A DNA stretch of 64,000 bases, from assembly GCF_014203545.1 (NCBI RefSeq), contig NZ_JACHJG010000003.1:186001-250000 (forward strand), given 5' to 3'. The position numbers were made by a program, and so were the translations under genes. This document shows, piece by piece, positions 1 to 64,000 of this stretch; position 1 is the stretch's first letter, and each line of letters starts with the position of its first letter. Source of the DNA: Streptomyces netropsis. Its GTDB lineage: Bacteria; Actinomycetota; Actinomycetes; Streptomycetales; Streptomycetaceae. The notes under the pieces are model-generated. The model was given only the letters and a program-made list of their open reading frames with translations, was not told where the DNA came from and ran no database searches.

Positions 1-1
1 C

Positions 2-49
2 GACGACGAGCCGATCTCCCGTGGCGTCCCGGCCCAGCAGAGCCGCTGA
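2..49 (+). CDS. C-terminal end of an unidentified gene (partial)
   Basis: One frame is open from the window edge to a TGA at 47-49 and encodes DDEPISRGVPAQQSR. Codon third positions are G/C-rich, as in a Streptomyces gene, and the following 240 bp look intergenic. The piece is too short to assign a family. It could also be chance, because stop codons are rare in DNA this GC-rich. Confidence 0.35.
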   Translation, partial: DDEPISRGVPAQQSR

Positions 50-288
50 CCCTTGAGTGACGCCCCCTAGCGGGCTGTACGTACCCAGCGCGTCGTGCGC
101 AAACCCCTGTGGCGCACGGGGCGCTGGGCTGTTTCCGGCCATAGTTTCGGCCAGCTTCGCGGTCGGTTTCCGGTCGGCTTTCCGTCGGCGCACGGCCGGG
201 ACATGATCGCGATCCGGCCGGGGCCGGCCGCGTTCCGGACCGGCCGCCACCGGTGGCGAGGGGTCCCGGGCGCCCTTAGCGTGAGTGG

Positions 289-1287
289 ATGATCGAGCTT
301 GAGGGGCTGACCAAGCGCTACGGCGAAAAGCTCGCCGTGGATCACCTCACCTTCACCGTGCGCCCCGGGATCGTCACCGGCTTCCTGGGCCCCAATGGCG
401 CGGGCAAGTCCACGACCATGCGCATGATGCTCGACCTGGACAACCCCACCAGCGGCTCGGTGCGGATCGACGGCAGGCACTACCGCTCGCTGAGGGACCC
501 GCTGAAGGTCGTCGGCGCCCTGCTGGAGGCCAAGGCCTGGCACGGCGGCCGCAGCGCCCACAACCACCTGCTGTGCCTGGCACAGAGCAACGGCATCCCC
601 CGTACCCGGGTGCGGGAGGTGCTGGACACGGTCGGCCTGACCTCGGTGGCCAAGAAGCGCACCAAGGGCTTCTCGCTCGGCATGGGCCAGCGGCTCGGCA
701 TCGCCGCCGCGCTGCTCGGCGACCCCGAGATCCTGATGTTCGACGAGCCGGTCAACGGGCTCGACCCCGAGGGCATCCACTGGATCCGCAATCTCATGAA
801 GAACCTGGCGGCCCAGGGCCGTACGGTCTTCGTCTCCTCGCACCTGATGAGCGAGATGGCGCTGACCGCCGAGCACCTCGTGGTCATCGGCCAGGGCCGG
901 CTGCTCGCCGACACCTCCATGGCCGCCTTCATCGCGGAGAACTCACGGTCGTACGTACGGATGCGCTCGCCCGACCACGAGCGGCTGCGGGACGTGCTCT
1001 CCGGGGCCGGGATCACCGCCCGGCCCGCGTCCGACGGCTCCCTGGAGGTGGACGACGAGGACGCGCCGCACCTCGGCGAGCTGGCCGCGCGGCATCGGAT
1101 CACGCTGCACGAGCTGAGCCCCCAGCGGGCGTCCCTGGAAGAGGCCTTCATGCAGCTCACCGCCGAGTCGGTGGAGTACCACGCGCACGACGGCCGCCCA
1201 CCGGAGGAGGTGCCGCCCGGCGCCCCGGCGGCGCCGCCGGGCGGGCGCCCCGGCTGGGGAGCCGACTGGCGGAAGAAAGGGGCCTGA
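289..1287 (+). CDS. ABC transporter ATP-binding protein (ABC-2 exporter module 1)
   Basis: This 332-residue protein is the nucleotide-binding subunit of an ABC-2 type exporter and would hydrolyse ATP on the inner face of the membrane. Visible motifs are Walker A GPNGAGKST (residues 34-42), signature SLGMGQR (about 129-135), Walker B ILMFDEP (about 148-154) and an H-loop in VSSHLMSE. The last 30 residues are rich in Pro, Gly and Ala. The permease gene starts 2 bp after the stop, so the two are translationally coupled. The ATG at 289 is the first start in frame, but its ribosome binding site is weak. Substrate unknown. The protein is closely similar to the ATPase encoded at 2191-3414, which suggests tandem duplication. 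Confidence 0.93.
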   Translation: MIELEGLTKRYGEKLAVDHLTFTVRPGIVTGFLGPNGAGKSTTMRMMLDLDNPTSGSVRIDGRHYRSLRDPLKVVGALLEAKAWHGGRSAHNHLLCLAQSNGIPRTRVREVLDTVGLTSVAKKRTKGFSLGMGQRLGIAAALLGDPEILMFDEPVNGLDPEGIHWIRNLMKNLAAQGRTVFVSSHLMSEMALTAEHLVVIGQGRLLADTSMAAFIAENSRSYVRMRSPDHERLRDVLSGAGITARPASDGSLEVDDEDAPHLGELAARHRITLHELSPQRASLEEAFMQLTAESVEYHAHDGRPPEEVPPGAPAAPPGGRPGWGADWRKKGA

Positions 1288-1289
1288 CG

Positions 1290-2060
1290 ATGGCGGTGGT
1301 GACGCAGGTCCTGCAATCCGAATGGACAAAGATCAAATCCGTGCGTTCCACGGTGTGGACGCTCGGTCTGGCCGTCGTGGTGACGGTCGCGCTCGGCGCG
1401 CTGATCAGCGCATTGTCCAAAAACGAGTTCGACAAACTCTCCACACGGGAGAAACTGACCTTCGATCCGACCTTCACGAGTTTCGCGGGGATGGGTCTCG
1501 GCCAACTCGCGATGATCGTTTTCGGTGTGCTGGTGGTGTCGAACGAATACAGCACCGGAATGATCCGCACCTCGCTGGCGGCCGTTCCGCAGCGCGGCAC
1601 CTTTCTCTTCAGCAAGATCACTATTGCCGCGCTGCTCGCGTTCGTCGTCAGCATGATCACGAGTTTCGTCGCCTTTTTCGTCGGCCAGGCGATGCTCGGC
1701 GACCTCAAAGCGGCCCTCGGTGACCCCGGCGTCCTGCGCGCGGTGATCGGCGGCGGGCTCTACATGACGCTGATCACGGTCTTCTCGATGGGCGTCGCGA
1801 CGATGCTGCGCAGCCCGATGCTCTCGCTCGGCATCCTGATGCCGTTCTTCTTCCTCATCTCGGCCATCCTCGGCAACGTCTCCGCCACCAAGAAGGTCGG
1901 CCAGTACCTCCCGGACCAGGCAGGGCAGAAGGTCATGCAGGTCGTCACCTTCGACGACGACGCCCCCTACGGGCCGTGGGGCGGGTTCGCGATCATGGCG
2001 GTATGGGTGATCGCCGCGCTGATCTGCGCATATGTCCTGCTGAAGAGGCGGGACGCTTGA
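1290..2060 (+). CDS. ABC-2 type transporter permease (module 1)
   Basis: The 256-residue protein is an integral membrane permease with about six hydrophobic segments. It opens with a short cytosolic stretch containing SEWTKIKSVRSTVWTL, a motif typical of actinobacterial ABC-2 permeases, followed by the first membrane segment. The NEYSTGMIRTSL motif lies in the second cytosolic region, as is usual for the family. The ATG at 1290 lies 2 bp past the stop of the ATPase gene and is preceded by GAAAGGGG, so both subunits are probably made from one message. Substrate cannot be read from the sequence. Confidence 0.92.
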   Translation: MAVVTQVLQSEWTKIKSVRSTVWTLGLAVVVTVALGALISALSKNEFDKLSTREKLTFDPTFTSFAGMGLGQLAMIVFGVLVVSNEYSTGMIRTSLAAVPQRGTFLFSKITIAALLAFVVSMITSFVAFFVGQAMLGDLKAALGDPGVLRAVIGGGLYMTLITVFSMGVATMLRSPMLSLGILMPFFFLISAILGNVSATKKVGQYLPDQAGQKVMQVVTFDDDAPYGPWGGFAIMAVWVIAALICAYVLLKRRDA

Positions 2061-2190
2061 GCTCTCGGTGATCGCTCCCTGACCCACCGCCGACCCTCGA
2101 AATTCCACAAATCGGGAACCGTCAACCCTCGTCTATCCTCCTAACCCTCACGGGGGCTTATTGCCCCGACCAGCTCGCGAGGGGCGGAGA

Positions 2191-3414
2191 ATGATCGAGG
2201 CAGTCGGCCTGACGAAGCGCTACGGCGCCAAGACGGCCGTGTACAACCTGTCGTTCCAGGTACGGCCAGGCGCCGTCACCGGCTTCCTGGGGCCCAACGG
2301 CTCCGGCAAGTCGACGACGATGCGCATGATCCTGGGCCTGGACAACCCGACGGCCGGGCAGGTGACCATCGGTGGCCACCCGTTCAACAAGCTGCCCAAC
2401 GCCCCCCGCCAGGTCGGTGCCCTCCTCGACGCGAAGGCCGTGCACGGCGGGCGCAGCGCGCGACAGCACCTGCTGTCCCTCGCCCAGCTCTCCGGCATCC
2501 CGGCCAGCCGGGTCGACGAGGTGCTCGGCGTCGTCGGTCTCCAGGACGTGGCCCGCAGGCGCTCCAAGGGCTTCTCGCTCGGCATGGGCCAGCGGCTCGG
2601 CATCGCCGCCGCGCTGCTCGGCGACCCGCAGGTGCTGCTCTTCGACGAGCCGGTCAACGGCCTCGACCCCGAAGGCATCCTGTGGGTCCGCAACCTCATG
2701 AAGCGGCTCGCCGCGGAGGGCCGCACGGTCTTCGTCTCCTCGCACCTGATGAGCGAGATGGCGCTGACCGCCGACCACCTGATCGTCATCGGCCGCGGCC
2801 AGCTGATGGCCGACATGAGCGTCACCGACTTCATCTCCGCGAACTCGGCGGACTTCGCCCGCGTCCGCACGCCCGACGGCGAGCAGGAGGGTCGTGAGAA
2901 GCTCACCGCCGCGCTGGTCGAGGCGGGCGGCCAGGTGCTGCCCGAGCAGAACGGCGCGCTGCGCGTCACGGGGCTGCCCCTCCCCCGGATCAGCGACCTC
3001 GCGCACGGCGCGGACGTCCGCCTGTGGGAGCTCTCCCCGCACCAGGCGTCCCTGGAAGAGGCCTACATGCGCCTCACCCAGGGCGCGGTCGACTACCGCT
3101 CGACCGTCGACCAGATGTCCGGCTTCCAGCAGCCCGCCCCCGGGTACGGGCACCCGGGCGCCCCGCAGGGCTGGGCCCCGCCGCAGGGGCAGCCCCAGGG
3201 CAACCCCTACCCCGTGCTTCCGGGCGAGCAGCCCAACCCGTACGCGCAGCAGCACCAGCAGCAGTTCGCCGCCACCCCTGCCGCGCCGCAGCACCAGCAG
3301 CCTCAGCCGCCCGCCGCGGCTCCGGCCGCTCCCCCGGCGCAGCCGACCGCCGCGCAGGCTTCCGCACCCGCCCCCGCCGACCTCACCAAGCGCGACAGCG
3401 AGGACGCCCGATGA
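2191..3414 (+). CDS. ABC transporter ATP-binding protein with Pro/Gln-rich tail (module 2)
   Basis: This is a second exporter ATPase, 407 residues long, with Walker A GPNGSGKST, signature SLGMGQR and Walker B LLFDEPVNGLDP. Its ATPase domain is nearly the same as that of the protein at 289-1287. It differs by a C-terminal extension of about 100 residues made mainly of Pro, Gln, Ala and Tyr, which looks disordered. The ATG at 2191 was chosen over a TTG at 2161 because GGGGCGGAG lies just before it. The stop overlaps the start of the permease gene (ATGA), so the pair is coupled. Role: energising export of an unknown substrate. Confidence 0.92.
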   Translation: MIEAVGLTKRYGAKTAVYNLSFQVRPGAVTGFLGPNGSGKSTTMRMILGLDNPTAGQVTIGGHPFNKLPNAPRQVGALLDAKAVHGGRSARQHLLSLAQLSGIPASRVDEVLGVVGLQDVARRRSKGFSLGMGQRLGIAAALLGDPQVLLFDEPVNGLDPEGILWVRNLMKRLAAEGRTVFVSSHLMSEMALTADHLIVIGRGQLMADMSVTDFISANSADFARVRTPDGEQEGREKLTAALVEAGGQVLPEQNGALRVTGLPLPRISDLAHGADVRLWELSPHQASLEEAYMRLTQGAVDYRSTVDQMSGFQQPAPGYGHPGAPQGWAPPQGQPQGNPYPVLPGEQPNPYAQQHQQQFAATPAAPQHQQPQPPAAAPAAPPAQPTAAQASAPAPADLTKRDSEDAR

Positions 3415-4361
3415 CCACCCCCCAGCACCCCGCGCCCCCGCAGTCCGCCCCGCAGGGCCCGCCGCAGGGACCCCCGCAGGCCCAGGCCTACGCCCAGCCG
3501 CAGCCGCAGGGGCAGCCGCCTCATCACGAGCAGGGCTACTGGCCGGGCACCGCGCCCGCCGGCGGCTACGTCTCGCCGATCCCGATGCGCAAGGCCACCC
3601 TCGGGGACGCGCTCGCTTCCGAGTGGACCAAGATCAAGTCGGTCCCCTCGACGATGTGGACGCTCGGCGTCATGGTCGTGCTCGTGGTCGGCATCGGCAT
3701 CCTGATCGGAACGATCGCCAGTGCCGTGGACAAGGAGCTGAACGCCTCGGCACTGGGCGGCGGCTTCTTCGGCGTGATGCTGGGCTCGATCTGTGTGATC
3801 ACGCTCGGCGTGCTGACGATCACCTCGGAGTACGGCACCGGCATGATCCGTACGACCCTGACCGCCTGCCCGAACCGCGTCCGGGTGCTGACGGCCAAGG
3901 CGATCGTGTTCTTCGCCCTGACGTTCGTGATCACCCTGGCCTGCACCGCGCTGGTGGGCGTGATCAACACGGCGCTGCTGGGCGATCTGGCCCTTGAGGC
4001 GACGGGCGCGGAGTGGTTCAAGGCAACGGTCGGCGTGAGCCTTTACACCGCGACGCTGGGCCTGTTGGCCCTCGCCGTGGGCACGCTGCTGCGGCACTCC
4101 GCCGGGGCGATCACGACCATGCTGGGCGTGGTGCTGCTGCCCGTGGTGGTGGCGATGTTCATGATGTCCGACAGCCTCTCGGACGTGCGTGAGTGGCTCT
4201 TCGAGTACTCGATCCCCAGCCAGCTCGCCGTCATCGCCGTATCCGACGGCTCCGGCGACGGGGACGGCATGACCGGTTGGGACCCGCTGTGGATCATGCT
4301 GATCCTGGCCGGCGCGGCCCTGGCCGGCGCGTACGCGTCGATCACGAAGCGCGACGCGTAA
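3411..4361 (+). CDS. ABC-2 type transporter permease with Pro/Gln-rich N-terminus (module 2)
   Basis: This 316-residue permease has a Pro/Gln/Ala-rich cytosolic N-terminus of about 60 residues, then SEWTKIKSVPSTMWTL and about six membrane segments, including TSEYGTGMIRTTL. It is the partner of the ATPase at 2191-3414 and starts inside that gene's stop codon. The low-complexity N-terminus has the same composition as the C-terminal tail of the partner ATPase. The module 1 permease lacks it. Substrate unknown. A role in antibiotic or lipid export is common in the family but is not shown here. Confidence 0.92.
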   Translation: MTTPQHPAPPQSAPQGPPQGPPQAQAYAQPQPQGQPPHHEQGYWPGTAPAGGYVSPIPMRKATLGDALASEWTKIKSVPSTMWTLGVMVVLVVGIGILIGTIASAVDKELNASALGGGFFGVMLGSICVITLGVLTITSEYGTGMIRTTLTACPNRVRVLTAKAIVFFALTFVITLACTALVGVINTALLGDLALEATGAEWFKATVGVSLYTATLGLLALAVGTLLRHSAGAITTMLGVVLLPVVVAMFMMSDSLSDVREWLFEYSIPSQLAVIAVSDGSGDGDGMTGWDPLWIMLILAGAALAGAYASITKRDA

Positions 4362-4604
4362 CGCTGGGCGCTGGGCCTTTCCGACGCGTCTCGCGCCGAT
4401 CCGGCCTTGCAGGGGCTCCGCCCCCTGACCCCCGGCAGGGCCCGTGCCGAACCTCGCTTCACACGGCCCGGGTCGGGGTGCAACCCCGAGGGCCGAGCGG
4501 CAGCGTCCGGGTGGCCTTCGCCCCCGGCCCGGGGGCGAGGGAAGGCCGCGCAGTCGGCCAAGGCCCCCGGGGGGCGGCGTCGGACGGAAGCCCCCTGGCA
4601 GCCA
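4362..4604. other. Intergenic region between convergent genes
   Basis: No convincing gene is seen. The stretch holds GC-rich text of the kind common between Streptomyces genes (GGGGCTCCGCCCCCTGACCC near 4411-4430, which can fold on itself) and the 3' ends of the flanking convergent genes. Confidence 0.5.
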
Positions 4605-4946
4605 TCAGTAACGCGGTGCGTTACGAGACCGCTGGAGCCTCGCGCTCCGGCGGTCTCGCGCGTTCCAGCAGGCCTTGTGCCAGTGGCGTCGGTCCTCGAC
4701 GCCACCGCCGTACTGCGGCCAGGCGACGAGGTGCGGGACGCCGGGCGGGATCTCCTGGTCGCAGCCCGGGCAGCGATAGTGCTTGGCCGCCGAGCCGCCG
4801 CCGATCATGCGGACGTTCCACTCCTCGCCCTGCCAGCTCTCCGTACTCTCCAGCCCGTAACGGTTGCCGATCGGTTCGCGCTCGTCGCGCGGTTCGGCGG
4901 CTTGCTTGTCGGCGCCGCCTCGCGGGCGGTTTCGGCGCGGGGACAC
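4605..4946 (-). CDS. Small conserved protein with CxxC and HxH...C zinc-type ligands
   Basis: This 113-residue protein has a basic, disordered N-terminus (SPRRNRPRGG) and a C-terminal half with YRCPGCDQEIPPGVPHLVAW and RRHWHKACWNARDRR. Cys59, Cys62, His88 or His90 and Cys93 look like a single zinc site. As I recall, proteins of this type are conserved across Streptomyces, often under the misleading name ATP/GTP-binding protein; no nucleotide-binding motif is visible. The GTG at 4946 is preceded by GAGGTG. A longer frame upstream to 5057 lacks support. Function unknown; a DNA- or RNA-binding role is a guess from the basic residues and zinc site. Confidence 0.75.
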   Translation of the reverse strand: MSPRRNRPRGGADKQAAEPRDEREPIGNRYGLESTESWQGEEWNVRMIGGGSAAKHYRCPGCDQEIPPGVPHLVAWPQYGGGVEDRRHWHKACWNARDRRSARLQRSRNAPRY

Positions 4947-5150
4947 GGAGCACCTCGGAGGTCTGGAAACACGGGCCGTGACCAGTATTACGCGCTGCGG
5001 CGGCCCGCCCGGGCACCCGCACCCCGGCACCACCCCCGCCCGCTCTCCGATCATCATGAAAACTTCACGCTCCGCCGTGCCCTTGGCACGTGTCGGGCGT
5101 TATTGCCTTTGGGGGGAGGCCGCGTCGGTCGCTTAGGAGGAGTCAGAGCG

Positions 5151-6191
5151 ATGCGCGTTGGAGCTTTTGTCCTAGCCGCCCAATTCCCCGGTCAGGGCCA
5201 CGGAGAAGCGCTGTACCGGGCCGTGCGGTCGGCGGAGGTCGCCGAAGAGGCCGGGCTGGACGCCGTCTGGCTGGCCGAGCACCACTTCGTACCGTACGGA
5301 GTCTGCCCGTCCGCCGTCACCCTGGCAGCACTGCTGCTGGGGCGCACGCATTCCATCGAAGTGGGCACGGCTGTCAGCGTGTTGCCGACCGCGCACCCGG
5401 TGACCCTCGGCGAGCAGGCGGCACTCCTGCATCTGACCTCCGGCGGCCGATTCACCCTCGGGGTGGGGCGCGGCGGGCCGTGGGTGGACCTGGAGGTCTT
5501 CAACTCCGGTCTCGCGGCCTATGAGGAGGGGTTCCCCGAGTCGCTCGAACTGCTGATGCGCTGGCTGCGCGAACCCCGTGTGAGCGCTGACGGGAAACGA
5601 TTCGCCTTCCGCGAGGTCCCGGTCGTCCCGCGCCCGGACGAACTGCTCGACCCCTCCGGGCACGACCGCCCCGGCCCGCCGGTGCTGGTCGCCTGCACCT
5701 CGCCCGACAGCGTGCGGCTCGCGGCCCGGCACGGGCTGCCGATGCTGCTCGGCATGCACATCGGGGACGAGGAGAAGGCGGAGATGGTCGCCGCGTGGCG
5801 CAAATGCGCCCTGGAGCACGGGAGTTCGCCGGAGGAGGTCGCGGCAGCGGGCCATGTGGCGGCCGGTGTCGTCCAGGTCGCGGACAACCGGGCCGCCGCG
5901 ACCGAGACCCTGCTGAAGGCCATGCCGGGCTGGCTGCACAAGGGGCTCACCGCACATGTGACGGTCGACGGCCGCGAGCGGCGGATGCGCGATCCGTACG
6001 CCTACACGGAGCTGCTCTGCGATCTCCATCCGGTGGGGCCGCCCCGGCTGTGCGCCGACCGGCTGGCCGCCACCTCCGAGCGCACCGGCATCAGCCGCTT
6101 CGCCCTGCTGACCGAGGGCTCGGGAGATCTCGCCGCCACCGAGGACAATCTCCGTCGGCTCGGCGGGGAGGTTCTGCCGCTGCTCGCGTGA
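5151..6191 (+). CDS. LLM-class flavin-dependent oxidoreductase
   Basis: The 346-residue protein belongs to the bacterial luciferase-like (TIM-barrel) monooxygenases that use reduced flavin, probably FMN or F420, in the cytosol. Typical segments are EEAGLDAVWLAEHHF near residues 30-45, VGTAVSVLPTAHPVTLGEQ near 75-95 and FTLGVGRGG near 105-113. The ATG at 5151 is preceded by AGGAGGAGT. A longer open frame from 4407 is ignored because it runs through intergenic sequence. The gene stands alone; the next gene is convergent. Substrate unknown. Confidence 0.9.
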   Translation: MRVGAFVLAAQFPGQGHGEALYRAVRSAEVAEEAGLDAVWLAEHHFVPYGVCPSAVTLAALLLGRTHSIEVGTAVSVLPTAHPVTLGEQAALLHLTSGGRFTLGVGRGGPWVDLEVFNSGLAAYEEGFPESLELLMRWLREPRVSADGKRFAFREVPVVPRPDELLDPSGHDRPGPPVLVACTSPDSVRLAARHGLPMLLGMHIGDEEKAEMVAAWRKCALEHGSSPEEVAAAGHVAAGVVQVADNRAAATETLLKAMPGWLHKGLTAHVTVDGRERRMRDPYAYTELLCDLHPVGPPRLCADRLAATSERTGISRFALLTEGSGDLAATEDNLRRLGGEVLPLLA

Positions 6192-6388
6192 GCCGCCTCC
6201 GGCCGGTATGGGTTCCCGCCCCCGGCCGCGCCCCCTGTGGTCCCCGCCCCTTCGCCCGGCTCCCCCGCTGAGCCCCCTTGCGCCCCTGTGCCCTGTGCCC
6301 TGTGCTCCGTGCCCCTGCGGATCGTGCGGAGCTGCCGCCCACTACTCGTCGCACACCTCCCCCCGCGTGGAGCGGCAGCAAGGGTGGG

Positions 6389-6781
6389 TCAGCAGTCCCG
6401 CAGCTCCGGGGACTGGTTCAGCAGCTGGCCCCGGATCGAGGTGAAGCGGGCCAGGCGGTCGTCCACCGCCGGGTCGAGCGGGAAGACGGCCACCCGGTGG
6501 CAGTTCTGGAACGCCAGGCGTACCCCGAAGTGTCGCTGGAGCGCACCACGAATCGCGTCACTCGCCAGGGCGCGCAGCAGCTGACCGCGCGCCTGCTCGT
6601 CCGGCGGCGGCGTCCGGTTGTCGGCGAACTCGCCGCCTTCGACCTTGAGCTGAACCACCAGGGAGCTGACCATCTCCCACGCGTACGGCAGGGAGTTCCG
6701 GACGCAGTCGACGAATTCCGCTTCGTCGACCTCGCCTCGCTCGGCCTGTTCAAGGAGGGCCGGTGAGACGTCGAGCGACAT
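6389..6781 (-). CDS. SCO5389-family conserved protein
   Basis: The 130-residue acidic protein starts MSLDVSPALLEQAERGEVDE and contains NSLPYAWEMVSSLV, ALQRHFGVRLAFQNCHRVAV and a C-terminal QLLNQSPELRDC. It matches my recollection of a Streptomyces family named after SCO5389, of unknown function. It is predicted cytosolic, with no signal or membrane segment. The ATG at 6781 follows GAGAGGAGAACCC. A longer reading to 6919 has no supporting ribosome site. It is divergent from nucS, with 221 bp between the two starts. Confidence 0.85.
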   Translation of the reverse strand: MSLDVSPALLEQAERGEVDEAEFVDCVRNSLPYAWEMVSSLVVQLKVEGGEFADNRTPPPDEQARGQLLRALASDAIRGALQRHFGVRLAFQNCHRVAVFPLDPAVDDRLARFTSIRGQLLNQSPELRDC

Positions 6782-7002
6782 GGGTTCTCCTCTCGAGGAC
6801 CCCGGGAGCGGGGTCACAGGGATGGGCGGGCGGACGACGACGCCCTGTGCCCGTACGGCGACCGCCCGCTTCAACGGTAAATCGGCCACTGCTGCCGCAC
6901 CAGGAGAACGCACATACAACTGGCCATCCAGCGCCCTCCATCGAACGGGTTCTTCCGGGGCGAATCGCGTCGAGTGGCAGGAGTCGAGTAGCGTGACCCA
7001 CC

Positions 7003-7665
7003 ATGCGTCTCGTCATTGCCCGTTGCTCCGTGGACTACGCGGGCCGGCTCACCGCCCACCTCCCTTCCGCCCCGCGTCTGATCCTGGTCAAGGCGGACGG
7101 CAGCGTCTCCATCCACGCGGACGACCGGGCCTACAAGCCCCTCAACTGGATGTCCCCGCCCTGCACCCTGAAGGAGGGCGACGGCAGCGTGTGGACGGTG
7201 GTGAACAAGGCGGGCGAGAAATTGATCATCACCATGGAGGAAGTCCTCCACGATTCCTCGCACGAGCTGGGCGTCGACCCCGGTCTCGTGAAGGACGGCG
7301 TGGAAGCGCACCTTCAGGAACTGCTCGCGGACCGCATCACCACGCTCGGTGACGGCTACACCCTGATCCGTCGCGAATACCCGACGGCCATCGGGCCCGT
7401 GGACATCCTCTGCCGGGACGCCGACGGCGCCACCGTGGCCGTGGAGCTGAAGCGGCGCGGCGACATCGACGGTGTCGAGCAGCTGACCCGCTATCTCGAG
7501 CTGCTCAACCGCGACCCGCACCTCGCCCCCGTACGAGGGATTTTCGCCGCGCAGGAGATCAAGCCGCAAGCACGCGTTCTGGCCACGGACCGCGGCATCG
7601 GCTGCGTCGTCCTGGACTACGACGCGATGCGCGGTATCGAGGACGACAAGCTCCGCCTGTTCTAG
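7003..7665 (+). CDS. nucS: Mismatch-specific endonuclease NucS/EndoMS
   Basis: The 220-residue protein is the actinobacterial and archaeal NucS nuclease. It cuts both strands at mismatches and replaces MutS/MutL in mycobacteria and Streptomyces. The N-terminal DNA-binding part (1-100) is followed by a RecB-like nuclease domain whose catalytic residues appear as Asp134 (GPVDILC), Glu148 and Lys150 (VAVELKRRG). The C-terminus DDKLRLF resembles the proposed sliding-clamp binding tail. Length matches the family. The ATG at 7003 has only a poor ribosome site. A repeat element follows the stop and separates the gene from the convergent ATPase gene. Confidence 0.96.
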
Positions 7666-7740
7666 GGACTGGACCGCCCGGCGGATCTTCGGCCACAGGC
7701 CCGACTTCGCAGCCTGCGGCGGCGGGCGCCCTGCGGGCGT

Positions 7741-7834
7741 GTCCTCAATCGCCGGACGGGCTGGTGTCGGCTGATCTCAGCCGACACCAGCCCGCTGGGG
7801 CACCTCCCAGCGGTAGCTGGGGGACATTGAGGAC
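7741..7834. repeat. Palindromic intergenic element, copy A
   Basis: This copy is bounded by GTCCTCAATC (7741-7750) and ATTGAGGAC (7826-7834), which are inverted repeats. Inside are GGTGTCGGCTGA/TCTCAGCCGACACC (a strong stem) and the block CACCTCCCAGCGGTAGC. Beyond the right end, CCGCCGCGCAGCGG continues almost to the stop codon of the convergent ATPase gene. It is nearly the same as the copy at 59869-59963. A likely job is ending transcription from both sides. Confidence 0.85.
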
Positions 7835-7858
7835 ACCGCCGCGCAGCGGAGGTGCGCC

Positions 7859-10441
7859 CTACACCGCCGGGGCGCTTCCGCTGCCCGACCCGTCCGGCGC
7901 CGGACCGCTCGCGGAGTTCGAGCTGCTCCCGGCGGGCGACGAGGGAAGCGTCGGATTCTGCGTCGGCGTCCCGGGGTCCTGCGTGGGCTCCTGCGGCTTC
8001 GTCGGCGTCGGCTTCTGCGTCGGCGACGTGGGATCGCCACCGCCCGGCGTACGCGTGGGGCTCCTCGTCGGCTCACCCGGCGACGACGGCGTGGTCGACG
8101 GCGAGCCGCTGCCGCTCGGGCTCGGCGACGTGCTGCCGGAGGCGCCCGGCGAGGACGGCGTGGCCCCCGGGCTCTGCGACCGGTCCGGCTTCCCGGTGCC
8201 GCCCGGCGCCTGCGGGCGGCCGGTGGCGCCGGGCGCCGGCTGGTCGGCGTTGAGGGTGTTGTCGCCGTCCTGCTGGGACGCCGACTGGTCCGGCTTCACC
8301 TGGTCCGACGGCTTGTGGTTGGGGCCGCCGGAGGCCGCGCCGAGCGTGACGACCGTGCCGAGGACGCCCGCGAGGAGCGCACCCGCGCCCGCCGCGATCA
8401 CATTGCGCCGGGCCCGGCCCACCATGAGTCTCCTGGCCCAGGGCTCCCGGTGCGCAGGGCGGCCCGGGCCGCTCTGCGCGACGGGCCCGGAGGCCCCGGG
8501 GAACCCGGCCTTGCCGCTGTCCGCGCCGAAGCGGCTGCCCGCGACCGTGGTCGCGCCCGAGTCGTGGACACGGCCCGTGGGCACGGCGTAGGGCGGGGTG
8601 ACCGACTGCTCGCTCCGCGCGGCCGGGACCTCCTCGCCCGCCGGGGCGGGGCCGTCCTCGCCGGGCAGCGGCGGCAGCGGTGGCACGCCGGGGACACCGC
8701 GCATGCCCATCGCCAGTCCGGAACGGTCGGCGACCAGCGCCAGCGCCCGGCGGCCGGCGACGGCGCCGCGCTTGTCGGCCATCACACCGCGCAGCCCGAT
8801 GGAGGCCTCCAGCTCGGCGCGGGCCCGGTCGAGATTGCCGGTGCACAGCGCCAGCACGCCCAACTCGTGGTGGAAATACGCTTCTTCGCCGACCTCGCCC
8901 GACATGCGCGCGGCTGCCTGGCCGTGCCGCAGGCTGCGCTCCCAGGCGCTCCAGTGGCAGGCGGCGGCGAAGGCGGGCGCCGCCGTACGGGCCAGCAGCA
9001 CCGCGGCCGCCGGGTGTCCGCTCCCGCCGTCGGCGACCAGCACGGCCATCGCGGCGAGGATCGCGTCGGCCTCGGCGGCGGCGCGCTCGGGGGCGACGGA
9101 GGGGTGCCCGGCCCACCAGGCGTAGTGCTGGGCGGCGGAGTGCGCCCGGGCGGCGGTGTCGGTGCCGTACCCCTCGGCGAGCAGCTGGTCGGCGACGCCG
9201 GCCGCGAGCCGGTAGTGCGCGCCGACGGCGGTGATCAGCCCGCTGGCGAGCAGCTCGCCGACGGCGGCGTCCGCGTGGGTGTCACCGGCCAGCGCGGGCA
9301 GGTGGGCCTGGTGGGGGACCTCGCCGCCAAGGGCGAGGGCGAAGCTCAGGGTGTCGCGGGCGACGTCGCTGAGCCGGGAGGCGAGCACGCCGACGGGCGC
9401 CGCGCTGACCGCGAGGCTCGGCAGCGGCGGCTTGACGTCGGCGCCGGCCTCCTCGGCCCCGCCCGCCGCGTCGGCCACGTAGGGCCGCTCGGCGAAGACG
9501 CCGAACTCGTCGACGGCGGCGGGGTCGGCGCCCGTCCGGTCGCGCTGCCGCAGCAGGGCCCCGGCCTGGACGAACCGCAGCGGCAGCCCCTCGGACTCGA
9601 ACCACAGGTCCGCCGCCCAGTCGGCTTCCTCGTCCGTGAGCGGCCGCTCCACGGACCGCTCCAGCAGCTCCAGGCAGCCGGTGCGGTCGAGGCCGCCGAG
9701 GAAGACCTCTTCGAGGTGCGAGTCGGGGGAGGGCGCGGCGACGTCGGGCGTGGCCGCGAGGAGGAAGGCGCACTCGGGGGTCGCGTCGAGCAGCTCGTCG
9801 AGCGCGCTGCCGCCGAACTCCAGGTCGTCCAGGACGACGACCGCGCCGATCTCGTGCACCGCCGCCAGGATCCCGGCCCGGTCGGGGCGGTTCAGCGGCG
9901 CGTGGTGGACGGCGGCGAAGAGCTCGTAGAGCAGGTCGGCGGGGGTGCGGTGGTAGCCGCTGAGGCGGACGACGCCGTCGGGGGCCAGGCCCTCGACCTC
10001 CGCGGCGACGGCGTCCAGCAGGGCGGTGCGCCCGGAACCGGCGGGGCCGGTGAGGCGCACGGAACGGCCACGGGAGAGCAGCCGGGTCAGCCGCTCGCGC
10101 TCTTCGTCCCGCTCCACCAGCGGCAGCTCGGGGCGGGCGGGCGGCGGCGGGGCCGCGGCGCGGCGCAGCTCGGCGCGCTCGTCGGCGCCGTGCCGCTGGG
10201 GGCGTGCGGGCAGCCTTCCGGGCGGGCAGGGCTCTATTTCGCTGCCGTCGACGGGGTTGACGGTGAGCAGATAGTCGCCGGTGACCAGCTGGACGACGCG
10301 GACGGGCCCCTGGCTCGCGGAGTCGGGCGCGCTCGACGACGCGGCCGCGGGCTCCGACCGCGACGGCTGCAGCGGGCCGCCGTCGGCGGACGTGCGGTCG
10401 TCGTCGTGGAAGTCCTCGGATCCCCGGTTCGTCGGGTCCAT
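7859..10441 (-). CDS. STAND/AAA-type ATPase with C-terminal membrane anchor and extracellular Ser/Thr/Pro tail
   Basis: This protein of about 860 residues has a disordered N-terminus, an NTPase domain with Walker A GPAGSGRT (about 132-139) and Walker B AVVVLDDLEF (about 200-209), and then an Ala/Leu-rich helical region to about 600. A single hydrophobic segment follows (about 680-704, VIAAGAGALLAGVLGTVVTL) and then a tail of about 155 residues made of Pro, Ser, Thr and Gly. The NTPase should be cytosolic and the tail outside. The ATG at 10441, nine bases after GGGGGG, is preferred to the TTG at 10447. Function unknown; STAND proteins are often signalling switches. A STAS gene lies upstream on the same strand, 240 bp away. 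Confidence 0.88.
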   Translation of the reverse strand: MDPTNRGSEDFHDDDRTSADGGPLQPSRSEPAAASSSAPDSASQGPVRVVQLVTGDYLLTVNPVDGSEIEPCPPGRLPARPQRHGADERAELRRAAAPPPPARPELPLVERDEERERLTRLLSRGRSVRLTGPAGSGRTALLDAVAAEVEGLAPDGVVRLSGYHRTPADLLYELFAAVHHAPLNRPDRAGILAAVHEIGAVVVLDDLEFGGSALDELLDATPECAFLLAATPDVAAPSPDSHLEEVFLGGLDRTGCLELLERSVERPLTDEEADWAADLWFESEGLPLRFVQAGALLRQRDRTGADPAAVDEFGVFAERPYVADAAGGAEEAGADVKPPLPSLAVSAAPVGVLASRLSDVARDTLSFALALGGEVPHQAHLPALAGDTHADAAVGELLASGLITAVGAHYRLAAGVADQLLAEGYGTDTAARAHSAAQHYAWWAGHPSVAPERAAAEADAILAAMAVLVADGGSGHPAAAVLLARTAAPAFAAACHWSAWERSLRHGQAAARMSGEVGEEAYFHHELGVLALCTGNLDRARAELEASIGLRGVMADKRGAVAGRRALALVADRSGLAMGMRGVPGVPPLPPLPGEDGPAPAGEEVPAARSEQSVTPPYAVPTGRVHDSGATTVAGSRFGADSGKAGFPGASGPVAQSGPGRPAHREPWARRLMVGRARRNVIAAGAGALLAGVLGTVVTLGAASGGPNHKPSDQVKPDQSASQQDGDNTLNADQPAPGATGRPQAPGGTGKPDRSQSPGATPSSPGASGSTSPSPSGSGSPSTTPSSPGEPTRSPTRTPGGGDPTSPTQKPTPTKPQEPTQDPGTPTQNPTLPSSPAGSSSNSASGPAPDGSGSGSAPAV

Positions 10442-10687
10442 GGTCAAAAGCCCCCCAGATGCGTGGCGTGCCGTCCTGCCCTCTCGGCCTGACCTTCGCT
10501 TCTGGTCCGGTGCCCGCCGTGGGCTTACTTATGCGGCCTTTTCGTGTGCGGCGGGAAAACCGAACCGCAGACCTGCGCCCAGTATCTACGACCGCCAGGG
10601 GCGGATGCCGCCGGGGCAGATCACAGTCTTATGAGGATCTGATGCCGGAGGAGGCCCGGGGGGACCGGGGGACGGTCCCGGGGCGGG

Positions 10688-11011
10688 TCACACGCGGGGC
10701 AGGGACTCCGCCTCGATGCCGCCCTCGATGGCGAGGATGCGGTGCAGCCGGGTGGCGACCAGGAGCCGCTGCATCCGGTCGGGGACCCCGCGCAGGACGA
10801 GCCGCCTGCCGGTGCGGCCGGCCCGGCGGTGGGCTCCCATGATCACCCCGAGCCCGGTGGCGTCCCAGGAGTCCAGCTCGGTCAGATCCAGGACGAGGTC
10901 GCCCCGGCCGGCGTCGAGCGCGGAGTGCAGCAGGCTTCGGGCGTCCGCCGCGTTACGGACGTCGAGGCGCCCCCCGACGACCAGCTCGGCGTGGTCGCCC
11001 CTGATATGCAT
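10688..11011 (-). CDS. STAS-domain protein, anti-sigma factor antagonist-like
   Basis: The 107-residue protein is a single STAS domain like SpoIIAA/RsbV. The segment LVLDLTELDSWDATGLGVIM (about 40-59) carries the usual Asp-(Ser/Thr) region. Here the phospho-site position reads SWDATG rather than the common DSSGL, so Thr rather than Ser would be the acceptor. Such proteins bind anti-sigma kinases or act in signalling complexes. No kinase gene lies next to it. The ATG at 11011 has GGGAG upstream. It is transcribed in the same direction as the membrane-anchored ATPase downstream. Confidence 0.85.
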   Translation of the reverse strand: MHIRGDHAELVVGGRLDVRNAADARSLLHSALDAGRGDLVLDLTELDSWDATGLGVIMGAHRRAGRTGRRLVLRGVPDRMQRLLVATRLHRILAIEGGIEAESLPRV

Positions 11012-11106
11012 ATGCGCTCCCGGGAGTGGTCGGTGATGTGGGTGTGGCCGTACTGAACTGACTGCCTCTCACACGACAAAGTTGCCGCCTGTAAGCGAAC
11101 CGATAC

Positions 11107-11132
11107 CGAATTCACCCCGGAGGGTGAATTCG
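11107..11132. terminator. Perfect inverted repeat between hbd and the STAS gene
   Basis: Arms CGAATTCACCC (11107-11117) and GGGTGAATTCG (11122-11132) pair perfectly around a 4-base CGGA loop. It lies 16 bp after the 3-hydroxyacyl-CoA dehydrogenase stop and about 95 bp before the STAS start. No U-tract follows. It may terminate the dehydrogenase transcript or serve as an operator for the STAS gene. Confidence 0.65.
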
Positions 11133-11148
11133 ATTGGGCGTTACAGGC

Positions 11149-11997
11149 TCAGTGCTGGTAGAAGCCCTGACCGCTCTTTCGGCCGAGGTCACCCGCGTCC
11201 ACCATGCGGCGCATCAGCTCCGGCGGCGCGAACTTCTCGTCCTGGCACTCGGTGTAGATGTTGTCCGTGGCGTGCATCAGGATGTCGATGCCGGTCAGGT
11301 CGGCGGTGGCCAGCGGCCCCATCGCGTGACCGAAGCCCAGCTTGCAGGCGATGTCGATGTCCTCGGCGCTGGCCACCCCGGACTCGTACAGCTTGGCCGC
11401 CTCGACGACGAGCGCCGAGATGAGGCGCGTGGTGACAAAGCCCGCGACGTCGCGATTGACGACGATGCAGGTCTTGCCGACACCCTCGGCGAACTCCCGC
11501 GCGGTGGCGAGCGTTTCGTCACTGGTCTTGTACCCGCGAACGAGCTCGCAAAGCTGCATCATCGGCACCGGCGAGAAGAAGTGCGCGCCCACCACGCGCT
11601 CCGGGCGCTGCGTGGCGGCGGCGATCTTGGTGATCGGGATGGCGGAAGTGTTGGAGGCGAGGACCGTCTCGTCCTTCACCAGCCCGTCCAGGGTGCGGAA
11701 GATCTCGCGCTTGGTGTCGACGTCCTCGAAGACCGCCTCGACGACGATGTCGGCGTCGGCGGCCGCGTCCAGGTCGGTGGTGGCGGTGATCCGGGCGAGA
11801 GCCGCCTCGGCGACGTCCGCGTCGAGCTTGCCCTTGGAGACGAACTTGTCGTACGAGGCCTTGATGCCGTCCGTGCCACGCGTGAGCGCGGCGCCGGTGA
11901 CGTCCCGCAGCACGACGTCCCACCCGGCCTGGGCGGAGACCTGTGCGATCCCGGAGCCCATCAGACCGGCTCCGATGACGGCGAGCTTCTTGGCCAC
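11149..11997 (-). CDS. 3-hydroxybutyryl-CoA dehydrogenase
   Basis: The 282-residue protein oxidises or reduces 3-hydroxyacyl-CoA with NAD(P)(H), in fatty-acid and butyrate/ethylmalonyl-type metabolism in the cytosol. The Rossmann motif GAGLMGSGIA is at residues 9-18. HFFSPVPMMQLCELV carries the catalytic His, and the C-terminal domain ends GRKSGQGFYQH, typical of the family. The GTG at 11997 is preceded by AAGGGGA. Length matches single-domain members. It stands alone, with the TetR gene upstream on the same strand, 171 bp away. Confidence 0.95.
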   Translation of the reverse strand: MAKKLAVIGAGLMGSGIAQVSAQAGWDVVLRDVTGAALTRGTDGIKASYDKFVSKGKLDADVAEAALARITATTDLDAAADADIVVEAVFEDVDTKREIFRTLDGLVKDETVLASNTSAIPITKIAAATQRPERVVGAHFFSPVPMMQLCELVRGYKTSDETLATAREFAEGVGKTCIVVNRDVAGFVTTRLISALVVEAAKLYESGVASAEDIDIACKLGFGHAMGPLATADLTGIDILMHATDNIYTECQDEKFAPPELMRRMVDAGDLGRKSGQGFYQH

Positions 11998-12168
11998 TGC
12001 TGTCCCCTTACTCCCTGTTCACTTACGGTCTCTGGCCCGGACCTTAGCGTCAGTGGGCGCGCCGTTGGGAAGGAAGAGATGCGCGTCACGTCCCAAATGA
12101 CGGACGTCACACTGGACGGCCCAGCGACCCGACCACACCCCGCAGTTGAGCCACTCCAGCCCCAGGAA

Positions 12169-12819
12169 TCACACGGTCGGCCGTACCGTCCGGTCGGCGT
12201 AGCCGAGCAGCTTCTCCCCCATCAGCTCCTCCATCTCGTCCAGCAGGACGAGCGCGTCGCGGGAGACGTCCTTCGCCGTACGGCCCGTCAGCAGCGCGCG
12301 TCCGATGTGCCCGGCGAGGGTGGCCCGCAGCCAGGCGAGCTGACCGGCCACCAGCTCCGGCAGCACATCGCCGGGCGCGGCCCCGGCCTCCTCGGCGAGG
12401 GTGACCGTGAGCGCCTCGGTGGCCTGCCGGTCCATGGCGGCGAGGCGGGACGTCAGGGCCTGCGACTCCCCGACGACCCGCAGGAAGCGGTCGTATCCGT
12501 CGATCAGCCCGAGGCGCGGCGACACGGCCACGGCCTCGGCGCGCAGCGCGCGCAGCACCGCCCGGGCCGCCGACTCGCCGTCGGCCCGGCCCCGGACGAC
12601 GGACGACAGCCAGTCGACGACGTCGTCCTGCCGGTCGAGGAAGAGGTCTTCCTTGGCGGGGAAGTAGTTGTACACGGTGTTGACGGACACGTCGGCCGCC
12701 GCCGCGATCTCCGCGATCGTCACGGCGTCGAAGCCGCGCTCCAGGAACAGGCCGGTCGCGACATCGGAGATGTGCTGCCTGGTCTGCCGCTTCTTCCGCT
12801 CCCTGAGCCCCTCGGTCAT
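12169..12819 (-). CDS. TetR-family regulator, probably of the adjacent exporter
   Basis: The 216-residue protein has an N-terminal helix-turn-helix: GLFLERGFDAVTIAEIAAAA and DVSVNTVYNYFPAKEDLF at residues 22-61. A C-terminal ligand-binding part of average length follows. The ATG at 12819 is preferred to an upstream reading to 12909 because the latter would cross the divergent promoter. The gene is divergent from a DrrAB-like ABC exporter, 80 bp away, so local repression of the exporter and of itself is the likely role. Ligand unknown. Confidence 0.92.
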   Translation of the reverse strand: MTEGLRERKKRQTRQHISDVATGLFLERGFDAVTIAEIAAAADVSVNTVYNYFPAKEDLFLDRQDDVVDWLSSVVRGRADGESAARAVLRALRAEAVAVSPRLGLIDGYDRFLRVVGESQALTSRLAAMDRQATEALTVTLAEEAGAAPGDVLPELVAGQLAWLRATLAGHIGRALLTGRTAKDVSRDALVLLDEMEELMGEKLLGYADRTVRPTV

Positions 12820-12899
12820 GCCCCCATCGTAGCTTCGCTGGACTCTCTGAAAACTTGGGGTCATTGCAAACTTTAAGAGTCTCTGCTTTTCTTGCGGCC
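12820..12899. promoter_or_regulatory. Divergent promoter/operator between tetR and exporter genes
   Basis: The 80-bp gap is AT-richer than its surroundings. It holds GACTCT (12841-12846) and AGAGTC (12876-12881) as distant inverted repeats, and AAAACTT (12850-12856) with AAACTTT (12868-12874) as near direct repeats. These are candidate TetR binding half-sites overlapping both promoters. No clear ribosome site precedes the exporter ATG at 12900. Confidence 0.55.
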
Positions 12900-13697
12900 A
12901 TGGACGCACCCGATCGGCTCAGCATCAGCGCCACCGGCCTCACCCGGGCCTTCCGCACCGGGCGAGGCCCCGTCGAGGCCGTGCGCGGCATCGACCTCAC
13001 CGTCCGCGCGGGCGAGATCCTCGGCCTCCTCGGCCCCAATGGCGCGGGCAAGACCACCACCCTGCGCATGCTCACCACCCTCCTCTCCCCCACCGGCGGC
13101 ACCGCGACCGTCGCCGGCCACGACCTCGCGCGCGACCCCGCGGGCGTCCGGCGCCGCACGGGGTACGTCGCCCAGTCCGGCGGCGTCGACCCGACCGTGT
13201 CCGTCCGCGAGGAACTGCTCACCCAGGCCCGCCTCTACCGGCTCCGCAAGGCCGAAGCCGCCGCCCGCCTGGAGGAACTGACCCTCGACCTCGGCCTCAC
13301 GGGGCTCCTGGACCGCCCCTGCGGCGCCCTCTCCGGCGGCCAGCGACGCCGTCTCGACCTGGCCATGGCCCTGACCCACCGGCCCGAGGTCCTCTTCCTC
13401 GACGAGCCCACCACCGGGCTCGACCCCGGCAGCCGCGCCGACCTGTGGGACCTCCTGCGCCGTGTCCGCGCCGAGTGGGGCACCACCGTCGTCCTCACCA
13501 CCCACTACCTCGACGAGGCCGACGCCCTCGCCGACCGGCTGGTCGTCGTCGACCGGGGCGCCGTCGTCGCCGAAGGGACCCCGGCCGCCCTCAAGGCCCG
13601 TCACGCCGGCTCACCCGACGCGAGCCTGCAGGACGCCTTCCTCGCCATCACCGGGCGCACCGCCGCGCCCCGGGAATCCGCCCCCGTAGCCGTCTAG
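12900..13697 (+). CDS. ABC transporter ATP-binding protein, DrrA-like
   Basis: The 265-residue ATPase belongs to the daunorubicin-resistance (DrrA) class. It shows Walker A GPNGAGKTT, signature LSGGQRRRLDLAMALTHRP, Walker B VLFLDEPTTGLDP and the switch LTTHYLDEADALADR. It pairs with the permease that starts 11 bp after its stop. The divergent TetR gene suggests drug-inducible expression. The ATG at 12900 gives a normal N-terminus (MDAPDRLSISA). A start at 12855 would add 15 residues that read through the promoter region. Confidence 0.93.
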   Translation: MDAPDRLSISATGLTRAFRTGRGPVEAVRGIDLTVRAGEILGLLGPNGAGKTTTLRMLTTLLSPTGGTATVAGHDLARDPAGVRRRTGYVAQSGGVDPTVSVREELLTQARLYRLRKAEAAARLEELTLDLGLTGLLDRPCGALSGGQRRRLDLAMALTHRPEVLFLDEPTTGLDPGSRADLWDLLRRVRAEWGTTVVLTTHYLDEADALADRLVVVDRGAVVAEGTPAALKARHAGSPDASLQDAFLAITGRTAAPRESAPVAV

Positions 13698-13708
13698 GAG
13701 CCACCGCG

Positions 13709-14473
13709 ATGACCCCTGTCCCCCGACTCATGTCCGACACGGCGCTGGTCTTCGGCCGCTACGCCCGGCAGACCCTGCGTTCGAAGATGGCCGTCACCTT
13801 CGGCATGCTGATGCCGCTGCTCTACCTCCTTCTCTACGGGCCCCTGCTCACCGACGTGCCGCTGGGCTCCTCGGGCAGCTCCTGGCAGATCCTCGTGCCC
13901 GGACTGCTGCTCCAACTCGCACTGTTCGGCGCGGGCTTCGCCGGGATCGGCCTGCTGATGGAGAAGCAGCACGGCGTGATCGAACGCATGCGGGTGACCC
14001 CGGTCAGCCGGCTGGCCCTGCTGCTGGGGCGGGTGCTGCGCGACGCGGTGCTGCTGACCTTCCAGGCCGGGCTGCTCGTCCTCGCGGCCGTCGCCATGGG
14101 GCTGCGCGCGCCGCTGCCCGGCGTGCTCATCGGCTTCGCCTTCGTCGCCCTGCTGGCGGCCTCGCTGGCGTCGCTGTCCTACGCGCTGGCCATGAAGGCC
14201 CCCGCCCCCCAGGCGTTCGCACCGGTCGTCAACGCCGTCAACCTGCCCGCGATGCTGCTGTCGGGCCTGATGCTGCCGATGTCGCTGGCGCCCGGCTGGC
14301 TCGACGCCCTCTCCCACCTGATGCCGCTGCGCTATCCGGTCGACGCGGTCCGCGCGGCTTTCATCGGCCACTACACGGCACCGGCCGTGCTCCACGGCAC
14401 CCTCGCGGCGGTCGCCCTGGCCGCCGTCTCCGTGACGGCGGGCACACGGCTCTTCCGTGCGGCCGGTGCGTAG
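13709..14473 (+). CDS. ABC-2 type permease, DrrB-like
   Basis: The 254-residue membrane protein has about six hydrophobic segments: FGMLMPLLYLLLYGPLL, LVPGLLLQLALFGAGFAGIG and later ones. The cytosolic motif EKQHGVIERMRVTPVSR, typical of DrrB-type ABC-2 permeases, lies near residues 85-101. It forms the membrane part of the exporter with the ATPase upstream. The ATG at 13709 follows AGGAGCCACC. The nearby tetR suggests a toxic or signalling substrate, which is not identified. Confidence 0.93.
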   Translation: MTPVPRLMSDTALVFGRYARQTLRSKMAVTFGMLMPLLYLLLYGPLLTDVPLGSSGSSWQILVPGLLLQLALFGAGFAGIGLLMEKQHGVIERMRVTPVSRLALLLGRVLRDAVLLTFQAGLLVLAAVAMGLRAPLPGVLIGFAFVALLAASLASLSYALAMKAPAPQAFAPVVNAVNLPAMLLSGLMLPMSLAPGWLDALSHLMPLRYPVDAVRAAFIGHYTAPAVLHGTLAAVALAAVSVTAGTRLFRAAGA

Positions 14474-14487
14474 CTAGGCTCGTGCAC

Positions 14488-15060
14488 ATGGTCAATCTGA
14501 CGCGCATCTACACCCGCACCGGGGACGACGGCACGACCGCCCTCGGCGACATGAGCCGCACCGTGAAGACCGACACCCGGATCGCGGCGTACGCCGACGC
14601 GAACGAGGCGAACGCCGCGATCGGCGTGGCCATCGCGCTGGGGCAGCTGCCGGAGGAGGTCGTCAAGGTACTCGTGCGGGTGCAGAACGACCTCTTCGAC
14701 GTCGGCGCGGACCTGGCGACGCCGGTCGTCGAGGAGCCGAAGTACCCGCCGCTGCGGGTCGAGCAGTCCTACGTCGACAAGCTGGAGGCGGACTGCGACC
14801 ACTTCCTGGAGGACCTGGAGAAGCTGCGCAGCTTCATCCTTCCCGGCGGCACGCCCGGCGCGGCCCTGCTGCACCAGGCGTGCACGGTGGTCCGGCGCGC
14901 CGAGCGCTCGACCTGGGCGGCGCTGGAACTGCACGGCGACATCATGAACCCGCTGACGGCGACGTACCTCAACCGGCTCTCGGACCTGCTGTTCATTCTG
15001 GCGAGGACGGCGAACAAGGAACTGGGGGACGTCCTCTGGGTGCCGGGCGGGGACCGCTAG
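14488..15060 (+). CDS. Cob(I)yrinic acid a,c-diamide adenosyltransferase, PduO type
   Basis: The 190-residue enzyme transfers the adenosyl group of ATP to cob(I)alamin, making coenzyme B12. TRIYTRTGDDGTTALGD (5-21) is the PduO-type ATP-binding segment, and SFILPGGTPGAALLHQACTV followed by RRAERSTW forms the conserved C-terminal part. The ATG at 14488 is preferred to one at 14482 because it gives the usual MVNLTRIYT start; neither has a strong ribosome site. The gene begins 14 bp after the DrrB-like permease gene and may be co-transcribed, though the functions look unrelated. Confidence 0.94.
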   Translation: MVNLTRIYTRTGDDGTTALGDMSRTVKTDTRIAAYADANEANAAIGVAIALGQLPEEVVKVLVRVQNDLFDVGADLATPVVEEPKYPPLRVEQSYVDKLEADCDHFLEDLEKLRSFILPGGTPGAALLHQACTVVRRAERSTWAALELHGDIMNPLTATYLNRLSDLLFILARTANKELGDVLWVPGGDR

Positions 15061-15075
15061 GGCCTGTCCGGCGGA
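15054..15075. repeat. 22-bp repeat across a stop codon, copy 1
   Basis: The 22 bases that span the end of the adenosyltransferase gene, including its TAG at 15058-15060, recur exactly at 53076-53097. There they likewise span the end of the NlpC/P60 gene. The shared downstream part is GGGCCTGTCCGGCGGA. Confidence 0.75.
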
Positions 15076-15113
15076 TCATGGAGGGTGCACCACCGCTGCG
15101 CGGCGGCGTCCTC

Positions 15114-15171
15114 AAGCGCCGGACGGGCTGCTATCGGCTGAGCTCAGCCGATAGCAGCCCGTCCGGCGCTT
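15114..15171. terminator. 58-bp perfect palindrome, copy B of the intergenic element
   Basis: Both arms are 29 bases long with no loop: AAGCGCCGGACGGGCTGCTA then TCGGCTGAG, followed by the exact reverse complement. To the left, CCGCTGCGCGGCGG and GTCCTCAA match the outer parts of copies A and D in inverted order. It lies between convergent genes and would form a very strong bidirectional terminator or cruciform. Confidence 0.88.
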
Positions 15172-15200
15172 AAAGATCCCGGACCGGACCCGGCCCAAGG

Positions 15201-15779
15201 TCAGAGCTTTTCGTACGTGCGGGGCCGTTCCTCGGAACCGGTTCCGCCCTTCGGCTGCTTGGGCCAGATCGTGTAGCTCGCCGCGATGGCCAGGTTGATG
15301 CCGATCACGAAGTACATCTTCGTCTGCCAGCCGCGCAGCGAGCTGATGTCGCCCGAGTCGCCGACGTACCAGATCGCGGCCTGGAGCAGGCCCATGGCGA
15401 CGACCGACGCCAGCACCCACCGCCCGGCGGTCTTCCACTCGTGGACCGCGCGCGCCGTGCCGTACTTCGGCGGCTTGACCGGCGGCGGGCCGCCCGCGAA
15501 GCGGTGGGCGAAGCGCTGGTCGACCCACTTGATCGTGGAGTGGCCCAGACCGACCGAGTAGCCGATGTAGACCGCCGCCAGGCCGTGCTTCCAGTCGGCC
15601 TGTGCGCCGTTCCGCAGGTCGATCGCGGTGGCGACCAGCATCACCAGCTCCAGCACGGGCTCCAGCAGCAGCACGGCCGCGCCGGTGCGCGGCATCTTCG
15701 CCAGGTACCGCAGGCTGAGGCCGCCGGCCAGCAGCACCCAGAAGCCGACCTCACAGACGATGATCAGCGTGACGATCAC
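15201..15779 (-). CDS. Small integral membrane protein of unknown function
   Basis: This 192-residue protein has four or five hydrophobic segments: TLIIVCEVGFWVLLAGGLSL (3-22), AVLLLEPVLELVMLVATAID (34-53), GLAAVYIGYSVGLG, WVLASVVAMGLLQAAIWYV and YFVIGINLAIAASYTIW. A basic cytosolic loop (AHRFAGGPPPVKPPKYGTARA) separates them, and the C-terminus is charged. I recognise a conserved Streptomyces membrane protein but no function. The ATG at 15779 follows GGAAGGAGAGACCC. It is divergent from the histidine kinase gene at 15958. Confidence 0.85.
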   Translation of the reverse strand: MIVTLIIVCEVGFWVLLAGGLSLRYLAKMPRTGAAVLLLEPVLELVMLVATAIDLRNGAQADWKHGLAAVYIGYSVGLGHSTIKWVDQRFAHRFAGGPPPVKPPKYGTARAVHEWKTAGRWVLASVVAMGLLQAAIWYVGDSGDISSLRGWQTKMYFVIGINLAIAASYTIWPKQPKGGTGSEERPRTYEKL

Positions 15780-15957
15780 GGGTCTCTCCTTCCCTTACCG
15801 CCCCCTCGTACGGGACCCCTCCAGCGTCGCCGCCGTCCGGTTCCGTTTCGTCGTCGCGCGTGACGATCCCGCGCTGCATCCTTCGATGTACCGAAGTCCG
15901 TCGCGAAGCGCCCGTCGGGGGACGCCCGCACCCCCTCCGACGTGCTGTGATGGACCC

Positions 15958-17187
15958 ATGCCGGCCAGCGCTCCCAGGCTCCCCCGCCGTCCCCACCGCG
16001 ACGACGTCCTCATCGCGGCCGTCGGGCTGCTCGGCGGGCTCACCCTGTGGTTCCTCGGGCTGAGCAACAACCCGCCGATGCTCGGGCTGCCGAAGTGGCT
16101 GTGCCTGGTCGCGCTGGGCATCATGTGCGGCACCGAGCTGCTGCGGCGCAGCGCCCCGCTGACCGGGCTCGCGATCGGCACGGTCACGATCGTGCTCGAC
16201 ATCTGCACGGGCTCGCTGGTCGCGACGATCGCCATGTACACGGACGTCGTGTACGCGGCCGCGCTGTACGGGCGGCCCGCCGTCGCCCGGCGCATTCCGC
16301 GCGCCTGCGAGCTGGTGACGGGCATCGCGACGCTGCTGGCCCTGGCCGTCATCCGCAAGCCGGAGGCGCTGCTCATCGGCTTCGGCATCGGGGTGCTGAC
16401 CATCGCCCCCGCCTGGACCGGGATCGGCATCCGCGAGCACCGGGACGCCGCCCGCGCGGCGCGGCTGGAGGCCGAGCGGACCACGCTGCTGGCCGAGCTG
16501 GACCGGCGCGAGGCGGTCGGCGCGGAGCGCGCCCGGATGGCGCGCGAGCTGCACGACATGGTCGCGGGGCATCTGTCGGCCATCGCGATCCACTCCACGG
16601 CCGCGTTGTCGATAGGCGATCCGAAGGCGTCCGGGGAGGCGCTGACCGTGATCCGGGAGAACAGCGTGCAGGGGCTCGCCGAGATGCGCCGCCTCATCGG
16701 ACTCCTGCGGCACCCGGGCACCGATGAGGAGCCCGCCGCCTCACCCCGGCTCGACGGTGTCGACGCGCTGCTCGCGCGGGCCCGCACCACCGTGCGCGAC
16801 GACCGCTTCGCCTTCGTCCTGCGGGACGGGCGCGGCCCGGGCGCCCTCCCGGCGCCGGTGGAGCTGGCGGCGTACCGCATCGTGCAGGAGTCGCTGACCA
16901 ACGCCGTCAAGCACGCGGAGCCGGGCGAGGTGGCGGTGGAGCTGTCCCGCGACGGCCACGGGGGCCGGGCGGGCGCCGGGCCGCTGACCGTGCGGGTGAC
17001 CAGTCCGCTGGGCGGTGACCCGCGCGGCCCCCGGGCCCCGGGCTCGGGGGCGGGCCTGGTCGGCATGCGGGAGCGGGTCGCCCTGCTGGGCGGGGCGTTG
17101 GAGGCCGGCCCGGTGGCCGGGTCCGACGGGGACAAGTTCTGGGAGGTACGGGCGGAGTTGCCCGTGGAAGAGGAGGGGACGCCATGA
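15958..17187 (+). CDS. Sensor histidine kinase (HisKA_3/DesK type)
   Basis: The 409-residue kinase has four to six membrane segments in its first 155 residues and no large extracellular domain. A dimerisation domain with phospho-acceptor His199 in MARELHDMVAGHLSAIA follows, and then an ATPase domain with the N-box ESLTNAVKHA and G-boxes (GAGLVGMRERV). This is the architecture of kinases paired with NarL-type regulators, and its partner gene overlaps its stop by 4 bp. The nearby chitinase gene suggests, but does not prove, a role in sensing chitin breakdown. The ATG at 15958 was chosen because the sequence upstream reads as promoter. Confidence 0.94.
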   Translation: MPASAPRLPRRPHRDDVLIAAVGLLGGLTLWFLGLSNNPPMLGLPKWLCLVALGIMCGTELLRRSAPLTGLAIGTVTIVLDICTGSLVATIAMYTDVVYAAALYGRPAVARRIPRACELVTGIATLLALAVIRKPEALLIGFGIGVLTIAPAWTGIGIREHRDAARAARLEAERTTLLAELDRREAVGAERARMARELHDMVAGHLSAIAIHSTAALSIGDPKASGEALTVIRENSVQGLAEMRRLIGLLRHPGTDEEPAASPRLDGVDALLARARTTVRDDRFAFVLRDGRGPGALPAPVELAAYRIVQESLTNAVKHAEPGEVAVELSRDGHGGRAGAGPLTVRVTSPLGGDPRGPRAPGSGAGLVGMRERVALLGGALEAGPVAGSDGDKFWEVRAELPVEEEGTP

Positions 17188-17870
17188 CGGACCGCGAGAC
17201 GGGCACCGATCACATCCGCGTCGTGGTCGCCGACGACCAGGCCGCCGTGCGGTCCGGGCTGGTGCTCATCCTGCGTTCGGCGCCGGGTGTCGAGGTCGTC
17301 GGCGAGGCCCCGGACGGCGAGGAGGCCGTGCGGCTGACCCGCGAGCTACGGCCCGATCTGGTGCTGATGGACGTGCAGATGCCGCGCCTGGACGGGGTGT
17401 CGGCGACCCGGCTGATCGTCGCCGAGGGGTTGGCGGACGTCCTCGTGCTGACCACGTTCGACCTGGACGAGTACGTCTTCGGGGCACTGCGCGCGGGGGC
17501 GGCAGGTTTCCTGCTCAAGAACAGCGAGGCCGCCGACCTGGTCGCGGCCGTACGGACCGTCGCGCGCGGCGAGGGGCTGATCTCCCCGGCCGTGACGCGC
17601 CGGCTGATCGCGGAGTTCGCCCGCCCCGCGCCCGCGCGGTCGGCGAACGCACCCGACCCCGCCGTCCTCGACGTCCTGACGCGCCGCGAGCGCGAGGTGC
17701 TGGCGGCGCTCGGGGCGGGGCTGTCGAACGCGGAGATCGCCGAGCGGCTGCGGATGGCGGAGGCGACGGTGAAGACGCACGTCAGCCGGTTGCTCGGCAA
17801 GCTGGAGCTGCGCAGCAGGGTCCAAGCAGCCGTGCTGGCCCAGGAGTTGGGTCTGGTCCAGACCTCTTGA
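17184..17870 (+). CDS. NarL/LuxR-family response regulator
   Basis: The 228-residue regulator has a receiver domain with acidic pair VVVADDQ (14-20), phospho-acceptor Asp63 (LVLMDVQMPRLDG) and a C-terminal LuxR helix-turn-helix (LTRREREVLAALGAGLSNAE to LLGKLELRSR, about 163-210). The ATG at 17184 overlaps the kinase stop, so the two are coupled. The 3' end of the gene contains the first of two 12-bp chitinase-type direct repeats. It may control the chitinase gene 161 bp downstream. Confidence 0.95.
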   Translation: MTDRETGTDHIRVVVADDQAAVRSGLVLILRSAPGVEVVGEAPDGEEAVRLTRELRPDLVLMDVQMPRLDGVSATRLIVAEGLADVLVLTTFDLDEYVFGALRAGAAGFLLKNSEAADLVAAVRTVARGEGLISPAVTRRLIAEFARPAPARSANAPDPAVLDVLTRREREVLAALGAGLSNAEIAERLRMAEATVKTHVSRLLGKLELRSRVQAAVLAQELGLVQTS

Positions 17871-17886
17871 CCGTTGGTACAGACCT
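17854..17886 (+). promoter_or_regulatory. Two chitinase/DasR-type direct repeats
   Basis: TGGTCCAGACCT (17854-17865) and TGGTACAGACCT (17875-17886) start 21 bp apart, two helical turns. This 12-bp repeat is known upstream of Streptomyces chitinase genes and overlaps the DasR responsive element (consensus core TGGTCTAGACCA). The first copy crosses the stop codon of the response regulator gene. A small stem, CCCTCAC/GTGAGGG (17897-17917), follows. Confidence 0.85.
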
Positions 17887-17983
17887 TCTTACCCTCCCCT
17901 CACAACTGTGGTGAGGGTGTTCATATAACGCACACTCACCGGGCTGCGCACAGGTTCCGACGTTCGTCCCCCACCAGTTAGGA

Positions 17984-18015
17984 CTCCCCCAGCCCACCGC
18001 TGGGAGGTGCCCCCA
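17984..18015 (-). repeat. Half-copy E of the intergenic element, before the chitinase gene
   Basis: The block CTCCCCCAGC, CCACCGCTGGGAGGTGCCCCC is the reverse complement of the CACCTCCCAGCGGTAGC part of copies A, C and D, with one small change (CCA instead of TA). It can form a CCCAGC/GCTGGG stem that ends 5 bp before the AAGGAG ribosome site. Confidence 0.75.
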
Positions 18016-18031
18016 CACTCAAGGAGTTCCC

Positions 18032-20353
18032 TTGAGCACAGGAACCTCAGGACGTACCAGACACACCAAACGCATCACTTACCGAGCCGTCGCGGTGCTC
18101 GCCGCACTGCTGCTCCCGCTCGCCACGCTGGTCGGCCTGGCCGCGGCGCCGGCCCAGGCGGCGGCCTCCGCGACGGCCTCCTTCACCAAGACCTCCGAGT
18201 GGGGCAGCGGCTTCCAGGGCCAGTGGACGGTGAAGAACACCGGCACCACCACCATCAACGCGTGGACCGTCGAGTGGGACTTCCCCGCCACCACCACCGT
18301 CGGCGCCTACTGGGACGCCCTGGTCACCTCCTCCGGCGGACACCACACCGCGAAGAACCGCGAGTACAACGGCACCATCGCCCCCGGCGCCAGCGTCTCC
18401 TTCGGCTTCGTGGCCTCCGGCGACGGCGAGCCGAGCGGCTGCAAGCTGGACGGCGGCCCCTGCGACGGCTCCTCGGGCGACGACCCGCCGAGCGCCCCCG
18501 GGCAGGCCGTCTCCACCGGCGTCACCGAGAACAGCGTCTCGCTGAGCTGGCCGGCGGCCACCGACGACAAGGGCGTCAAGAACTACGACGTCCTGCGCGG
18601 CGGCACCGTCGTCGGCACGGTCTCCGGCACCACCTTCACCGACACCGGCCTGACCGCCGACACCGCGTACACCTACACCGTCGTCGCCCGGGACACCGCC
18701 GGCCAGACCGGCCCCGCCTCCCCGCCCACCACCGTCCGCACGGGCACGGGCGGCGGCACCGACAAACCGCCCTCCGCCCCCGGCACCCCCCAGGCCACCG
18801 CCGTCACCGACACCTCCGTCGCGCTGAAGTGGACCGCCGCCACCGACGACAAGGGCATCAAGAACTACGACGTCTACCGCGGCGCCGCCAAGGTCGCGAC
18901 CGTGGCCAAGCTCGCCTGGAAGGACACCGGCCTCACCCCCGGCACCGACTACGCCTACACCGTGGTGGCCCGGGACACCGCCGACCAGACCGGCAAGCCC
19001 AGCGCGCCGCTGACCGTCCGGACCACCGGCGGGGGCGGGCAGCCGGGCGACTACGCCAAGGTCGGCTACTTCGTGCAGTGGGGCATCTACGGGCGCGGCT
19101 ACACGGTGAAGTCCCTGGACACCACGGGAGCCGCCGCCAAGCTCACGCACCTCAACTACTCCTTCTCCAACATCGACCCGGTGAACCTCACTTGCCTCAA
19201 CGGCGTCACCAAGGCCACCTCCCCCAACCCCCAGGACCCCAACCAGGGCGACGGCGCGGGCGACGCCTGGGCCGACTACGAGAAGGGCTTCGGGGCGGGC
19301 GAGTCCGTCGACGGCGTGGGCGACACCTGGAACCAGCCGCTGGCGGGCAACTACAACCAGCTCAAGAAGCTCAAGGCCAAGTACCCCAAGCTCAAGACCC
19401 TGATCTCCGTCGGAGGCTGGACCTACAGCAAGTACTTCTCCGACGCGGCCAGGACGGACGCCTCCCGGCAGAAGTTCGTGAAGTCCTGCATCGACATGTA
19501 CATCAAGGGCGATCTGCCGCTCACCGGCGGCCGCGGCGGCGCCGGCGCCGCGGCAGGCGTCTTCGACGGCTTCGACCTCGACTGGGAGTGGCCGGGCTCC
19601 GAGGGCCACGCCGGGAACCACGTCTCGAAGGACGACAAGGCGAACAACACCCTGCTGTTCGCCGAGTTCCGCCGCCAGCTCGACGCCCTGAGCACCACGA
19701 CCGGCAAGAAGTACCTGCTCACGGCCTTCACCCCGGCCGACCCGGGCAAGATCGAGGCGGGCTGGGACATCACCACCAAGGACGGCACGCCCAGCGTCTT
19801 CGACTACATGGACTACGCCAACGTCCAGGGCTACGACTTCCACGGCTCCGGCAGCGACAACAGCTGGGAGCCCAACCGGACCGGCCACCAGGGCAACCTC
19901 TACACCGACGCCCAGGACCCGTACACCACGAAGTTCAGCGTCGAGTCGACCGTCCGGGCGTACCTCGACGCCGGCGTCGAGGCGCGCAAGGTCGTCCTCG
20001 GCCTCGCGTTCTACGGCCGCGGCTGGCAGCAGGTCGCCGACGGCGGCGCGCGCGGCGAGTGGCAGGCGGCGGGCGGCGCGGCCCCCGGCCAGTTCCCGGA
20101 GGAGGCGGGCACCCGCGGCTACGACAACCTGCTCGCGTCCGTACCGAACCTGACCGTGCACCACGACGAGCAGTCGGTCGCGACCTACGGCTACACGGGC
20201 GACAAAGGCCAGTGGTGGACCTTCGACGACGTCTGGTCCATCAACAAGAAAACCGCCTGGCTCAAGTCGAAGAGCCTCGGCGGGGTGATGATCTGGGAGA
20301 TGTCCGGCGACAGCGGCACGCTGATGACTGCCGTCGACAGCGGGCTGAAATAG
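18032..20353 (+). CDS. Secreted GH18 chitinase with CBM2-like and two FnIII domains
   Basis: The 773-residue enzyme cleaves chitin outside the cell. An N-terminal signal peptide (hydrophobic AVLAALLLPLATLVGLAAAP, cut near AQAA at about 44) leads to a CBM2-like carbohydrate-binding domain (about 45-145), two FnIII domains (about 150-235 and 245-330) and a GH18 barrel (about 340-770). The catalytic motif FDGFDLDWEWP has Glu519 as proton donor, and SVGGWTYSKYF is the second GH18 motif. The start is a TTG at 18032, five bases after AAGGAG. Direct repeats upstream suggest DasR-type control and induction by chitin. Confidence 0.96.
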   Translation: MSTGTSGRTRHTKRITYRAVAVLAALLLPLATLVGLAAAPAQAAASATASFTKTSEWGSGFQGQWTVKNTGTTTINAWTVEWDFPATTTVGAYWDALVTSSGGHHTAKNREYNGTIAPGASVSFGFVASGDGEPSGCKLDGGPCDGSSGDDPPSAPGQAVSTGVTENSVSLSWPAATDDKGVKNYDVLRGGTVVGTVSGTTFTDTGLTADTAYTYTVVARDTAGQTGPASPPTTVRTGTGGGTDKPPSAPGTPQATAVTDTSVALKWTAATDDKGIKNYDVYRGAAKVATVAKLAWKDTGLTPGTDYAYTVVARDTADQTGKPSAPLTVRTTGGGGQPGDYAKVGYFVQWGIYGRGYTVKSLDTTGAAAKLTHLNYSFSNIDPVNLTCLNGVTKATSPNPQDPNQGDGAGDAWADYEKGFGAGESVDGVGDTWNQPLAGNYNQLKKLKAKYPKLKTLISVGGWTYSKYFSDAARTDASRQKFVKSCIDMYIKGDLPLTGGRGGAGAAAGVFDGFDLDWEWPGSEGHAGNHVSKDDKANNTLLFAEFRRQLDALSTTTGKKYLLTAFTPADPGKIEAGWDITTKDGTPSVFDYMDYANVQGYDFHGSGSDNSWEPNRTGHQGNLYTDAQDPYTTKFSVESTVRAYLDAGVEARKVVLGLAFYGRGWQQVADGGARGEWQAAGGAAPGQFPEEAGTRGYDNLLASVPNLTVHHDEQSVATYGYTGDKGQWWTFDDVWSINKKTAWLKSKSLGGVMIWEMSGDSGTLMTAVDSGLK

Positions 20354-20397
20354 CGATCGCCGGCCGGGCTGGACACTTCCAGCCCGGCCGGCGATCG
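20354..20397. terminator. Strong bidirectional terminator after the chitinase gene
   Basis: A perfect 20-bp stem (20354-20373 with 20378-20397) has a 4-base CACT loop. It begins directly after the chitinase TAG and ends 14 bp before the stop of the convergent DUF2550 gene. No U-tract is present, as is common in Streptomyces. Confidence 0.9.
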
Positions 20398-20410
20398 AGG
20401 CCACAGGAAG

Positions 20411-20860
20411 CTAAGCCACATTGACTCGTTGGCCGGGAGGCGCCGCCTCGAGCCACGCCAGGAAGCCCGTCAGGGCGTCCTCGCTCATCGCCAGCTCCAG
20501 CCGCGTACCGCGGTGCATGCAGACCAGGACGACGGCGTCGGACAGCAGGGCCAGTTCCTCCTCGCCCTGCGGCGTGCGCCGCTCCAGCACCTCGATCGAG
20601 GCGCGCTCCAGGACCCGGCGGGGCCGGTACGCGTAGGAGAAGACCCGGAACCACTCGATCCGGTCACCGTTGTACCGCGCTACGCCGTACACCCACCCCT
20701 TGCCCGCCGGCTCGGGGTCGTCCTCGGGGACGTTCCAGCGCAGGCTGCAGTCGAAGGTTCCCCCCGACCGCTGGATGAGCCGTCTGCGCAGCCCGAAAAC
20801 GAAGAGCCCCACCAAAACCAGCAAGACGACGATGCCGCTCACGAGCAGAGCGAGGACCAT
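20411..20860 (-). CDS. DUF2550 membrane-anchored protein
   Basis: The 149-residue protein has one N-terminal membrane helix (ALLVSGIVVLLVLVGLFVFG, 3-22), then a basic LRRRLIQRSGGTFDCSLRW stretch and a compact cytosolic domain. It belongs to the actinobacterial DUF2550 family, nearly always next to atpC; function is unknown. The ATG at 20860 sits nine bases after AGGAGG. A GTG at 20866 is too close to that site. It lies downstream of the ATP synthase operon but beyond a strong terminator. Confidence 0.92.
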   Translation of the reverse strand: MVLALLVSGIVVLLVLVGLFVFGLRRRLIQRSGGTFDCSLRWNVPEDDPEPAGKGWVYGVARYNGDRIEWFRVFSYAYRPRRVLERASIEVLERRTPQGEEELALLSDAVVLVCMHRGTRLELAMSEDALTGFLAWLEAAPPGQRVNVA

Positions 20861-20906
20861 CTCCACCGACCTCCTCGCATCATCTAGAGCAACCGCACCT
20901 GTATTG

Positions 20907-20956
20907 CCTCAGCCGCGGACCGCCCTGGAGAACTCCAGTGCGGTCCGCGGCTGAGG
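20907..20956 (-). terminator. Terminator of the ATP synthase operon
   Basis: Arms of 17 bases (20907-20923 with 20940-20956, CCTCAGCCGCGGACCGC) enclose an inner stem CTGGAG/CTCCAG. It lies 24 bp after the atpC stop and would end the operon before the DUF2550 gene. Confidence 0.9.
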
Positions 20957-20980
20957 GACGAACTCAGTGAGTCGCGGGGT

Positions 20981-21355
20981 TCAGTGAACGCCCGTGACCG
21001 AACGCAGCCGGACATCCGCACGACGCTCGGCGTGCGCGTCGGCCTCGGCCTTCGCGCGCTCCAGCGCCCGCTCCGCGCGCTGGACGTCGATCTCGTCGGC
21101 CAGCTCCGCGACCTCGGCGAGCAGCGAGAGCTTGTCGTCCGCGAACGAGATGAATCCACCGTGCACCGCTGCGACGACGTTGCCGTCCGCGGTCTTGATG
21201 GTCACCGGGCCGGACTCCAGCACACCGAGCAGCGGCTGGTGGCCGGGCATGACGCCGATGTCGCCCGATGTGGTACGCGCGATGACCAGAGTGGCCTCGC
21301 CGGACCAGACGCTTCGGTCCGCCGCGACCAGCTCGACGTGCAGCTCAGCAGCCAA
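20981..21355 (-). CDS. atpC: F1Fo ATP synthase epsilon subunit
   Basis: The 124-residue epsilon subunit links the gamma subunit to the c ring and can inhibit ATP hydrolysis. The N-terminal beta-sandwich has the conserved GDIGVMPGHQPLLGVLESGP segment, and the C-terminal helical pair runs from about 85 to the end. A TTG at 21355 preceded by GAGGAG is preferred; a reading to 21376 adds seven untypical residues. Last gene of the atp operon, separated from atpD by 128 bp with a hairpin. Confidence 0.95.
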   Translation of the reverse strand: MAAELHVELVAADRSVWSGEATLVIARTTSGDIGVMPGHQPLLGVLESGPVTIKTADGNVVAAVHGGFISFADDKLSLLAEVAELADEIDVQRAERALERAKAEADAHAERRADVRLRSVTGVH

Positions 21356-21420
21356 CGTGGCTCCTCGGGTCTCCACCTGCCGGGTCTGACAGGTGTTGGG
21401 TCAAAGAATAGGGGACGTAC

Positions 21421-21453
21421 GGTCCGGGGGCGGGATGGCCCCGCCCCCGGACC
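21421..21453 (-). other. Hairpin between atpD and atpC
   Basis: GGTCCGGGGGCGGG (21421-21434) pairs perfectly with 21440-21453 around a 5-base loop. It lies within the operon and may act as an RNA stability element or partial terminator that lowers atpC relative to atpD. Confidence 0.7.
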
Positions 21454-21483
21454 GCTGATCACAGGGCTCCGCGAGCCCGGGGA

Positions 21484-23846
<2,363 letters not shown>

Positions 23847-23869
23847 GGATCAGGTCCCTTCCGTCGTCG

Positions 23870-25462
23870 TCACTTCGCGGAGCCGGCCGTGGCGTCGTCA
23901 CCGAGAAGCTTGCCGTCCGAGGTCTCGAACTGCTTCTTGAAGGTGGCGATGGCGTCGGCGAGCGCCTGGAGGGTGTCGTCGGACATCTTGCCGCCCTCGA
24001 CAATGCTGTCCATCAGGCCCTTGTGCTCGCGGCCCAGGTAGTCGAGCATCTCGCGCTCGAAGCGCTGGATGTCCTCGACCGGCACGTCGTCCATCTTGCC
24101 GGTGGTGCCGGCCCAGACGGAGACGACCTGGTTCTCGACCGAGTACGGGGCGTACTGGCCCTGCTTCAGCAGCTCGACCATGCGCTTGCCGCGCTCCAGC
24201 TGCGACTTCGAGGCCGCGTCCAGGTCGGAACCGAAGGCGGCGAACGCCTCCAGCTCGCGGTACTGGGCGAGGTCGACACGGAGTCGGCCGGAGACCTGCT
24301 TCATGGCCTTGTGCTGGGCCGAGCCACCGACGCGGGAGACCGAGATACCGACGTTCAGCGCCGGGCGCTGGCCCGCGTTGAACAGGTCGGACTCCAGGAA
24401 GCACTGGCCGTCGGTGATGGAGATGACGTTGGTCGGGATGAACGCCGACACGTCGTTCGCCTTGGTCTCGACGATCGGCAGACCCGTCATCGAACCGGCG
24501 CCCATCTCGTCGGAGAGCTTGGCGCAGCGCTCCAGCAGACGCGAGTGCAGGTAGAAGACGTCACCCGGGTAGGCCTCACGGCCCGGCGGGCGGCGCAGCA
24601 GCAGGGACACGGCGCGGTAGGCGTCGGCCTGCTTCGACAGGTCGTCGAAGACGATCAGGACGTGCTTGCCCTGGTACATCCAGTGCTGGCCGATGGCCGA
24701 GCCGGTGTACGGGGCGAGGTACTTGAAGCCCGCCGGGTCGGACGCCGGAGCGGCGACGATCGTCGTGTACTCCAGGGCGCCGGCCTCCTCCAGCGCACCG
24801 CGCACGGACGCGATGGTGGAGCCCTTCTGGCCGATGGCGACGTAGATGCAGCGGACCTGCTTCTTCGGGTCGCCGGAGCGCCAGTTGTCGCGCTGGTTGA
24901 TGATCGTGTCGACGGCCAGCGCGGTCTTGCCGGTCTGGCGGTCGCCGATGATCAGCTGACGCTGGCCACGGCCGATCGGCACCATCGCGTCGACGGCCTT
25001 GAGGCCGGTCTGCATCGGCTCGTGCACCGACTTACGGACCATGACGCCAGGAGCCTGCAGCTCCAGGGCGCGGCGACCTTCGGTCGCGATCTCGCCGAGG
25101 CCGTCGATCGGGTTGCCCAGCGGGTCGACGACGCGGCCGAGGTAACCCTCGCCTACCGCGACGGAGAGCACCTCACCGGTGCGCTGCACCGGCTGGCCCT
25201 CCTCGATGCCGCTGAACTCGCCGAGGACGACCGCACCGATCTCGCGCTCCTCGAGGTTGAGGGCGAGACCGAGGGTTCCGTCCTCGAACCGCAGCAGCTC
25301 GTTCGCCATGGCCGAGGGAAGACCCTCGACCTTCGCGATGCCGTCGCCGGCAACGCTGACCGTACCGACCTCCTCGCGCGAGGCCGCGTCCGGCTTGTAC
25401 GCCTGGACAAAGTTCTCCAGCGCGTCCCGGATCTCCTCCGGCCGGATCGTGAGCTCCGCCAT
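23870..25462 (-). CDS. atpA: F1Fo ATP synthase alpha subunit
   Basis: The 530-residue regulatory subunit of F1 begins [21 protein letters not shown]-loop [10 protein letters not shown], the arginine finger region in [20 protein letters not shown] and the C-terminal helical domain are all visible. The ATG at 25462 follows AGGGAACCCAG. The longer frame to 25735 covers the end of atpH and is ignored. Located between atpH (115 bp upstream) and atpG. Confidence 0.98.
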
Positions 25463-25577
25463 CTGGGTTCCCTGCTCTCCTTGTTGGGCCCGAAGTATTT
25501 CTTCTCTGGAGGAAGCCCTCCAGAGGACACCGTCGGCCCAACTCGGGCCGTCAGTCATGCTCTTGAGTTGGTGGCTG

Positions 25578-26393
25578 TCAGCCGGCCATCCGGCGGCTCG
25601 CCTCGGCGAGACGGTCCGCGATGGTGCCGTTGATGACCTCGTCACCGATCCGCACCTGGACACCACCGAGAACCTCGGGGTCCACGTCCAGGTTGAGGTG
25701 CACACGCCGCCCGTACAGCTTGGCGAGCGCCTCACCGAGGCGCTGCTTCTGCCGGTCGTTCAGCGGCACCGCGGACCTGACCTCCGCGACCATCCGGTCC
25801 CGGCGGTCGGCGGCCAGCTTGGAGAGGGCGGTGAGCCCCGCTTCCAGGCTACGTCCACGCGGGTGCGTGACGAGTCGGATCACCAGACGCTCGGTGACCG
25901 GGTTGGCCCGGCCGCCCAGCAGGCTGTGCAGCAGCTCGGCCTTGGCCGAACGGCTCGCGACCTTGTCGGTCAGCGCCGACCGCAGCTCGGTGGTCGAGGT
26001 GACGATCCGGCCGAAGCGGAACAGCTCGTCCTCGACGTCGTCCAGGACATCCGTCCGCTGCGCCGCGATGAAGTCGGCGCTGTCGGCCAGCTCCTCGATC
26101 GCGTCCACCAGGTCACGCGAACGCGACCAGCGGGAACGGACCATGCCGGCCACCAGATCGGCGGTCTCGCCGCCCACCTGGCCGCCCAGCAGCCGCCGGG
26201 CAAGCTCGGCCTTGGCCTCGCCGGACTGCGCCGGGTCGGTCAGGACCCGACGCAGCGACACCTCGCGGTCGAGCAGCGCGGTGACGGCGGCAAGCTCGCC
26301 GGCGAGCTTCGCCGCGTCCACGGACGTGTTGTCCGCCAGCGCGTCGAGGCTCTCGCGTGCGGAGGCCAGGGCCTCGCGGCTCGCTCCGCTCAT
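25578..26393 (-). CDS. atpH: F1Fo ATP synthase delta subunit
   Basis: The 271-residue protein joins F1 to the peripheral stalk. It is longer than the ~180-residue E. coli protein, as is usual in actinobacteria, with an N-terminal helical addition. The C-terminal part holds the family end: [20 protein letters not shown] then [10 protein letters not shown]. Its ATG overlaps the atpF stop (ATGA), showing coupled translation. Confidence 0.96.
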
Positions 26394-26953
26394 CGGGTCA
26401 CCTCTGCCTTCGCCGTATCGGCCGACTTGTTCTCGAGTTCGTCGAGGAAGCGGTCGATGGTCCGGCTCTGCCGGGTGGCGTCCTTGAGGGACTCACCCAC
26501 GAGCTTGGCCGCCAGGTCGCCGGCCAGCTGGCCCACGTCCTGTCGCAGCGAAGCCGCTGCGGACTTGCGGTCGGCCTCGATCTGGGCGTGGCCGGCCGCA
26601 ATGATCTCCTCGCGCTGACGCTGACCCTCGGTCCGCATCTCGGCGATCATCGCGACGCCCTGCTCCTGCGCCTCCTGGCGCAGACGCGCGGCCTCGTGGC
26701 GGGCGTCGGCGAGCTGTGCCCGGTAGTCGTCGAGCACCTGCTGGGCCTCGGCCTGCGCGGCCTCGGCCTTCTCCAGGCCGCCTTCGATGGCCTCGCGGCG
26801 CTCTTCCAGGACCTTGTTGATCTTCGGAGAGAGCTTCTTGGCCAGGAAGAAGAAGACGATGGCGAAGGCGATCAGACCGATGACGAGCTCTGGGATCGGC
26901 GGCAGAAGGGGAGCTTCTACTTCCCCCTCGCTCGCCAAGAGCAGGGCTTTCAC
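26390..26953 (-). CDS. atpF: F1Fo ATP synthase b subunit
   Basis: The 187-residue peripheral stalk subunit has one N-terminal membrane helix (LVIGLIAFAIVFFFLAKKL, 23-41), followed by a long charged coiled coil typical of subunit b. A GTG at 26953 is the start. It follows atpE by 41 bp and overlaps atpH by 4 bp. Confidence 0.96.
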   Translation of the reverse strand: MKALLLASEGEVEAPLLPPIPELVIGLIAFAIVFFFLAKKLSPKINKVLEERREAIEGGLEKAEAAQAEAQQVLDDYRAQLADARHEAARLRQEAQEQGVAMIAEMRTEGQRQREEIIAAGHAQIEADRKSAAASLRQDVGQLAGDLAAKLVGESLKDATRQSRTIDRFLDELENKSADTAKAEVTR

Positions 26954-26994
26954 ATCAATGCCTTCCGTCGCAAACAGTGGTCGTCAGACGGTGA

Positions 26995-28132
<1,138 letters not shown>

Positions 28133-28396
28133 CGCGAGCTCCTTCAGCGTGGCGCATAGGTACGGCAACCTCGTTGTGTCGGCGCGGCGCACAGCCGCGG
28201 AACGGCACTGGACTGGTCTTGCGGATGGGGGGGCAGGTGACCGGCGCGGAACCGGTCGGCGTAAGCGGCATCAGCTGCATGGACCGCCGATTCCGTCCCG
28301 GGATACTCGGGAGTTCAGCTGCCTGCGCCCACTGTGCCTCAGATGGCACCGGACGATAGCAGGTGAGCGCCGGCACCTTTATGGCGGCCCTACCGG

Positions 28397-28834
28397 TCAC
28401 GACGGAGACCCTGCGGGCGCGGACTTCTGCGCCTCGGAGGATTCCGGTTCCACATAAAGGATCTTGGCCTTCATGTAGGCACGCGTCTGGGCCGCCGTCC
28501 ACACCAGGACTGCGGCGAGCAGGGCGAAGGCGAAGGCCCGGGTGTTGAAAAGCGAGGTGTCCCGGAAGACCGCCAGAACGACGGCGGAGATCAGGAACTG
28601 GGTCACGTACAGCACCAGGCCCATGGCCTGGAACAGGTGCGGGAACGACTTCGCGGTGCGCTGGAGCACATAGAGACCCAGGGCCATGACGCCACCCGCG
28701 ACGGCCGTGCCGACGGCCGCGCCGATCGCGCCCTTGCCGCCGGCGAGGACACCGCTGACGGCGACAGCGACAACACCGGCGACGGCGGTCGGGACGGCGC
28801 AGTGCAGGAGTGTTCGAGCGTCGTTGGACTGCAT
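28397..28834 (-). CDS. atpI: ATP synthase I-like protein
   Basis: The 145-residue membrane protein is the first gene of the atp operon and has four hydrophobic segments (for example AVAGVVAVAVSGVLAGG and AFAFALLAAVLVWTAAQTR). AtpI proteins are thought to help c-ring assembly or magnesium supply and are poorly conserved in sequence, so this call rests partly on position. The ATG at 28834 follows GGAGAAACCCTTC. Confidence 0.85.
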   Translation of the reverse strand: MQSNDARTLLHCAVPTAVAGVVAVAVSGVLAGGKGAIGAAVGTAVAGGVMALGLYVLQRTAKSFPHLFQAMGLVLYVTQFLISAVVLAVFRDTSLFNTRAFAFALLAAVLVWTAAQTRAYMKAKILYVEPESSEAQKSAPAGSPS

Positions 28835-29132
28835 GAAGGGTTTCTCCGGCGAGAGGTCGGAAGCAACGATTCGTCGTGGACGAGCGTATCCCCGGGAGTG
28901 AGACGTGACTCGCGACGAAGGGCCGCCGCACTACGGTCCTTCGGCTCTAGCACCGGGTTTAGTGAACGGTATCACAAACTATTTGATGAGGTCTTTACCT
29001 ACATCGTGTGCTGGCCCTCACACACAAGGGTGAATGTGCTGGTCATAGGGCTGACGAGCCCCATATTTCTCTGCTAAAAGCCCTCCGCGAAACCTGATTC
29101 CTTCCGGGGCCGGTCCCGCTCGGGCCGCCGGG
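28835..29132 (-). promoter_or_regulatory. Promoter region of the ATP synthase operon
   Basis: The gap between the WecA-like gene and atpI includes the most AT-rich stretch of the window (about 28960-29080). On the minus strand, TTGTGA (28972-28977) and TGCTAG (28947-28952) resemble -35 and -10 boxes, but at a long 19-bp spacing. No gene was found here. The exact promoter cannot be fixed by eye. Confidence 0.5.
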
Positions 29133-30461
29133 TCAGCGGTGGCTGCTGATCTTCCTGGTGTGCGGGAAGCGCGAGCGGTCGCCGATGGCCGTCGCCCCGT
29201 GCAGCCCCGCCGGAACGGGCTCGCGCTGCTCCCCGATGCCCGCACCCTCGCCGGCTCCTCCGGCTCCTCCCGCCAGGGCCACCACGACCGACTTACGGCG
29301 GCGGTAGCGCGGCGGCACGAACGCCTCGGCCCACCGCGGGGCGCGCGGGGTGAAGCGCGGCAGCAGCAACAGGACCAGGCCGACCGCGCTGAGCGCCACG
29401 ATGACCAGCAGGATCCAGACACTCGCCGAGTGCACCGAGTAGGCGACGGTGCCGAAGGCGATGAGCGCCGACCAGAAGTACATGATCAGCACGGCGCGGC
29501 TGTGCGAGTGGCCGATCTCCAGCAGCCGGTGGTGCAGGTGCCCGCGGTCGGCGGCGAACGGCGACTGGCCGTTCCAGGTCCGGCGGACGATGGCCAGCAG
29601 CAGGTCCGCGACCGGCACCGCGATCACCGTGAGCGGCAGCAGCAGCGGGATGTAGACCGGCACCGTGGCGTGCACGGCCGCCCGCTCGGAACCGACGAAG
29701 AGACTGAGCGCGTCGGGGTCGAGCTGCCCGGTCACCGAGATGGCGCCCGCGGCCAGCACCAGGCCGATCAGCATCGACCCGGAGTCGCCCATGAAGATCC
29801 GGGCAGGATGCATGTTGTGCGGCAGGAAGCCCAGGCACATGCCCATCAGGACCGCCGCGAACAGCGTCGCGGGCGCGGCCGCCTCCAGCCCGTACCCGAA
29901 CCAGATCCGGTAGGTGTACATGAAGAACGCGGCGGCGGCGATGCAGACCATGCCCGACGCCAGCCCGTCCAGACCGTCCACGAAGTTCACGGCGTTGATG
30001 GTGATGACGACCAGCGCGACGGTCAGCAGCGTGCCCTGCATCGGCGTGAGTGAGACCGGTCCCACACCGGGCACCGGGATCCACAGGATCGTCAGACCCT
30101 GGAGCACCATCACACCGGCGGCGATCATCTGCCCGCCGAGCTTGACCAGGGCGTCCACGCCCCACTTGTCGTCCAGCACGCCCAGCAGCCAGATCAGCCC
30201 GGCTCCGGAGAGCAGCGCCCGGGGCTCGTTGGACAGCTCGAAGACGCTCTTGAGGTTCGACAGGTGCGCGGCCACCAGCAGCCCCGCGCACAGCCCGCCG
30301 AACATCGCGATACCGCCGAGCCGCGGCGTCGGTTCGCGGTGCACGTCCCGCGCGCGGATCTCCGGCATCGCCCCGGCCGCGATGGCGAACTTCCGCACCG
30401 GACCCGTCAGCAGATAAGTGACCGCTGCGGTGACGCACAGCGTCAGCAGATATTCACGCAC
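29133..30461 (-). CDS. MraY/WecA-family glycosyl-1-phosphate transferase
   Basis: The 442-residue membrane enzyme moves a sugar-1-phosphate from a UDP-sugar to a polyprenyl phosphate, the first step of cell-wall polymer or O-glycan assembly. It has about eleven membrane segments and the family motifs GGIAMFGG, VLDDKWG, NAVNFVDGLDGLASG and FMGDSGSMLIG. The C-terminal 60 residues are polar and cytosolic. GTG start at 30461. It lies between glyA and the atp promoter region. It is WecA/TagO-like rather than MraY itself, judging by context. Confidence 0.92.
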   Translation of the reverse strand: MREYLLTLCVTAAVTYLLTGPVRKFAIAAGAMPEIRARDVHREPTPRLGGIAMFGGLCAGLLVAAHLSNLKSVFELSNEPRALLSGAGLIWLLGVLDDKWGVDALVKLGGQMIAAGVMVLQGLTILWIPVPGVGPVSLTPMQGTLLTVALVVITINAVNFVDGLDGLASGMVCIAAAAFFMYTYRIWFGYGLEAAAPATLFAAVLMGMCLGFLPHNMHPARIFMGDSGSMLIGLVLAAGAISVTGQLDPDALSLFVGSERAAVHATVPVYIPLLLPLTVIAVPVADLLLAIVRRTWNGQSPFAADRGHLHHRLLEIGHSHSRAVLIMYFWSALIAFGTVAYSVHSASVWILLVIVALSAVGLVLLLLPRFTPRAPRWAEAFVPPRYRRRKSVVVALAGGAGGAGEGAGIGEQREPVPAGLHGATAIGDRSRFPHTRKISSHR

Positions 30462-30573
30462 GGGCTGCCCCAGAGTTTTCGCTGGACATCACAGCCCCAC
30501 ACCATATTCGCGTCCGCCCCCGATCTGTGAATGTGGCTGGAGACGTTGGCCACGCCCGGGCGGTTGCGGAGGG

Positions 30574-31869
30574 TCAGAAACGGTCCGGATAGGGCGGGAA
30601 GTCCGCTGCCAGGCGCAGCACCGCGTCCCGGACGGCGCCGCCCGGCCCGTCCCCGCGCAGCGCGGTGCCCATGAGGGCCGCCAGGCGGCCCATCTCGGCC
30701 TCTCCCATGCCCTGGGTGGTGACCGCCGCGGTACCCAGCCGCAGGCCGCGAGTGGTGCCGTAGGGCAGCCCACAGGTGTCCAGGACGATGCCCGCCGCCG
30801 CGAGCCGGCCGCGGGCCGCGGCGGCGTCCGGGGCGAGCCCGCCGAGGTGCGCGGTGATCAGGTGGGTGTCCGTGCCGCCCGTGGTCACGGTGAGTCCCTC
30901 CGCGGCCAGCGCGGTGGCCAGCGCGCGGGCGTTGGCCACCACCCGATGGACGTACGCGGTGAACGCCGGGGTCGCGGCCTCGCCGAAGGCGACCGCCTTC
31001 GCCGCCACGGTGTGCATCTGCGGGCCGCCCTGCGTGAGCGGGAACACCGCCCGGTCGATCCGGTCCGCCAGCTCCGCGCCGCACAGCAGCAGCCCGCCGC
31101 GCGGGCCGCGCAGCACCTTGTGCGTGGTGGCGCACACCACGTCCGCGTACGGCACGGGGCTGGGCGCCGCTCCCCCGGCGACCAGGCCGATGGGGTGCGC
31201 GGCGTCGACGACGAGATAGGCGCCGGTCTCGTCGCAGATGTCACGGAAGGCGGCGTAGTCGGGGTGCCGGGGGTACGAGATCGAGCCACAGACGATCGCC
31301 TTGGGCCGGTGCTCCCGGGCCAGGGCACGGACCCGCGCGTAGTCGATCAGGCCGGTCTCCTCGCGGACCCCGTAGCCGACGAAGTCGTACCAGCGGCCCG
31401 AGAAGTTCGCCGGTGAGCCGTGCGTGAGGTGCCCGCCGTGGGTGAGGGCCATGGCCAGGACGGTGTCGCCGGGGCGCAGCAGGGCGGCGTAGGCGGCCAG
31501 GACGGCGGCGGTGCCGGAGTGCGGCTGGACGTTGGCGTGCGCGGCGCCGAAGAGGTCCTTGGCGCGGTCGACGGCGATGCGCTCGGCGACGTCGACCAGC
31601 TCGCAGCCGCCGTGGTGGCGGGCGCCGGGATAGCCCTCGGCGTACTTGTTGGCCAGCGGGGAGCCGAGGGCGGCGAGGACGGCGGGCGAGGTGAAGTTCT
31701 CGGCGGCGATGAGCTGGATCCCGGTGGCCTGCCGGTTCGCCTCACCGAGGAGGATTCCGGCCATCTCGGGGTCCTGGCGCAGCAGGGCGTCGAAGCCGGG
31801 GCCCCATGCGGGGTGACCGGTGGCACCTTCCGCGCTGGCGCCCTTCGTGGGCGTGGGGGTGACGGGCAT
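30574..31869 (-). CDS. glyA: Serine hydroxymethyltransferase
   Basis: The 431-residue PLP enzyme interconverts serine and glycine and charges tetrahydrofolate with a one-carbon unit. The PLP lysine is in CATTHKVLRGPRGGLL. Other family blocks are NKYAEGYPGARHHGGCELVD and ANVQPHSGTAAVLAAYAALL. The ATG at 31869 is chosen over a longer reading to 31968 that would run through the terminator region. Streptomyces usually has two SHMT genes. This divergent form sits beside the tRNA-modification and translation genes. Confidence 0.95.
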   Translation of the reverse strand: MPVTPTPTKGASAEGATGHPAWGPGFDALLRQDPEMAGILLGEANRQATGIQLIAAENFTSPAVLAALGSPLANKYAEGYPGARHHGGCELVDVAERIAVDRAKDLFGAAHANVQPHSGTAAVLAAYAALLRPGDTVLAMALTHGGHLTHGSPANFSGRWYDFVGYGVREETGLIDYARVRALAREHRPKAIVCGSISYPRHPDYAAFRDICDETGAYLVVDAAHPIGLVAGGAAPSPVPYADVVCATTHKVLRGPRGGLLLCGAELADRIDRAVFPLTQGGPQMHTVAAKAVAFGEAATPAFTAYVHRVVANARALATALAAEGLTVTTGGTDTHLITAHLGGLAPDAAAARGRLAAAGIVLDTCGLPYGTTRGLRLGTAAVTTQGMGEAEMGRLAALMGTALRGDGPGGAVRDAVLRLAADFPPYPDRF

Positions 31870-31951
31870 CGCTGGCTCCGGTGTGCGGGTGCGATGGTCT
31901 CCACCCCAATGTAGGCCCGTGCCGGCCCGCCTGCCCGGTGTGCGTACGGGA

Positions 31952-31990
31952 TACCTGCCCGCGCCCACTCGGGCTAGGCGCGGGCAGGTA
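31952..31990 (-). terminator. Terminator overlapping the phosphatase-like gene end
   Basis: TACCTGCCCGCGCC (31952-31965) pairs with 31977-31990 across an 11-base loop that holds the TAG stop of the phosphatase-like gene. It would separate that gene from glyA. Confidence 0.8.
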
Positions 31991-32648
31991 CCCCAGTGAG
32001 TGCGGTGACGACCGGGTCGAGTGCCTGGTTGATCTCGTCACCGATGGAGCGGAAGAAGGTGATCGGGGCGCCGTAGGGGTCGTGGACCTCGTCGGCCTCC
32101 GCGTTGGGGGCGAGCAGCCAGCCGCGCAGCGCGGCGGCGGCCTGCACCAGGGCGCGGGCGCGGTCGACCACGCCACCGGCCTGTTCGGGGTCGGGCAGCG
32201 TCGCGGGGTCTATCGCCCGCACCAGGCGGGTGAACTCCTTGAGCGTGAACGTCCGCAGCCCCGCGGAGTGGCCCATGGAGATGACCTGGGCGCGGTGGTC
32301 GCGGGTGGCGGTGAGCACGAGATCGGCGCGGATGACGTGCTCGTCCAGCAGCTCACGGCCGATGAACCCGTCCGGGTCGGCGCCGAGGTCGGCCAGGACG
32401 GTGGCCGCGTGCGCCTCCATCGGGGCTCCCTCGTGTCCCCAGGTGCCGGCGCTCTCCACCACGAGACCGCCCGTGAGGGGGTCGCCGAGGCGGTCGGAGA
32501 GGGCATGGCGGGTCAGCCGCTCGGTGATGGGCGAGCGGCAGACGTTGCCGGTGCTGACGTGGAGGATGCGGAAGGTGGGGACCCCGGGCCGGTGGCCGGG
32601 GTCATGGGTGTCCGGTCCCGCTATGCCACGCCCCTGCGGGGCGATCAA
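31974..32648 (-). CDS. Low-molecular-weight protein-tyrosine phosphatase-like protein with Cys-to-Ser nucleophile
   Basis: The 224-residue protein has the LMW-PTP fold. A P-loop lies at residues 30-40 (HVSTGNVCRSP) and an acid loop DPYG at 190-193. In active family members the loop is C-x5-R. Here Ser32 (codon AGC at 32553-32555) takes the place of the nucleophilic Cys, while Arg38 and Asp190 remain. The protein may be inactive, bind phosphotyrosine, or work by another route. It starts with a TTG at 32648 overlapping the stop of the Sua5-like gene and preceded by GAGGTGG. Confidence 0.9.
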   Translation of the reverse strand: MIAPQGRGIAGPDTHDPGHRPGVPTFRILHVSTGNVCRSPITERLTRHALSDRLGDPLTGGLVVESAGTWGHEGAPMEAHAATVLADLGADPDGFIGRELLDEHVIRADLVLTATRDHRAQVISMGHSAGLRTFTLKEFTRLVRAIDPATLPDPEQAGGVVDRARALVQAAAALRGWLLAPNAEADEVHDPYGAPITFFRSIGDEINQALDPVVTALTGVPARA

Positions 32649-33292
32649 TTGGCCACCTCGAGATCGGGGACTACCTCGCGCAGCTGCTCGGCGCTGAGCG
32701 CGCCGGCGCGCAGCAGCACGGGCACCTTGCCGGTGACGTCGACGATGGAGGAGGGGACGTTGTCCGGGGTGGAGCCGCCGTCGAGGTAGACCGAGACGGA
32801 GTCGCCGAGCATCTCCTGCGCGGAGTCGCAGTCCTGCGGGGCCGGGTGGCCCGTGAGGTTGGCGCTGGAGACGGCCATGGGGCCGAACTCGGTGAGCAGC
32901 TCGATGGCGACGGGGTGCAGCGGCATCCGCACGGCGACGGTGCCGTGCGTCTCGCCCAGGTCCCAGGTCAGCGACGGCTGGTGGTTGGCGACCAGGGTGA
33001 GCGCGCCGGGCCAGAAGGCGTCGACCAGCTCCCAGGCCTGCTCGGAGAAGTCCGTGACCAGCCCGTGCAGGGTGTTCGGAGAACCGACGAGTACGGGCGT
33101 GGGCATGCCACGGCCGCGCCCCTTGGCCTCCAGGAGGTCGCCGACGGCCTCGCGGCTGAAGGCGTCCGCACCGATGCCGTAGACGGTGTCGGTGGGCAGC
33201 ACGACCAGCTCGCCGCGGCGGACCGCGGCGGCGGCTTCGCGCAGACCGGTCTTGCGGTCGGTCGCGTCGCTGCAGTCGTATCGCCGTGCCAT
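32645..33292 (-). CDS. L-threonylcarbamoyladenylate synthase (TsaC/Sua5/YrdC family)
   Basis: The 215-residue enzyme makes threonylcarbamoyl-AMP from threonine, bicarbonate and ATP, the first step of t6A37 tRNA modification. Conserved blocks are VLPTDTVYGIGADAF, KGRGRGMPTPVLV, FWPGALTLV, VAVRMPLH and GPMAVSSANLTG. The ATG at 33292 lies five bases after AAGGAG. It follows prmC by 40 bp and overlaps the phosphatase-like gene, so the three form one operon. Confidence 0.95.
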   Translation of the reverse strand: MARRYDCSDATDRKTGLREAAAAVRRGELVVLPTDTVYGIGADAFSREAVGDLLEAKGRGRGMPTPVLVGSPNTLHGLVTDFSEQAWELVDAFWPGALTLVANHQPSLTWDLGETHGTVAVRMPLHPVAIELLTEFGPMAVSSANLTGHPAPQDCDSAQEMLGDSVSVYLDGGSTPDNVPSSIVDVTGKVPVLLRAGALSAEQLREVVPDLEVAN

Positions 33293-33332
33293 CACATCTC
33301 CTTCGCGAAGCGATTAGGTGCCGTTGCCCCGG

Positions 33333-34178
33333 TCACGCCGTCGCCCTACGGGCCGTCGCGAAGCGTGGGCGGTTGTTGAGATCGGGGTGGTCGGCAGCAT
33401 CCGCCCAGCCCTTCTCCTCGGTGAAGATCCACGGCACCTGGCCGCCCTGGGTGTCGGCGTGCTCGATGACGACGACGCCGCCCGGGCGCAGCAGCCGGTG
33501 GGCGGTGCGCTCGATGCCGCGGATGGTGTCGAGGCCGTCCTCGCCGGAGAACAGCGCGAGCTGCGGGTCGTGGTCGCGGGCCTCGGGCGCCACGAACTCC
33601 CACTCGGTGAGCGGGATGTACGGCGGGTTGCTGATGACCAGGTCGACCTGGCCGTCCAGCTCCGGCAGCGCGGTGAGGGCGTTGCCGTGGTGCAGGGACA
33701 CCCGGGAGCCCTCGACGTTCTTGCGGGCCCAGCCGAGGGCGCCCTCGTCCAGCTCCACGGCGTGCACGCGGGAGCGCGGCACTTCCTGCGCGAGGGCCAG
33801 GGCGATGGCCCCGGAGCCGGTGCACAGGTCGACGATCAGGGGCTCGACGACGTCCATGGCCCGTACGGCGTCTATGGCCCAGCCGACGACCGACTCGGTC
33901 TCGGGGCGGGGCACGAAGACTCCGGGGCCCACCTGGAGTTCGAGGTAGCGGAAGAACGCACGGCCGGTGATGTGCTGGAGCGGCTCCCGGGCCTCGCGGC
34001 GGGCGACCGCCTCCCAGTAGCGGGCGTCGAAGTCGGCGTCGGCCACGTTGTGCAGCTCACCCCGCTTGACGCCGTGCACGAACGCGGCCAGCTCCTCCGC
34101 GTCGAAGCGCGGAGAAGGTACGCCGGCGTCGGCCAACCGCTGGGTGGCTTGCGCCACCTCGGCGAGCAGCAGGTTCAC
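33333..34178 (-). CDS. prmC: Release factor glutamine methyltransferase PrmC
   Basis: The 281-residue enzyme methylates the glutamine of the GGQ motif in release factors, using S-adenosylmethionine. VDLCTGSGAIALALA is the cofactor site and NPPYIPLTE the catalytic NPPY motif. FVPRPETESVV is typical. The GTG at 34178 follows GAGAGGATCAAC. It lies 121 bp after prfA, which encodes its substrate. Confidence 0.96.
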   Translation of the reverse strand: MNLLLAEVAQATQRLADAGVPSPRFDAEELAAFVHGVKRGELHNVADADFDARYWEAVARREAREPLQHITGRAFFRYLELQVGPGVFVPRPETESVVGWAIDAVRAMDVVEPLIVDLCTGSGAIALALAQEVPRSRVHAVELDEGALGWARKNVEGSRVSLHHGNALTALPELDGQVDLVISNPPYIPLTEWEFVAPEARDHDPQLALFSGEDGLDTIRGIERTAHRLLRPGGVVVIEHADTQGGQVPWIFTEEKGWADAADHPDLNNRPRFATARRATA

Positions 34179-34299
34179 GTTGATCCTCTCGCGCTTTCGT
34201 CACGGCGGCTGTCCTGGGCCGTCGGTCGGGCTTGATGCATCGGCCCGGCCGGCGACCGCGGACGCGTCGCACGCCGCATTGGGGCATTGTCTCAGTCGG

Positions 34300-35391
34300 T
34301 CAGCCGGCGTCAGCCAGTTTGGCGGCCGAGTCGGCGTCGACGCACGCCTGGATGACCGGGTCCAGCTCGCCGTCGAGCACCTGGTCCAAGTTGTACGCCT
34401 TGAACCCGACCCGGTGGTCGGAGATGCGGTTTTCCGGGAAGTTGTACGTACGGATCTTCTCGGAGCGGTCGACGGTGCGGACCTGGCTGCGGCGGGCGTC
34501 GGCGGCGTTCTTCTCCGCCTCCTCCTGGGCCGCGGCGAGCAGCCGGGAGCGCAGGATGCGCATGGCCTGCTCCTTGTTCTGGAGCTGGCTCTTCTCGTTC
34601 TGGCAGGAGGCGACGATGCCGGTCGGCAGGTGCGTGATGCGGACCGCGGAGTCGGTGGTGTTGACGGACTGGCCGCCGGGGCCCGACGAGCGGTAGACGT
34701 CGATGCGCAGGTCGTTGGCGTGGATCTCGACGTCGATCTCCTCGGCCTCGGGCGTGACGAGCACGCCGGCGGCGGAGGTGTGGATCCGGCCCTGGGACTC
34801 GGTGGCGGGCACGCGCTGCACGCGGTGCACTCCGCCCTCGTACTTCAGCCGCGCCCAGACGCCCTGGCCGGGCTCGGTCGCGCCGTTGCCGCCCTTGGTC
34901 TTCACGGCGACCTGGACGTCCTTGTAGCCGCCCAGCTCGGACTCGGTGGCGTCGATGATCTCGGTCTTCCAGCCGACGCGCTCGGCGTAGCGCAGGTACA
35001 TCCGCAGCAGGTCGCCGGCGAAGAGCGCCGACTCGTCGCCGCCCGCACCCGCCTTGACCTCGAGGATGACGTCCTTGTCGTCGCTGGGGTCGCGCGGGAC
35101 GAGCAGCAGGCGCAGCTTCTCGGTGAGCGCCTCGCGCTGCTTGTCCAGTTCCCTGACCTCTTTAGCGAACTCGGCAGCATAGTCCGGGTCGTCCTGGGCG
35201 AGCTCGCGCGCGGTCTCGATGTCCTCGCCGGTCTGCTTCCAGGAGCGGTAGGTCCCGACGATCGGGGTCAGCTCGGCGTAGCGCTTGTTGAGCTTGCGGG
35301 CGTTGGCCTGGTCCGCGTGCACGGCGGGGTCGGCGAGCCGCTTCTCGAGGTCGGCGTGCTCACCGATCAGTTCCTCGACTGCCTCGAACAT
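34300..35391 (-). CDS. prfA: Peptide chain release factor 1
   Basis: The 363-residue factor reads UAA and UAG stop codons. The RF1-specific recognition motif PAT is in [17 protein letters not shown], and GGQ is in [15 protein letters not shown], the residues that release the peptide. Full family length. The ATG at 35391 is chosen over a TTG one codon upstream. It lies 103 bp after rpmE, separated by a hairpin. Confidence 0.98.
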
Positions 35392-35434
35392 CAAGTTTCC
35401 CTAGCTGGAAGTGACGGGCCTGCTGGACGACAAA

Positions 35435-35484
35435 GCGCCGGTCCGGTCACCCCTCGCGCGCGAAGGGCGACCGAGAACCGGCGC
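35435..35484 (-). terminator. Imperfect long hairpin between rpmE and prfA
   Basis: GCGCCGGT (35435-35442) pairs with ACCGGCGC (35477-35484), with inner GGTC/GACC and a CGCG-rich apex. It begins 10 bp after the rpmE stop and may partly end the rpmE transcript. Confidence 0.65.
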
Positions 35485-35494
35485 CTGCGGGTCG

Positions 35495-35716
35495 CTACTT
35501 CTTGGCAGCGGCGGCCTTGCCGAAGCGGGCCTCGAACCGCGCCACGCGGCCACCGGTGTCGAGGATCTTCTGCTTGCCCGTGTAGAACGGGTGGCACTCG
35601 GAGCACACGTCGGCACGGATGGTGCCGTCCGCGACGGTGCTACGGGTGGTGAACGAGGCGCCACAGGTGCAGCTGACCTGGGTCTCGACGTAATCCGGGT
35701 GGATGTCGCGCTTCAA
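35495..35716 (-). CDS. rpmE: 50S ribosomal protein L31, zinc-binding type
   Basis: The 73-residue ribosomal protein keeps all four zinc ligands: the CTC pair at 16 and 18 (VSCTCGASF) and CSEC at 37 and 40. It is therefore the C+ paralogue made under zinc-rich conditions. The zinc-free paralogue is normally elsewhere under Zur control. Starts with a TTG at 35716 preceded by GGAGATCCC. Confidence 0.97.
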
Positions 35717-35984
35717 GGGATCTCCTAGGTTCGGGAGGGCGCCGGGTCGCAGAGGCGGGATTGCCTTACGTGAACCGGGGCCGACGTACCAGTTTGCCAG
35801 TACTGGCCGTATCCCCCAAAACGTGGGGTGGCGGCCAGGTATTCCCCCGTTGTCCCGGCCCTGGGCCCGGGGCCGCCGCAGGGGGAAAGGTGCAGGTGGG
35901 GGCCGGGATGGCGGCCCGCGAGGGGGCCGCCGGGCCCGGTCGGCCGATTACCACCCGGCCGACCGGCTGCTTGACGGGGCTCCG
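35717..35984. other. Intergenic region between LCP and rpmE genes
   Basis: This 268-bp stretch has no supported gene. It holds the probable rpmE promoter near its rpmE end (AT-richer text around 35770-35830) and, next to the LCP stop, the hairpin listed at 35936-35966. Confidence 0.5.
35936..35966 (-). terminator. Hairpin after the LCP gene
   Basis: CCGGTCGGCC (35936-35945) pairs with GGCCGACCGG (35957-35966) with an 11-base loop, 19 bp past the LCP stop. No U-tract. Confidence 0.7.
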
Positions 35985-37145
35985 CTAGGAAGCCTTCTTC
36001 CCGTCGGCGCTCTTGCCTGCCGAGACCTGCTTGACGGCGTTGTCCGCGTCGGTCTTCGTGCCCGCGCCGTCCTTGAGCGCGGACTTCGGTATCTCCCGGT
36101 CGGCGCGGAGCGCGTTCCAGACCTCGGCGGACTCGGCCTCGAGCGGCACCACCCGGTTGGGGTCCCGGGGGTCGTACGTGACCGGCAGCGTGACCATGCG
36201 CATGTCGTTCGACTCGATGCCCTTGAGCCCGTTGGCGAAGCTCATCAGCTTGTCGAGCGAGGCCAGCTCACGGTCGGTGGTGACGGCCTTGGTGGCGGTG
36301 TCGGCGAGGCCGTAGAGCTTGGTGGGGCTGGTGAACAGGCCCACCGACTTGATCTGGTCCAGCAGCGCCTTGATGAACGTCTGCTGGAGCTTGATCCGGC
36401 CGAGGTCGCTGCCGTCGCCGACGCCCTTGCGGGTGCGGACGAGCGCGAGGGACTTCTCGCCGTTGAGGGTGTGGGTGCCCGCGGCGAGGTCGAGGTGGCT
36501 CCACTTGTCGTGGATGGGCTTGGCGGTGGTGACCTCCACCCCGCCGAGCTTGTCGATCATCTTCTGGAAGCCGGCGAAGTCGACCTCCAGGAAGTGGTCC
36601 ATCCGGATGCCGGTCATGCTCTCGACGGTCGCGACCGCGCAGGCCGGGCCGCCGATCGAGTACGCCTCGTTGAACTGCGCGCGCTTCACGGCCGGGGTGG
36701 TCCTGCCCGCGGACGTCTTGCACTCGGGGCGGGAGACGATCGTGTCGCGCGGGATGCTGACGATGCTGGCCTTCTTGTGGCCCTCGTAGACGTGCAGGAT
36801 CATCGCGGTGTCGGAGCGGGCGCTGCCCTCGTCCGTGCCGTACTTGGCGTTGGCGCCGGCCCGGGAGTCGGAGCCGAGGACGAGGATGTCCTGCGAGCCG
36901 TTGTCGACGTCCTGGGGGCGGTTCTTGCCCAGCGCGGCGTTGATGTCGACGCCGGTCAGATTGCCGTTGAACTTGAAGTAGAGGAACCCGAGGCCGCCGC
37001 CTCCGAGCAGAACGAGCCCGGCGAGGGCCCAGGCGGCTATTCGCCAGCCCTTGCGACGGGCCGGGGGCTTACGGCGCCGGCCGCGGGACCCGCCGGCACG
37101 CCGACGGCGCGATCCCGCCGTCGTGCCCTTGCTGTCGTCAGCCAT
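35985..37145 (-). CDS. LytR-CpsA-Psr (LCP) family protein
   Basis: The 386-residue protein joins anionic glycopolymers from lipid carriers to peptidoglycan on the outer face of the membrane. A very basic cytosolic N-terminus (RRRRAGGSRGRRRKPP) precedes a membrane helix (about 32-56), then the LCP domain with LVLGSDSRAG, ARSDTAMILHV and SIPRDTIV. The conserved Arg and Asp residues that bind the pyrophosphate are present. ATG start at 37145. Its neighbours are rho and rpmE. The WecA-like enzyme nearby could supply its substrate class. Confidence 0.94.
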   Translation of the reverse strand: MADDSKGTTAGSRRRRAGGSRGRRRKPPARRKGWRIAAWALAGLVLLGGGGLGFLYFKFNGNLTGVDINAALGKNRPQDVDNGSQDILVLGSDSRAGANAKYGTDEGSARSDTAMILHVYEGHKKASIVSIPRDTIVSRPECKTSAGRTTPAVKRAQFNEAYSIGGPACAVATVESMTGIRMDHFLEVDFAGFQKMIDKLGGVEVTTAKPIHDKWSHLDLAAGTHTLNGEKSLALVRTRKGVGDGSDLGRIKLQQTFIKALLDQIKSVGLFTSPTKLYGLADTATKAVTTDRELASLDKLMSFANGLKGIESNDMRMVTLPVTYDPRDPNRVVPLEAESAEVWNALRADREIPKSALKDGAGTKTDADNAVKQVSAGKSADGKKAS

Positions 37146-37538
37146 ACGTCCTCAGTCCTCCGCTGTTCTCCGGCTACCCCCTGCCGCCTTGGTCAGGCAT
37201 GGTGTCCCGTCATCCGGTCAGACGGGAGAGCCTGCGCCAGGGTTGCACAGCGGCTTCTGAGGACCTTCTTAGAAAGCGCCCGGGACACCGTCCTCGCGCG
37301 AACCGGCCACGACCCCGCCCACCTGCGATTTCGGCCAGATGGAGACAAAAGTTCAGGCCAATATCGGACGGCGGTGCTGTGGCGCAAATCTCAACAGGTC
37401 ACGGGGCGGACTCGAGATGATCACGGCTGCGACACGGCGCGGGTGGAGGGTGCCGGCGCCGGACGCACGACCGCCCCGCCACACAAGTGGCGGGGCGGTC
37501 GTGGTGTTGCCTAGGTGACGCGTCGTCCGTCAGCAGGA
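37146..37538 (-). other. 393-bp intergenic region between rho and the LCP gene
   Basis: The region carries the rho terminator (37466-37503) on one side. The rest, 37146-37465, is untranslated sequence likely to include the LCP promoter. It is less GC-rich near 37195-37280 and 37330-37400. No supported gene was found on either strand. Confidence 0.5.
37466..37503 (-). terminator. rho terminator
   Basis: A perfect 17-bp stem (37466-37482 with 37487-37503, CACGACCGCCCCGCCAC) has the loop ACAA. It lies 36 bp after the rho stop codon. No U-tract. Confidence 0.85.
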
Positions 37539-39623
37539 TCAGTCGTTGCCGTTGCCCGAGGAGGGCGTGGTCTTCGCGATCTGCATCAGGAACTCGGCGT
37601 TGGACTTCGTCTGCTTCATCTTGTCGAGAAGCAGCTCGATGGCCTGCTGCGAGTCGAGCGCGTGCAGCACCCGGCGGAGCTTCCAGACGATTGCCAACTC
37701 GTCGGCGCCCAGGAGGATCTCCTCCTTGCGGGTACCGGACGGGTCGACGTCGACGGCCGGGAAGATGCGCTTGTCGGCGAGCTTCCGGTCGAGCTTGAGC
37801 TCCATGTTGCCGGTGCCCTTGAACTCCTCGAAGATCACCTCGTCCATGCGCGAGCCGGTCTCGACGAGCGCGGTGGCCAGGATGGTCAGCGAGCCGCCGT
37901 CCTCGATGTTGCGCGCGGCACCGAAGAACTTCTTCGGCGGGTAGAGCGCGGTCGAGTCGACACCACCGGACAGGATGCGGCCCGAGGCCGGGGCGGCCAG
38001 GTTGTAGGCGCGGCCCAGACGGGTGATCGAGTCCAGCAGGACGACCACGTCGTGACCCAGCTCGACGAGACGCTTGGCGCGCTCGATGGCCAGCTCGGCG
38101 ACGGTGGTGTGGTCCTCGGCCGGGCGGTCGAAGGTCGAGGAGATGACCTCGCCCTTGACCGACCGCTGCATGTCGGTGACCTCTTCCGGACGCTCGTCGA
38201 CCAGGACGACCATCAGGTGGCACTCGGGGTTGTTCGTGGTGATCGCGTTGGCGATCGCCTGCATGATCATGGTCTTGCCGGTCTTCGGCGGGGCCACGAT
38301 CAGACCGCGCTGGCCCTTGCCGATCGGCGCGACCAGGTCGATGATCCGGGTCGTCAGCACGCCCGGGTCCGTCTCCAACCGCAGGCGGTCCTGCGGGTAG
38401 AGCGGGGTGAGCTTGCCGAACTCCGGGCGGCCACGGCCGGTTTCGGGCGCCATGCCGTTCACCGAGTCGAGGCGGACGAGGGCGTTGAACTTCTCGCGCC
38501 GCTCGCCGTCCTTCGGCTGCCGGACCGCACCGGTGACGTGGTCACCCTTGCGCAGGCCGTTCTTACGGACCTGGGCGAGGGAGACGTAGACGTCGTTCGG
38601 GCCCGGGAGGTAGCCGGAGGTCCGGATGAACGCGTAGTTGTCGAGGATGTCGAGGATGCCCGCGACGGGGATCAGGACGTCGTCGTCGGAGACCTGCGGC
38701 TCGTTGCCGAAGCCCGCCTCGTCACGGCCGCGACGGCCACGGCGGTCGCGGTAGCGGCCACGACGGCCGCGACGGCCGCCCTCGAAGTCGTCGTCGTCCT
38801 GCGGGCCGCCCTGGCCGCCGCCCTGCGGGCCGCGGTTGTCGCGCTGCTGCTGACGGTCCTGGCGGTCGCCGCCCTGCTGGCCGGCGCCGTCGCGGCTGCC
38901 GCGGCGGTCACGGTCACGCTCACCGCGCTCACCGCGCTCGCCCCGGTCACGCTCGCCGCGCTGGCCGCGCTCGGCACGCTCACCGCGCTCGCGGCGGTCG
39001 CCCTTGCCGGCGCGCTCGCCGCGCTCCTGGCGCTCGCCGCTCTTGGCGGCCTTGCCCTCGGCGGTGTCCACGGCCGTCTCGGCCTTGGCCTCGGCACGCT
39101 CCTCGACCCGGACCTCGGTCTTGGTCTCGGTGGCCGTCTCGGGGCTGCCCGAGGGCGCGGTCGCACGACGGCGACGGCGCTCGCCGGCCGGCTGCTCGTC
39201 GCTGCTCGGCTGGCCCGGGATCTCGATCTGCTGCTGGGCAGCGGCCTTCTCGGCGGGCTTCTCGGCGGCGGCGGCCGCCTCACCCGTACGGGCCTTGGAG
39301 GTCGCGCGGCGCTTCGGCTTGGTCTCGGCGGCGGGGGCCGCCTCGGCGGCCTTGGCGGACGAGGCGGAGCCGGCCTGCTTCTCCTTGATGACCTCGATCA
39401 ACTGGCCTTTGCGCATCCGCGCGGTGCCCTTGATGCCGAGGCCGGAGGCAACCTGCTGGAGCTCGGCCAGGACCATGCCGTCGAGGCCGGTGCCCGAGCG
39501 GCGCCGCTTGGGGGCGGTAGAGGCACCGGTGGCAGGCGCGGCGGGAGCGTCCGTGGCGGGCGCGGAGGCATTGCCGACGGAGCTGTCGGCGTTCACGCCC
39601 ATCAGATCGGTGGTGTCGCTCAC
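37539..39623 (-). CDS. rho: Transcription termination factor Rho with large charged insert
   Basis: The 694-residue hexameric RNA helicase ends untranslated transcripts. The N-terminal Rho-N helix region ([20 protein letters not shown]) is followed by a low-complexity Arg/Gly/Asp/Glu-rich insert of roughly 230 residues (about 65-300). Then come the OB-fold RNA-binding domain and the RecA-like motor with Walker [13 protein letters not shown] (about 445). E. coli Rho is 419 residues; long inserts are usual in actinobacteria. A GTG at 39623 follows AAGGACCCTTC. The 5' leader is long, which fits autoregulation. Confidence 0.97.
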
Positions 39624-40006
39624 GAAGGGTCCTTCCCTGGAGCGGGCGTCGGCCTGTCTGGCTCGGCGACCGGTTGTGCTGTCCGGCTGCGGTCCTGGAA
39701 TGCGGACCGGGCCTGGGCGGTGGTCCGCCGGTACGGCGGAAGAATCAGGTTCATTGGTTTCGGCGTGAAGGAATCAGTGAAGACATGGCGTTTCACTTCA
39801 CTCATGTCACCCACGCCGATTCCGGAGCGTGCTCGAAGCTGCTCAGGCAGGCTGCTCAGGCAGTTTGGGAGGCTCCCGGAAGAAAAGCGGTCCCTGATCG
39901 GGACACAGAGCACCGAGCCGATGTGGCTTCGAGTGCAGACTTGAGGTTAACACTACCGGATCCCACAAACATTCCCCCTCTCAAAGACCGGCAACCGCAA
40001 TTTTCG
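39624..40006 (-). promoter_or_regulatory. Long leader and promoter region of rho
   Basis: About 380 bp lie between the thrB terminator and the rho start with no supported gene. The part at 39740-39970 is AT-richer. It includes AGTGAAG (39776-39782) paired with CTTCACT (39796-39802), a possible leader hairpin. A long leader is expected if Rho terminates its own transcript, as in other bacteria. Confidence 0.5.
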
Positions 40007-40032
40007 GGTGTCCGGGGTCGCCCCCGGACACC
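40007..40032 (-). terminator. thrB terminator
   Basis: GGTGTCCGGGG (40007-40017) pairs perfectly with CCCCGGACACC (40022-40032) across a 4-base loop, 5 bp past the thrB stop. Confidence 0.85.
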
Positions 40033-40037
40033 GCTTG

Positions 40038-40952
40038 TCAGGAGAGCGGCAGCACGCTCGTCCCCCCGGCGTCGAGAGTCAGCCGATTGGCCGCCCACCC
40101 CTCGCCCGCCAGTCGTGCGACCTTGTCGGCCGCACCGTCCTCGACCAGCGCGAGCACCGTGGGGCCCGCGCCGGAGATGACCGCGGGGACGCCGTCCGCG
40201 CGCAGTCGGTTGACCAGGGCCACGCTCTCCGGCATCGCCGGAGCGCGGTATTCCTGGTGGAGTCGGTCCTCGGTGGCCGGCAGCAGCAGCTCCGGACGCC
40301 TGGTCAGGGCCTCCACGAGCAGCGCCGCGCGCCCGGCGTTGGCCGCCGCGTCCACATGGGGGACATTGCGCGGCAGCAGCCCGCGCGCGGTCTCGGTCAA
40401 TACGGCCTTGGAGGGCACGAAGACCACCGGAACGATGGAATCCGCAGGGTCCATCCGAATGGCCCGCGCGGCCCCGGCCTCGGTCCAGGCCAGGGTGAAT
40501 CCGCCGAGCAGACAGGCGGCGACGTTGTCCGGGTGGCCCTCGATCTCGGTGGCCAGCTCGAGCAGCGCGGCGTCGTCGAGCCGCTCGGCCCCGCCTATCG
40601 TGACGGCGCGGGCGGCGACGATGCCCGCGCAGATGGCGGCGGAGGAGGAACCGAGGCCCCGCCCGTGCGGAATGCGGTTGGCACAGACGACCTCGAGGCC
40701 GCGCGGCTGGCCGCCGAGCAGGTCGAAGGCGGTACGCAGGGACCGTACGAGCAGATGACTCTCGTCGCGCGGGAGGGTTTCGGCGCCCTCGCCCGCGATG
40801 TCGATGTGCAGCCCGGATTCGGCCACCCGGACGACGACGTCGTCGTAGAGCCCCAGGGACAGGCCGAGGGCATCAAAGCCGGGACCGAGATTTGCGCTGG
40901 TGGCAGGGGTGCGCACTCGGACGGCGGCGGCGCGGAACGCGGGACCGGCCAT
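40038..40952 (-). CDS. thrB: Homoserine kinase
   Basis: The 304-residue GHMP kinase phosphorylates homoserine on the way to threonine. PHGRGLGSSSAAICAGIV is the ATP-binding GHMP motif, VRTPATSANLGPGFDALGLS the N-terminal family block and PAVISGAGPTVLALV the C-terminal one. ATG at 40952. It lies 349 bp downstream of thrC, a gap that holds a repeat element, so it may have its own promoter. Confidence 0.97.
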   Translation of the reverse strand: MAGPAFRAAAVRVRTPATSANLGPGFDALGLSLGLYDDVVVRVAESGLHIDIAGEGAETLPRDESHLLVRSLRTAFDLLGGQPRGLEVVCANRIPHGRGLGSSSAAICAGIVAARAVTIGGAERLDDAALLELATEIEGHPDNVAACLLGGFTLAWTEAGAARAIRMDPADSIVPVVFVPSKAVLTETARGLLPRNVPHVDAAANAGRAALLVEALTRRPELLLPATEDRLHQEYRAPAMPESVALVNRLRADGVPAVISGAGPTVLALVEDGAADKVARLAGEGWAANRLTLDAGGTSVLPLS

Positions 40953-41301
40953 CGCTCGAAGACTCTCCTTGGTGTGGCCTCGGTGGGGCGTGCAACGTCC
41001 GCAAGGGCCGCGACGGCGATGCCGCGTGGGGGGCGACAGGGGTCTGCGACGGGGCGGAGTGAGTACAGCCTATCGAAGGAAGGTTCTGCGGCGACATAGG
41101 GCGCACGGGAGGCGCACGAAGCGTGTCGCCTGCGGCGCGCCGCTATGGCACGAGCTGGGCTGTTTTGGTGTCCTCGATCGCCGGACTGGCTTGTTCTCAG
41201 CCGGTCCGAGCAGTTGGCGGCCCGGCCTGGGGGCACCTCCCAGCGGTAGCTGGGGGAGTTCGAGGACCGTGACCCGGGGCGGAGCCCCGGGTCACGCGGG
41301 G
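40953..41301 (-). other. 349-bp gap between thrC and thrB with an inserted repeat
   Basis: No gene is seen. From the thrC side it holds copy C of the intergenic palindromic element (41170-41267). The remaining 217 bp lead to thrB and may contain its promoter. Confidence 0.6.
41170..41267. repeat. Palindromic intergenic element, copy C
   Basis: Ends GTCCTCGATC (41170-41179) and TTCGAGGAC (41259-41267) are the inverted termini. Inside, CACCTCCCAGCGGTAGC and TGGGGG match copies A and D. The central stem has diverged. This copy lies between two genes of one pathway on the same strand. Confidence 0.85.
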
Positions 41302-42390
41302 TCAGACGAGACCGAGCCGCTCCGCGGCGACCGTGGCGTCCACCGGCACGGTGATGGGCTGGGGCGCGCCGGCCACCGCCCAGTCGGGGTCCTTGAGGCC
41401 GTTGCCGGTGACCGTACAGACGATGCGCTGGCCCGGGTCGACCAGGCCCAGCTCGGCGGCCTTGAGCAGACCGGCGACGCTCGCCGCCGAGGCGGGCTCG
41501 ACGAAGACGCCCTCCTGGGAGGCCAACAGGCGGTAGGCGGCCAGGATCTGTCGGTCGGTCACCTCGTCGATGAGGCCGCCCGACTCGTCCCGCGCCTCCT
41601 CGGCGAACTGCCAGGAGGCGGGGTTGCCGATGCGGATCGCGGTGGCGATGGTGTGCGGGTCCTTGACCGGCTCGCCGCGCACGATCGGCGCGGAACCGGA
41701 AGCCTGGAATCCCCACATCCGGGGGTTCCGGGAGGAGATCCCGTCGGCGGCGTACTCGCGGTAGCCCCGCCAGTAGGCGGTGATGTTGCCCGCGTTGCCG
41801 ACCGGCAGGACGTGGATGTCGGGCGCGTCGCCGAGCATGTCGACGATCTCGAAGGCCGCCGTCTTCTGGCCCTCGATCCGTACCGGGTTGACGGAGTTGA
41901 CCAGCGCCACCGGGTAGTTGTCGGACAGGTTGCGGGCCAGCGTGAGGCAGTCGTCGAAGTTGCCGTCGACCTGGAGGATGCGGGCGCCGTGGACCAGCGC
42001 CTGGCCCATCTTGCCGAGCGCGATCTTGCCTTCCGGCACCAGGACGGCGCAGACCATTCCGGCGCGTACGGCGTAGGCGGCGGCGGACGCGGAGGTGTTG
42101 CCGGTGGAGGCGCAGATGACGGCCTTCGCGCCCTCCTCCTTGGCCCGCGTGATGGCCATGGTCATGCCGCGGTCCTTGAAGGACCCGGTGGGGTTGGCGC
42201 CCTCGACCTTCAGGTGCACCTCGCAGCCCGTGCGCTCGGAGAGCACCTGGGCGGGTACGAGCGGCGTGCCGCCCTCGCGCAGGGTGACGACCGGCGTGTC
42301 GGCGGAGACCGGGAGCCGGTCGCGGTATTCCTCGATGATGCCGCGCCACTGCTGGGTGCGGGGGGTCTGGCGACCGTTGTTGGCAGACAT
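41302..42390 (-). CDS. thrC: Threonine synthase
   Basis: The 362-residue PLP enzyme converts O-phosphohomoserine to threonine. The PLP lysine is Lys72 in [29 protein letters not shown] and [13 protein letters not shown] bind the cofactor phosphate and ring. The ATG at 42390 follows hom by 16 bp, so hom and thrC form an operon. Length matches the short bacterial form. Confidence 0.97.
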
Positions 42391-42406
42391 TGCTTTCGTT
42401 ACTCCC

Positions 42407-43699
42407 CTACTCGCCTTCAACGCGCATGATGCTCGCGACGCCGCGGACCGTGTCCAGCCTGCGCAGCGCCTCGACGGTCGCCGAGAGGGCGGCGTCGGGT
42501 GCCCGGTGGGTGACGACGACGAGGGACGCCTCGCCGTCCTTGCCCGTCTGGCGGACGGTGTCGATGGACACGTCGTGCTCGGCGAAGACCGTGGCGACCT
42601 GGGCGAGGACACCCGGCTTGTCGGCGACGTCGAGGCTGATGTGATAGCGGGTGACCACCTCGCCCATCGGGCTCACGGGCAGTCGGGTGTAGGCCGATTC
42701 ACCGGGTCCGGTGGCCTCGCCCAGCTTGTTGCGGCAGACGGCCACGAGGTCGCCGAGGACCGCGGAGGCGGTCGGCGAGCCGCCCGCGCCCGGCCCGTAG
42801 AACATCAGCTGACCGGCCGCCTCGGCCTCGATGAACACCGCGTTGTACGCCTCGCGCACGGAGGCGAGGGGGTGGCTCAGCGGGATCATCGCCGGGTGCA
42901 CGCGGGCGGTGACGGACTGCCCGTCGGCGGCCCGCTCACAGATGGCGAGCAGCTTGATGGTGCAGCCCATCTGCTTCGCGGATGCGAAGTCGGCGGCGGT
43001 GACCTCGGTCATGCCCTCGCGGTGCACGTCGTCCAGCCGGACCCGCGTGTGGAACGCGATGCCGGCCAGGATCGCGGCCTTGGCGGCGGCGTCGAAGCCC
43101 TCCACGTCGGCGGTCGGGTCCGCCTCGGCGTAGCCGAGGGCGGTGGCCTCGTCCAGCGCCTCGGAGTAGCCCGCGCCGCTGGTGTCCATCTTGTCGAGGA
43201 TGAAGTTGGTCGTGCCGTTCACGATGCCGAGCACCCGGTTGACCTTGTCGCCGGCGAGGGACTCGCGCAGCGGCCGGACGAGCGGGATGGCGCCCGCGAC
43301 GGCGGCCTCGTAGTACAGGTCGGCGCCGTGGCTCTCGGCGGCGGCGTGCAGCGCGGCACCGTCCTGGGCGAGCAGCGCCTTGTTCGCGGAGACGACGCTG
43401 GCGCCGTGCTCGAACGCGGTCGTGATCAGCGCGCGGGCGGGCTCGATGCCGCCGATGACCTCGACGACCACGTCGATGTCACCGCGCTTGACGAGCGCGG
43501 TGGCATCGGTGGTGATCAGCTCCGCGGGCACCCCGGCGCGCACCCGGCTCGGGCGGCGGACGGCGATGCCGGCGAGCTCGACGGGCGCGCCGATGCGCGC
43601 CGCGAGGTCGTCCGCGTGCGTCGTCATGATGCGCGCCACCTCTGTGCCGACCACTCCACAGCCCAGCAGCGCCACTTTCAGCGGACGCGTACGCATCAT
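42407..43699 (-). CDS. hom: Homoserine dehydrogenase
   Basis: The 430-residue enzyme reduces aspartate semialdehyde to homoserine. The Rossmann motif is [13 protein letters not shown] (10-22). [11 protein letters not shown] and [13 protein letters not shown] are catalytic-domain blocks. A C-terminal ACT domain (from about 350, [17 protein letters not shown]) suggests threonine feedback control. The ATG at 43699 follows GAGG; an ATG one codon later is equally possible. Located between lysA and thrC. Confidence 0.97.
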
Positions 43700-43745
43700 C
43701 CGACCTCGTTTCTCATACATCTTCGGTGGTTCACCAGTCTCACTC

Positions 43746-43777
43746 ACTGGACGGGGGTTTCCCTCCCCGGGTCCAGT
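43746..43777 (-). other. Hairpin in the lysA-hom gap
   Basis: ACTGGAC (43746-43752) and GTCCAGT (43771-43777) enclose a G-run/C-run inner stem, about 47 bp before the hom start. It may be a terminator for lysA or an attenuator for hom. No leader peptide rich in Thr codons was seen. Confidence 0.6.
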
Positions 43778-43884
43778 ATTCGAGATCTTTGTTTCCGTCG
43801 GCCGACATCGGTCCGCCAACGGAATCATCTGTCAGCTAGCTGCCAACCGACGTATTTCGGCCGACACGGGTTGCCCGGCGCGGT

Positions 43885-45285
43885 TTACCCCACGTCGAGA
43901 CGGAGAAGGTCCTCCTCCGTCTCGCGCCGCACGATGACCCGCGCGGCGCCGTCCTTCACCGCGACGACCGGCGGGCGCAGCGCGTGGTTGTAGTTGCTGG
44001 CCATCGAGCGGCAGTACGCGCCGGTCGCGGGCACGGCGAGCAGGTCGCCGGGCGCCAGGTCGGCGGGGAGGAAGGCGTCCCGGACGACGATGTCGCCGGA
44101 CTCGCAGTGCTTGCCGACGACGCGGGAGAGCATCGGCGCGGCGGTGGAGGTGCGGGAGACCAGCGAGACGGAGTACTCGGCGTCGTAGAGCGCGGTGCGG
44201 ATGTTGTCGGACATGCCGCCGTCGACGCTCACGTACGTCCGCAGCCCCGGCAGCTCCTTGATGGTGCCGACCTCGTACAGCGTGAAGGCGGTGGGCCCGA
44301 CGATCGCACGGCCCGGCTCGACGGACAGCCGCGGCACGGCGAGCCCGGCGGCCGCGCACTCGCGGGTGACGATGTCGCCGAGCGCCTTGGCGATCTCGTG
44401 CGGCTCGCGCGGGTCGTCCTCGGGGGTGTAGGCGATGCCGAGGCCGCCGCCGAGGTCGATCTCGGGGAGCTCGATGCCGTGCTCGTCGCGGATCTCCTTC
44501 AGCAGCCCGACGACGCGGTGGGCGGCCACCTCGAAGCCCGAGGTGTCGAAGATCTGCGACCCGATGTGCGAGTGGATGCCGATGACCTCGAGCCCGTCGA
44601 GCTTGAGCGCGCGGCGGACGGCCTCGGCCGCCTGCCCGCCGGCCAGTGCGAGGCCGAACTTCTGGTCCTCGTGGGCGGTGGCGATGAACTCGTGGGTGTG
44701 CGCCTCGACGCCGACGGTGACCCGGATCTGGACGCGCTGGCGCTTGCCGAGCCGCTCGGCGATGTGGGCGACGCGGACGATCTCCTGGAAGGAGTCGAGG
44801 ACGATCCGCCCGACACCGGCCTCGACGGCGCGGGTGATCTCCTCGGTCGACTTGTTGTTGCCGTGCAGCGCGATGCGCTCGGCGGGCATGCCGGCGTCGA
44901 GGGCGGTGGCGAGCTCCCCGGCGGAGCAGACGTCGAGGTTGAGGCCCTCCTCGTGCAGCCAGCGCACGACGGCCCGGGAGAGGAACGCCTTGCCGGCGTA
45001 GAAGACGTCGGCCTCGTCGCCGAAGGCGTCCCGCCAGGCGCGGCAGCGGGCGCGGAAGTCGTCCTCGTCGAGGAAGTAGGCGGGGGTGCCGAACTCCTCG
45101 GCGAGCCGCTTCACATCGAGCCCGCCGACGGTGGCGACCCCTTCGGCGTTCCGCGTGACGGTGCGGGACCACACGCGCGGGTCGAGCTCGTTGAGGTCGG
45201 TGGGCGGCGCTGCACTTCCGACGGAGCGCCCCTCCGGGAGGACGTCGGCGTAGCGGGGCCCGGCGGGGTGGGCGGAGCGGCTCAT
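43885..45285 (-). CDS. lysA: Diaminopimelate decarboxylase
   Basis: The 466-residue PLP enzyme makes lysine from meso-diaminopimelate. PLP Lys99 is in DVFYAGKAFLSR. IHSHIGSQIFD, DLGGGLGIAY and EPGRAIVGP are family blocks, and the substrate Cys lies in KHCESGDIV. The ATG at 45285 lies 14 bp after nrtL. It precedes hom by 185 bp. Confidence 0.97.
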   Translation of the reverse strand: MSRSAHPAGPRYADVLPEGRSVGSAAPPTDLNELDPRVWSRTVTRNAEGVATVGGLDVKRLAEEFGTPAYFLDEDDFRARCRAWRDAFGDEADVFYAGKAFLSRAVVRWLHEEGLNLDVCSAGELATALDAGMPAERIALHGNNKSTEEITRAVEAGVGRIVLDSFQEIVRVAHIAERLGKRQRVQIRVTVGVEAHTHEFIATAHEDQKFGLALAGGQAAEAVRRALKLDGLEVIGIHSHIGSQIFDTSGFEVAAHRVVGLLKEIRDEHGIELPEIDLGGGLGIAYTPEDDPREPHEIAKALGDIVTRECAAAGLAVPRLSVEPGRAIVGPTAFTLYEVGTIKELPGLRTYVSVDGGMSDNIRTALYDAEYSVSLVSRTSTAAPMLSRVVGKHCESGDIVVRDAFLPADLAPGDLLAVPATGAYCRSMASNYNHALRPPVVAVKDGAARVIVRRETEEDLLRLDVG

Positions 45286-45299
45286 GGGCTCTGATCTCC

Positions 45300-46121
45300 T
45301 CAGAGGTGTGCGGGTGCGGTGATGCCGAGCTGGTGGAGGCCGTCGGCGAGCACCTTGCCCGAGGCCTCGGCGACGGCCAGTCGGGCGCGGTGAACGGCCG
45401 AGGGTTTCTCGTCGCCGCGGGGCAGCGTGGGACACGCCGCGGTCCAGCGGAGGAAGGCGTCGGCGAGCCGTTCGAGATGGCGGGCGAGCCGGTCGGGCGC
45501 TCGGGTGGCACTGACGCGGGCGTGGTCGGCGAGGGCGGCCAGGAGAGCGCCGGCGTCCTCGTTGTGGACGTCCCCGGCCTCGGGCGAGAACCCCAGGTCA
45601 CGGGCGTTGCGCAGCAGTGCCTGGCTACGGGCGTGGGCGTAGCGGACGCGGAAGAGGGGGTTGCTCTCGCGCTGGGCGAGCAGCAGGTCGCGGTCGAGGC
45701 CGGGCGGGCAGAGCAGGCTCCACCGGGCGGCGTCCGTGCCGAGCCGGCGCAGCAGCGCGGGGTCGGGTTCGGGGAGCGGGAGGGGGCGGCCGGGCTCCCG
45801 GTTGCCCAGCAGCTCCCGCACCAGCTCCACCTGGGTGGCGCCCGCGAGGGTGATGTTGAGGAACCCGGGTCCGGCGATGTCGACCGCCGCGATGCCGGGC
45901 TCCCGCACGAGCCGCCGCCGCAGCACCTCGGCGATATCGAGGGCGGGGCGGCCGGTGTCCTTGGCGATCCGCAGGGCGACGTTGGTGGCGTAGTCCCCGC
46001 ACCCCGGCCGCGGCGGAACCCGCACGGTGACCCGCTCCGGCACGACGGCGCACAGTTCATCGGCCTCGACGGCGCGACGCACGGTGTGCAGCACGGTGCG
46101 GGTGAGATCGGCGGGGGTCAC
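45300..46121 (-). CDS. nrtL: ArgRS-related anticodon-binding protein NrtL
   Basis: The 273-residue protein keeps the N-terminal Add1-like domain of arginyl-tRNA synthetase (GDYATNVALRIAKDTGRPAL, IAGPGFLNITLAG) and a C-terminal DALR-type anticodon-binding domain. It lacks the whole catalytic domain (no HIGH or KMSKS region), so it cannot charge tRNA. I recall such proteins as NrtL. It sits directly before lysA and about 730 bp from a tRNA-Arg gene. A role in sensing or binding tRNA is possible. GTG start at 46121. Confidence 0.9.
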   Translation of the reverse strand: MTPADLTRTVLHTVRRAVEADELCAVVPERVTVRVPPRPGCGDYATNVALRIAKDTGRPALDIAEVLRRRLVREPGIAAVDIAGPGFLNITLAGATQVELVRELLGNREPGRPLPLPEPDPALLRRLGTDAARWSLLCPPGLDRDLLLAQRESNPLFRVRYAHARSQALLRNARDLGFSPEAGDVHNEDAGALLAALADHARVSATRAPDRLARHLERLADAFLRWTAACPTLPRGDEKPSAVHRARLAVAEASGKVLADGLHQLGITAPAHL

Positions 46122-46198
46122 AGGGCCAAGCCTAGGGGAGGTGGGGGGTCACTCCGCGAACAGGTTTCACCAGACGGGACGGAAAGGGGTCGCCGCGA

Positions 46199-46651
46199 CT
46201 ACCCGCCGGGCCGCACGGCCGGCTCCACTTCCCCGGGGGCGCAGACCCCCGGGAGGCCGTCGTCGCCCTCCACTTGACCGCATCCCATGAGCCGGCGCAC
46301 GAGCCGCACCATCTCCGCCGGCTCGAACGGCTTCGCCAGAAACGCGTCCACTCCGGCGGCCCGGCCGCCGTCCACTTCCAGCTGCGTACAGGCGCTGATG
46401 ATCGCGATCGGTATGTCCCGCGTCCGGACGTCGGCCCGTAGCCGAGCGGCGGCCTGCAGCCCGTCGAGCCGCGGCATGACGACGTCCAGCGTCACGACAT
46501 CGGGACGCACGCGATGCACGATCTCCAGGCACTCGGCACCATCGGCCGCGGTCACGACCTCGAAGCCTTCGAGCTCGAGGTTGACCCTGATCAACTACCG
46601 GATGACCTTGTTGTCGTCGACAACGAGGACCCGGCCGGACAAGCCAGGCAC
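46199..46651 (-). pseudogene. Response regulator interrupted by an in-frame amber codon
   Basis: The frame reads GTG CCT GGC (V P G L S G R V L V V D D N K V I R) and then TAG at 46595-46597. It continues in the same frame with LIRVNLELEGFEVVTAADGA, the phospho-Asp block TLDVVMPRLDG and the Lys block AFLAKPFEP. Homologues normally have Gln (CAG) at the stop position, so one C-to-T change explains it. The piece after the stop could start at a TTG (46592-46594) but would lack the acidic DD pair. It is a stand-alone receiver protein with no DNA-binding domain. Mutation or sequencing error are both possible. Confidence 0.85.
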
Positions 46652-46852
46652 ACCCTGAGAGTAGGCGCGCCCGCCGCGCTGCGTCCGGGTTTTCCCCACT
46701 TCCACCCCGTGCGAGCGAGCTTTCCCCGAGCGCGCCACCCCCCACCACCCCATGCGCTAATCCCCCGCCCCGACCGCCCCCGACCACCCGTTACTTCCCA
46801 CCCGACAAGAGCTGGTAGGGTTCTACCCGTCGCCGCGAAACGCGGAAGACAC

Positions 46853-46924
46853 GCCCCCGTAGCTCAGGGGATAGAGCAACGGCCTCCGGAGCCGTGTGCG
46901 CAGGTTCGAATCCTGCCGGGGGCA
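46853..46924 (+). tRNA. tRNA-Arg (anticodon CCG)
   Basis: The 72-base gene folds as a cloverleaf. The acceptor stem is GCCCCCG/CGGGGGC with discriminator A, the D arm contains GCTCAGGGGATAGAGC, the anticodon stem ACGGC/GCCGT encloses loop CTCCGGA (anticodon CCG, codon CGG), and the T arm has GTTCGAATC. No CCA is encoded. The nearby nrtL product is related to ArgRS. Confidence 0.97.
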
Positions 46925-46975
46925 CTCACCGGAATCAGTCGAAGTCACTTCGCTGGACTCGGTAAGTGCCAAGTC

Positions 46976-47012
46976 GAAGGGCCGGACCCAGTATCACTGG
47001 GTCCGGCCCTTC
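46976..47012. terminator. Terminator after the tRNA-Arg gene
   Basis: A perfect 17-bp stem (GAAGGGCCGGACCCAGT with its complement at 46996-47012) has a 3-base loop. It is followed on the plus strand by TTCGTTGT. Confidence 0.9.
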
Positions 47013-47124
47013 TTCGTTGTCCGCCGCCGGTCGCGAGTGAGCGGCGAGTGAGTCCTCGCGTCACGCCCCGGTCGCAAGGCCCAAGCGCCTTCCCCGTCAC
47101 GGTGGTTGGCGGCGTGGCAGCGGG

Positions 47125-47361
47125 TCACGCGCCGCGCAGGAAACCGTCCCCGTGGGCGCTGATGTGGGTCTCCAGCTCGGACAGGGCTCGCTGCGTCGCT
47201 TCGGGAGTGCCCATGCCGTGCTTCTCCGCGTAATAGGCGGCGCCGAGTCTCTTCAGCAGGTCTCCCCCGGCGCGCTGGGCCTGGACCTCCTCCAGTTTCT
47301 CCTTGCCCTGCGCCATGCTGCGCTGGGCCTGCTCCTTGGCCCGGTCGAGAAAACCTGCCAT
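47125..47361 (-). CDS. Small conserved helical protein, unknown function
   Basis: The 78-residue protein starts MAGFLDRAKEQAQRSMAQGK and is rich in Gln, Lys, Glu and Ala in its first half, suggesting an amphipathic helix. GGDLLKRLGAAYYAEKHGMG follows, then a short acidic end. It resembles small Streptomyces proteins of unknown role. The ATG at 47361 is preceded by AGGAGG. A longer frame to 47472 would read through the direct repeats and is rejected. Confidence 0.8.
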   Translation of the reverse strand: MAGFLDRAKEQAQRSMAQGKEKLEEVQAQRAGGDLLKRLGAAYYAEKHGMGTPEATQRALSELETHISAHGDGFLRGA

Positions 47362-47372
47362 GTGCGCCTCCT

Positions 47373-47423
47373 GTGAAGTCGGGATGTGCGGTCGAGCGGT
47401 GAAGTCGGGAGGTGAAGTCGGGA
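47373..47423 (-). repeat. Three 12-bp direct repeats upstream of a small protein gene
   Basis: GTGAAGTCGGGA occurs at 47373-47384, 47399-47410 and 47412-47423, with spacings of 26 and 13 bp. On the minus strand they read TCCCGACTTCAC and lie 12-62 bp before the small gene's ATG. They could be operator sites. Confidence 0.8.
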
Positions 47424-47559
47424 CGACGTCGCGATTCGTGGCGAAACAACGAAGCGCGTGATCGGGAGACACGGAGTTGGGGCCGACGGGGGGACCGGCG
47501 CGGAAGGCACGGCCCCGCCGTCGGAACGTGTGGGTCCTCGTCCTCCCGGGCCGGGCCCG

Positions 47560-48675
47560 TCAGACCTGTGCCGCCCCCTCGCCCTCCGCGATCGCCTCCG
47601 CCACCTCCGCCGTGCGCGCGGCCTCCTCCGCCGCGAACCGCTGGGCGTCGTAGGCCTCGGCGAGCTCCTCGTCCTGCGCCATGAGGAGGTCCAGGCTCGC
47701 GTCGCCCATCTCGAGGACGCCCATGTCGACGTACGCGCGCTGGAGCCGCTCGCCCCACAGGCCGATGTCCTTGACGCACGGGACGATGCGGCTGAAGAGC
47801 AGCTTCCGGAAGAGCCGGAGGTATTCGGCCTGCTCGCTCAGCTCCTGGGCCTCCTTCGCCGGGATGCCGAAGTCGATCAGGACCTCGTCCCCGCGCAGCC
47901 GGTCGCGCATCAGATAGCAGCCCTCGATGACGAATTCCTCGCGCTCGCGCAGTTCGGCGTCGGTGAGCTCTTTGTAGTAGTCGCGCAGTGCCATCCGGCC
48001 GAACGCGACGTGCCGGGCCTCGTCCTGCATGACGTAGGTGAGGATCTGCTTGGGCAGCGGTTTGTCCGTGGTGTCGCGCAGCATGCCGAAGGCGGCGAGG
48101 GCCAGGCCCTCGATGAGGACCTGCATGCCGAGGTAGGGCATGTCCCAGCGGGAGTCCCGCAGGGTGTCACCCAGCAGCGACTGGAGGTTGTCGTTGATCG
48201 GGTAGAGCATCCCGATCTTCTCGCGCAGGAACCGGCTGTAGATCTCGGCGTGCCGGGCCTCGTCCATCGTCTGGGTGGCGGAGTAGAACTTCGCGTCCAG
48301 GTCGGGCACGGACTCCACGATGCGCGCGGCGCACACCATCGCCCCCTGCTCGCCGTGCAGGAACTGGCTGAACTGCCACGAGGCGAAGTGGCGGCGCATC
48401 TCGCGCCGGTCGGCCTCGCCCATCCGGTCCCAGTACGGGGATCCGTAGACGGTCATGTTCTCGTCGGGAACACCGAGCGGGTCGTACGGGTCGACCTCGA
48501 GGTCCCAGTCGATGCGCTTGACGGAGTCCCACTGCTTGTCCTTGCCCTTCTGGTAGAGGGCGAGAAGCCGGTCGCGGCCACCGTCGTAGTCCCAGCCGAA
48601 CCGGGCGGCGCCGCTCGCCGGAACCTCCCAGGCGCCGGCTCCGGGGTCGTGTGCGTAGAGCTTTCGCGTCGTCAT
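47560..48675 (-). CDS. Ferritin-like diiron oxygenase/hydroxylase-type protein
   Basis: The 371-residue protein looks like a ribonucleotide-reductase-R2-type helical bundle. Two E-x-x-H motifs, TMDEARHAEIYSRF and MQDEARHVAFGRMAL, together with earlier Glu residues (about 110, FLHGEQGAMV), would bind two irons. The C-terminus is Glu/Ala-rich. The family contains N-oxygenases and acyl-modifying enzymes; substrate unknown. The ATG at 48675 follows GGAGACGTCG. It is divergent from a second diiron gene at 48879. Confidence 0.9.
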   Translation of the reverse strand: MTTRKLYAHDPGAGAWEVPASGAARFGWDYDGGRDRLLALYQKGKDKQWDSVKRIDWDLEVDPYDPLGVPDENMTVYGSPYWDRMGEADRREMRRHFASWQFSQFLHGEQGAMVCAARIVESVPDLDAKFYSATQTMDEARHAEIYSRFLREKIGMLYPINDNLQSLLGDTLRDSRWDMPYLGMQVLIEGLALAAFGMLRDTTDKPLPKQILTYVMQDEARHVAFGRMALRDYYKELTDAELREREEFVIEGCYLMRDRLRGDEVLIDFGIPAKEAQELSEQAEYLRLFRKLLFSRIVPCVKDIGLWGERLQRAYVDMGVLEMGDASLDLLMAQDEELAEAYDAQRFAAEEAARTAEVAEAIAEGEGAAQV

Positions 48676-48878
48676 CGACGTCTCCTGTCCCTCGCGCGCA
48701 TGGCTGATTGGCAGGCTCACACGCCGCTTACCGTCGGGTCAATGAGGGGTCGTCAGACCATTGGGCATGTCGTGTGACTTGTCGTACCGGAGGGATTGAC
48801 GTCCTTGCTGACAAGCAGTCTCATAAGGACGGACCGATGTCGTACCACGGGTAACTCACAGGCGAGGTGTCCTCAGCC
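48676..48878. promoter_or_regulatory. Divergent promoter region between two diiron protein genes
   Basis: The 203-bp gap holds GTCGTACC twice (48781-48788 and 48839-48846) and the near-palindrome TGCTGACAAGCA (48806-48817). TetR-type binding would fit, as a TetR gene follows the plus-strand gene. No gene is present. Confidence 0.5.
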
Positions 48879-49808
48879 ATGACCACGGTGACCGAAAAGA
48901 CCGCGCTCCGGGACGCGCTGGGGCTACTCAAGGACCGCGAGCAGGTCGCCGAGCGACTCCTCGCGTCCTCCGCCAGGCACTCCTTCGATCCGGACGCCGA
49001 GCTGGACTGGGCCGCGCCGCTCGAAGAGGGCAAGTGGTTCTGGCCCCCGGAGCTGGTCTCCCTCTACGGGACGCCGTTGTGGCGCCGGATGGCGGAGGAG
49101 CAGCGGATGGAGCTGGCCCGGCACGAGGCCGCGGCACTTGCCTCCCTCGGCATCTGGTTCGAGATCATCCTGATGCAGCTGCTGGTCCGGCACATCTACG
49201 ACAAGCCCGTGACCAGCGCACACGTCCGGTACGCGCTGACGGAGATCGCGGACGAGTGCAGACACTCCAAGATGTTCGCCCGCATGATCGACAGGACGGG
49301 GTCACCGACCTACCCGGTCCGCCGGCTGCACCACAACCTCGGCCGCTTCCTCAAGACCGTCTCCACCACGCCCGGTTCGTTCGCCGCCACGCTGCTCGGC
49401 GAGGAGATCCTCGACTACATGCAGCGCCTGACCTTCCCCGACGAGCGCGTGCAGCCCCTCGTCCGCGGCGTCACCCGCATCCACGTCGTCGAGGAGGCAC
49501 GGCACGTGCGGTACGCGCGGGAGGAGCTGCGCCGCCAGATGGTCTCCTGCCCGCGCTGGGAGGCGGAGTTGACCCGGGTCAGCTGCGGGGAGGCGGCCCG
49601 CGTCTTCTCCATAGCCTTCGTCAATCCGGCCGTCTACACGAACGTCGGCCTCGACCGCCGTGAGGCCGTCGCCCAGGTGCGGGCGAGCGGCCACCGGCGC
49701 GAGGTCATGCAGGCCGGGGCGAAGCGGCTCACCGACTTCCTGGACGACGTCGGGGTCCTGCGGGGCGTCGGCCGACGGCTGTGGCGGAGCTCCGGACTGC
49801 TCGCCTGA
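48879..49808 (+). CDS. AurF-like diiron oxygenase
   Basis: The 309-residue protein resembles the AurF family of p-aminobenzoate N-oxygenases (PF11583). Metal-ligand blocks are EIADECRHSKMFARM (about 122-136), GEEILDYMQR and RIHVVEEARHVRYAREELRR, each with E-x-x-H or Glu pairs. It is predicted cytosolic. An ATG at 48879, nine bases after GAGGTG, is the likely start. Substrate is unknown. The neighbouring diiron gene and TetR gene suggest a small regulated oxidation system. Confidence 0.88.
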   Translation: MTTVTEKTALRDALGLLKDREQVAERLLASSARHSFDPDAELDWAAPLEEGKWFWPPELVSLYGTPLWRRMAEEQRMELARHEAAALASLGIWFEIILMQLLVRHIYDKPVTSAHVRYALTEIADECRHSKMFARMIDRTGSPTYPVRRLHHNLGRFLKTVSTTPGSFAATLLGEEILDYMQRLTFPDERVQPLVRGVTRIHVVEEARHVRYAREELRRQMVSCPRWEAELTRVSCGEAARVFSIAFVNPAVYTNVGLDRREAVAQVRASGHRREVMQAGAKRLTDFLDDVGVLRGVGRRLWRSSGLLA

Positions 49809-49864
49809 GCCCCCGCTCACCAAGGCCGCCTCGCGTACCCACCAGGACCGTTACGCTGCGGTCC

Positions 49865-50662
49865 ATGAACGGCAGCGGAACCGCCTCGGCAGCACCGACC
49901 CCGGCCGTACCGACGCCCGAGGCACCCGCCGCTCCGGCCCCCGCTCCCGCCGCCCGTGGCGCCTACCGCAGGCTCAGCGTCGCGGAGCGTCGCGCCCAGC
50001 TCATCACCGCCGCGCTCACTCTGTTCGGCCACCGCGCGCCCGAGGACGTCTCGCTCGACGACGTGGCGGCGGCCGCGAAGGTGTCGAGGCCGCTGGTGTA
50101 CCGCTACTTCCCCGGCGGCAAGCCCCAGCTCTACGAGGCCGCCCTGCGCAGCGCCGCCGACGACCTCGAACAGTGCTTCGCCGAGCCGCAGACCGGGCCC
50201 GTCACCGGCCGCCTGGCCGCCGCGCTCGACCGGTATCTGGCCTTCGTCGACGGGCACGACGCGGGTTTCAGCGCGCTGCTCCAGGGCGGCAGCGTCGTCG
50301 AGACCTCCCGTACGGGCGCGATCGTGGACGAGGTGCGGCGCACGGCCGCCGAGCAGGTGCTGGCGCACCTGGAGGTGGCGGAGCCGGGGCCACGGCTGCG
50401 GATGATGGTCCGCACGTGGATATCGGCCGTCGAGGCCGCGTCGCTGATCTGGCTGGACGAGGGCAAGCAGCCGCCCGTGGAGGAGCTGCGCGACTGGCTG
50501 GTCGACCACTTCATGGCCCTGCTCACCGTGACCGCGGCGAGCGACCCGCAGACCGCCACGGCCGCCCGTGCCGCGCTGGCCCTGGAGCGCCCGGACGGCC
50601 CGGTGGGTCAGCTGGGCCGCCGCGTGCTGGAGGTCGTCGCTGACGCGGAGCACCTGCTCTGA
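49865..50662 (+). CDS. TetR-family regulator with Ala/Pro-rich N-terminus
   Basis: The 265-residue protein has a disordered Ala/Pro/Thr leader of about 35 residues. A helix-turn-helix follows (ALTLFGHRAPEDVSLDDVAA, KVSRPLVYRYFPGGKPQLYE), then a ligand-binding domain of usual size. It lies 56 bp after the AurF-like gene, on the same strand. It may control the divergent diiron pair. The ATG at 49865 is the first that keeps the frame inside the intergenic gap. Confidence 0.9.
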   Translation: MNGSGTASAAPTPAVPTPEAPAAPAPAPAARGAYRRLSVAERRAQLITAALTLFGHRAPEDVSLDDVAAAAKVSRPLVYRYFPGGKPQLYEAALRSAADDLEQCFAEPQTGPVTGRLAAALDRYLAFVDGHDAGFSALLQGGSVVETSRTGAIVDEVRRTAAEQVLAHLEVAEPGPRLRMMVRTWISAVEAASLIWLDEGKQPPVEELRDWLVDHFMALLTVTAASDPQTATAARAALALERPDGPVGQLGRRVLEVVADAEHLL

Positions 50663-50719
50663 CCTGCGTTTCCTGGCACCCCGAGGCCGTTGTCACACCT
50701 CGCCCGTAGGGTCGTGAGC

Positions 50720-51475
50720 ATGCTCGTGGACCGCGCTTACGTACCCTCCGAGCTCGTCGGTGACGGCGAGCGCGACGGCTGGCCCTGGTCGGTGCCCTGT
50801 GTGAAGGAGCTGCTCGGTGACGGGATCGCCTTCGAGGCGCCCGTCACCTTCCTCGTCGGGGAGAACGGCTCGGGCAAGTCGACCGTCGTCGAGGCGGTGG
50901 CGGAGGCGTTCGGGCTGGACGGGCGCGGCGGCCGGGCGGGCCGGAAGTACGGCAACGACCGCCCGCCGTCCCCGCTCGGGTCCGCCCTGCGGCTGGACCT
51001 CACCTCGGCGGGCTCGCGCATGATGACCGGCTCCCGGATGCGGAAGAAGGGGTACTTCCTCCGGGCGGAGACCGCGTTCGGCCTGATGGAGACCGTGTGG
51101 GGCCTGCCGGGGTACTGGGACGAGAACACCTCGGAGATGAGCCACGGCGAGGGCTTCCTCACCGTCTTCGAGGCGATGTTCCGGCAGCCGGGGCTGTATG
51201 TGATGGACGAGCCGGAGGCCGCGCTGTCCTTCGCCTCCTGCCTGCGGCTCGTCGCTCTCATGCACCGGCTCGGGCGGACCGGTGCGCAGGTGATCTGCGC
51301 GACCCACTCCCCCGTCCTGGCGTCGACGCCGGGGGCCCGGATCCTGGAGGTGGGCGAGCACGGCATCCAGCCGGTCGAGTGGAGCGAGCTGCTGCTCGTG
51401 GACCACTGGCGGCGGTACATGAGCGACCCGGAAGCGTATCTGCGCCATCTGATCCCGAAGGACGAGCGCGGCTGA
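50720..51475 (+). CDS. ABC-type AAA ATPase (COG3910-like)
   Basis: The 251-residue protein has Walker A LVGENGSGKSTVVEAVAEAF (about 44-63), a SHGEGF signature-like stretch, Walker B GLYVMDEPEAALSF and a switch CATHSPVLAS. No membrane partner gene is nearby, so it is not an obvious transporter. Such single ATPases resemble the SMC/RecF group and are widespread; role unknown. ATG at 50720, with an in-frame GTG at 50714 also possible. A small gene follows 48 bp later. Confidence 0.9.
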   Translation: MLVDRAYVPSELVGDGERDGWPWSVPCVKELLGDGIAFEAPVTFLVGENGSGKSTVVEAVAEAFGLDGRGGRAGRKYGNDRPPSPLGSALRLDLTSAGSRMMTGSRMRKKGYFLRAETAFGLMETVWGLPGYWDENTSEMSHGEGFLTVFEAMFRQPGLYVMDEPEAALSFASCLRLVALMHRLGRTGAQVICATHSPVLASTPGARILEVGEHGIQPVEWSELLLVDHWRRYMSDPEAYLRHLIPKDERG

Positions 51476-51523
51476 CGCGCGCCCGGTGCCGGTCCCGCGC
51501 CCGCGACGGCGGAGAATCGAGGG

Positions 51524-51799
51524 GTGAGAAGCGAAGAGACGCCCTTCGTGGGCGGGCCGCTGGACGGCCGCGTTCTGCCGGTGCTCCTGGGACCCACCGG
51601 TCACCCGCCGAAGAGGTACGAGATCCCCGTGCCGGACGCGGACGGCGGGGAGCCGACCGTCCTCGTGTACCGCAGGGTCCAGGCGGCCACGACGCGTCGG
51701 CTCGGGCTGCACAAGGGGTGGAAGTACGAGTACGACCCCGAGGGTCGGCGGAGCACCGGCCCCAAATGGCCGTGGTCGCGGCCCGACGCCCGGCCGTAG
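51524..51799 (+). CDS. Small conserved hypothetical protein
   Basis: The 91-residue protein opens RSEETPFVGGPLDGRVLPVL, a block common to short Streptomyces proteins, followed by TVLVYRRV and a basic, Trp-rich end (KGWKYEYDPEG, GPKWPWSRP). It has no membrane segment. A GTG at 51524 follows GGAG by nine bases. Function unknown. Confidence 0.7.
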   Translation: MRSEETPFVGGPLDGRVLPVLLGPTGHPPKRYEIPVPDADGGEPTVLVYRRVQAATTRRLGLHKGWKYEYDPEGRRSTGPKWPWSRPDARP

Positions 51800-51912
51800 C
51801 CCTCAGGTGTGACCGGGTTAGGCGGATTCGCCCACCGGACTGCCATTCGTACTACTGGCATGGCACGATCCTCCTGGGGCTGCCGACACGCCCCACTACC
51901 GGAGGTGAAGCT

Positions 51913-53082
51913 GTGCCAGGACGGTCAGGACGCTTCGTGCAAGCGGTCTGCACGGCGGCGCTCGTCGCAAGCGCCACGCTCGTACTGCCCGCGCCGATGG
52001 CGGCCGCCGCGCCCGCCGACCCAGCCGACCAGCCGGTCAGCGCCCTGCTCAGCCAGCTCCAGACGCTCTATCAGAAGGCCGAAGAGGCCACGGAGACGTA
52101 CAACGCGACCGAGGAGAAGCTGAAGAAACAGCGCACCGAGGTCAACAAGCTCAACGAGGACCTGGCCGACGCCCGCGTCGCCCTCGACGGCAGCCGCAAC
52201 GACGCGGGGCGGCTGGCCCGGGAGCAGTACCGCGGCCTCGACAACCCCCTCTCCCCGTACATGCGGTTCCTGCTCAGCGGCAACGCCCGGCAGGCCCTCG
52301 ACCAGGGGCACGAGCTGAAGCGGGCCGCGGGTCGCCGCGCCGCCACGCTCGAACGCCTCACGGGCGGCGAGAAGCGGGCGGCGGTCCTCGCCGCGCAGGC
52401 GCGCGACGCGCTCAACGTGCAGGAGGCGCTCGCCGCGAAGCAGAAGCAGCAGCGCGACACCGTGCGGAAGCGGCTGGCCGCCGTCGAGCGGCTGCTGGCC
52501 TCGATGACCGGCGAGCAGTTGGAGCGGCTGCGGAAGCTGGAGCAACAGGGCATCACCGAGGCACAGCGCAAGCTGGTCGACTCGGGCAGGCTCGGCCGCT
52601 CGGGCAGGCTCGGCGGCTCGGTCAACCCTTCCGTCGTCGGCGGGAAGGCCCTGCGGTACGCCTTCCAGCAGGTCGGCAAGCCGTACGTGTGGGGCGCGTC
52701 GGGGCCGGACTCCTTCGACTGCTCGGGCCTGACCTCCCAGGCGTGGGCACACGCGGGCGGCGCGATCCCCCGGACCAGCCAGGAGCAGTGGAAGACGCTG
52801 CCGAAGGTGCCGCTGAACGAGCTGCGCCCCGGTGACCTGGTGCTCTACTTCGAGGGCGCGACGCACGTCGCGCTCTACATCGGCAACGGCCAGGTGATAC
52901 AGGCGCCCCGGCCCGGTGCGTATGTGAAGGTCTCGCCGATCGCGGCGAACCCGCTGCTCGGCGCCGTGCGCCCGGACGCGGACAAGGCCCCGCTGCGCGA
53001 CTACGCCCCGCCGAAGGTGCCCGAGGGCGCCTGGGCCGGATCGGACACCGGGTACGGCTCGGCGAGGGCACCGGGCCGCTAG
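51913..53082 (+). CDS. Secreted NlpC/P60 peptidoglycan endopeptidase
   Basis: The 389-residue enzyme has a signal peptide (VQAVCTAALVASATLVLPAP, cleaved near residues 32-36) and a long coiled-coil region (about 45-225). A C-terminal NlpC/P60 domain follows, with catalytic Cys270 (SFDCSGLTSQAW) and His318 (ATHVALYIGNG). It should cut peptide cross-links in the wall; coiled coils of this kind keep such enzymes quiet or localised. The GTG at 51913 follows GGAGGTGAA. The C-terminus is Ser/Gly/Ala-rich. Confidence 0.94.
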   Translation: MPGRSGRFVQAVCTAALVASATLVLPAPMAAAAPADPADQPVSALLSQLQTLYQKAEEATETYNATEEKLKKQRTEVNKLNEDLADARVALDGSRNDAGRLAREQYRGLDNPLSPYMRFLLSGNARQALDQGHELKRAAGRRAATLERLTGGEKRAAVLAAQARDALNVQEALAAKQKQQRDTVRKRLAAVERLLASMTGEQLERLRKLEQQGITEAQRKLVDSGRLGRSGRLGGSVNPSVVGGKALRYAFQQVGKPYVWGASGPDSFDCSGLTSQAWAHAGGAIPRTSQEQWKTLPKVPLNELRPGDLVLYFEGATHVALYIGNGQVIQAPRPGAYVKVSPIAANPLLGAVRPDADKAPLRDYAPPKVPEGAWAGSDTGYGSARAPGR

Positions 53083-53097
53083 GGCCTGTCCGGCGGA
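53076..53097. repeat. 22-bp repeat across a stop codon, copy 2
   Basis: Identical to 15054-15075. It spans the TAG of the NlpC/P60 gene (53080-53082) and continues GGGCCTGTCCGGCGGA. Confidence 0.75.
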
Positions 53098-53194
53098 AAG
53101 TGCCGCGATGGGGTCGTCGATCGGCTGCGGCGCAGTCGTGGCCGGTCGCGCGGTTCCCCGCGTCCCTTCGGGGCCCGGTGCCTGGCCCGCACGG

Positions 53195-54496
53195 TCAGTC
53201 CGCGTCCCCCGTCCCCTCGGTCACCTCGCCCTCTTCGAGGTCTCCCTCCGCCTCGCCCGCGTCCCGCACATACGCGTCGGCCTTCGCGGAGTCGAAGAAG
53301 AAGTGCTCGAAGTCCGCGGGGTCGTCGAAGCCGTTCGCGATGCGGTCCGCGACCGGCTGGAGGCGGCCCGCCGCGCCGACGAGGTTCAACACGTGCGGGG
53401 GCGGGGGCGCCAGCATGGCGTTGGTCCATTTCGTCGCGGGCCGGGCGGTGGCCCAGAAGCGCTCGAAGGTGGCCTGCATCCACGCCGTGTCGAAGGGCGC
53501 GCCGCCGCGCGCGACGATCGCTTCGAGGTACGAGGCCGCGCACTTGGCGGCCAGGTTCGCCCCCTGGCCGGTGACCGGGTCGTTGGCCACGACGACGTCG
53601 CCGACGCCGAGGACCGCCCCGCCCGACGGCAGCCGTCCGACGGGGTGCCGGACGGTCGGGGTGTAGCGGCCGACGAGGGTGGCGTTGGCGTCGGTCAGCT
53701 CGACCTTCGTGGCGCGCGCGTACTCCCAGGGCGTGAAGCGCTCCAGCAGTTCCAGGGTGCGCACCAGATGCTCGCCCGGGTCCCTGACGTCCTGGAAGAC
53801 GTCGATCGGGCCGCCCGGTATGCCCTCCCAGAAGAGGATGTCGGCGTGGCCGGAGGTGGTGAGCGTGGGCATCACGAACAACTCGCCGGCGCCGGGCACG
53901 AGGTTGCACCGCATGGCGTCGTACTCCGGGTGTTCGTGGCGCGGGCCGAGCCCGTGGACGTAGGCGACGGCCAGCGACCGCTGGGGGGCGGCGTAGGGCG
54001 AGCGGGCGGCGTCCCGGCCGAACATCGACGCCAGCTCGCCCTTGCCCGCCGCGACCAGCACCAACTCGTAGCGGCGGGAGAGGAAGTCCAGGTCGGAGAC
54101 GGCCGCGCCGTGGATGACGAGCCGGCCGCCGCGCTCGGCGAAGACGTCCATCCAGCCGGCCATCTTCACGCGCTGGTCGACGGACTGGGCGTAGCCGTCG
54201 AGGCTGCCGGCCCAGTCGACGGTCCGGTGGTAGCCGCCGGGCTCACGGGCGGGCCCGGCCACGGAGACGCCGAGGCCCTCGATGCGCGGGGCCCGGTTCT
54301 CCCAGAAGTTGAGCTTGAGGTCGCGCTCGTGGTCGAGCGCGGTGGCGAACATGACCTGGGTGGACATGACCCGGCCGGAGCGCGTCTCGTCGGCCGTGCG
54401 GTGGGACATCAGGGTCACGTCGTACCCCTTGGACTGGAGCCCGAGGGCCAGCTGGAGGCCGGACTGGCCGGCTCCGACGATGAGGATCCGTCGCAT
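53195..54496 (-). CDS. FAD-dependent monooxygenase, styrene/indole monooxygenase-like
   Basis: The 433-residue flavoprotein has an N-terminal Rossmann GAGQSGLQLALGLQSKGYDV (8-27), a middle substrate part and a second FAD motif, GVGDVVVANDPVTGQGANLA. It resembles StyA-type epoxidases that need reduced FAD from a partner reductase. No reductase gene is close. The C-terminus is strongly acidic (EGDLEEGEVTEGTGDAD). It begins 92 bp after cvnD, on the same strand, and could be part of the conservon transcript. Substrate unknown. Confidence 0.88.
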   Translation of the reverse strand: MRRILIVGAGQSGLQLALGLQSKGYDVTLMSHRTADETRSGRVMSTQVMFATALDHERDLKLNFWENRAPRIEGLGVSVAGPAREPGGYHRTVDWAGSLDGYAQSVDQRVKMAGWMDVFAERGGRLVIHGAAVSDLDFLSRRYELVLVAAGKGELASMFGRDAARSPYAAPQRSLAVAYVHGLGPRHEHPEYDAMRCNLVPGAGELFVMPTLTTSGHADILFWEGIPGGPIDVFQDVRDPGEHLVRTLELLERFTPWEYARATKVELTDANATLVGRYTPTVRHPVGRLPSGGAVLGVGDVVVANDPVTGQGANLAAKCAASYLEAIVARGGAPFDTAWMQATFERFWATARPATKWTNAMLAPPPPHVLNLVGAAGRLQPVADRIANGFDDPADFEHFFFDSAKADAYVRDAGEAEGDLEEGEVTEGTGDAD

Positions 54497-54588
54497 GGTC
54501 TGTCTCGCTCCCGCTCTGGCTCGGTACGGGGTCCTTGCCCGGTGGTGCCTTCCGCATGCCGGGGACGGCCGGTACCGCGGGCCCGCGG

Positions 54589-55227
54589 CTACGCGGGGGC
54601 GGCGTCGAGGGCCTGCCGGACCAGGGTCAGCAGCGCGTCGACGACGCTCTCGCGCCGCCGGGCGTCGATGTCGACGACCGCCACGTACGACGGCAGGGAC
54701 AGCGCTTCCCGGACGTCCTCCGGCGCGTACCGGGCGGTGCCCTCGAAGTGGTTGACCGCGACGATGTACGGCAGCCCGCAGCTCTCGAAGTAGTCGAGCG
54801 CGGGGAAGCACTCCGTCAGCCGCCGGGTGTCGGCCATCACGACCGCGCCGATCGCCCCGCGCACCAAGTCGTCCCACATGAACCAGAAGCGCTTCTGGCC
54901 CGGTGTGCCGAAGAGGTACAGCACCAGCTCGGCGTCGAGGGTGATGCGGCCGAAGTCCATGGCGACCGTGGTCGTGGCCTTCTCCGGAATGGCGACCAGG
55001 TCGTCGAGTCCCTCGCTGGCGACCGTCATCACCGCCTCGGTGCGCAGCGGGGTGATCTCGGAGACCGATCCGACGAAGGTCGTCTTGCCGACGCCGAAGC
55101 CGCCCGCCACGACGATCTTCGTGGCGACGGGGGCCTTCGACCGGTCGGTCTGCCAGCCCTGCGGCTCCCCTTCGTCGCCGGGTGCCGCGGCCTTCGCGCC
55201 CATCGTGTCAGAGTCTGGAAAGTCCAC
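54589..55227 (-). CDS. cvnD: Conservon small GTPase (CvnD)
   Basis: The 212-residue Ras/MglA-like GTPase has P-loop VVAGGFGVGKTTFVGSVSE, switch MDFGRITL, the DxxG-like LFGTPGQKRFWFMWDDL and VNHFEGTARY in the place of NKxD. The GTG at 55227 overlaps the end of cvnC. In S. coelicolor and S. griseus, conservon GTPases act with a membrane kinase-like protein in morphology and antibiotic control. Confidence 0.94.
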   Translation of the reverse strand: MDFPDSDTMGAKAAAPGDEGEPQGWQTDRSKAPVATKIVVAGGFGVGKTTFVGSVSEITPLRTEAVMTVASEGLDDLVAIPEKATTTVAMDFGRITLDAELVLYLFGTPGQKRFWFMWDDLVRGAIGAVVMADTRRLTECFPALDYFESCGLPYIVAVNHFEGTARYAPEDVREALSLPSYVAVVDIDARRRESVVDALLTLVRQALDAAPA

Positions 55228-55624
55228 TCAGCACCCTTTCGAGCAGCGCGCGGTCGGGCCGGCAGCCGCCGTACCCGATGCCGTACACGCGGATCCTTCC
55301 CTGGTCGGCCAGATCGCCGAGGAGTACGCGCACGACGCCCAGCGGCATCTTCAGCAGCGCGGACACCTCGGCGACCGACCGCAGCCGGCGGCAGAGCCCG
55401 ATGATGGCGCGCACCTCGGGCATGAGCAGGGCGGCCAGCCCGCCGGTGACCGGCTCGGGCCACTCGCCGGGGTCGTCGAGCGCCGCCACGAAGGTCTCCA
55501 CGCGCAGGACGTGGCCGAAGCGGTGCCGCCCACCGGTGAGCGAGTACGGACGTACCCGCGCCGGTCTCCTGCCCACCGCGGCCCGGTCGGGGACGCGCAG
55601 GGGCAGGGGGTGGGTGAGGGTCAC
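55208..55624 (-). CDS. cvnC: Conservon DUF742 protein (CvnC)
   Basis: The 138-residue protein belongs to DUF742. It starts with the RVRPYSLTGGR block (22-32), and a winged-helix-like C-terminus contains RSVAEVSALLKMPLGVVRVL and LADQGRIRVYG. The GTG at 55624 overlaps the cvnB stop (GTGA). Such proteins bind CvnA and CvnD partners in the conservon complex. Confidence 0.93.
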   Translation of the reverse strand: MTLTHPLPLRVPDRAAVGRRPARVRPYSLTGGRHRFGHVLRVETFVAALDDPGEWPEPVTGGLAALLMPEVRAIIGLCRRLRSVAEVSALLKMPLGVVRVLLGDLADQGRIRVYGIGYGGCRPDRALLERVLSGLSRL

Positions 55625-56133
55625 GTAACCGCCTCCACCGACCGGCGCAGCTCCCTGCGCAGTTCGGGGGTGAGTACGTGGCCGGCCCGGCCGACGAAGA
55701 GGGCCATGTGGTAGGCGACGACGCTCATGTCGCAGTCCGGGGAGGTGTGGACGCCGAGCAGCGAGCCGTCGCTGATCGTCATGACGAAGAGGCTGCCGCC
55801 GTCCATGGCGACCATCGTCTGTTTGACGAAGCCGCCGTCCATCAGGGCGGCCGCCCCCGTCGTCAGGCTGCCGAGGCCGGCCACGATGGTGGCGAGGTCG
55901 GCGGTGGATCCCCGTGGGCTCTCCGGCTGTTCGCCACCGGCGGCGGGGGCCGGCGGGTCGGAGGAGAGCAGCATCAGACCGTCGGAGGAGACGACGGCGA
56001 CGGATTCGACGCCGGGCACCTCCTCGACGAGGTCGGTCAGCAGCCAATGCAGATTGCGGGCTTCGTTGCTCAGCCCGTAGCCCGTGGGACCGGTGGGGGT
56101 AACGGGGGTCGCCCCCCGGGAAAATGCAGTCAA
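55621..56133 (-). CDS. cvnB: Conservon Roadblock/LC7 protein (CvnB)
   Basis: The 170-residue protein is a Roadblock/LC7 domain: LHWLLTDLVEEVPGVESVAV then SSDGLML and FVMTISDGSLLGVHTSPDCD. A Pro-rich insertion separates two strands. It probably acts as GTPase-activating partner of CvnD. The ATG overlaps the cvnA stop (ATGA). Confidence 0.94.
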   Translation of the reverse strand: MTAFSRGATPVTPTGPTGYGLSNEARNLHWLLTDLVEEVPGVESVAVVSSDGLMLLSSDPPAPAAGGEQPESPRGSTADLATIVAGLGSLTTGAAALMDGGFVKQTMVAMDGGSLFVMTISDGSLLGVHTSPDCDMSVVAYHMALFVGRAGHVLTPELRRELRRSVEAVT

Positions 56134-58721
56134 CCGCGTGCCTCCTCGACAGTGCCACCCTCGTCCCGCGCCCCCGCTTGGTGTTGATCAGTATCCCGGT
56201 CCACCAGCTCGGCTTCCACATCGCGCCGCCCGTCGCGCGCGCCCTGTTGGAACCCGGCGAGCTTGCGCCGCAGCGCCTCCGCGTCGACGCCTTGACGCAC
56301 CCGTGGGGCGGGCGGCTTGCGCGGCACGGCCTTCGGGGTCCGCTTGGGCAGACCCGTACCGGTGAGGTCCGCCGGTCCGGGCGCCGGGGCCGGGGCCCGG
56401 GTCCGGTCCGGCGGCGGGGCGGGGGCGGGCGGTGGTGGCGGGGCCGCGTGGCGGGCGTGCCGGCCCGTGGCCGTGGGCTGGCCGGGGATGGTCGGCTGAC
56501 CGGGGATCATCGTGGGCTGCTGGCCGGGGATCGCGTTGAGCCGGATGGCCCGCTCGGCGGCCTCGATCAGCGGGTCGGACCGCCGTGGGCCGACCGCGTG
56601 CGGTGAACGAGGCGGCAGCTCGTGGGAGTTGGCCTCGGCGATGGAACCGGGGAGATGCACCGGCGGCGGCGCCGTGGCACCCGGCACCGGCGGGGCGGAC
56701 GCGAAGTCGGTGACGACCGGCGGGCCGTCCGGCAGGAGCGTCCTCGGCAGCACCACGACCGCCGCGACACCGCCCGGTCTCTGGTCGCGCAGCTGGACGC
56801 GCACCCCGTGCCGGGCGGCGAGCCGCGCGACCACGTACAGCCCGAGGCCCAGGGCCGGGCGGTCGTGCTGCTCGCCGCCGCCGGGCCGGGGCCCGCGCGG
56901 ATCCGGGTCGGCCAGCAGGGTGTTGAGCTCTTCGAGGCGCTCGGGGGCCATGCCGATGCCCTCGTCCTGGACGGAGAGCATCAGCTCGCCGCTCTCCAGC
57001 AGCCAGCCGGAGACCTGCACCTGGACGTCGGGCGGGGAGAACGCCGTGCCGTTCTCCAGGAGCTCGGCGACCAGGTGGCTCACGTCGTCCGCGGCGAACC
57101 CGGCGAGCTGGGCGCCCGGCGGCAGGGAATGGATGCGGACCCGTTCGTACCGCTCGATCTCGCTGATGGACGCCCGCAGGACGTCGAGCAGCGGTACGGG
57201 CCCGTGGTGTCCGGAGCTGTGCTCGGCACCGGCGAGGACGAGCAGGTTCTCGCTGTGGCGGCGCATCCGGGTCGCGAGGTGGTCGAGCTTGAAGAGGACT
57301 TCCAGGCGGTCGGGGTCCGCCTCGTTGGCCTCCATGGACTCGATGACGCTCAGCTGGCGCTCGACCAGGCCGAGGGTGCGCAGCGACAGGCTGACGAACG
57401 TGCCGTGCACCCGGCCGGAGAGTCCGGCGAGCCGCTCGGTCAGGTCCTGGGCCTGGGCGCGCAGCGCGTCCCGCTCGTCGGCGAGGGACTGGCGGGCGCC
57501 GACGAGGCGGGTGCGCTCGGCCTCCAGGGTCGTGATCCGCTCCCGGTCGCCGCCGACGGTCTCGCGGAGCGTGTCGAGGGAGCGGGCGATGTCCGCGAAC
57601 TCGTCGTCGCGGCGGCCGGCGACGACCGGTTCCTTGGCCGCCGGGTCGGCGGAGACGCGGCGGGCGCCCTCCCGCAGTGCGGTGAGCGGGCGGGTCACGG
57701 AGCGGGCGGAGCCGATGCCGAGGCAGAGGGCGAGCAGCAGGCACCCGGCGGCGACGCCGCCGCGCAGCTCCAGCGCCCTGAGGTCGTCGTCACGCAGCTG
57801 CCGCGCGGCCGGGACCTGGTCGGCGGCGAGGGCGGTCTCGACCTCGCGCATCCGGTCGACGCGGGCGGTCAGGGCCGTGCGGACGCTGTCCTTGGGCAGG
57901 GCCAGGTCCGCGGGGGTGAGCTGCGGGTGGGCGGCGAGCCGGGCGAGGTACTCCTCGGCGGCGATGACCTGCGGGCCGGTGACCGTGTCACGGAAGGCGT
58001 CGCGGACCGTGGCGGGGGCGCGGTCGGTGAAGTCGGCGCGCGCCGCCCGCTCGCGGAGGTCCGCCCGCTGGGCGGCGGTGCCGAGCGCGGGCGGTTTGCC
58101 GCCCGTGGCGAGCGCGGCGAGCAGCAGGCCGCGCGCGGCGGCGGCCTCCTCGACGGCGCGGCCGAGCGGCGGCAGGGCTGCCAAGGAAGCCGCAGCACCG
58201 CCCCGGGCGGGCAGTCGCCCGGCGAGGGTGCCGGAGACGGTGTGCAGGGCCCGGACGGCGTCGGTGTAGGCGGCGAAGGCGGCCTCGGCGTCGCCGGGGC
58301 CGGACAGCGCCCGGCGGCGCACCTCGGGGAGCGCGTCGAGCCGGTCGCGCACGGAGGCGGGGACGGCGGCGCGGACGGCGGGCAACTGCCGGTCCACACG
58401 GTCGCGCAGCTCGTCGGTGAGGCCGGAGCCGGTGGTGTCGGCGCGCCCGCCGGCCACGTAGCGGACCATGGCGTCGCGCTCGTCCGCGAGGGAGTGCGCG
58501 AGGGCCGCCGCGTCGCCGCCCGCTTCCGCGAGCCCGACGAGCCGCCGGGAGTCGGCGAGGTCCCGGGTGGCGTCGACGATCCCCAGGGCGCTCGCCCCGA
58601 GGACCGTGAGGGCCACGGCCGCGAGGGAGGCGACCAACCGGTTACGTACGTGAGCGGTGCCCTCCGGCACCGCCGTGGTCTGCTGTTCGCGCTTCCCGCC
58701 CCGAAGCCGCTTCTTCCGCAC
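56130..58721 (-). CDS. cvnA: Conservon sensor kinase-like membrane protein (CvnA)
   Basis: The 863-residue protein has a first membrane helix (about 30-50), a long extracellular region (about 50-315) of the nitrate/nitrite-sensing type, and a second helix (GCLLLALCLGIGSARS) leading to a HAMP domain. A coiled-coil follows (SVIESMEANEADPDRLEVLF and LATRMRRHSENLLVLAG). The histidine-kinase ATPase has N-box ELLENGTAF and G-boxes DEGIGMAP and GLGLYVV. A Pro/Thr-rich, disordered tail of about 190 residues ends it. GTG start at 58721 with a weak ribosome site. Head of the conservon operon. Confidence 0.93.
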   Translation of the reverse strand: MRKKRLRGGKREQQTTAVPEGTAHVRNRLVASLAAVALTVLGASALGIVDATRDLADSRRLVGLAEAGGDAAALAHSLADERDAMVRYVAGGRADTTGSGLTDELRDRVDRQLPAVRAAVPASVRDRLDALPEVRRRALSGPGDAEAAFAAYTDAVRALHTVSGTLAGRLPARGGAAASLAALPPLGRAVEEAAAARGLLLAALATGGKPPALGTAAQRADLRERAARADFTDRAPATVRDAFRDTVTGPQVIAAEEYLARLAAHPQLTPADLALPKDSVRTALTARVDRMREVETALAADQVPAARQLRDDDLRALELRGGVAAGCLLLALCLGIGSARSVTRPLTALREGARRVSADPAAKEPVVAGRRDDEFADIARSLDTLRETVGGDRERITTLEAERTRLVGARQSLADERDALRAQAQDLTERLAGLSGRVHGTFVSLSLRTLGLVERQLSVIESMEANEADPDRLEVLFKLDHLATRMRRHSENLLVLAGAEHSSGHHGPVPLLDVLRASISEIERYERVRIHSLPPGAQLAGFAADDVSHLVAELLENGTAFSPPDVQVQVSGWLLESGELMLSVQDEGIGMAPERLEELNTLLADPDPRGPRPGGGEQHDRPALGLGLYVVARLAARHGVRVQLRDQRPGGVAAVVVLPRTLLPDGPPVVTDFASAPPVPGATAPPPVHLPGSIAEANSHELPPRSPHAVGPRRSDPLIEAAERAIRLNAIPGQQPTMIPGQPTIPGQPTATGRHARHAAPPPPPAPAPPPDRTRAPAPAPGPADLTGTGLPKRTPKAVPRKPPAPRVRQGVDAEALRRKLAGFQQGARDGRRDVEAELVDRDTDQHQAGARDEGGTVEEARG

Positions 58722-59010
58722 CGGTGCTCACAATCTTCTCTCGCCGGTCCCACCCCTGGTACTGATTTGACCTTTTCAGCACCTCTGTAGGGCAGGTGCG
58801 CTTCGCCTGCCCGGCCACTCGAAGGAGTGAATGTCGGTGGGAAGTTGAACCGCGATCGGCGCCGTTGCCCCTCTTCCTCGGCCCCCTTCGCCCGGCCCCC
58901 GGCCGGCCCCCGGCCGGCTCCCGAAAGCGGCACGCTTGAAGAACGGCCGGACCGGTGGGGAGGATGCGCGCCCACGGCCGTCGATTTCCCTCGTCCGGCA
59001 CACTGGCCGC
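58722..59010. promoter_or_regulatory. Divergent region between conservon and PP2C-like gene
   Basis: The 289-bp gap holds promoters for both directions. It is AT-richer around 58735-58790 (conservon side). Further on are repeated CCGGCCGGC-type tracts (58898-58922). No gene was found. Confidence 0.5.
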
Positions 59011-59784
59011 ATGCGCATCGAACTCGCCACCGAGCCGGGCGACCCCCGGCGCCCCAACGAGGACTTCGCGTCCGTGGCCCTGCCCGCCTCCGGCCGGGGC
59101 GGCGCGCTGGTGCTGCTGGACGGGGTGACGCCGCCGCCCGCCGGCGGGGAGGGCTGCGCGCACGGCGTGCCATGGTTCACGGCCCGCCTGGGCACGGCCC
59201 TGCTGGAACTGGCCGTCGCCCACCGGGATCTGACGCTCCAGCGGTGTCTGGCGGAGGCGATCGCCCGTACCGCCGACGCCCATCGCGAAACCTGCGATCT
59301 GACGCACCCCCGTACCCCGCAGGCGACCGTCGTCGCGGCCCGCTGGGACGACGAGAGGGTGGAGCATCTGGTGCTGTCCGACTCGGCCCTGCTCGTCGAG
59401 GACCCGGCCGGGGAGGTGACGGCCGTGCTGGACGACCGCATCGACCGGCTGTGCGCCCTGGGGCCGGTGACGGATGCCCAACGCAACGCCGAGGGCGGCT
59501 TCTTCACCGCCGCCGCCGACCCGGACGTCGTGCGCCGCGCGGTCACGGGAGTCACCGCGCGGGCGGACGTACGGGCGCTCGCCGCGCTCAGCGACGGCGC
59601 GACGCGTTGGGTGGAGGTCTTCCGGGAGGGCGACTGGGCCGACTGCTTCGCCATTCTGCGCAAGGAGGGCCCGCAGAGCCTGATCGACCGGGTGCGGCTG
59701 GCGGAGCGGGCCGACCCGGAGGGCCTGGCCTTCCGGCGCGGGAAGCCGCACGACGACGCGGCGGCCCTCTACGCCGAGCTGTAG
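59011..59784 (+). CDS. PP2C-like protein phosphatase domain protein
   Basis: The 257-residue protein shows PP2C landmarks: PNEDFASVAL (15-24, like the RxxNED block), LVLLDGVTPP (33-42, the DG motif), LSDSALLV and ALSDGATRW, and a C-terminal HDDAAALY. Spacing is shorter than in classic PP2C, and the DG motif lacks the second Gly. It may be a manganese-dependent Ser/Thr phosphatase or an inactive relative. The ATG at 59011 gives MRIELATEPG. It ends before a repeat element. Confidence 0.75.
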   Translation: MRIELATEPGDPRRPNEDFASVALPASGRGGALVLLDGVTPPPAGGEGCAHGVPWFTARLGTALLELAVAHRDLTLQRCLAEAIARTADAHRETCDLTHPRTPQATVVAARWDDERVEHLVLSDSALLVEDPAGEVTAVLDDRIDRLCALGPVTDAQRNAEGGFFTAAADPDVVRRAVTGVTARADVRALAALSDGATRWVEVFREGDWADCFAILRKEGPQSLIDRVRLAERADPEGLAFRRGKPHDDAAALYAEL

Positions 59785-59868
59785 CCTCCGGCGGTTCGTC
59801 GGGGACGGTCTGACCTGCGGACTGCGGGCCGTCTGTGCCGCCTGTGGCGGCGGGCGCCCTGCGGGCGC

Positions 59869-59963
59869 GTCCTCAATCGCCGGACGGGCTGGTTTCGGCT
59901 GGGCTCAGCCACATCCAGCCCGCTGGGGGCACCTCCCAGCGGTAGCTGGGGGAGATTGAGGAC
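59869..59963. repeat. Palindromic intergenic element, copy D
   Basis: Inverted ends GTCCTCAATC (59869-59878) and ATTGAGGAC (59955-59963) flank GGCTGGGCTCAGCC and the CACCTCCCAGCGGTAGC block. On both sides identity with copy A continues (GGCGGCGGGCGCCCTGCGGG left, CCGCCGCGCAGCGGAGGTGC right). It lies between convergent genes. Confidence 0.88.
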
Positions 59964-59997
59964 ACCGCCGCGCAGCGGAGGTGCACCCGGCACAGCC

Positions 59998-60492
59998 CTA
60001 CGACTCCGCGCTCACATTGAGCTGGTGGAGCAGCCGCGCCAGCTCGGCGATCTCGGCGCGGTCCCAGTCGGCGAGCTTGTGCACGTACTGGGCGCGCCGG
60101 GCGTTGCGCACGCGGGTGAAGCGGGCGCGGCCCTCCTCGGTGAGCTGGACCAGGGAGGCGCGGCCGTCGGCGGGGTCCGGGGCGCGGGTGACGAGGCCGA
60201 GGTCGGCGAGGGCGCGCAGCTGGCGGCTCATGGTGGCCTTGCCGACGCCGAAGTAGGCGGCGAGGTCCGTGGCGCGCTGGGTGCCGGCGTCCTCCAGGCG
60301 GACCAGCAGGCCGTAGGCCGCCGCCTCCAGGTCGGGGTGGACCGCGCGGGCCATCTCGCCGGAGGAGGCGCGGGCGCGGCGCAGGAAGACGGCCAGCTCA
60401 CGCTCCAGGGCGAGATACGCCTGGTCCACACCACTGCCGCCGAGGGTGTTCGAACCGGCGTCCTCGGGGGGTGGAGTACTGATCTGGTGCAC
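59998..60492 (-). CDS. MarR-family regulator
   Basis: The 164-residue winged-helix regulator contains the recognition region RATDLAAYFGVGKATMSRQL and wing LVTRAPDPADGRASLVQLTE. The GTG at 60492 is preferred: GGAGAGG lies nine bases upstream, while the more distal GTG at 60534 has no ribosome site and would place a palindrome in the coding region. Ligand and targets unknown. A small secreted-protein gene is divergent, 271 bp away. Confidence 0.9.
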   Translation of the reverse strand: MHQISTPPPEDAGSNTLGGSGVDQAYLALERELAVFLRRARASSGEMARAVHPDLEAAAYGLLVRLEDAGTQRATDLAAYFGVGKATMSRQLRALADLGLVTRAPDPADGRASLVQLTEEGRARFTRVRNARRAQYVHKLADWDRAEIAELARLLHQLNVSAES

Positions 60493-60512
60493 GTCAGTGG
60501 CCCTCTCCAGCT

Positions 60513-60527
60513 TTTCAGCCGCTGAAA
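60513..60527. promoter_or_regulatory. Probable MarR operator
   Basis: TTTCAGCCGCTGAAA is a 15-bp palindrome with one central base, just upstream of the preferred MarR start. Sites of this form are typical MarR-family operators and suggest autoregulation. Confidence 0.65.
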
Positions 60528-60763
60528 TTTTCACGGATCCACGGTCATCGCCGCAGCTCCGACAGTATTTCGCAGGAATAGACCAACGGAAGCACTCCGG
60601 GGGCCTATCCGGAGCGTGGCAGCGCCCGTACTTTTGTTGATGAGTGACCTAATGACATGACCACACCAATGGCACTCCCGGCCCCCTCTTCTCGCTTTTC
60701 CCGCCCTCCTCTTCCTCCCTCTCTTCCTCGCTCCCCCCCCACTGAGCATCACGGAGGCACGCC

Positions 60764-61033
60764 GTGCCCACCCCCATGCCCCGCATACCGAGATCCGGCG
60801 GCCACCCCTCCGCCTCCTCGCCCCTCTCCGCCCTGCTCTACGCGCTCTCGCTGCTCTCCGCGCTCGTCCTCCTCGCCGCCTTCCCCGGCACCTCCGTCGC
60901 GTCCGCCGGGCACGGCAAGCAGCCCGACGCCGCCACCTGCCGGCAGTACACCGACACCGGGCCGGCGGCCGCCGGAGCCCACGACCGCCCCGACGGCTCG
61001 TGCGCCCGGCTCCACGCGCTCACGGGCGGCTGA
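60764..61033 (+). CDS. Small secreted protein
   Basis: The 89-residue product has a basic, Pro/Ser-rich start and a hydrophobic segment (LSALLYALSLLSALVLLAAF) that ends near TSVASA, a plausible signal cleavage site. The mature part is about 40 residues, with two Cys (ATCRQYT, GSCARLH), perhaps one disulfide. The GTG at 60764 follows ACGGAGG. No family recognised. The upstream DNA is a long pyrimidine-rich tract. Could be real or a lucky frame. Confidence 0.55.
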   Translation: MPTPMPRIPRSGGHPSASSPLSALLYALSLLSALVLLAAFPGTSVASAGHGKQPDAATCRQYTDTGPAAAGAHDRPDGSCARLHALTGG

Positions 61034-61090
61034 CGCGGCGGCACGGGAAGAACGCGGCGCGGCGCCTCGCGCCACGCCGCGTCCACGAAC

Positions 61091-61126
61091 GCCGGGCCCC
61101 CGGCACATCGGCACCGGGGGCCCGGC
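61091..61126. terminator. Bidirectional terminator between convergent genes
   Basis: GCCGGGCCCCCGG (61091-61103) pairs with 61114-61126 around a 10-base loop. It lies 22 bp before the stop of the metallopeptidase gene and 57 bp after the stop of the small secreted-protein gene. Confidence 0.85.
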
Positions 61127-61148
61127 TCGATCCGTTCTCGGATCACCT

Positions 61149-63980
61149 TCAGCCGCAGGCGCCCGCCGGGCGGGTGCGGGTCACCAGGTCGGAGGTGCCG
61201 GTGGTGCCGTCGATCCACACCACCTGCTTGCCGGCCACGGCCGCCGCCGAGGACTGCTCACCGCGGTTGCAGGAGACGCGGCCCTTGCCCGAGCCGTCCG
61301 CCTGGAACTGCCACAGCTTGGGCATCGTCTCGTTGTGGTAGCCCGAGTCGGGCTGCTGCGCGGTGACGGTCACCGCCTCCTGGGAGGCCGTGAGGTCATA
61401 GGGGAAGAGCGCGTCGGCGCCCTTCTCCTTGTTGAGGTCGACGGCGCCCGTGCCGTCGAGGTTCGCGCGGCGCACCGCCATCTGCCCGGCGTCGTCGCCC
61501 ACCTCGTCCGCCAGCCAGAAGACGTGGCTGCCGTTGACACCGGTCTGGCCGATGGACTCCGGGTTGCCGATCTGGGCCATCAGGGTCCTGCTGCCGCTCT
61601 TGAGGTCGAGCACCTCGGTGCCGGCCTTGTAGGTGTCGCCCTCGGCGTACACCTTGGCGTACGCGATCCGGCCGCCGTTGATCGACGGGAGGCCCGTCGC
61701 CAGCTCGGCCCGGCCGCCGTCCACCCAGGTCGGCTGCTTGTCGCCGGCGCGCAGATAGCCGACGTGCCGGCCCGCGAAGAACTCCATCTTCTCGAAGGCG
61801 ACCACACCGCCCTCGACCCGCACTCCGGCGAGGTCGGACGTGCTCGAGTACAGCTTCTTGACCGGGCCGCCCGCGAGCGGCCGCGACAGGATGTCCACGC
61901 CGGTGGAGCCGTACGCCGTCCAGACCACGGACTTGCCGTCCGTCGCCGGGTTCACGTGGTAGCGCCCGTCGTTGGGGCTGATCAGCTTCGCGCTGCCCTT
62001 GCCGTCCGCGCGGCCCGCCCAGACCGAGTACGGCTCGGTGCCGTCGTCGTTGGACTTGGCCGCCGTCCACCAGCCGCCGCCCGCGCCCACGCCCGAGCCC
62101 GAGGTGTTGAGCTTGCCCAGCAGCCGGTCGGTGTCTACGCCGAGGGCCAGCTCCCAGTTCGGGACGATGCCGTGGGCGTTGAAGGAGCGCTTGACGACGT
62201 TCAGGTCCTTGCTGGAGACCTTGAGCGCCTTGGCGGCGGCGAGCACCGCGTTGCGGCCCTCGGTGAAGCCGTCCAAGGGGGTCATGAACTCCGTCAGCGC
62301 CTTGTAGACGATCTTGTCGGCGAGGGTCCGGCCGACGTCCTCGCGGATGTCCCACAGGGCGCCCGAGAAGATGGTGGAGTTCAGGTGCACCCCGCCGCTG
62401 TCGGTGCCGTGGCCGACGCCGAGGAAGTTCTTCGAGGTCGTGGCGCCGTCGTTGAGGTCACGGAACGCGCAGTCGCGCGGCGACTTCGTGCGGCACAGGT
62501 TCTCGCCGAGCAGCCCGGCGGCCGGGTCGTCCATGGCCATGCCGGTGGCGTCCACGTCGAGGGCGTTGCCGAAGTAGTCGGCGACCGCCTCGTTGAGGGC
62601 GCCGGACTGGCCCGCGTAGACGAGGTTGGCGGAGTTCTCGACGACGCCGTGCGTCATCTCGTGGCCGACGACGTCCAGGTCGGCGGAGAGCGTCTTGTAC
62701 TCGTCGTCTCCCCCGCCGTACACCATCTTGGTGCCGTCCCAGAAGGCGTTGACGTACGAGTCCCCGAAGTAGGTGACGCCGACGAGCGAGTTGATGGTCA
62801 TGCCGCGGCCGTCGAGGCTGTCGCGGCCGTGCACCTTCTTGTAATAGTCGTAGACCTTGCCCGCGGCCCAGTGCGCGTCGACCGCGCCGGCCTGGGTGGC
62901 CTCCTTGCCGAAGGTGGGGGTCTCGGAGCCGAACTCCTTGACGCCCGTGGGCCAGCGGCCCAGCACCTCGCCGACGTCCTTGCCGCGCGCGTCCCAGGTG
63001 GAGAGCGTGTTCTTGCTGCCGCCCGCCATCCGGGAGGGGTCGCGCATGATGTATTGGTTGCGCGCCTTGTCCTGGGTCAGGCCCAGCTCGACGGCGGTGC
63101 CGTCGTAGCGGATGCCCGAGCCCGTCACCCCCGGCTCGGTGGCGCCGTCGCCGGGACCGGCCTCGGCGCTCCCCGCCCGGCCCGTGGCCCCGCTGCCGCC
63201 CGCCGACCTGGGGGCACCGAACGTCTTGATGCCGCTGTAGTCCAGGACCGGGAAACCGGCCTTGGCGTCGATGTAGACCTCGCGCAGCACCGGCTCGCCC
63301 GTGCCGGGGTGCGTGCCGCGCACGGTGATGTGGTGGGTGAGCACACCGGGGCCCTTGGGCAGGACGACCAGTCCGCGCGCGGTGCCGGTGAGCGGTGCGG
63401 CCGCCGCGGCGCCCTTCTTCGGGGCGTCCTTCGTGGCCAGCTTGTTCCCGCCGAGCCGGGCGGCGGTCGCGGAGACCGCCCGCCGGACGGCCAGCTCCTC
63501 GCCGACCTCGGCCTCCGTGGCGACCTTCAGTCCGGTGAAGTACTTGCCGGAGGTGCCGGTGACGACCCGCTTGCCGTCCTTCTTCTCCATCCGCACGACG
63601 TACTGGCCGCCGAGGACGTCGACACCGCGGTGCTTCTGCTGCAGCCGTACGGTCTCCCCCGCGCCGTTGTTCAGCGTCTGCACGGGCTTGAGGTCGCGGC
63701 GCGGGTCGGCGATGCGGTAGCGGCTCTCCTTGTCGGCGAGGTGTCCGCGCGCGGCGTCCGCGGCGCTGCCCGTCGACTTCACCGCCTCCCGGATGCCGTC
63801 CACCAGTGCCGGGGTCGCGGTGTCCGTCCCCGGGATCACATCCGCCGGGCTCTGGCCGGGTGCCGCCGCGTGGGCGGGCACCGCGGTGGCGACGAGCGCG
63901 GCAGCGCCGAGCAGTGCCGCCGCGCCCGATATTCCGCTTTTGATGCTCGATCTTCCTGAACGTGCTCTGGGCTTACGCAA
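61149..63980 (-). CDS. Secreted M4-family metallopeptidase with large C-terminal domain
   Basis: The 943-residue protein has a signal peptide (GISGAAALLGAAALVATAVP, cut near AHA), an FTP-type propeptide (about 45-250) and a thermolysin-like peptidase domain (about 285-606). The zinc site is HEMTH (440-444), with the third ligand Glu464 in NEAVADYFGN. A C-terminal region of about 335 residues with repeated short beta-like units (GRIAYAKVY, GSHVFWLADE, GKQVVWIDG) looks like a propeller. Start: TTG at 63980, six bases after GGAGGG. An ATG at 63998 overlaps that site and is rejected. Confidence 0.93.
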   Translation of the reverse strand: MRKPRARSGRSSIKSGISGAAALLGAAALVATAVPAHAAAPGQSPADVIPGTDTATPALVDGIREAVKSTGSAADAARGHLADKESRYRIADPRRDLKPVQTLNNGAGETVRLQQKHRGVDVLGGQYVVRMEKKDGKRVVTGTSGKYFTGLKVATEAEVGEELAVRRAVSATAARLGGNKLATKDAPKKGAAAAAPLTGTARGLVVLPKGPGVLTHHITVRGTHPGTGEPVLREVYIDAKAGFPVLDYSGIKTFGAPRSAGGSGATGRAGSAEAGPGDGATEPGVTGSGIRYDGTAVELGLTQDKARNQYIMRDPSRMAGGSKNTLSTWDARGKDVGEVLGRWPTGVKEFGSETPTFGKEATQAGAVDAHWAAGKVYDYYKKVHGRDSLDGRGMTINSLVGVTYFGDSYVNAFWDGTKMVYGGGDDEYKTLSADLDVVGHEMTHGVVENSANLVYAGQSGALNEAVADYFGNALDVDATGMAMDDPAAGLLGENLCRTKSPRDCAFRDLNDGATTSKNFLGVGHGTDSGGVHLNSTIFSGALWDIREDVGRTLADKIVYKALTEFMTPLDGFTEGRNAVLAAAKALKVSSKDLNVVKRSFNAHGIVPNWELALGVDTDRLLGKLNTSGSGVGAGGGWWTAAKSNDDGTEPYSVWAGRADGKGSAKLISPNDGRYHVNPATDGKSVVWTAYGSTGVDILSRPLAGGPVKKLYSSTSDLAGVRVEGGVVAFEKMEFFAGRHVGYLRAGDKQPTWVDGGRAELATGLPSINGGRIAYAKVYAEGDTYKAGTEVLDLKSGSRTLMAQIGNPESIGQTGVNGSHVFWLADEVGDDAGQMAVRRANLDGTGAVDLNKEKGADALFPYDLTASQEAVTVTAQQPDSGYHNETMPKLWQFQADGSGKGRVSCNRGEQSSAAAVAGKQVVWIDGTTGTSDLVTRTRPAGACG

Positions 63981-64000
63981 GGATTTCCCTCCGTACATGC

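Follow-up and report, generated by a model that had tools for sequence, protein, structure and literature searches.

A REP/REPIN-like family of palindromic repeats at gene ends of Streptomyces netropsis and its possible role as a U-less two-way terminator

Palindromic elements in the 64-kb window

Are the palindromic sequences that fill gaps between convergent genes of Streptomyces netropsis terminators of transcription, mobile miniature elements, or both? The first-pass annotation of a 64-kb stretch of its DNA (64,000 nucleotides, here called the window) had reported five copies of such an element, A to E, built of shared blocks in varying order, and had offered both readings. Copies A, B, C and D indeed contain the blocks described there, and the gene calls agree with the convergent setting given for A, B and D; the fifth copy, E, turned out to be a diverged CACCTCC module alone. 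Each half of the proposed reading has gained support, with copy E as the exception to the rule that copies lie at gene 3' ends.

The core of the family is a 23-nt unit, GTCC-TCAANCGCC-GGAC-GGGCTG, which is joined to further hairpin modules, termed here M0, M1, M2, M3 and M4. Copy A takes up the entire convergent gap (7666-7858) between the TAG stop of the NucS gene (7030-7665, plus strand) and a gene at 7859-10441 (minus strand). It comprises an M0-like end (7671-7687), the M1 hairpin GCGCCCTGCGGGCGT (7726-7740, plus strand), the unit GTCCTCAATCGCCGGACGGGCTG (7741-7763, plus strand), M4 CACCTCCCAGCGGTAGCTGGGG (7801-7822, plus strand) and, identified by eye, M2 on the minus strand (7835-7849, ACCGCCGCGCAGCGG on the plus strand); the core hairpin (7741-7834, 94 nt) folds with -80 kcal/mol on the plus strand at 30 C. 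Copy B contains module M0 GGCCTGTCCGGCGGATC (15061-15077, plus strand), which is similar to the terminal repeat of IS1648 and abuts the stop codon (TAG) of the gene for cobalamin adenosyltransferase, followed by M2 CCGCTGCGCGGCGG (15093-15106, plus strand), a unit (15108-15130, plus strand) and an inverted partner unit whose outer end has decayed (15155-15177, minus strand). Its uninterrupted hairpin spans 15114-15171, and the 64 nt from 15108 to 15171 fold with -67 kcal/mol at 30 C. In copy C (41170-41267) a unit and M4 lie in a tandem gap whose two flanking genes are on the minus strand; the upstream gene (at 41302) has its stop 35 bp away, and an M3-like hairpin CGTGACCCGGGGCGGAGCCCCGGGTCACG (41268-41296) adjoins the copy. 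Copy D (core 59869-59963) takes up a convergent gap of 213 bp (59785-59997). Copy E (17982-18015, minus strand) is a lone M4 that the CACCTCCCAGCGGTAGCTGGGG search did not match, and its position is not behind a gene but upstream of one, which encodes a GH18 chitinase. Upstream of the same gene (17853-17890) there are repeated GGTCCAGACCT-like motifs, which we take to be akin to chitinase promoter repeats.

Two copies had been overlooked: a variant of the GGCC...GGCC form (GGCCTC...GAGGCC, 20354-20410) between convergent genes, with related copies at the orthologous site in genome G060 and in S. eurocidicus, and a weak copy inside 34179-34299. At up to three mismatches CACCTCCCAGCGGTAGCTGGGG occurs three times in the window (A, C and D) and never in 100 shuffled versions; GTCCTCAATCGCCGGACGGGCTG occurs five times (A, B, C, D and the variant, at 20380) and never in shuffles.

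Abundance and taxonomic distribution of the unit

The original observation is confirmed, and its true scale is far larger than claimed. Where fewer than a handful of genomic copies had been named as the outcome that would speak against a family, the unit pattern GTCCTCAANCGCCGGACGGGCTG has 415 copies in the 8.04-Mb genome at up to three mismatches and the pattern of the CACCTCC module M4, CACCTCCCAGCGGTAGCTGGGG, has 40 at the same threshold, the reversed pattern giving 0 in each case. At up to two mismatches the unit is present in 111 of 150 Streptomyces genomes, with 0 to 388 copies among the species, and S. netropsis tops this sample with 388. A draw of 60 genomes from the whole order, which overlaps the 150-genome sample, contained the unit in 31 of 45 Streptomyces and in 0 of 15 others. 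The closest named genomes, judged by the adenosyltransferase protein, are those of S. lilacinus, S. griseocarneus and S. eurocidicus (94-95%).

A degenerate form of the unit pattern matched sequences on 5 IMG/VR contigs. Searched against plasmids and phages, a 301-bp stretch with the full element gave one weak match to a Deinococcus plasmid, and copy D gave no match to phages, the sensitivity of such short, repetitive queries being limited. Rfam assigned no family to the copies at the gathering threshold, and around copy A it returned weak matches far below gathering scores; a known RNA family as the identity of the element was therefore rejected. Palindromic high-copy repeats of this kind are well described in other bacteria. 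No description of the Streptomyces family itself was found in the literature covered, most subscription journals being outside that coverage. A primer for the end of adpA of S. coelicolor, given in PMC10771470, includes the core of the unit, and a piece of M0 occurs in PMC8313934.

Modular architecture of the clusters

The context of the units was analyzed in 1.26 Mb (1.257 Mb) of the 8.04-Mb genome, namely contig C1 and 144 kb of contig C3. This part contains 87 clusters, in which units are paired in inverted orientation, single, or arrayed head to tail with a period of 32-33 bp; singletons are common and at the loosest threshold make up 46 of 93 clusters. Directly 5' of the GTCC end, M1 (GCGCCCTGCGGGCGC) is found in 38 of 151 units, M2 (CCGCTGCGCGGCGGT) in 29 and M3 (CCGGGGCTCCGCCCCGGACCCCG) in 17, and 67 units have none of the three at this position. 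M4 (CACCTCC...) may replace the second arm. The most complete form, M0-M1-unit-spacer-unit-M2-M0, measures 209 bp (C1:117184-117392). At the loose thresholds applied, M0, M1 and M2 are unspecific on their own (299, 734 and 448 matches vs. 275, 707 and 190 for the reversed patterns) and were for this reason counted only beside units; M3 (35 vs. 7) and M4 (19 vs. 3) were compared with their reversed patterns at loose thresholds as well. With module thresholds of this looseness, the 87 clusters show 63 different arrangements, in line with the earlier impression that the modules recombine.

The M1 and M3 hairpins have, on one strand, GCA or GGA triloops closed by C-G. Triloops of this type are unusually stable in single-stranded DNA and are known from Streptomyces telomeres. 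At C1:1017719-1018173 (genome G000) we found repeats of about 160 bp, each composed of a gene end and a unit, beside an N run, which represent either a true tandem duplication or an assembly problem.

Location relative to genes and presence in related genomes

With gene boundaries from a codon-usage script written for this analysis, 85 of the 87 clusters are intergenic, and 84 of them follow the 3' end of one or more genes: 53 are found between convergent genes, 31 between tandem genes, 1 between divergent genes and 2 elsewhere. Counted by gaps of at least 50 bp, units are present in 51 of 135 convergent gaps, in 31 of 451 tandem gaps and in 1 of 179 divergent ones (Fisher test, convergent vs. 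divergent, p 1e-20), i.e. they show the enrichment at convergent ends expected in the first-pass annotation for a terminator. The tandem gaps total 111 kb vs. 32 kb for the convergent ones and yet hold fewer copies, of which 28 of 31 are nearer to the stop of the upstream gene. In relatives, a set of 46 clusters comprises 18 convergent, 20 tandem and 3 divergent ones, and a set of 15 comprises 13 convergent ones and 1 tandem one; the remaining 5 and 1, respectively, are located inside a gene or at an edge.

Orthologous sites differ in the presence of the element, as had been anticipated for a mobile one. Both flanking genes of site A are present in 67 named relatives, of which 5 have a unit, 59 have none and 3 are unassigned; the corresponding numbers for site B are 5, 50 and 15 of 70. 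In S. lilacinus, scored as devoid of the unit at site A, the gap contains an M4 module, a GTCCTCAAA start and an N run, and several relatives have a different hairpin at this site, as judged by eye. The gap of site D, 213 bp in S. netropsis, measures 25, 62 and 40 bp in genomes G018, G035 and G060, respectively. Over a part of C1, 38 comparisons revealed a unit in S. netropsis and none in the relative, with a median length difference of +118 bp, vs. a median of 0 bp in 202 comparisons with a unit in neither; both genomes have a unit in 2 comparisons and the relative alone in 1. The flanking gene ends in these comparisons are 75-90% identical. Since G018, G035 and G060 possess only 43, 8 and 21 units vs. 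388 in S. netropsis, growth of the family in S. netropsis is likelier than repeated loss elsewhere. At the site of copy B in S. eurocidicus and S. huiliensis (loci L143 and L168), part of the 3' end of the adenosyltransferase gene is present a second time, behind a GC-rich palindrome, which suggests another type of insertion at the same gene end.

Hairpins and their likely role at gene ends

Inverted pairs of units form very stable hairpins, such as those of copies A and B. We aligned 17 of the 19 long inverted pairs listed, omitting one whose right half is shortened and another that differs in its centre; the 33 aligned base pairs are formed in 93.6% of cells. Changes on both sides are found at 9 pairs vs. 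6.0 in shuffles, of which 11 of 500 attain the observed value. Doubly changed cells number 33 vs. 13 in shuffles, with none of the 500 attaining the observed value, and slid versions of the alignment yield no more than 5. The two arms of one pair differ at 1.37 positions vs. 2.27 across pairs; directly repeated neighbours are just as alike (1.27), so shared origin or local duplication could explain the likeness of the arms.

The median of the best 60-nt folding is -48 kcal/mol in convergent gaps with a unit and -45 in those without it, -47 and -38 in the corresponding tandem gaps, -33 in divergent gaps and -32 in coding controls. The element is hence as strong as the hairpins of unfilled convergent gaps. 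At 19 filled convergent sites, the median of -47 kcal/mol in S. netropsis compares with -33 in the 23 matching empty gaps of the relatives, which are short. As the latter value is only that of coding-like sequence, it counts against simple replacement of an equally strong native hairpin.

The most likely role of such hairpins behind convergent genes, as far as folding and position allow us to infer, is termination in both directions. The scan for U tracts, which covered copy A and its surroundings, revealed none, so a canonical stem-loop with U tract is absent there and the element would be a U-less terminator; a strong stem-loop at the gene 3' end, as in U-less (I-shaped) terminators, is present. 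A study of S. clavuligerus by Term-seq has likened U-lacking, highly structured 3' ends to I-shaped terminators (PMC8269248, in the portion available). Those ends share with our element the strong GC-rich stem-loop without a U tract, and the same portion deals with general classes of 3' ends, not with this repeat family.

The reading we prefer, to which we assign a probability of roughly 0.6, is that of a strand-symmetric Streptomyces family of REP/REPIN-like, non-autonomous palindromes that would have spread into gene ends, where they would act as U-less two-way terminators. Its basic entity is the 23-nt unit, with complementary tetranucleotides at the outer end and inside, and head-to-head pairing of units gives rise to the very stable hairpins, which are combined with other hairpin modules. 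The family would have multiplied or turned over after the split from the nearest sampled relatives; its copies are lodged right behind stop codons, chiefly in convergent gaps. There the element may replace or accompany the native hairpin, and would most likely serve as a bidirectional U-less (I-shaped) terminator and protector of RNA 3' ends. In the 1.26 Mb analyzed, 51 of 135 convergent gaps share this one repeat family, which three relatives lack at nearly all compared sites. If the copies do terminate transcription, stop signals would have been replaced wholesale by spreading repeats in an industrially important genus, and the filled and empty sites provide a natural series for tests of U-less termination in GC-rich bacteria.

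Less probable, and yet the strongest competitor, is the view that the repeats are purely selfish, have no terminator function and owe their 3'-end location to purging elsewhere. The range of 0 to 388 copies within one genus, which is incompatible with an essential role, agrees with this view, and so do the strong avoidance of divergent gaps and genes and the fact that relatives lack the unit at most of the sites compared, with empty convergent gaps that often have no strong hairpin. It is, however, difficult to reconcile with the covariation of the hairpin pairs and with the tandem gaps, greater in total length but poorer in copies, which cluster near the upstream stop.

Matched tetranucleotides and the search for a mobilizing enzyme

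Positions 1-4 and 14-17 of the unit are complementary to each other (outer GTCC, inner GGAC). In S. netropsis this holds for 114 of 131 units, 111 of them with GTCC/GGAC. Among 96 distinct units from relatives 87 are complementary, vs. 40 expected if the two sites were independent, and they belong to five forms: GTCC/GGAC (52), CTCC/GGAG (25), CGCC/GGCG (6), GGCC/GGCC (2) and GCCC/GGGC (2); these units were partly collected by patterns that fix CC and GG, with only the outer two tetranucleotide positions free. In five genomes, where such patterns were likewise used in part, 145 of the 150 matches listed (of 499 found) are complementary, and among these listed matches 6 of the 9 inverted pairs within 80 bp join a GTCC arm with a CTCC arm. 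Two matched forms thus coexist in the same genomes, and a single hairpin may have one in each arm. The mixed pairs, together with the complementarity inside the unit, indicate that the constraint sits within the unit and not between the arms.

In the unit an outer tetranucleotide is followed by 9 nt, its inner complement and a hairpin, a geometry that resembles the ends of IS200/IS605 elements, in which, as described in a passage of PMC6006769, a guide located immediately 5' of the foot of the hairpin interacts with the target tetranucleotide. This likeness raises the possibility, in our estimate an unlikely one, that an IS200/IS605-type (Y1) enzyme moved the unit as single-stranded DNA, as RAYTs move REPINs; such movement would be compatible with a terminator role. 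The persistence of the match through five variants, in arms that need not agree with each other, is what a guide and its target would lead one to expect. We found Y1 proteins in 46 of 150 Streptomyces genomes, and these have slightly more units (median 10 vs. 6.5 without Y1, p 0.07). On the other hand, the Y1_Tnp profile (PF01797) has 0 matches at threshold in the S. netropsis genome; the three genomes with the highest counts (S. netropsis, G002 and G051) all lack Y1, the next two (G079 and G085) possessing it. Furthermore, 10 of the 46 Y1-bearing genomes have no unit, and of 12 Y1 loci fetched from relatives 11 are devoid of it and 1 has a match with 5 mismatches. Each tetranucleotide form may also trace to one founder event. 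Equally doubtful is the idea that the unit forms the terminus of a mobile element of single-stranded DNA whose cleavage tetranucleotide and guide have co-evolved within one family into five matched pairs. Were this so, Streptomyces would harbour a REPIN-like population spread by some enzyme other than a recognizable resident Y1 (one that was lost, acts in trans or is of a new type), and such spread would seed ready-made bidirectional terminators behind genes; the matched tetranucleotides constitute a series for tests of target-guide co-evolution.

A Y1/RAYT protein as the present resident mover was rejected, given that the top three genomes lack Y1 and the fetched Y1 loci contain no clear unit. 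A transposase between neighbouring units 0.5-3.2 kb apart was likewise rejected: 10 of 19 genes from such intervals were scanned with Pfam and all are ordinary.

With the REPs and REPINs of other bacteria and their RAYTs (PMC3116915, PMC2817692, both in the portions available), the family shares a short unit in high copy number, hairpin-forming inverted doublets, extragenic location and clustering. It differs from them in that no RAYT was found in the genome, let alone one flanked by the repeat, and in that the unit itself is not a GTAG-tagged palindrome; Streptomyces is not mentioned in the text of PMC2817692 that was searched for it. A second group, the CGTC-tagged REPs, is characterized in the sections available of PMC3733652 by stems of 8-9 bp, loops of 4-5 nt and, in most cases, a CCA tail, and occurs in Proteobacteria and four other phyla. 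Common to both are the lack of a dedicated transposase, head-to-head dimers and a position behind convergent or co-directional genes, and CGTC occurs here at the junction of M1 and the unit. Read by eye, the unit nevertheless lacks a stem of this kind and does not show the combination of CGTC tag, 8-9 bp stem, 4-5 nt loop and CCA tail given in those sections, and the main text of that 2013 survey, as available, has 0 mentions of Streptomyces or Actinobacteria. Our family is therefore organized like REPs/REPINs, yet it lacks the RAYT and falls outside the defined GTAG and CGTC forms.

TAG stop codons and the IS1648-like outer module

Gene ends that face a unit have an excess of TAG stops (73 of 125 vs. 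127 of 591 facing unit-free gaps), both in convergent gaps (55 of 94 with a unit vs. 42 of 176 without, p 3e-8) and in tandem gaps (18 of 31 vs. 85 of 420). The excess is less pronounced in other species (18 of 56 vs. 20 of 103, and 10 of 27 vs. 254 of 1458). A TGA in a relative without the unit corresponds to TAG in S. netropsis in 36 of 55 filled-site comparisons vs. 12 of 170 unfilled ones. Of 59 comparisons at filled sites with TAG in S. netropsis, 36 show TGA in the relative, so that these data do not demonstrate a pre-existing TAG target. The protein end is unaltered in 76 of 95 filled-site comparisons. At the gene ends at window 7663-7665, C1:765829 and C1:753258, the TGA of relatives is represented by TAG or, before M3, by TAA.

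Module M0 (GGCCTGTCCGGCGGATC) corresponds to the end of IS1648-like elements of the IS5 family, which abut CTAG. At up to four mismatches it is found within 140 bp of 26 of the 87 clusters, vs. 1.3% of random windows per side, and TAG is the stop in 15 of 16 cases with an M0-like sequence within 20 nt. Base composition predicts 2871 CTAG in contig C1; the actual number is 200, and 64 of these are located at stop codons. With CTAG so rare and a third of its occurrences being TAG stops, copies would be steered to stop codons, and insertion could rebuild the stop. An analogous behaviour is described, in the portion available of PMC6794481, for TnRErm46, an IS481-family resistance transposon of Rhodococcus whose CTAG-targeted insertion supplies TAG stops; the likeness lies in target-site behaviour as described there. 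The match of IS end and CTAG would, judging from the sequences, account in part for the TAG enrichment beside units. The explanation is partial because ends facing units without M0 (within 20 nt) or M3 are still TAG-rich (59 of 99) and because flanking duplication (TA/CTAG) is inconsistent at miniature copies, and CTAG targeting does not fully account for the correspondence of TGA to TAG or TAA.

Of 7 plasmid IS relatives, CTAGGNNCTGTCCGGCGG is present at both ends in 3 and at one end in 1; CTAG with matching ends is found on both sides in 3, including IS1648 of SCP2, and on one side in 1, and inverted ends were not detected in 3 by the criterion applied. In the S. netropsis genome itself, a 1.5-kb interval (G000:C8:95069-96601, L341 2070-3602) has perfect M0 ends with CTAG on both sides and contains a broken DUF4096/DDE transposase and a mycothiol-S-transferase/DinB-like gene; it seems to be an IS that picked up a cargo gene. 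The 11 DUF4096 matches in the genome include this interval, with M0 at both ends, and one related IS (L359) with TA beside both ends.

In the scheme outlined above, IS1648-like ends of the type that abuts CTAG bound a minority of copies. The opposite emphasis, with the whole family being MITEs of IS1648-like IS5 elements and the unit and hairpins merely their interior, appears improbable to us. The agreement of M0 with IS1648-like ends, the inverted M0-like sequences that bound intervals of 98, 113, 157, 186 and 209 bp, and the link of units to TAG stops all point in its direction. As in IS1648/IS5 elements and their miniature derivatives, there is an outer block M0 with CTAG flanks; here, however, hairpin modules lie inside and 61 of 87 clusters have no recognizable M0, which in other species accompanies only 4 of 46 and 1 of 15 clusters. 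Moreover, some M0-bounded intervals contain no unit, and their flanks are not consistently duplicated. One M0-like end in the window (53083-53099) is located right behind a CTAG stop at a place for which no unit cluster is listed.

Strand of the units and tandem arrays in other species

Finally, the conserved primary sequence and structure, and the M3-bearing units of tandem gaps, which lie 5 to 1 on one strand in S. netropsis, could suggest a stranded RNA regulatory element in 3' UTRs, but this is hardly credible, as single units in tandem gaps are unbiased (7 on the same and 10 on the opposite strand here, 8 and 8 in relatives), M3-bearing ones are distributed 5 to 5 in relatives, and Rfam gives no family at the gathering threshold. 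In other Streptomyces (loci L262, L258, L266 and L067) the unit and a linker or an M3-like hairpin form multi-copy tandem arrays with longer periods.
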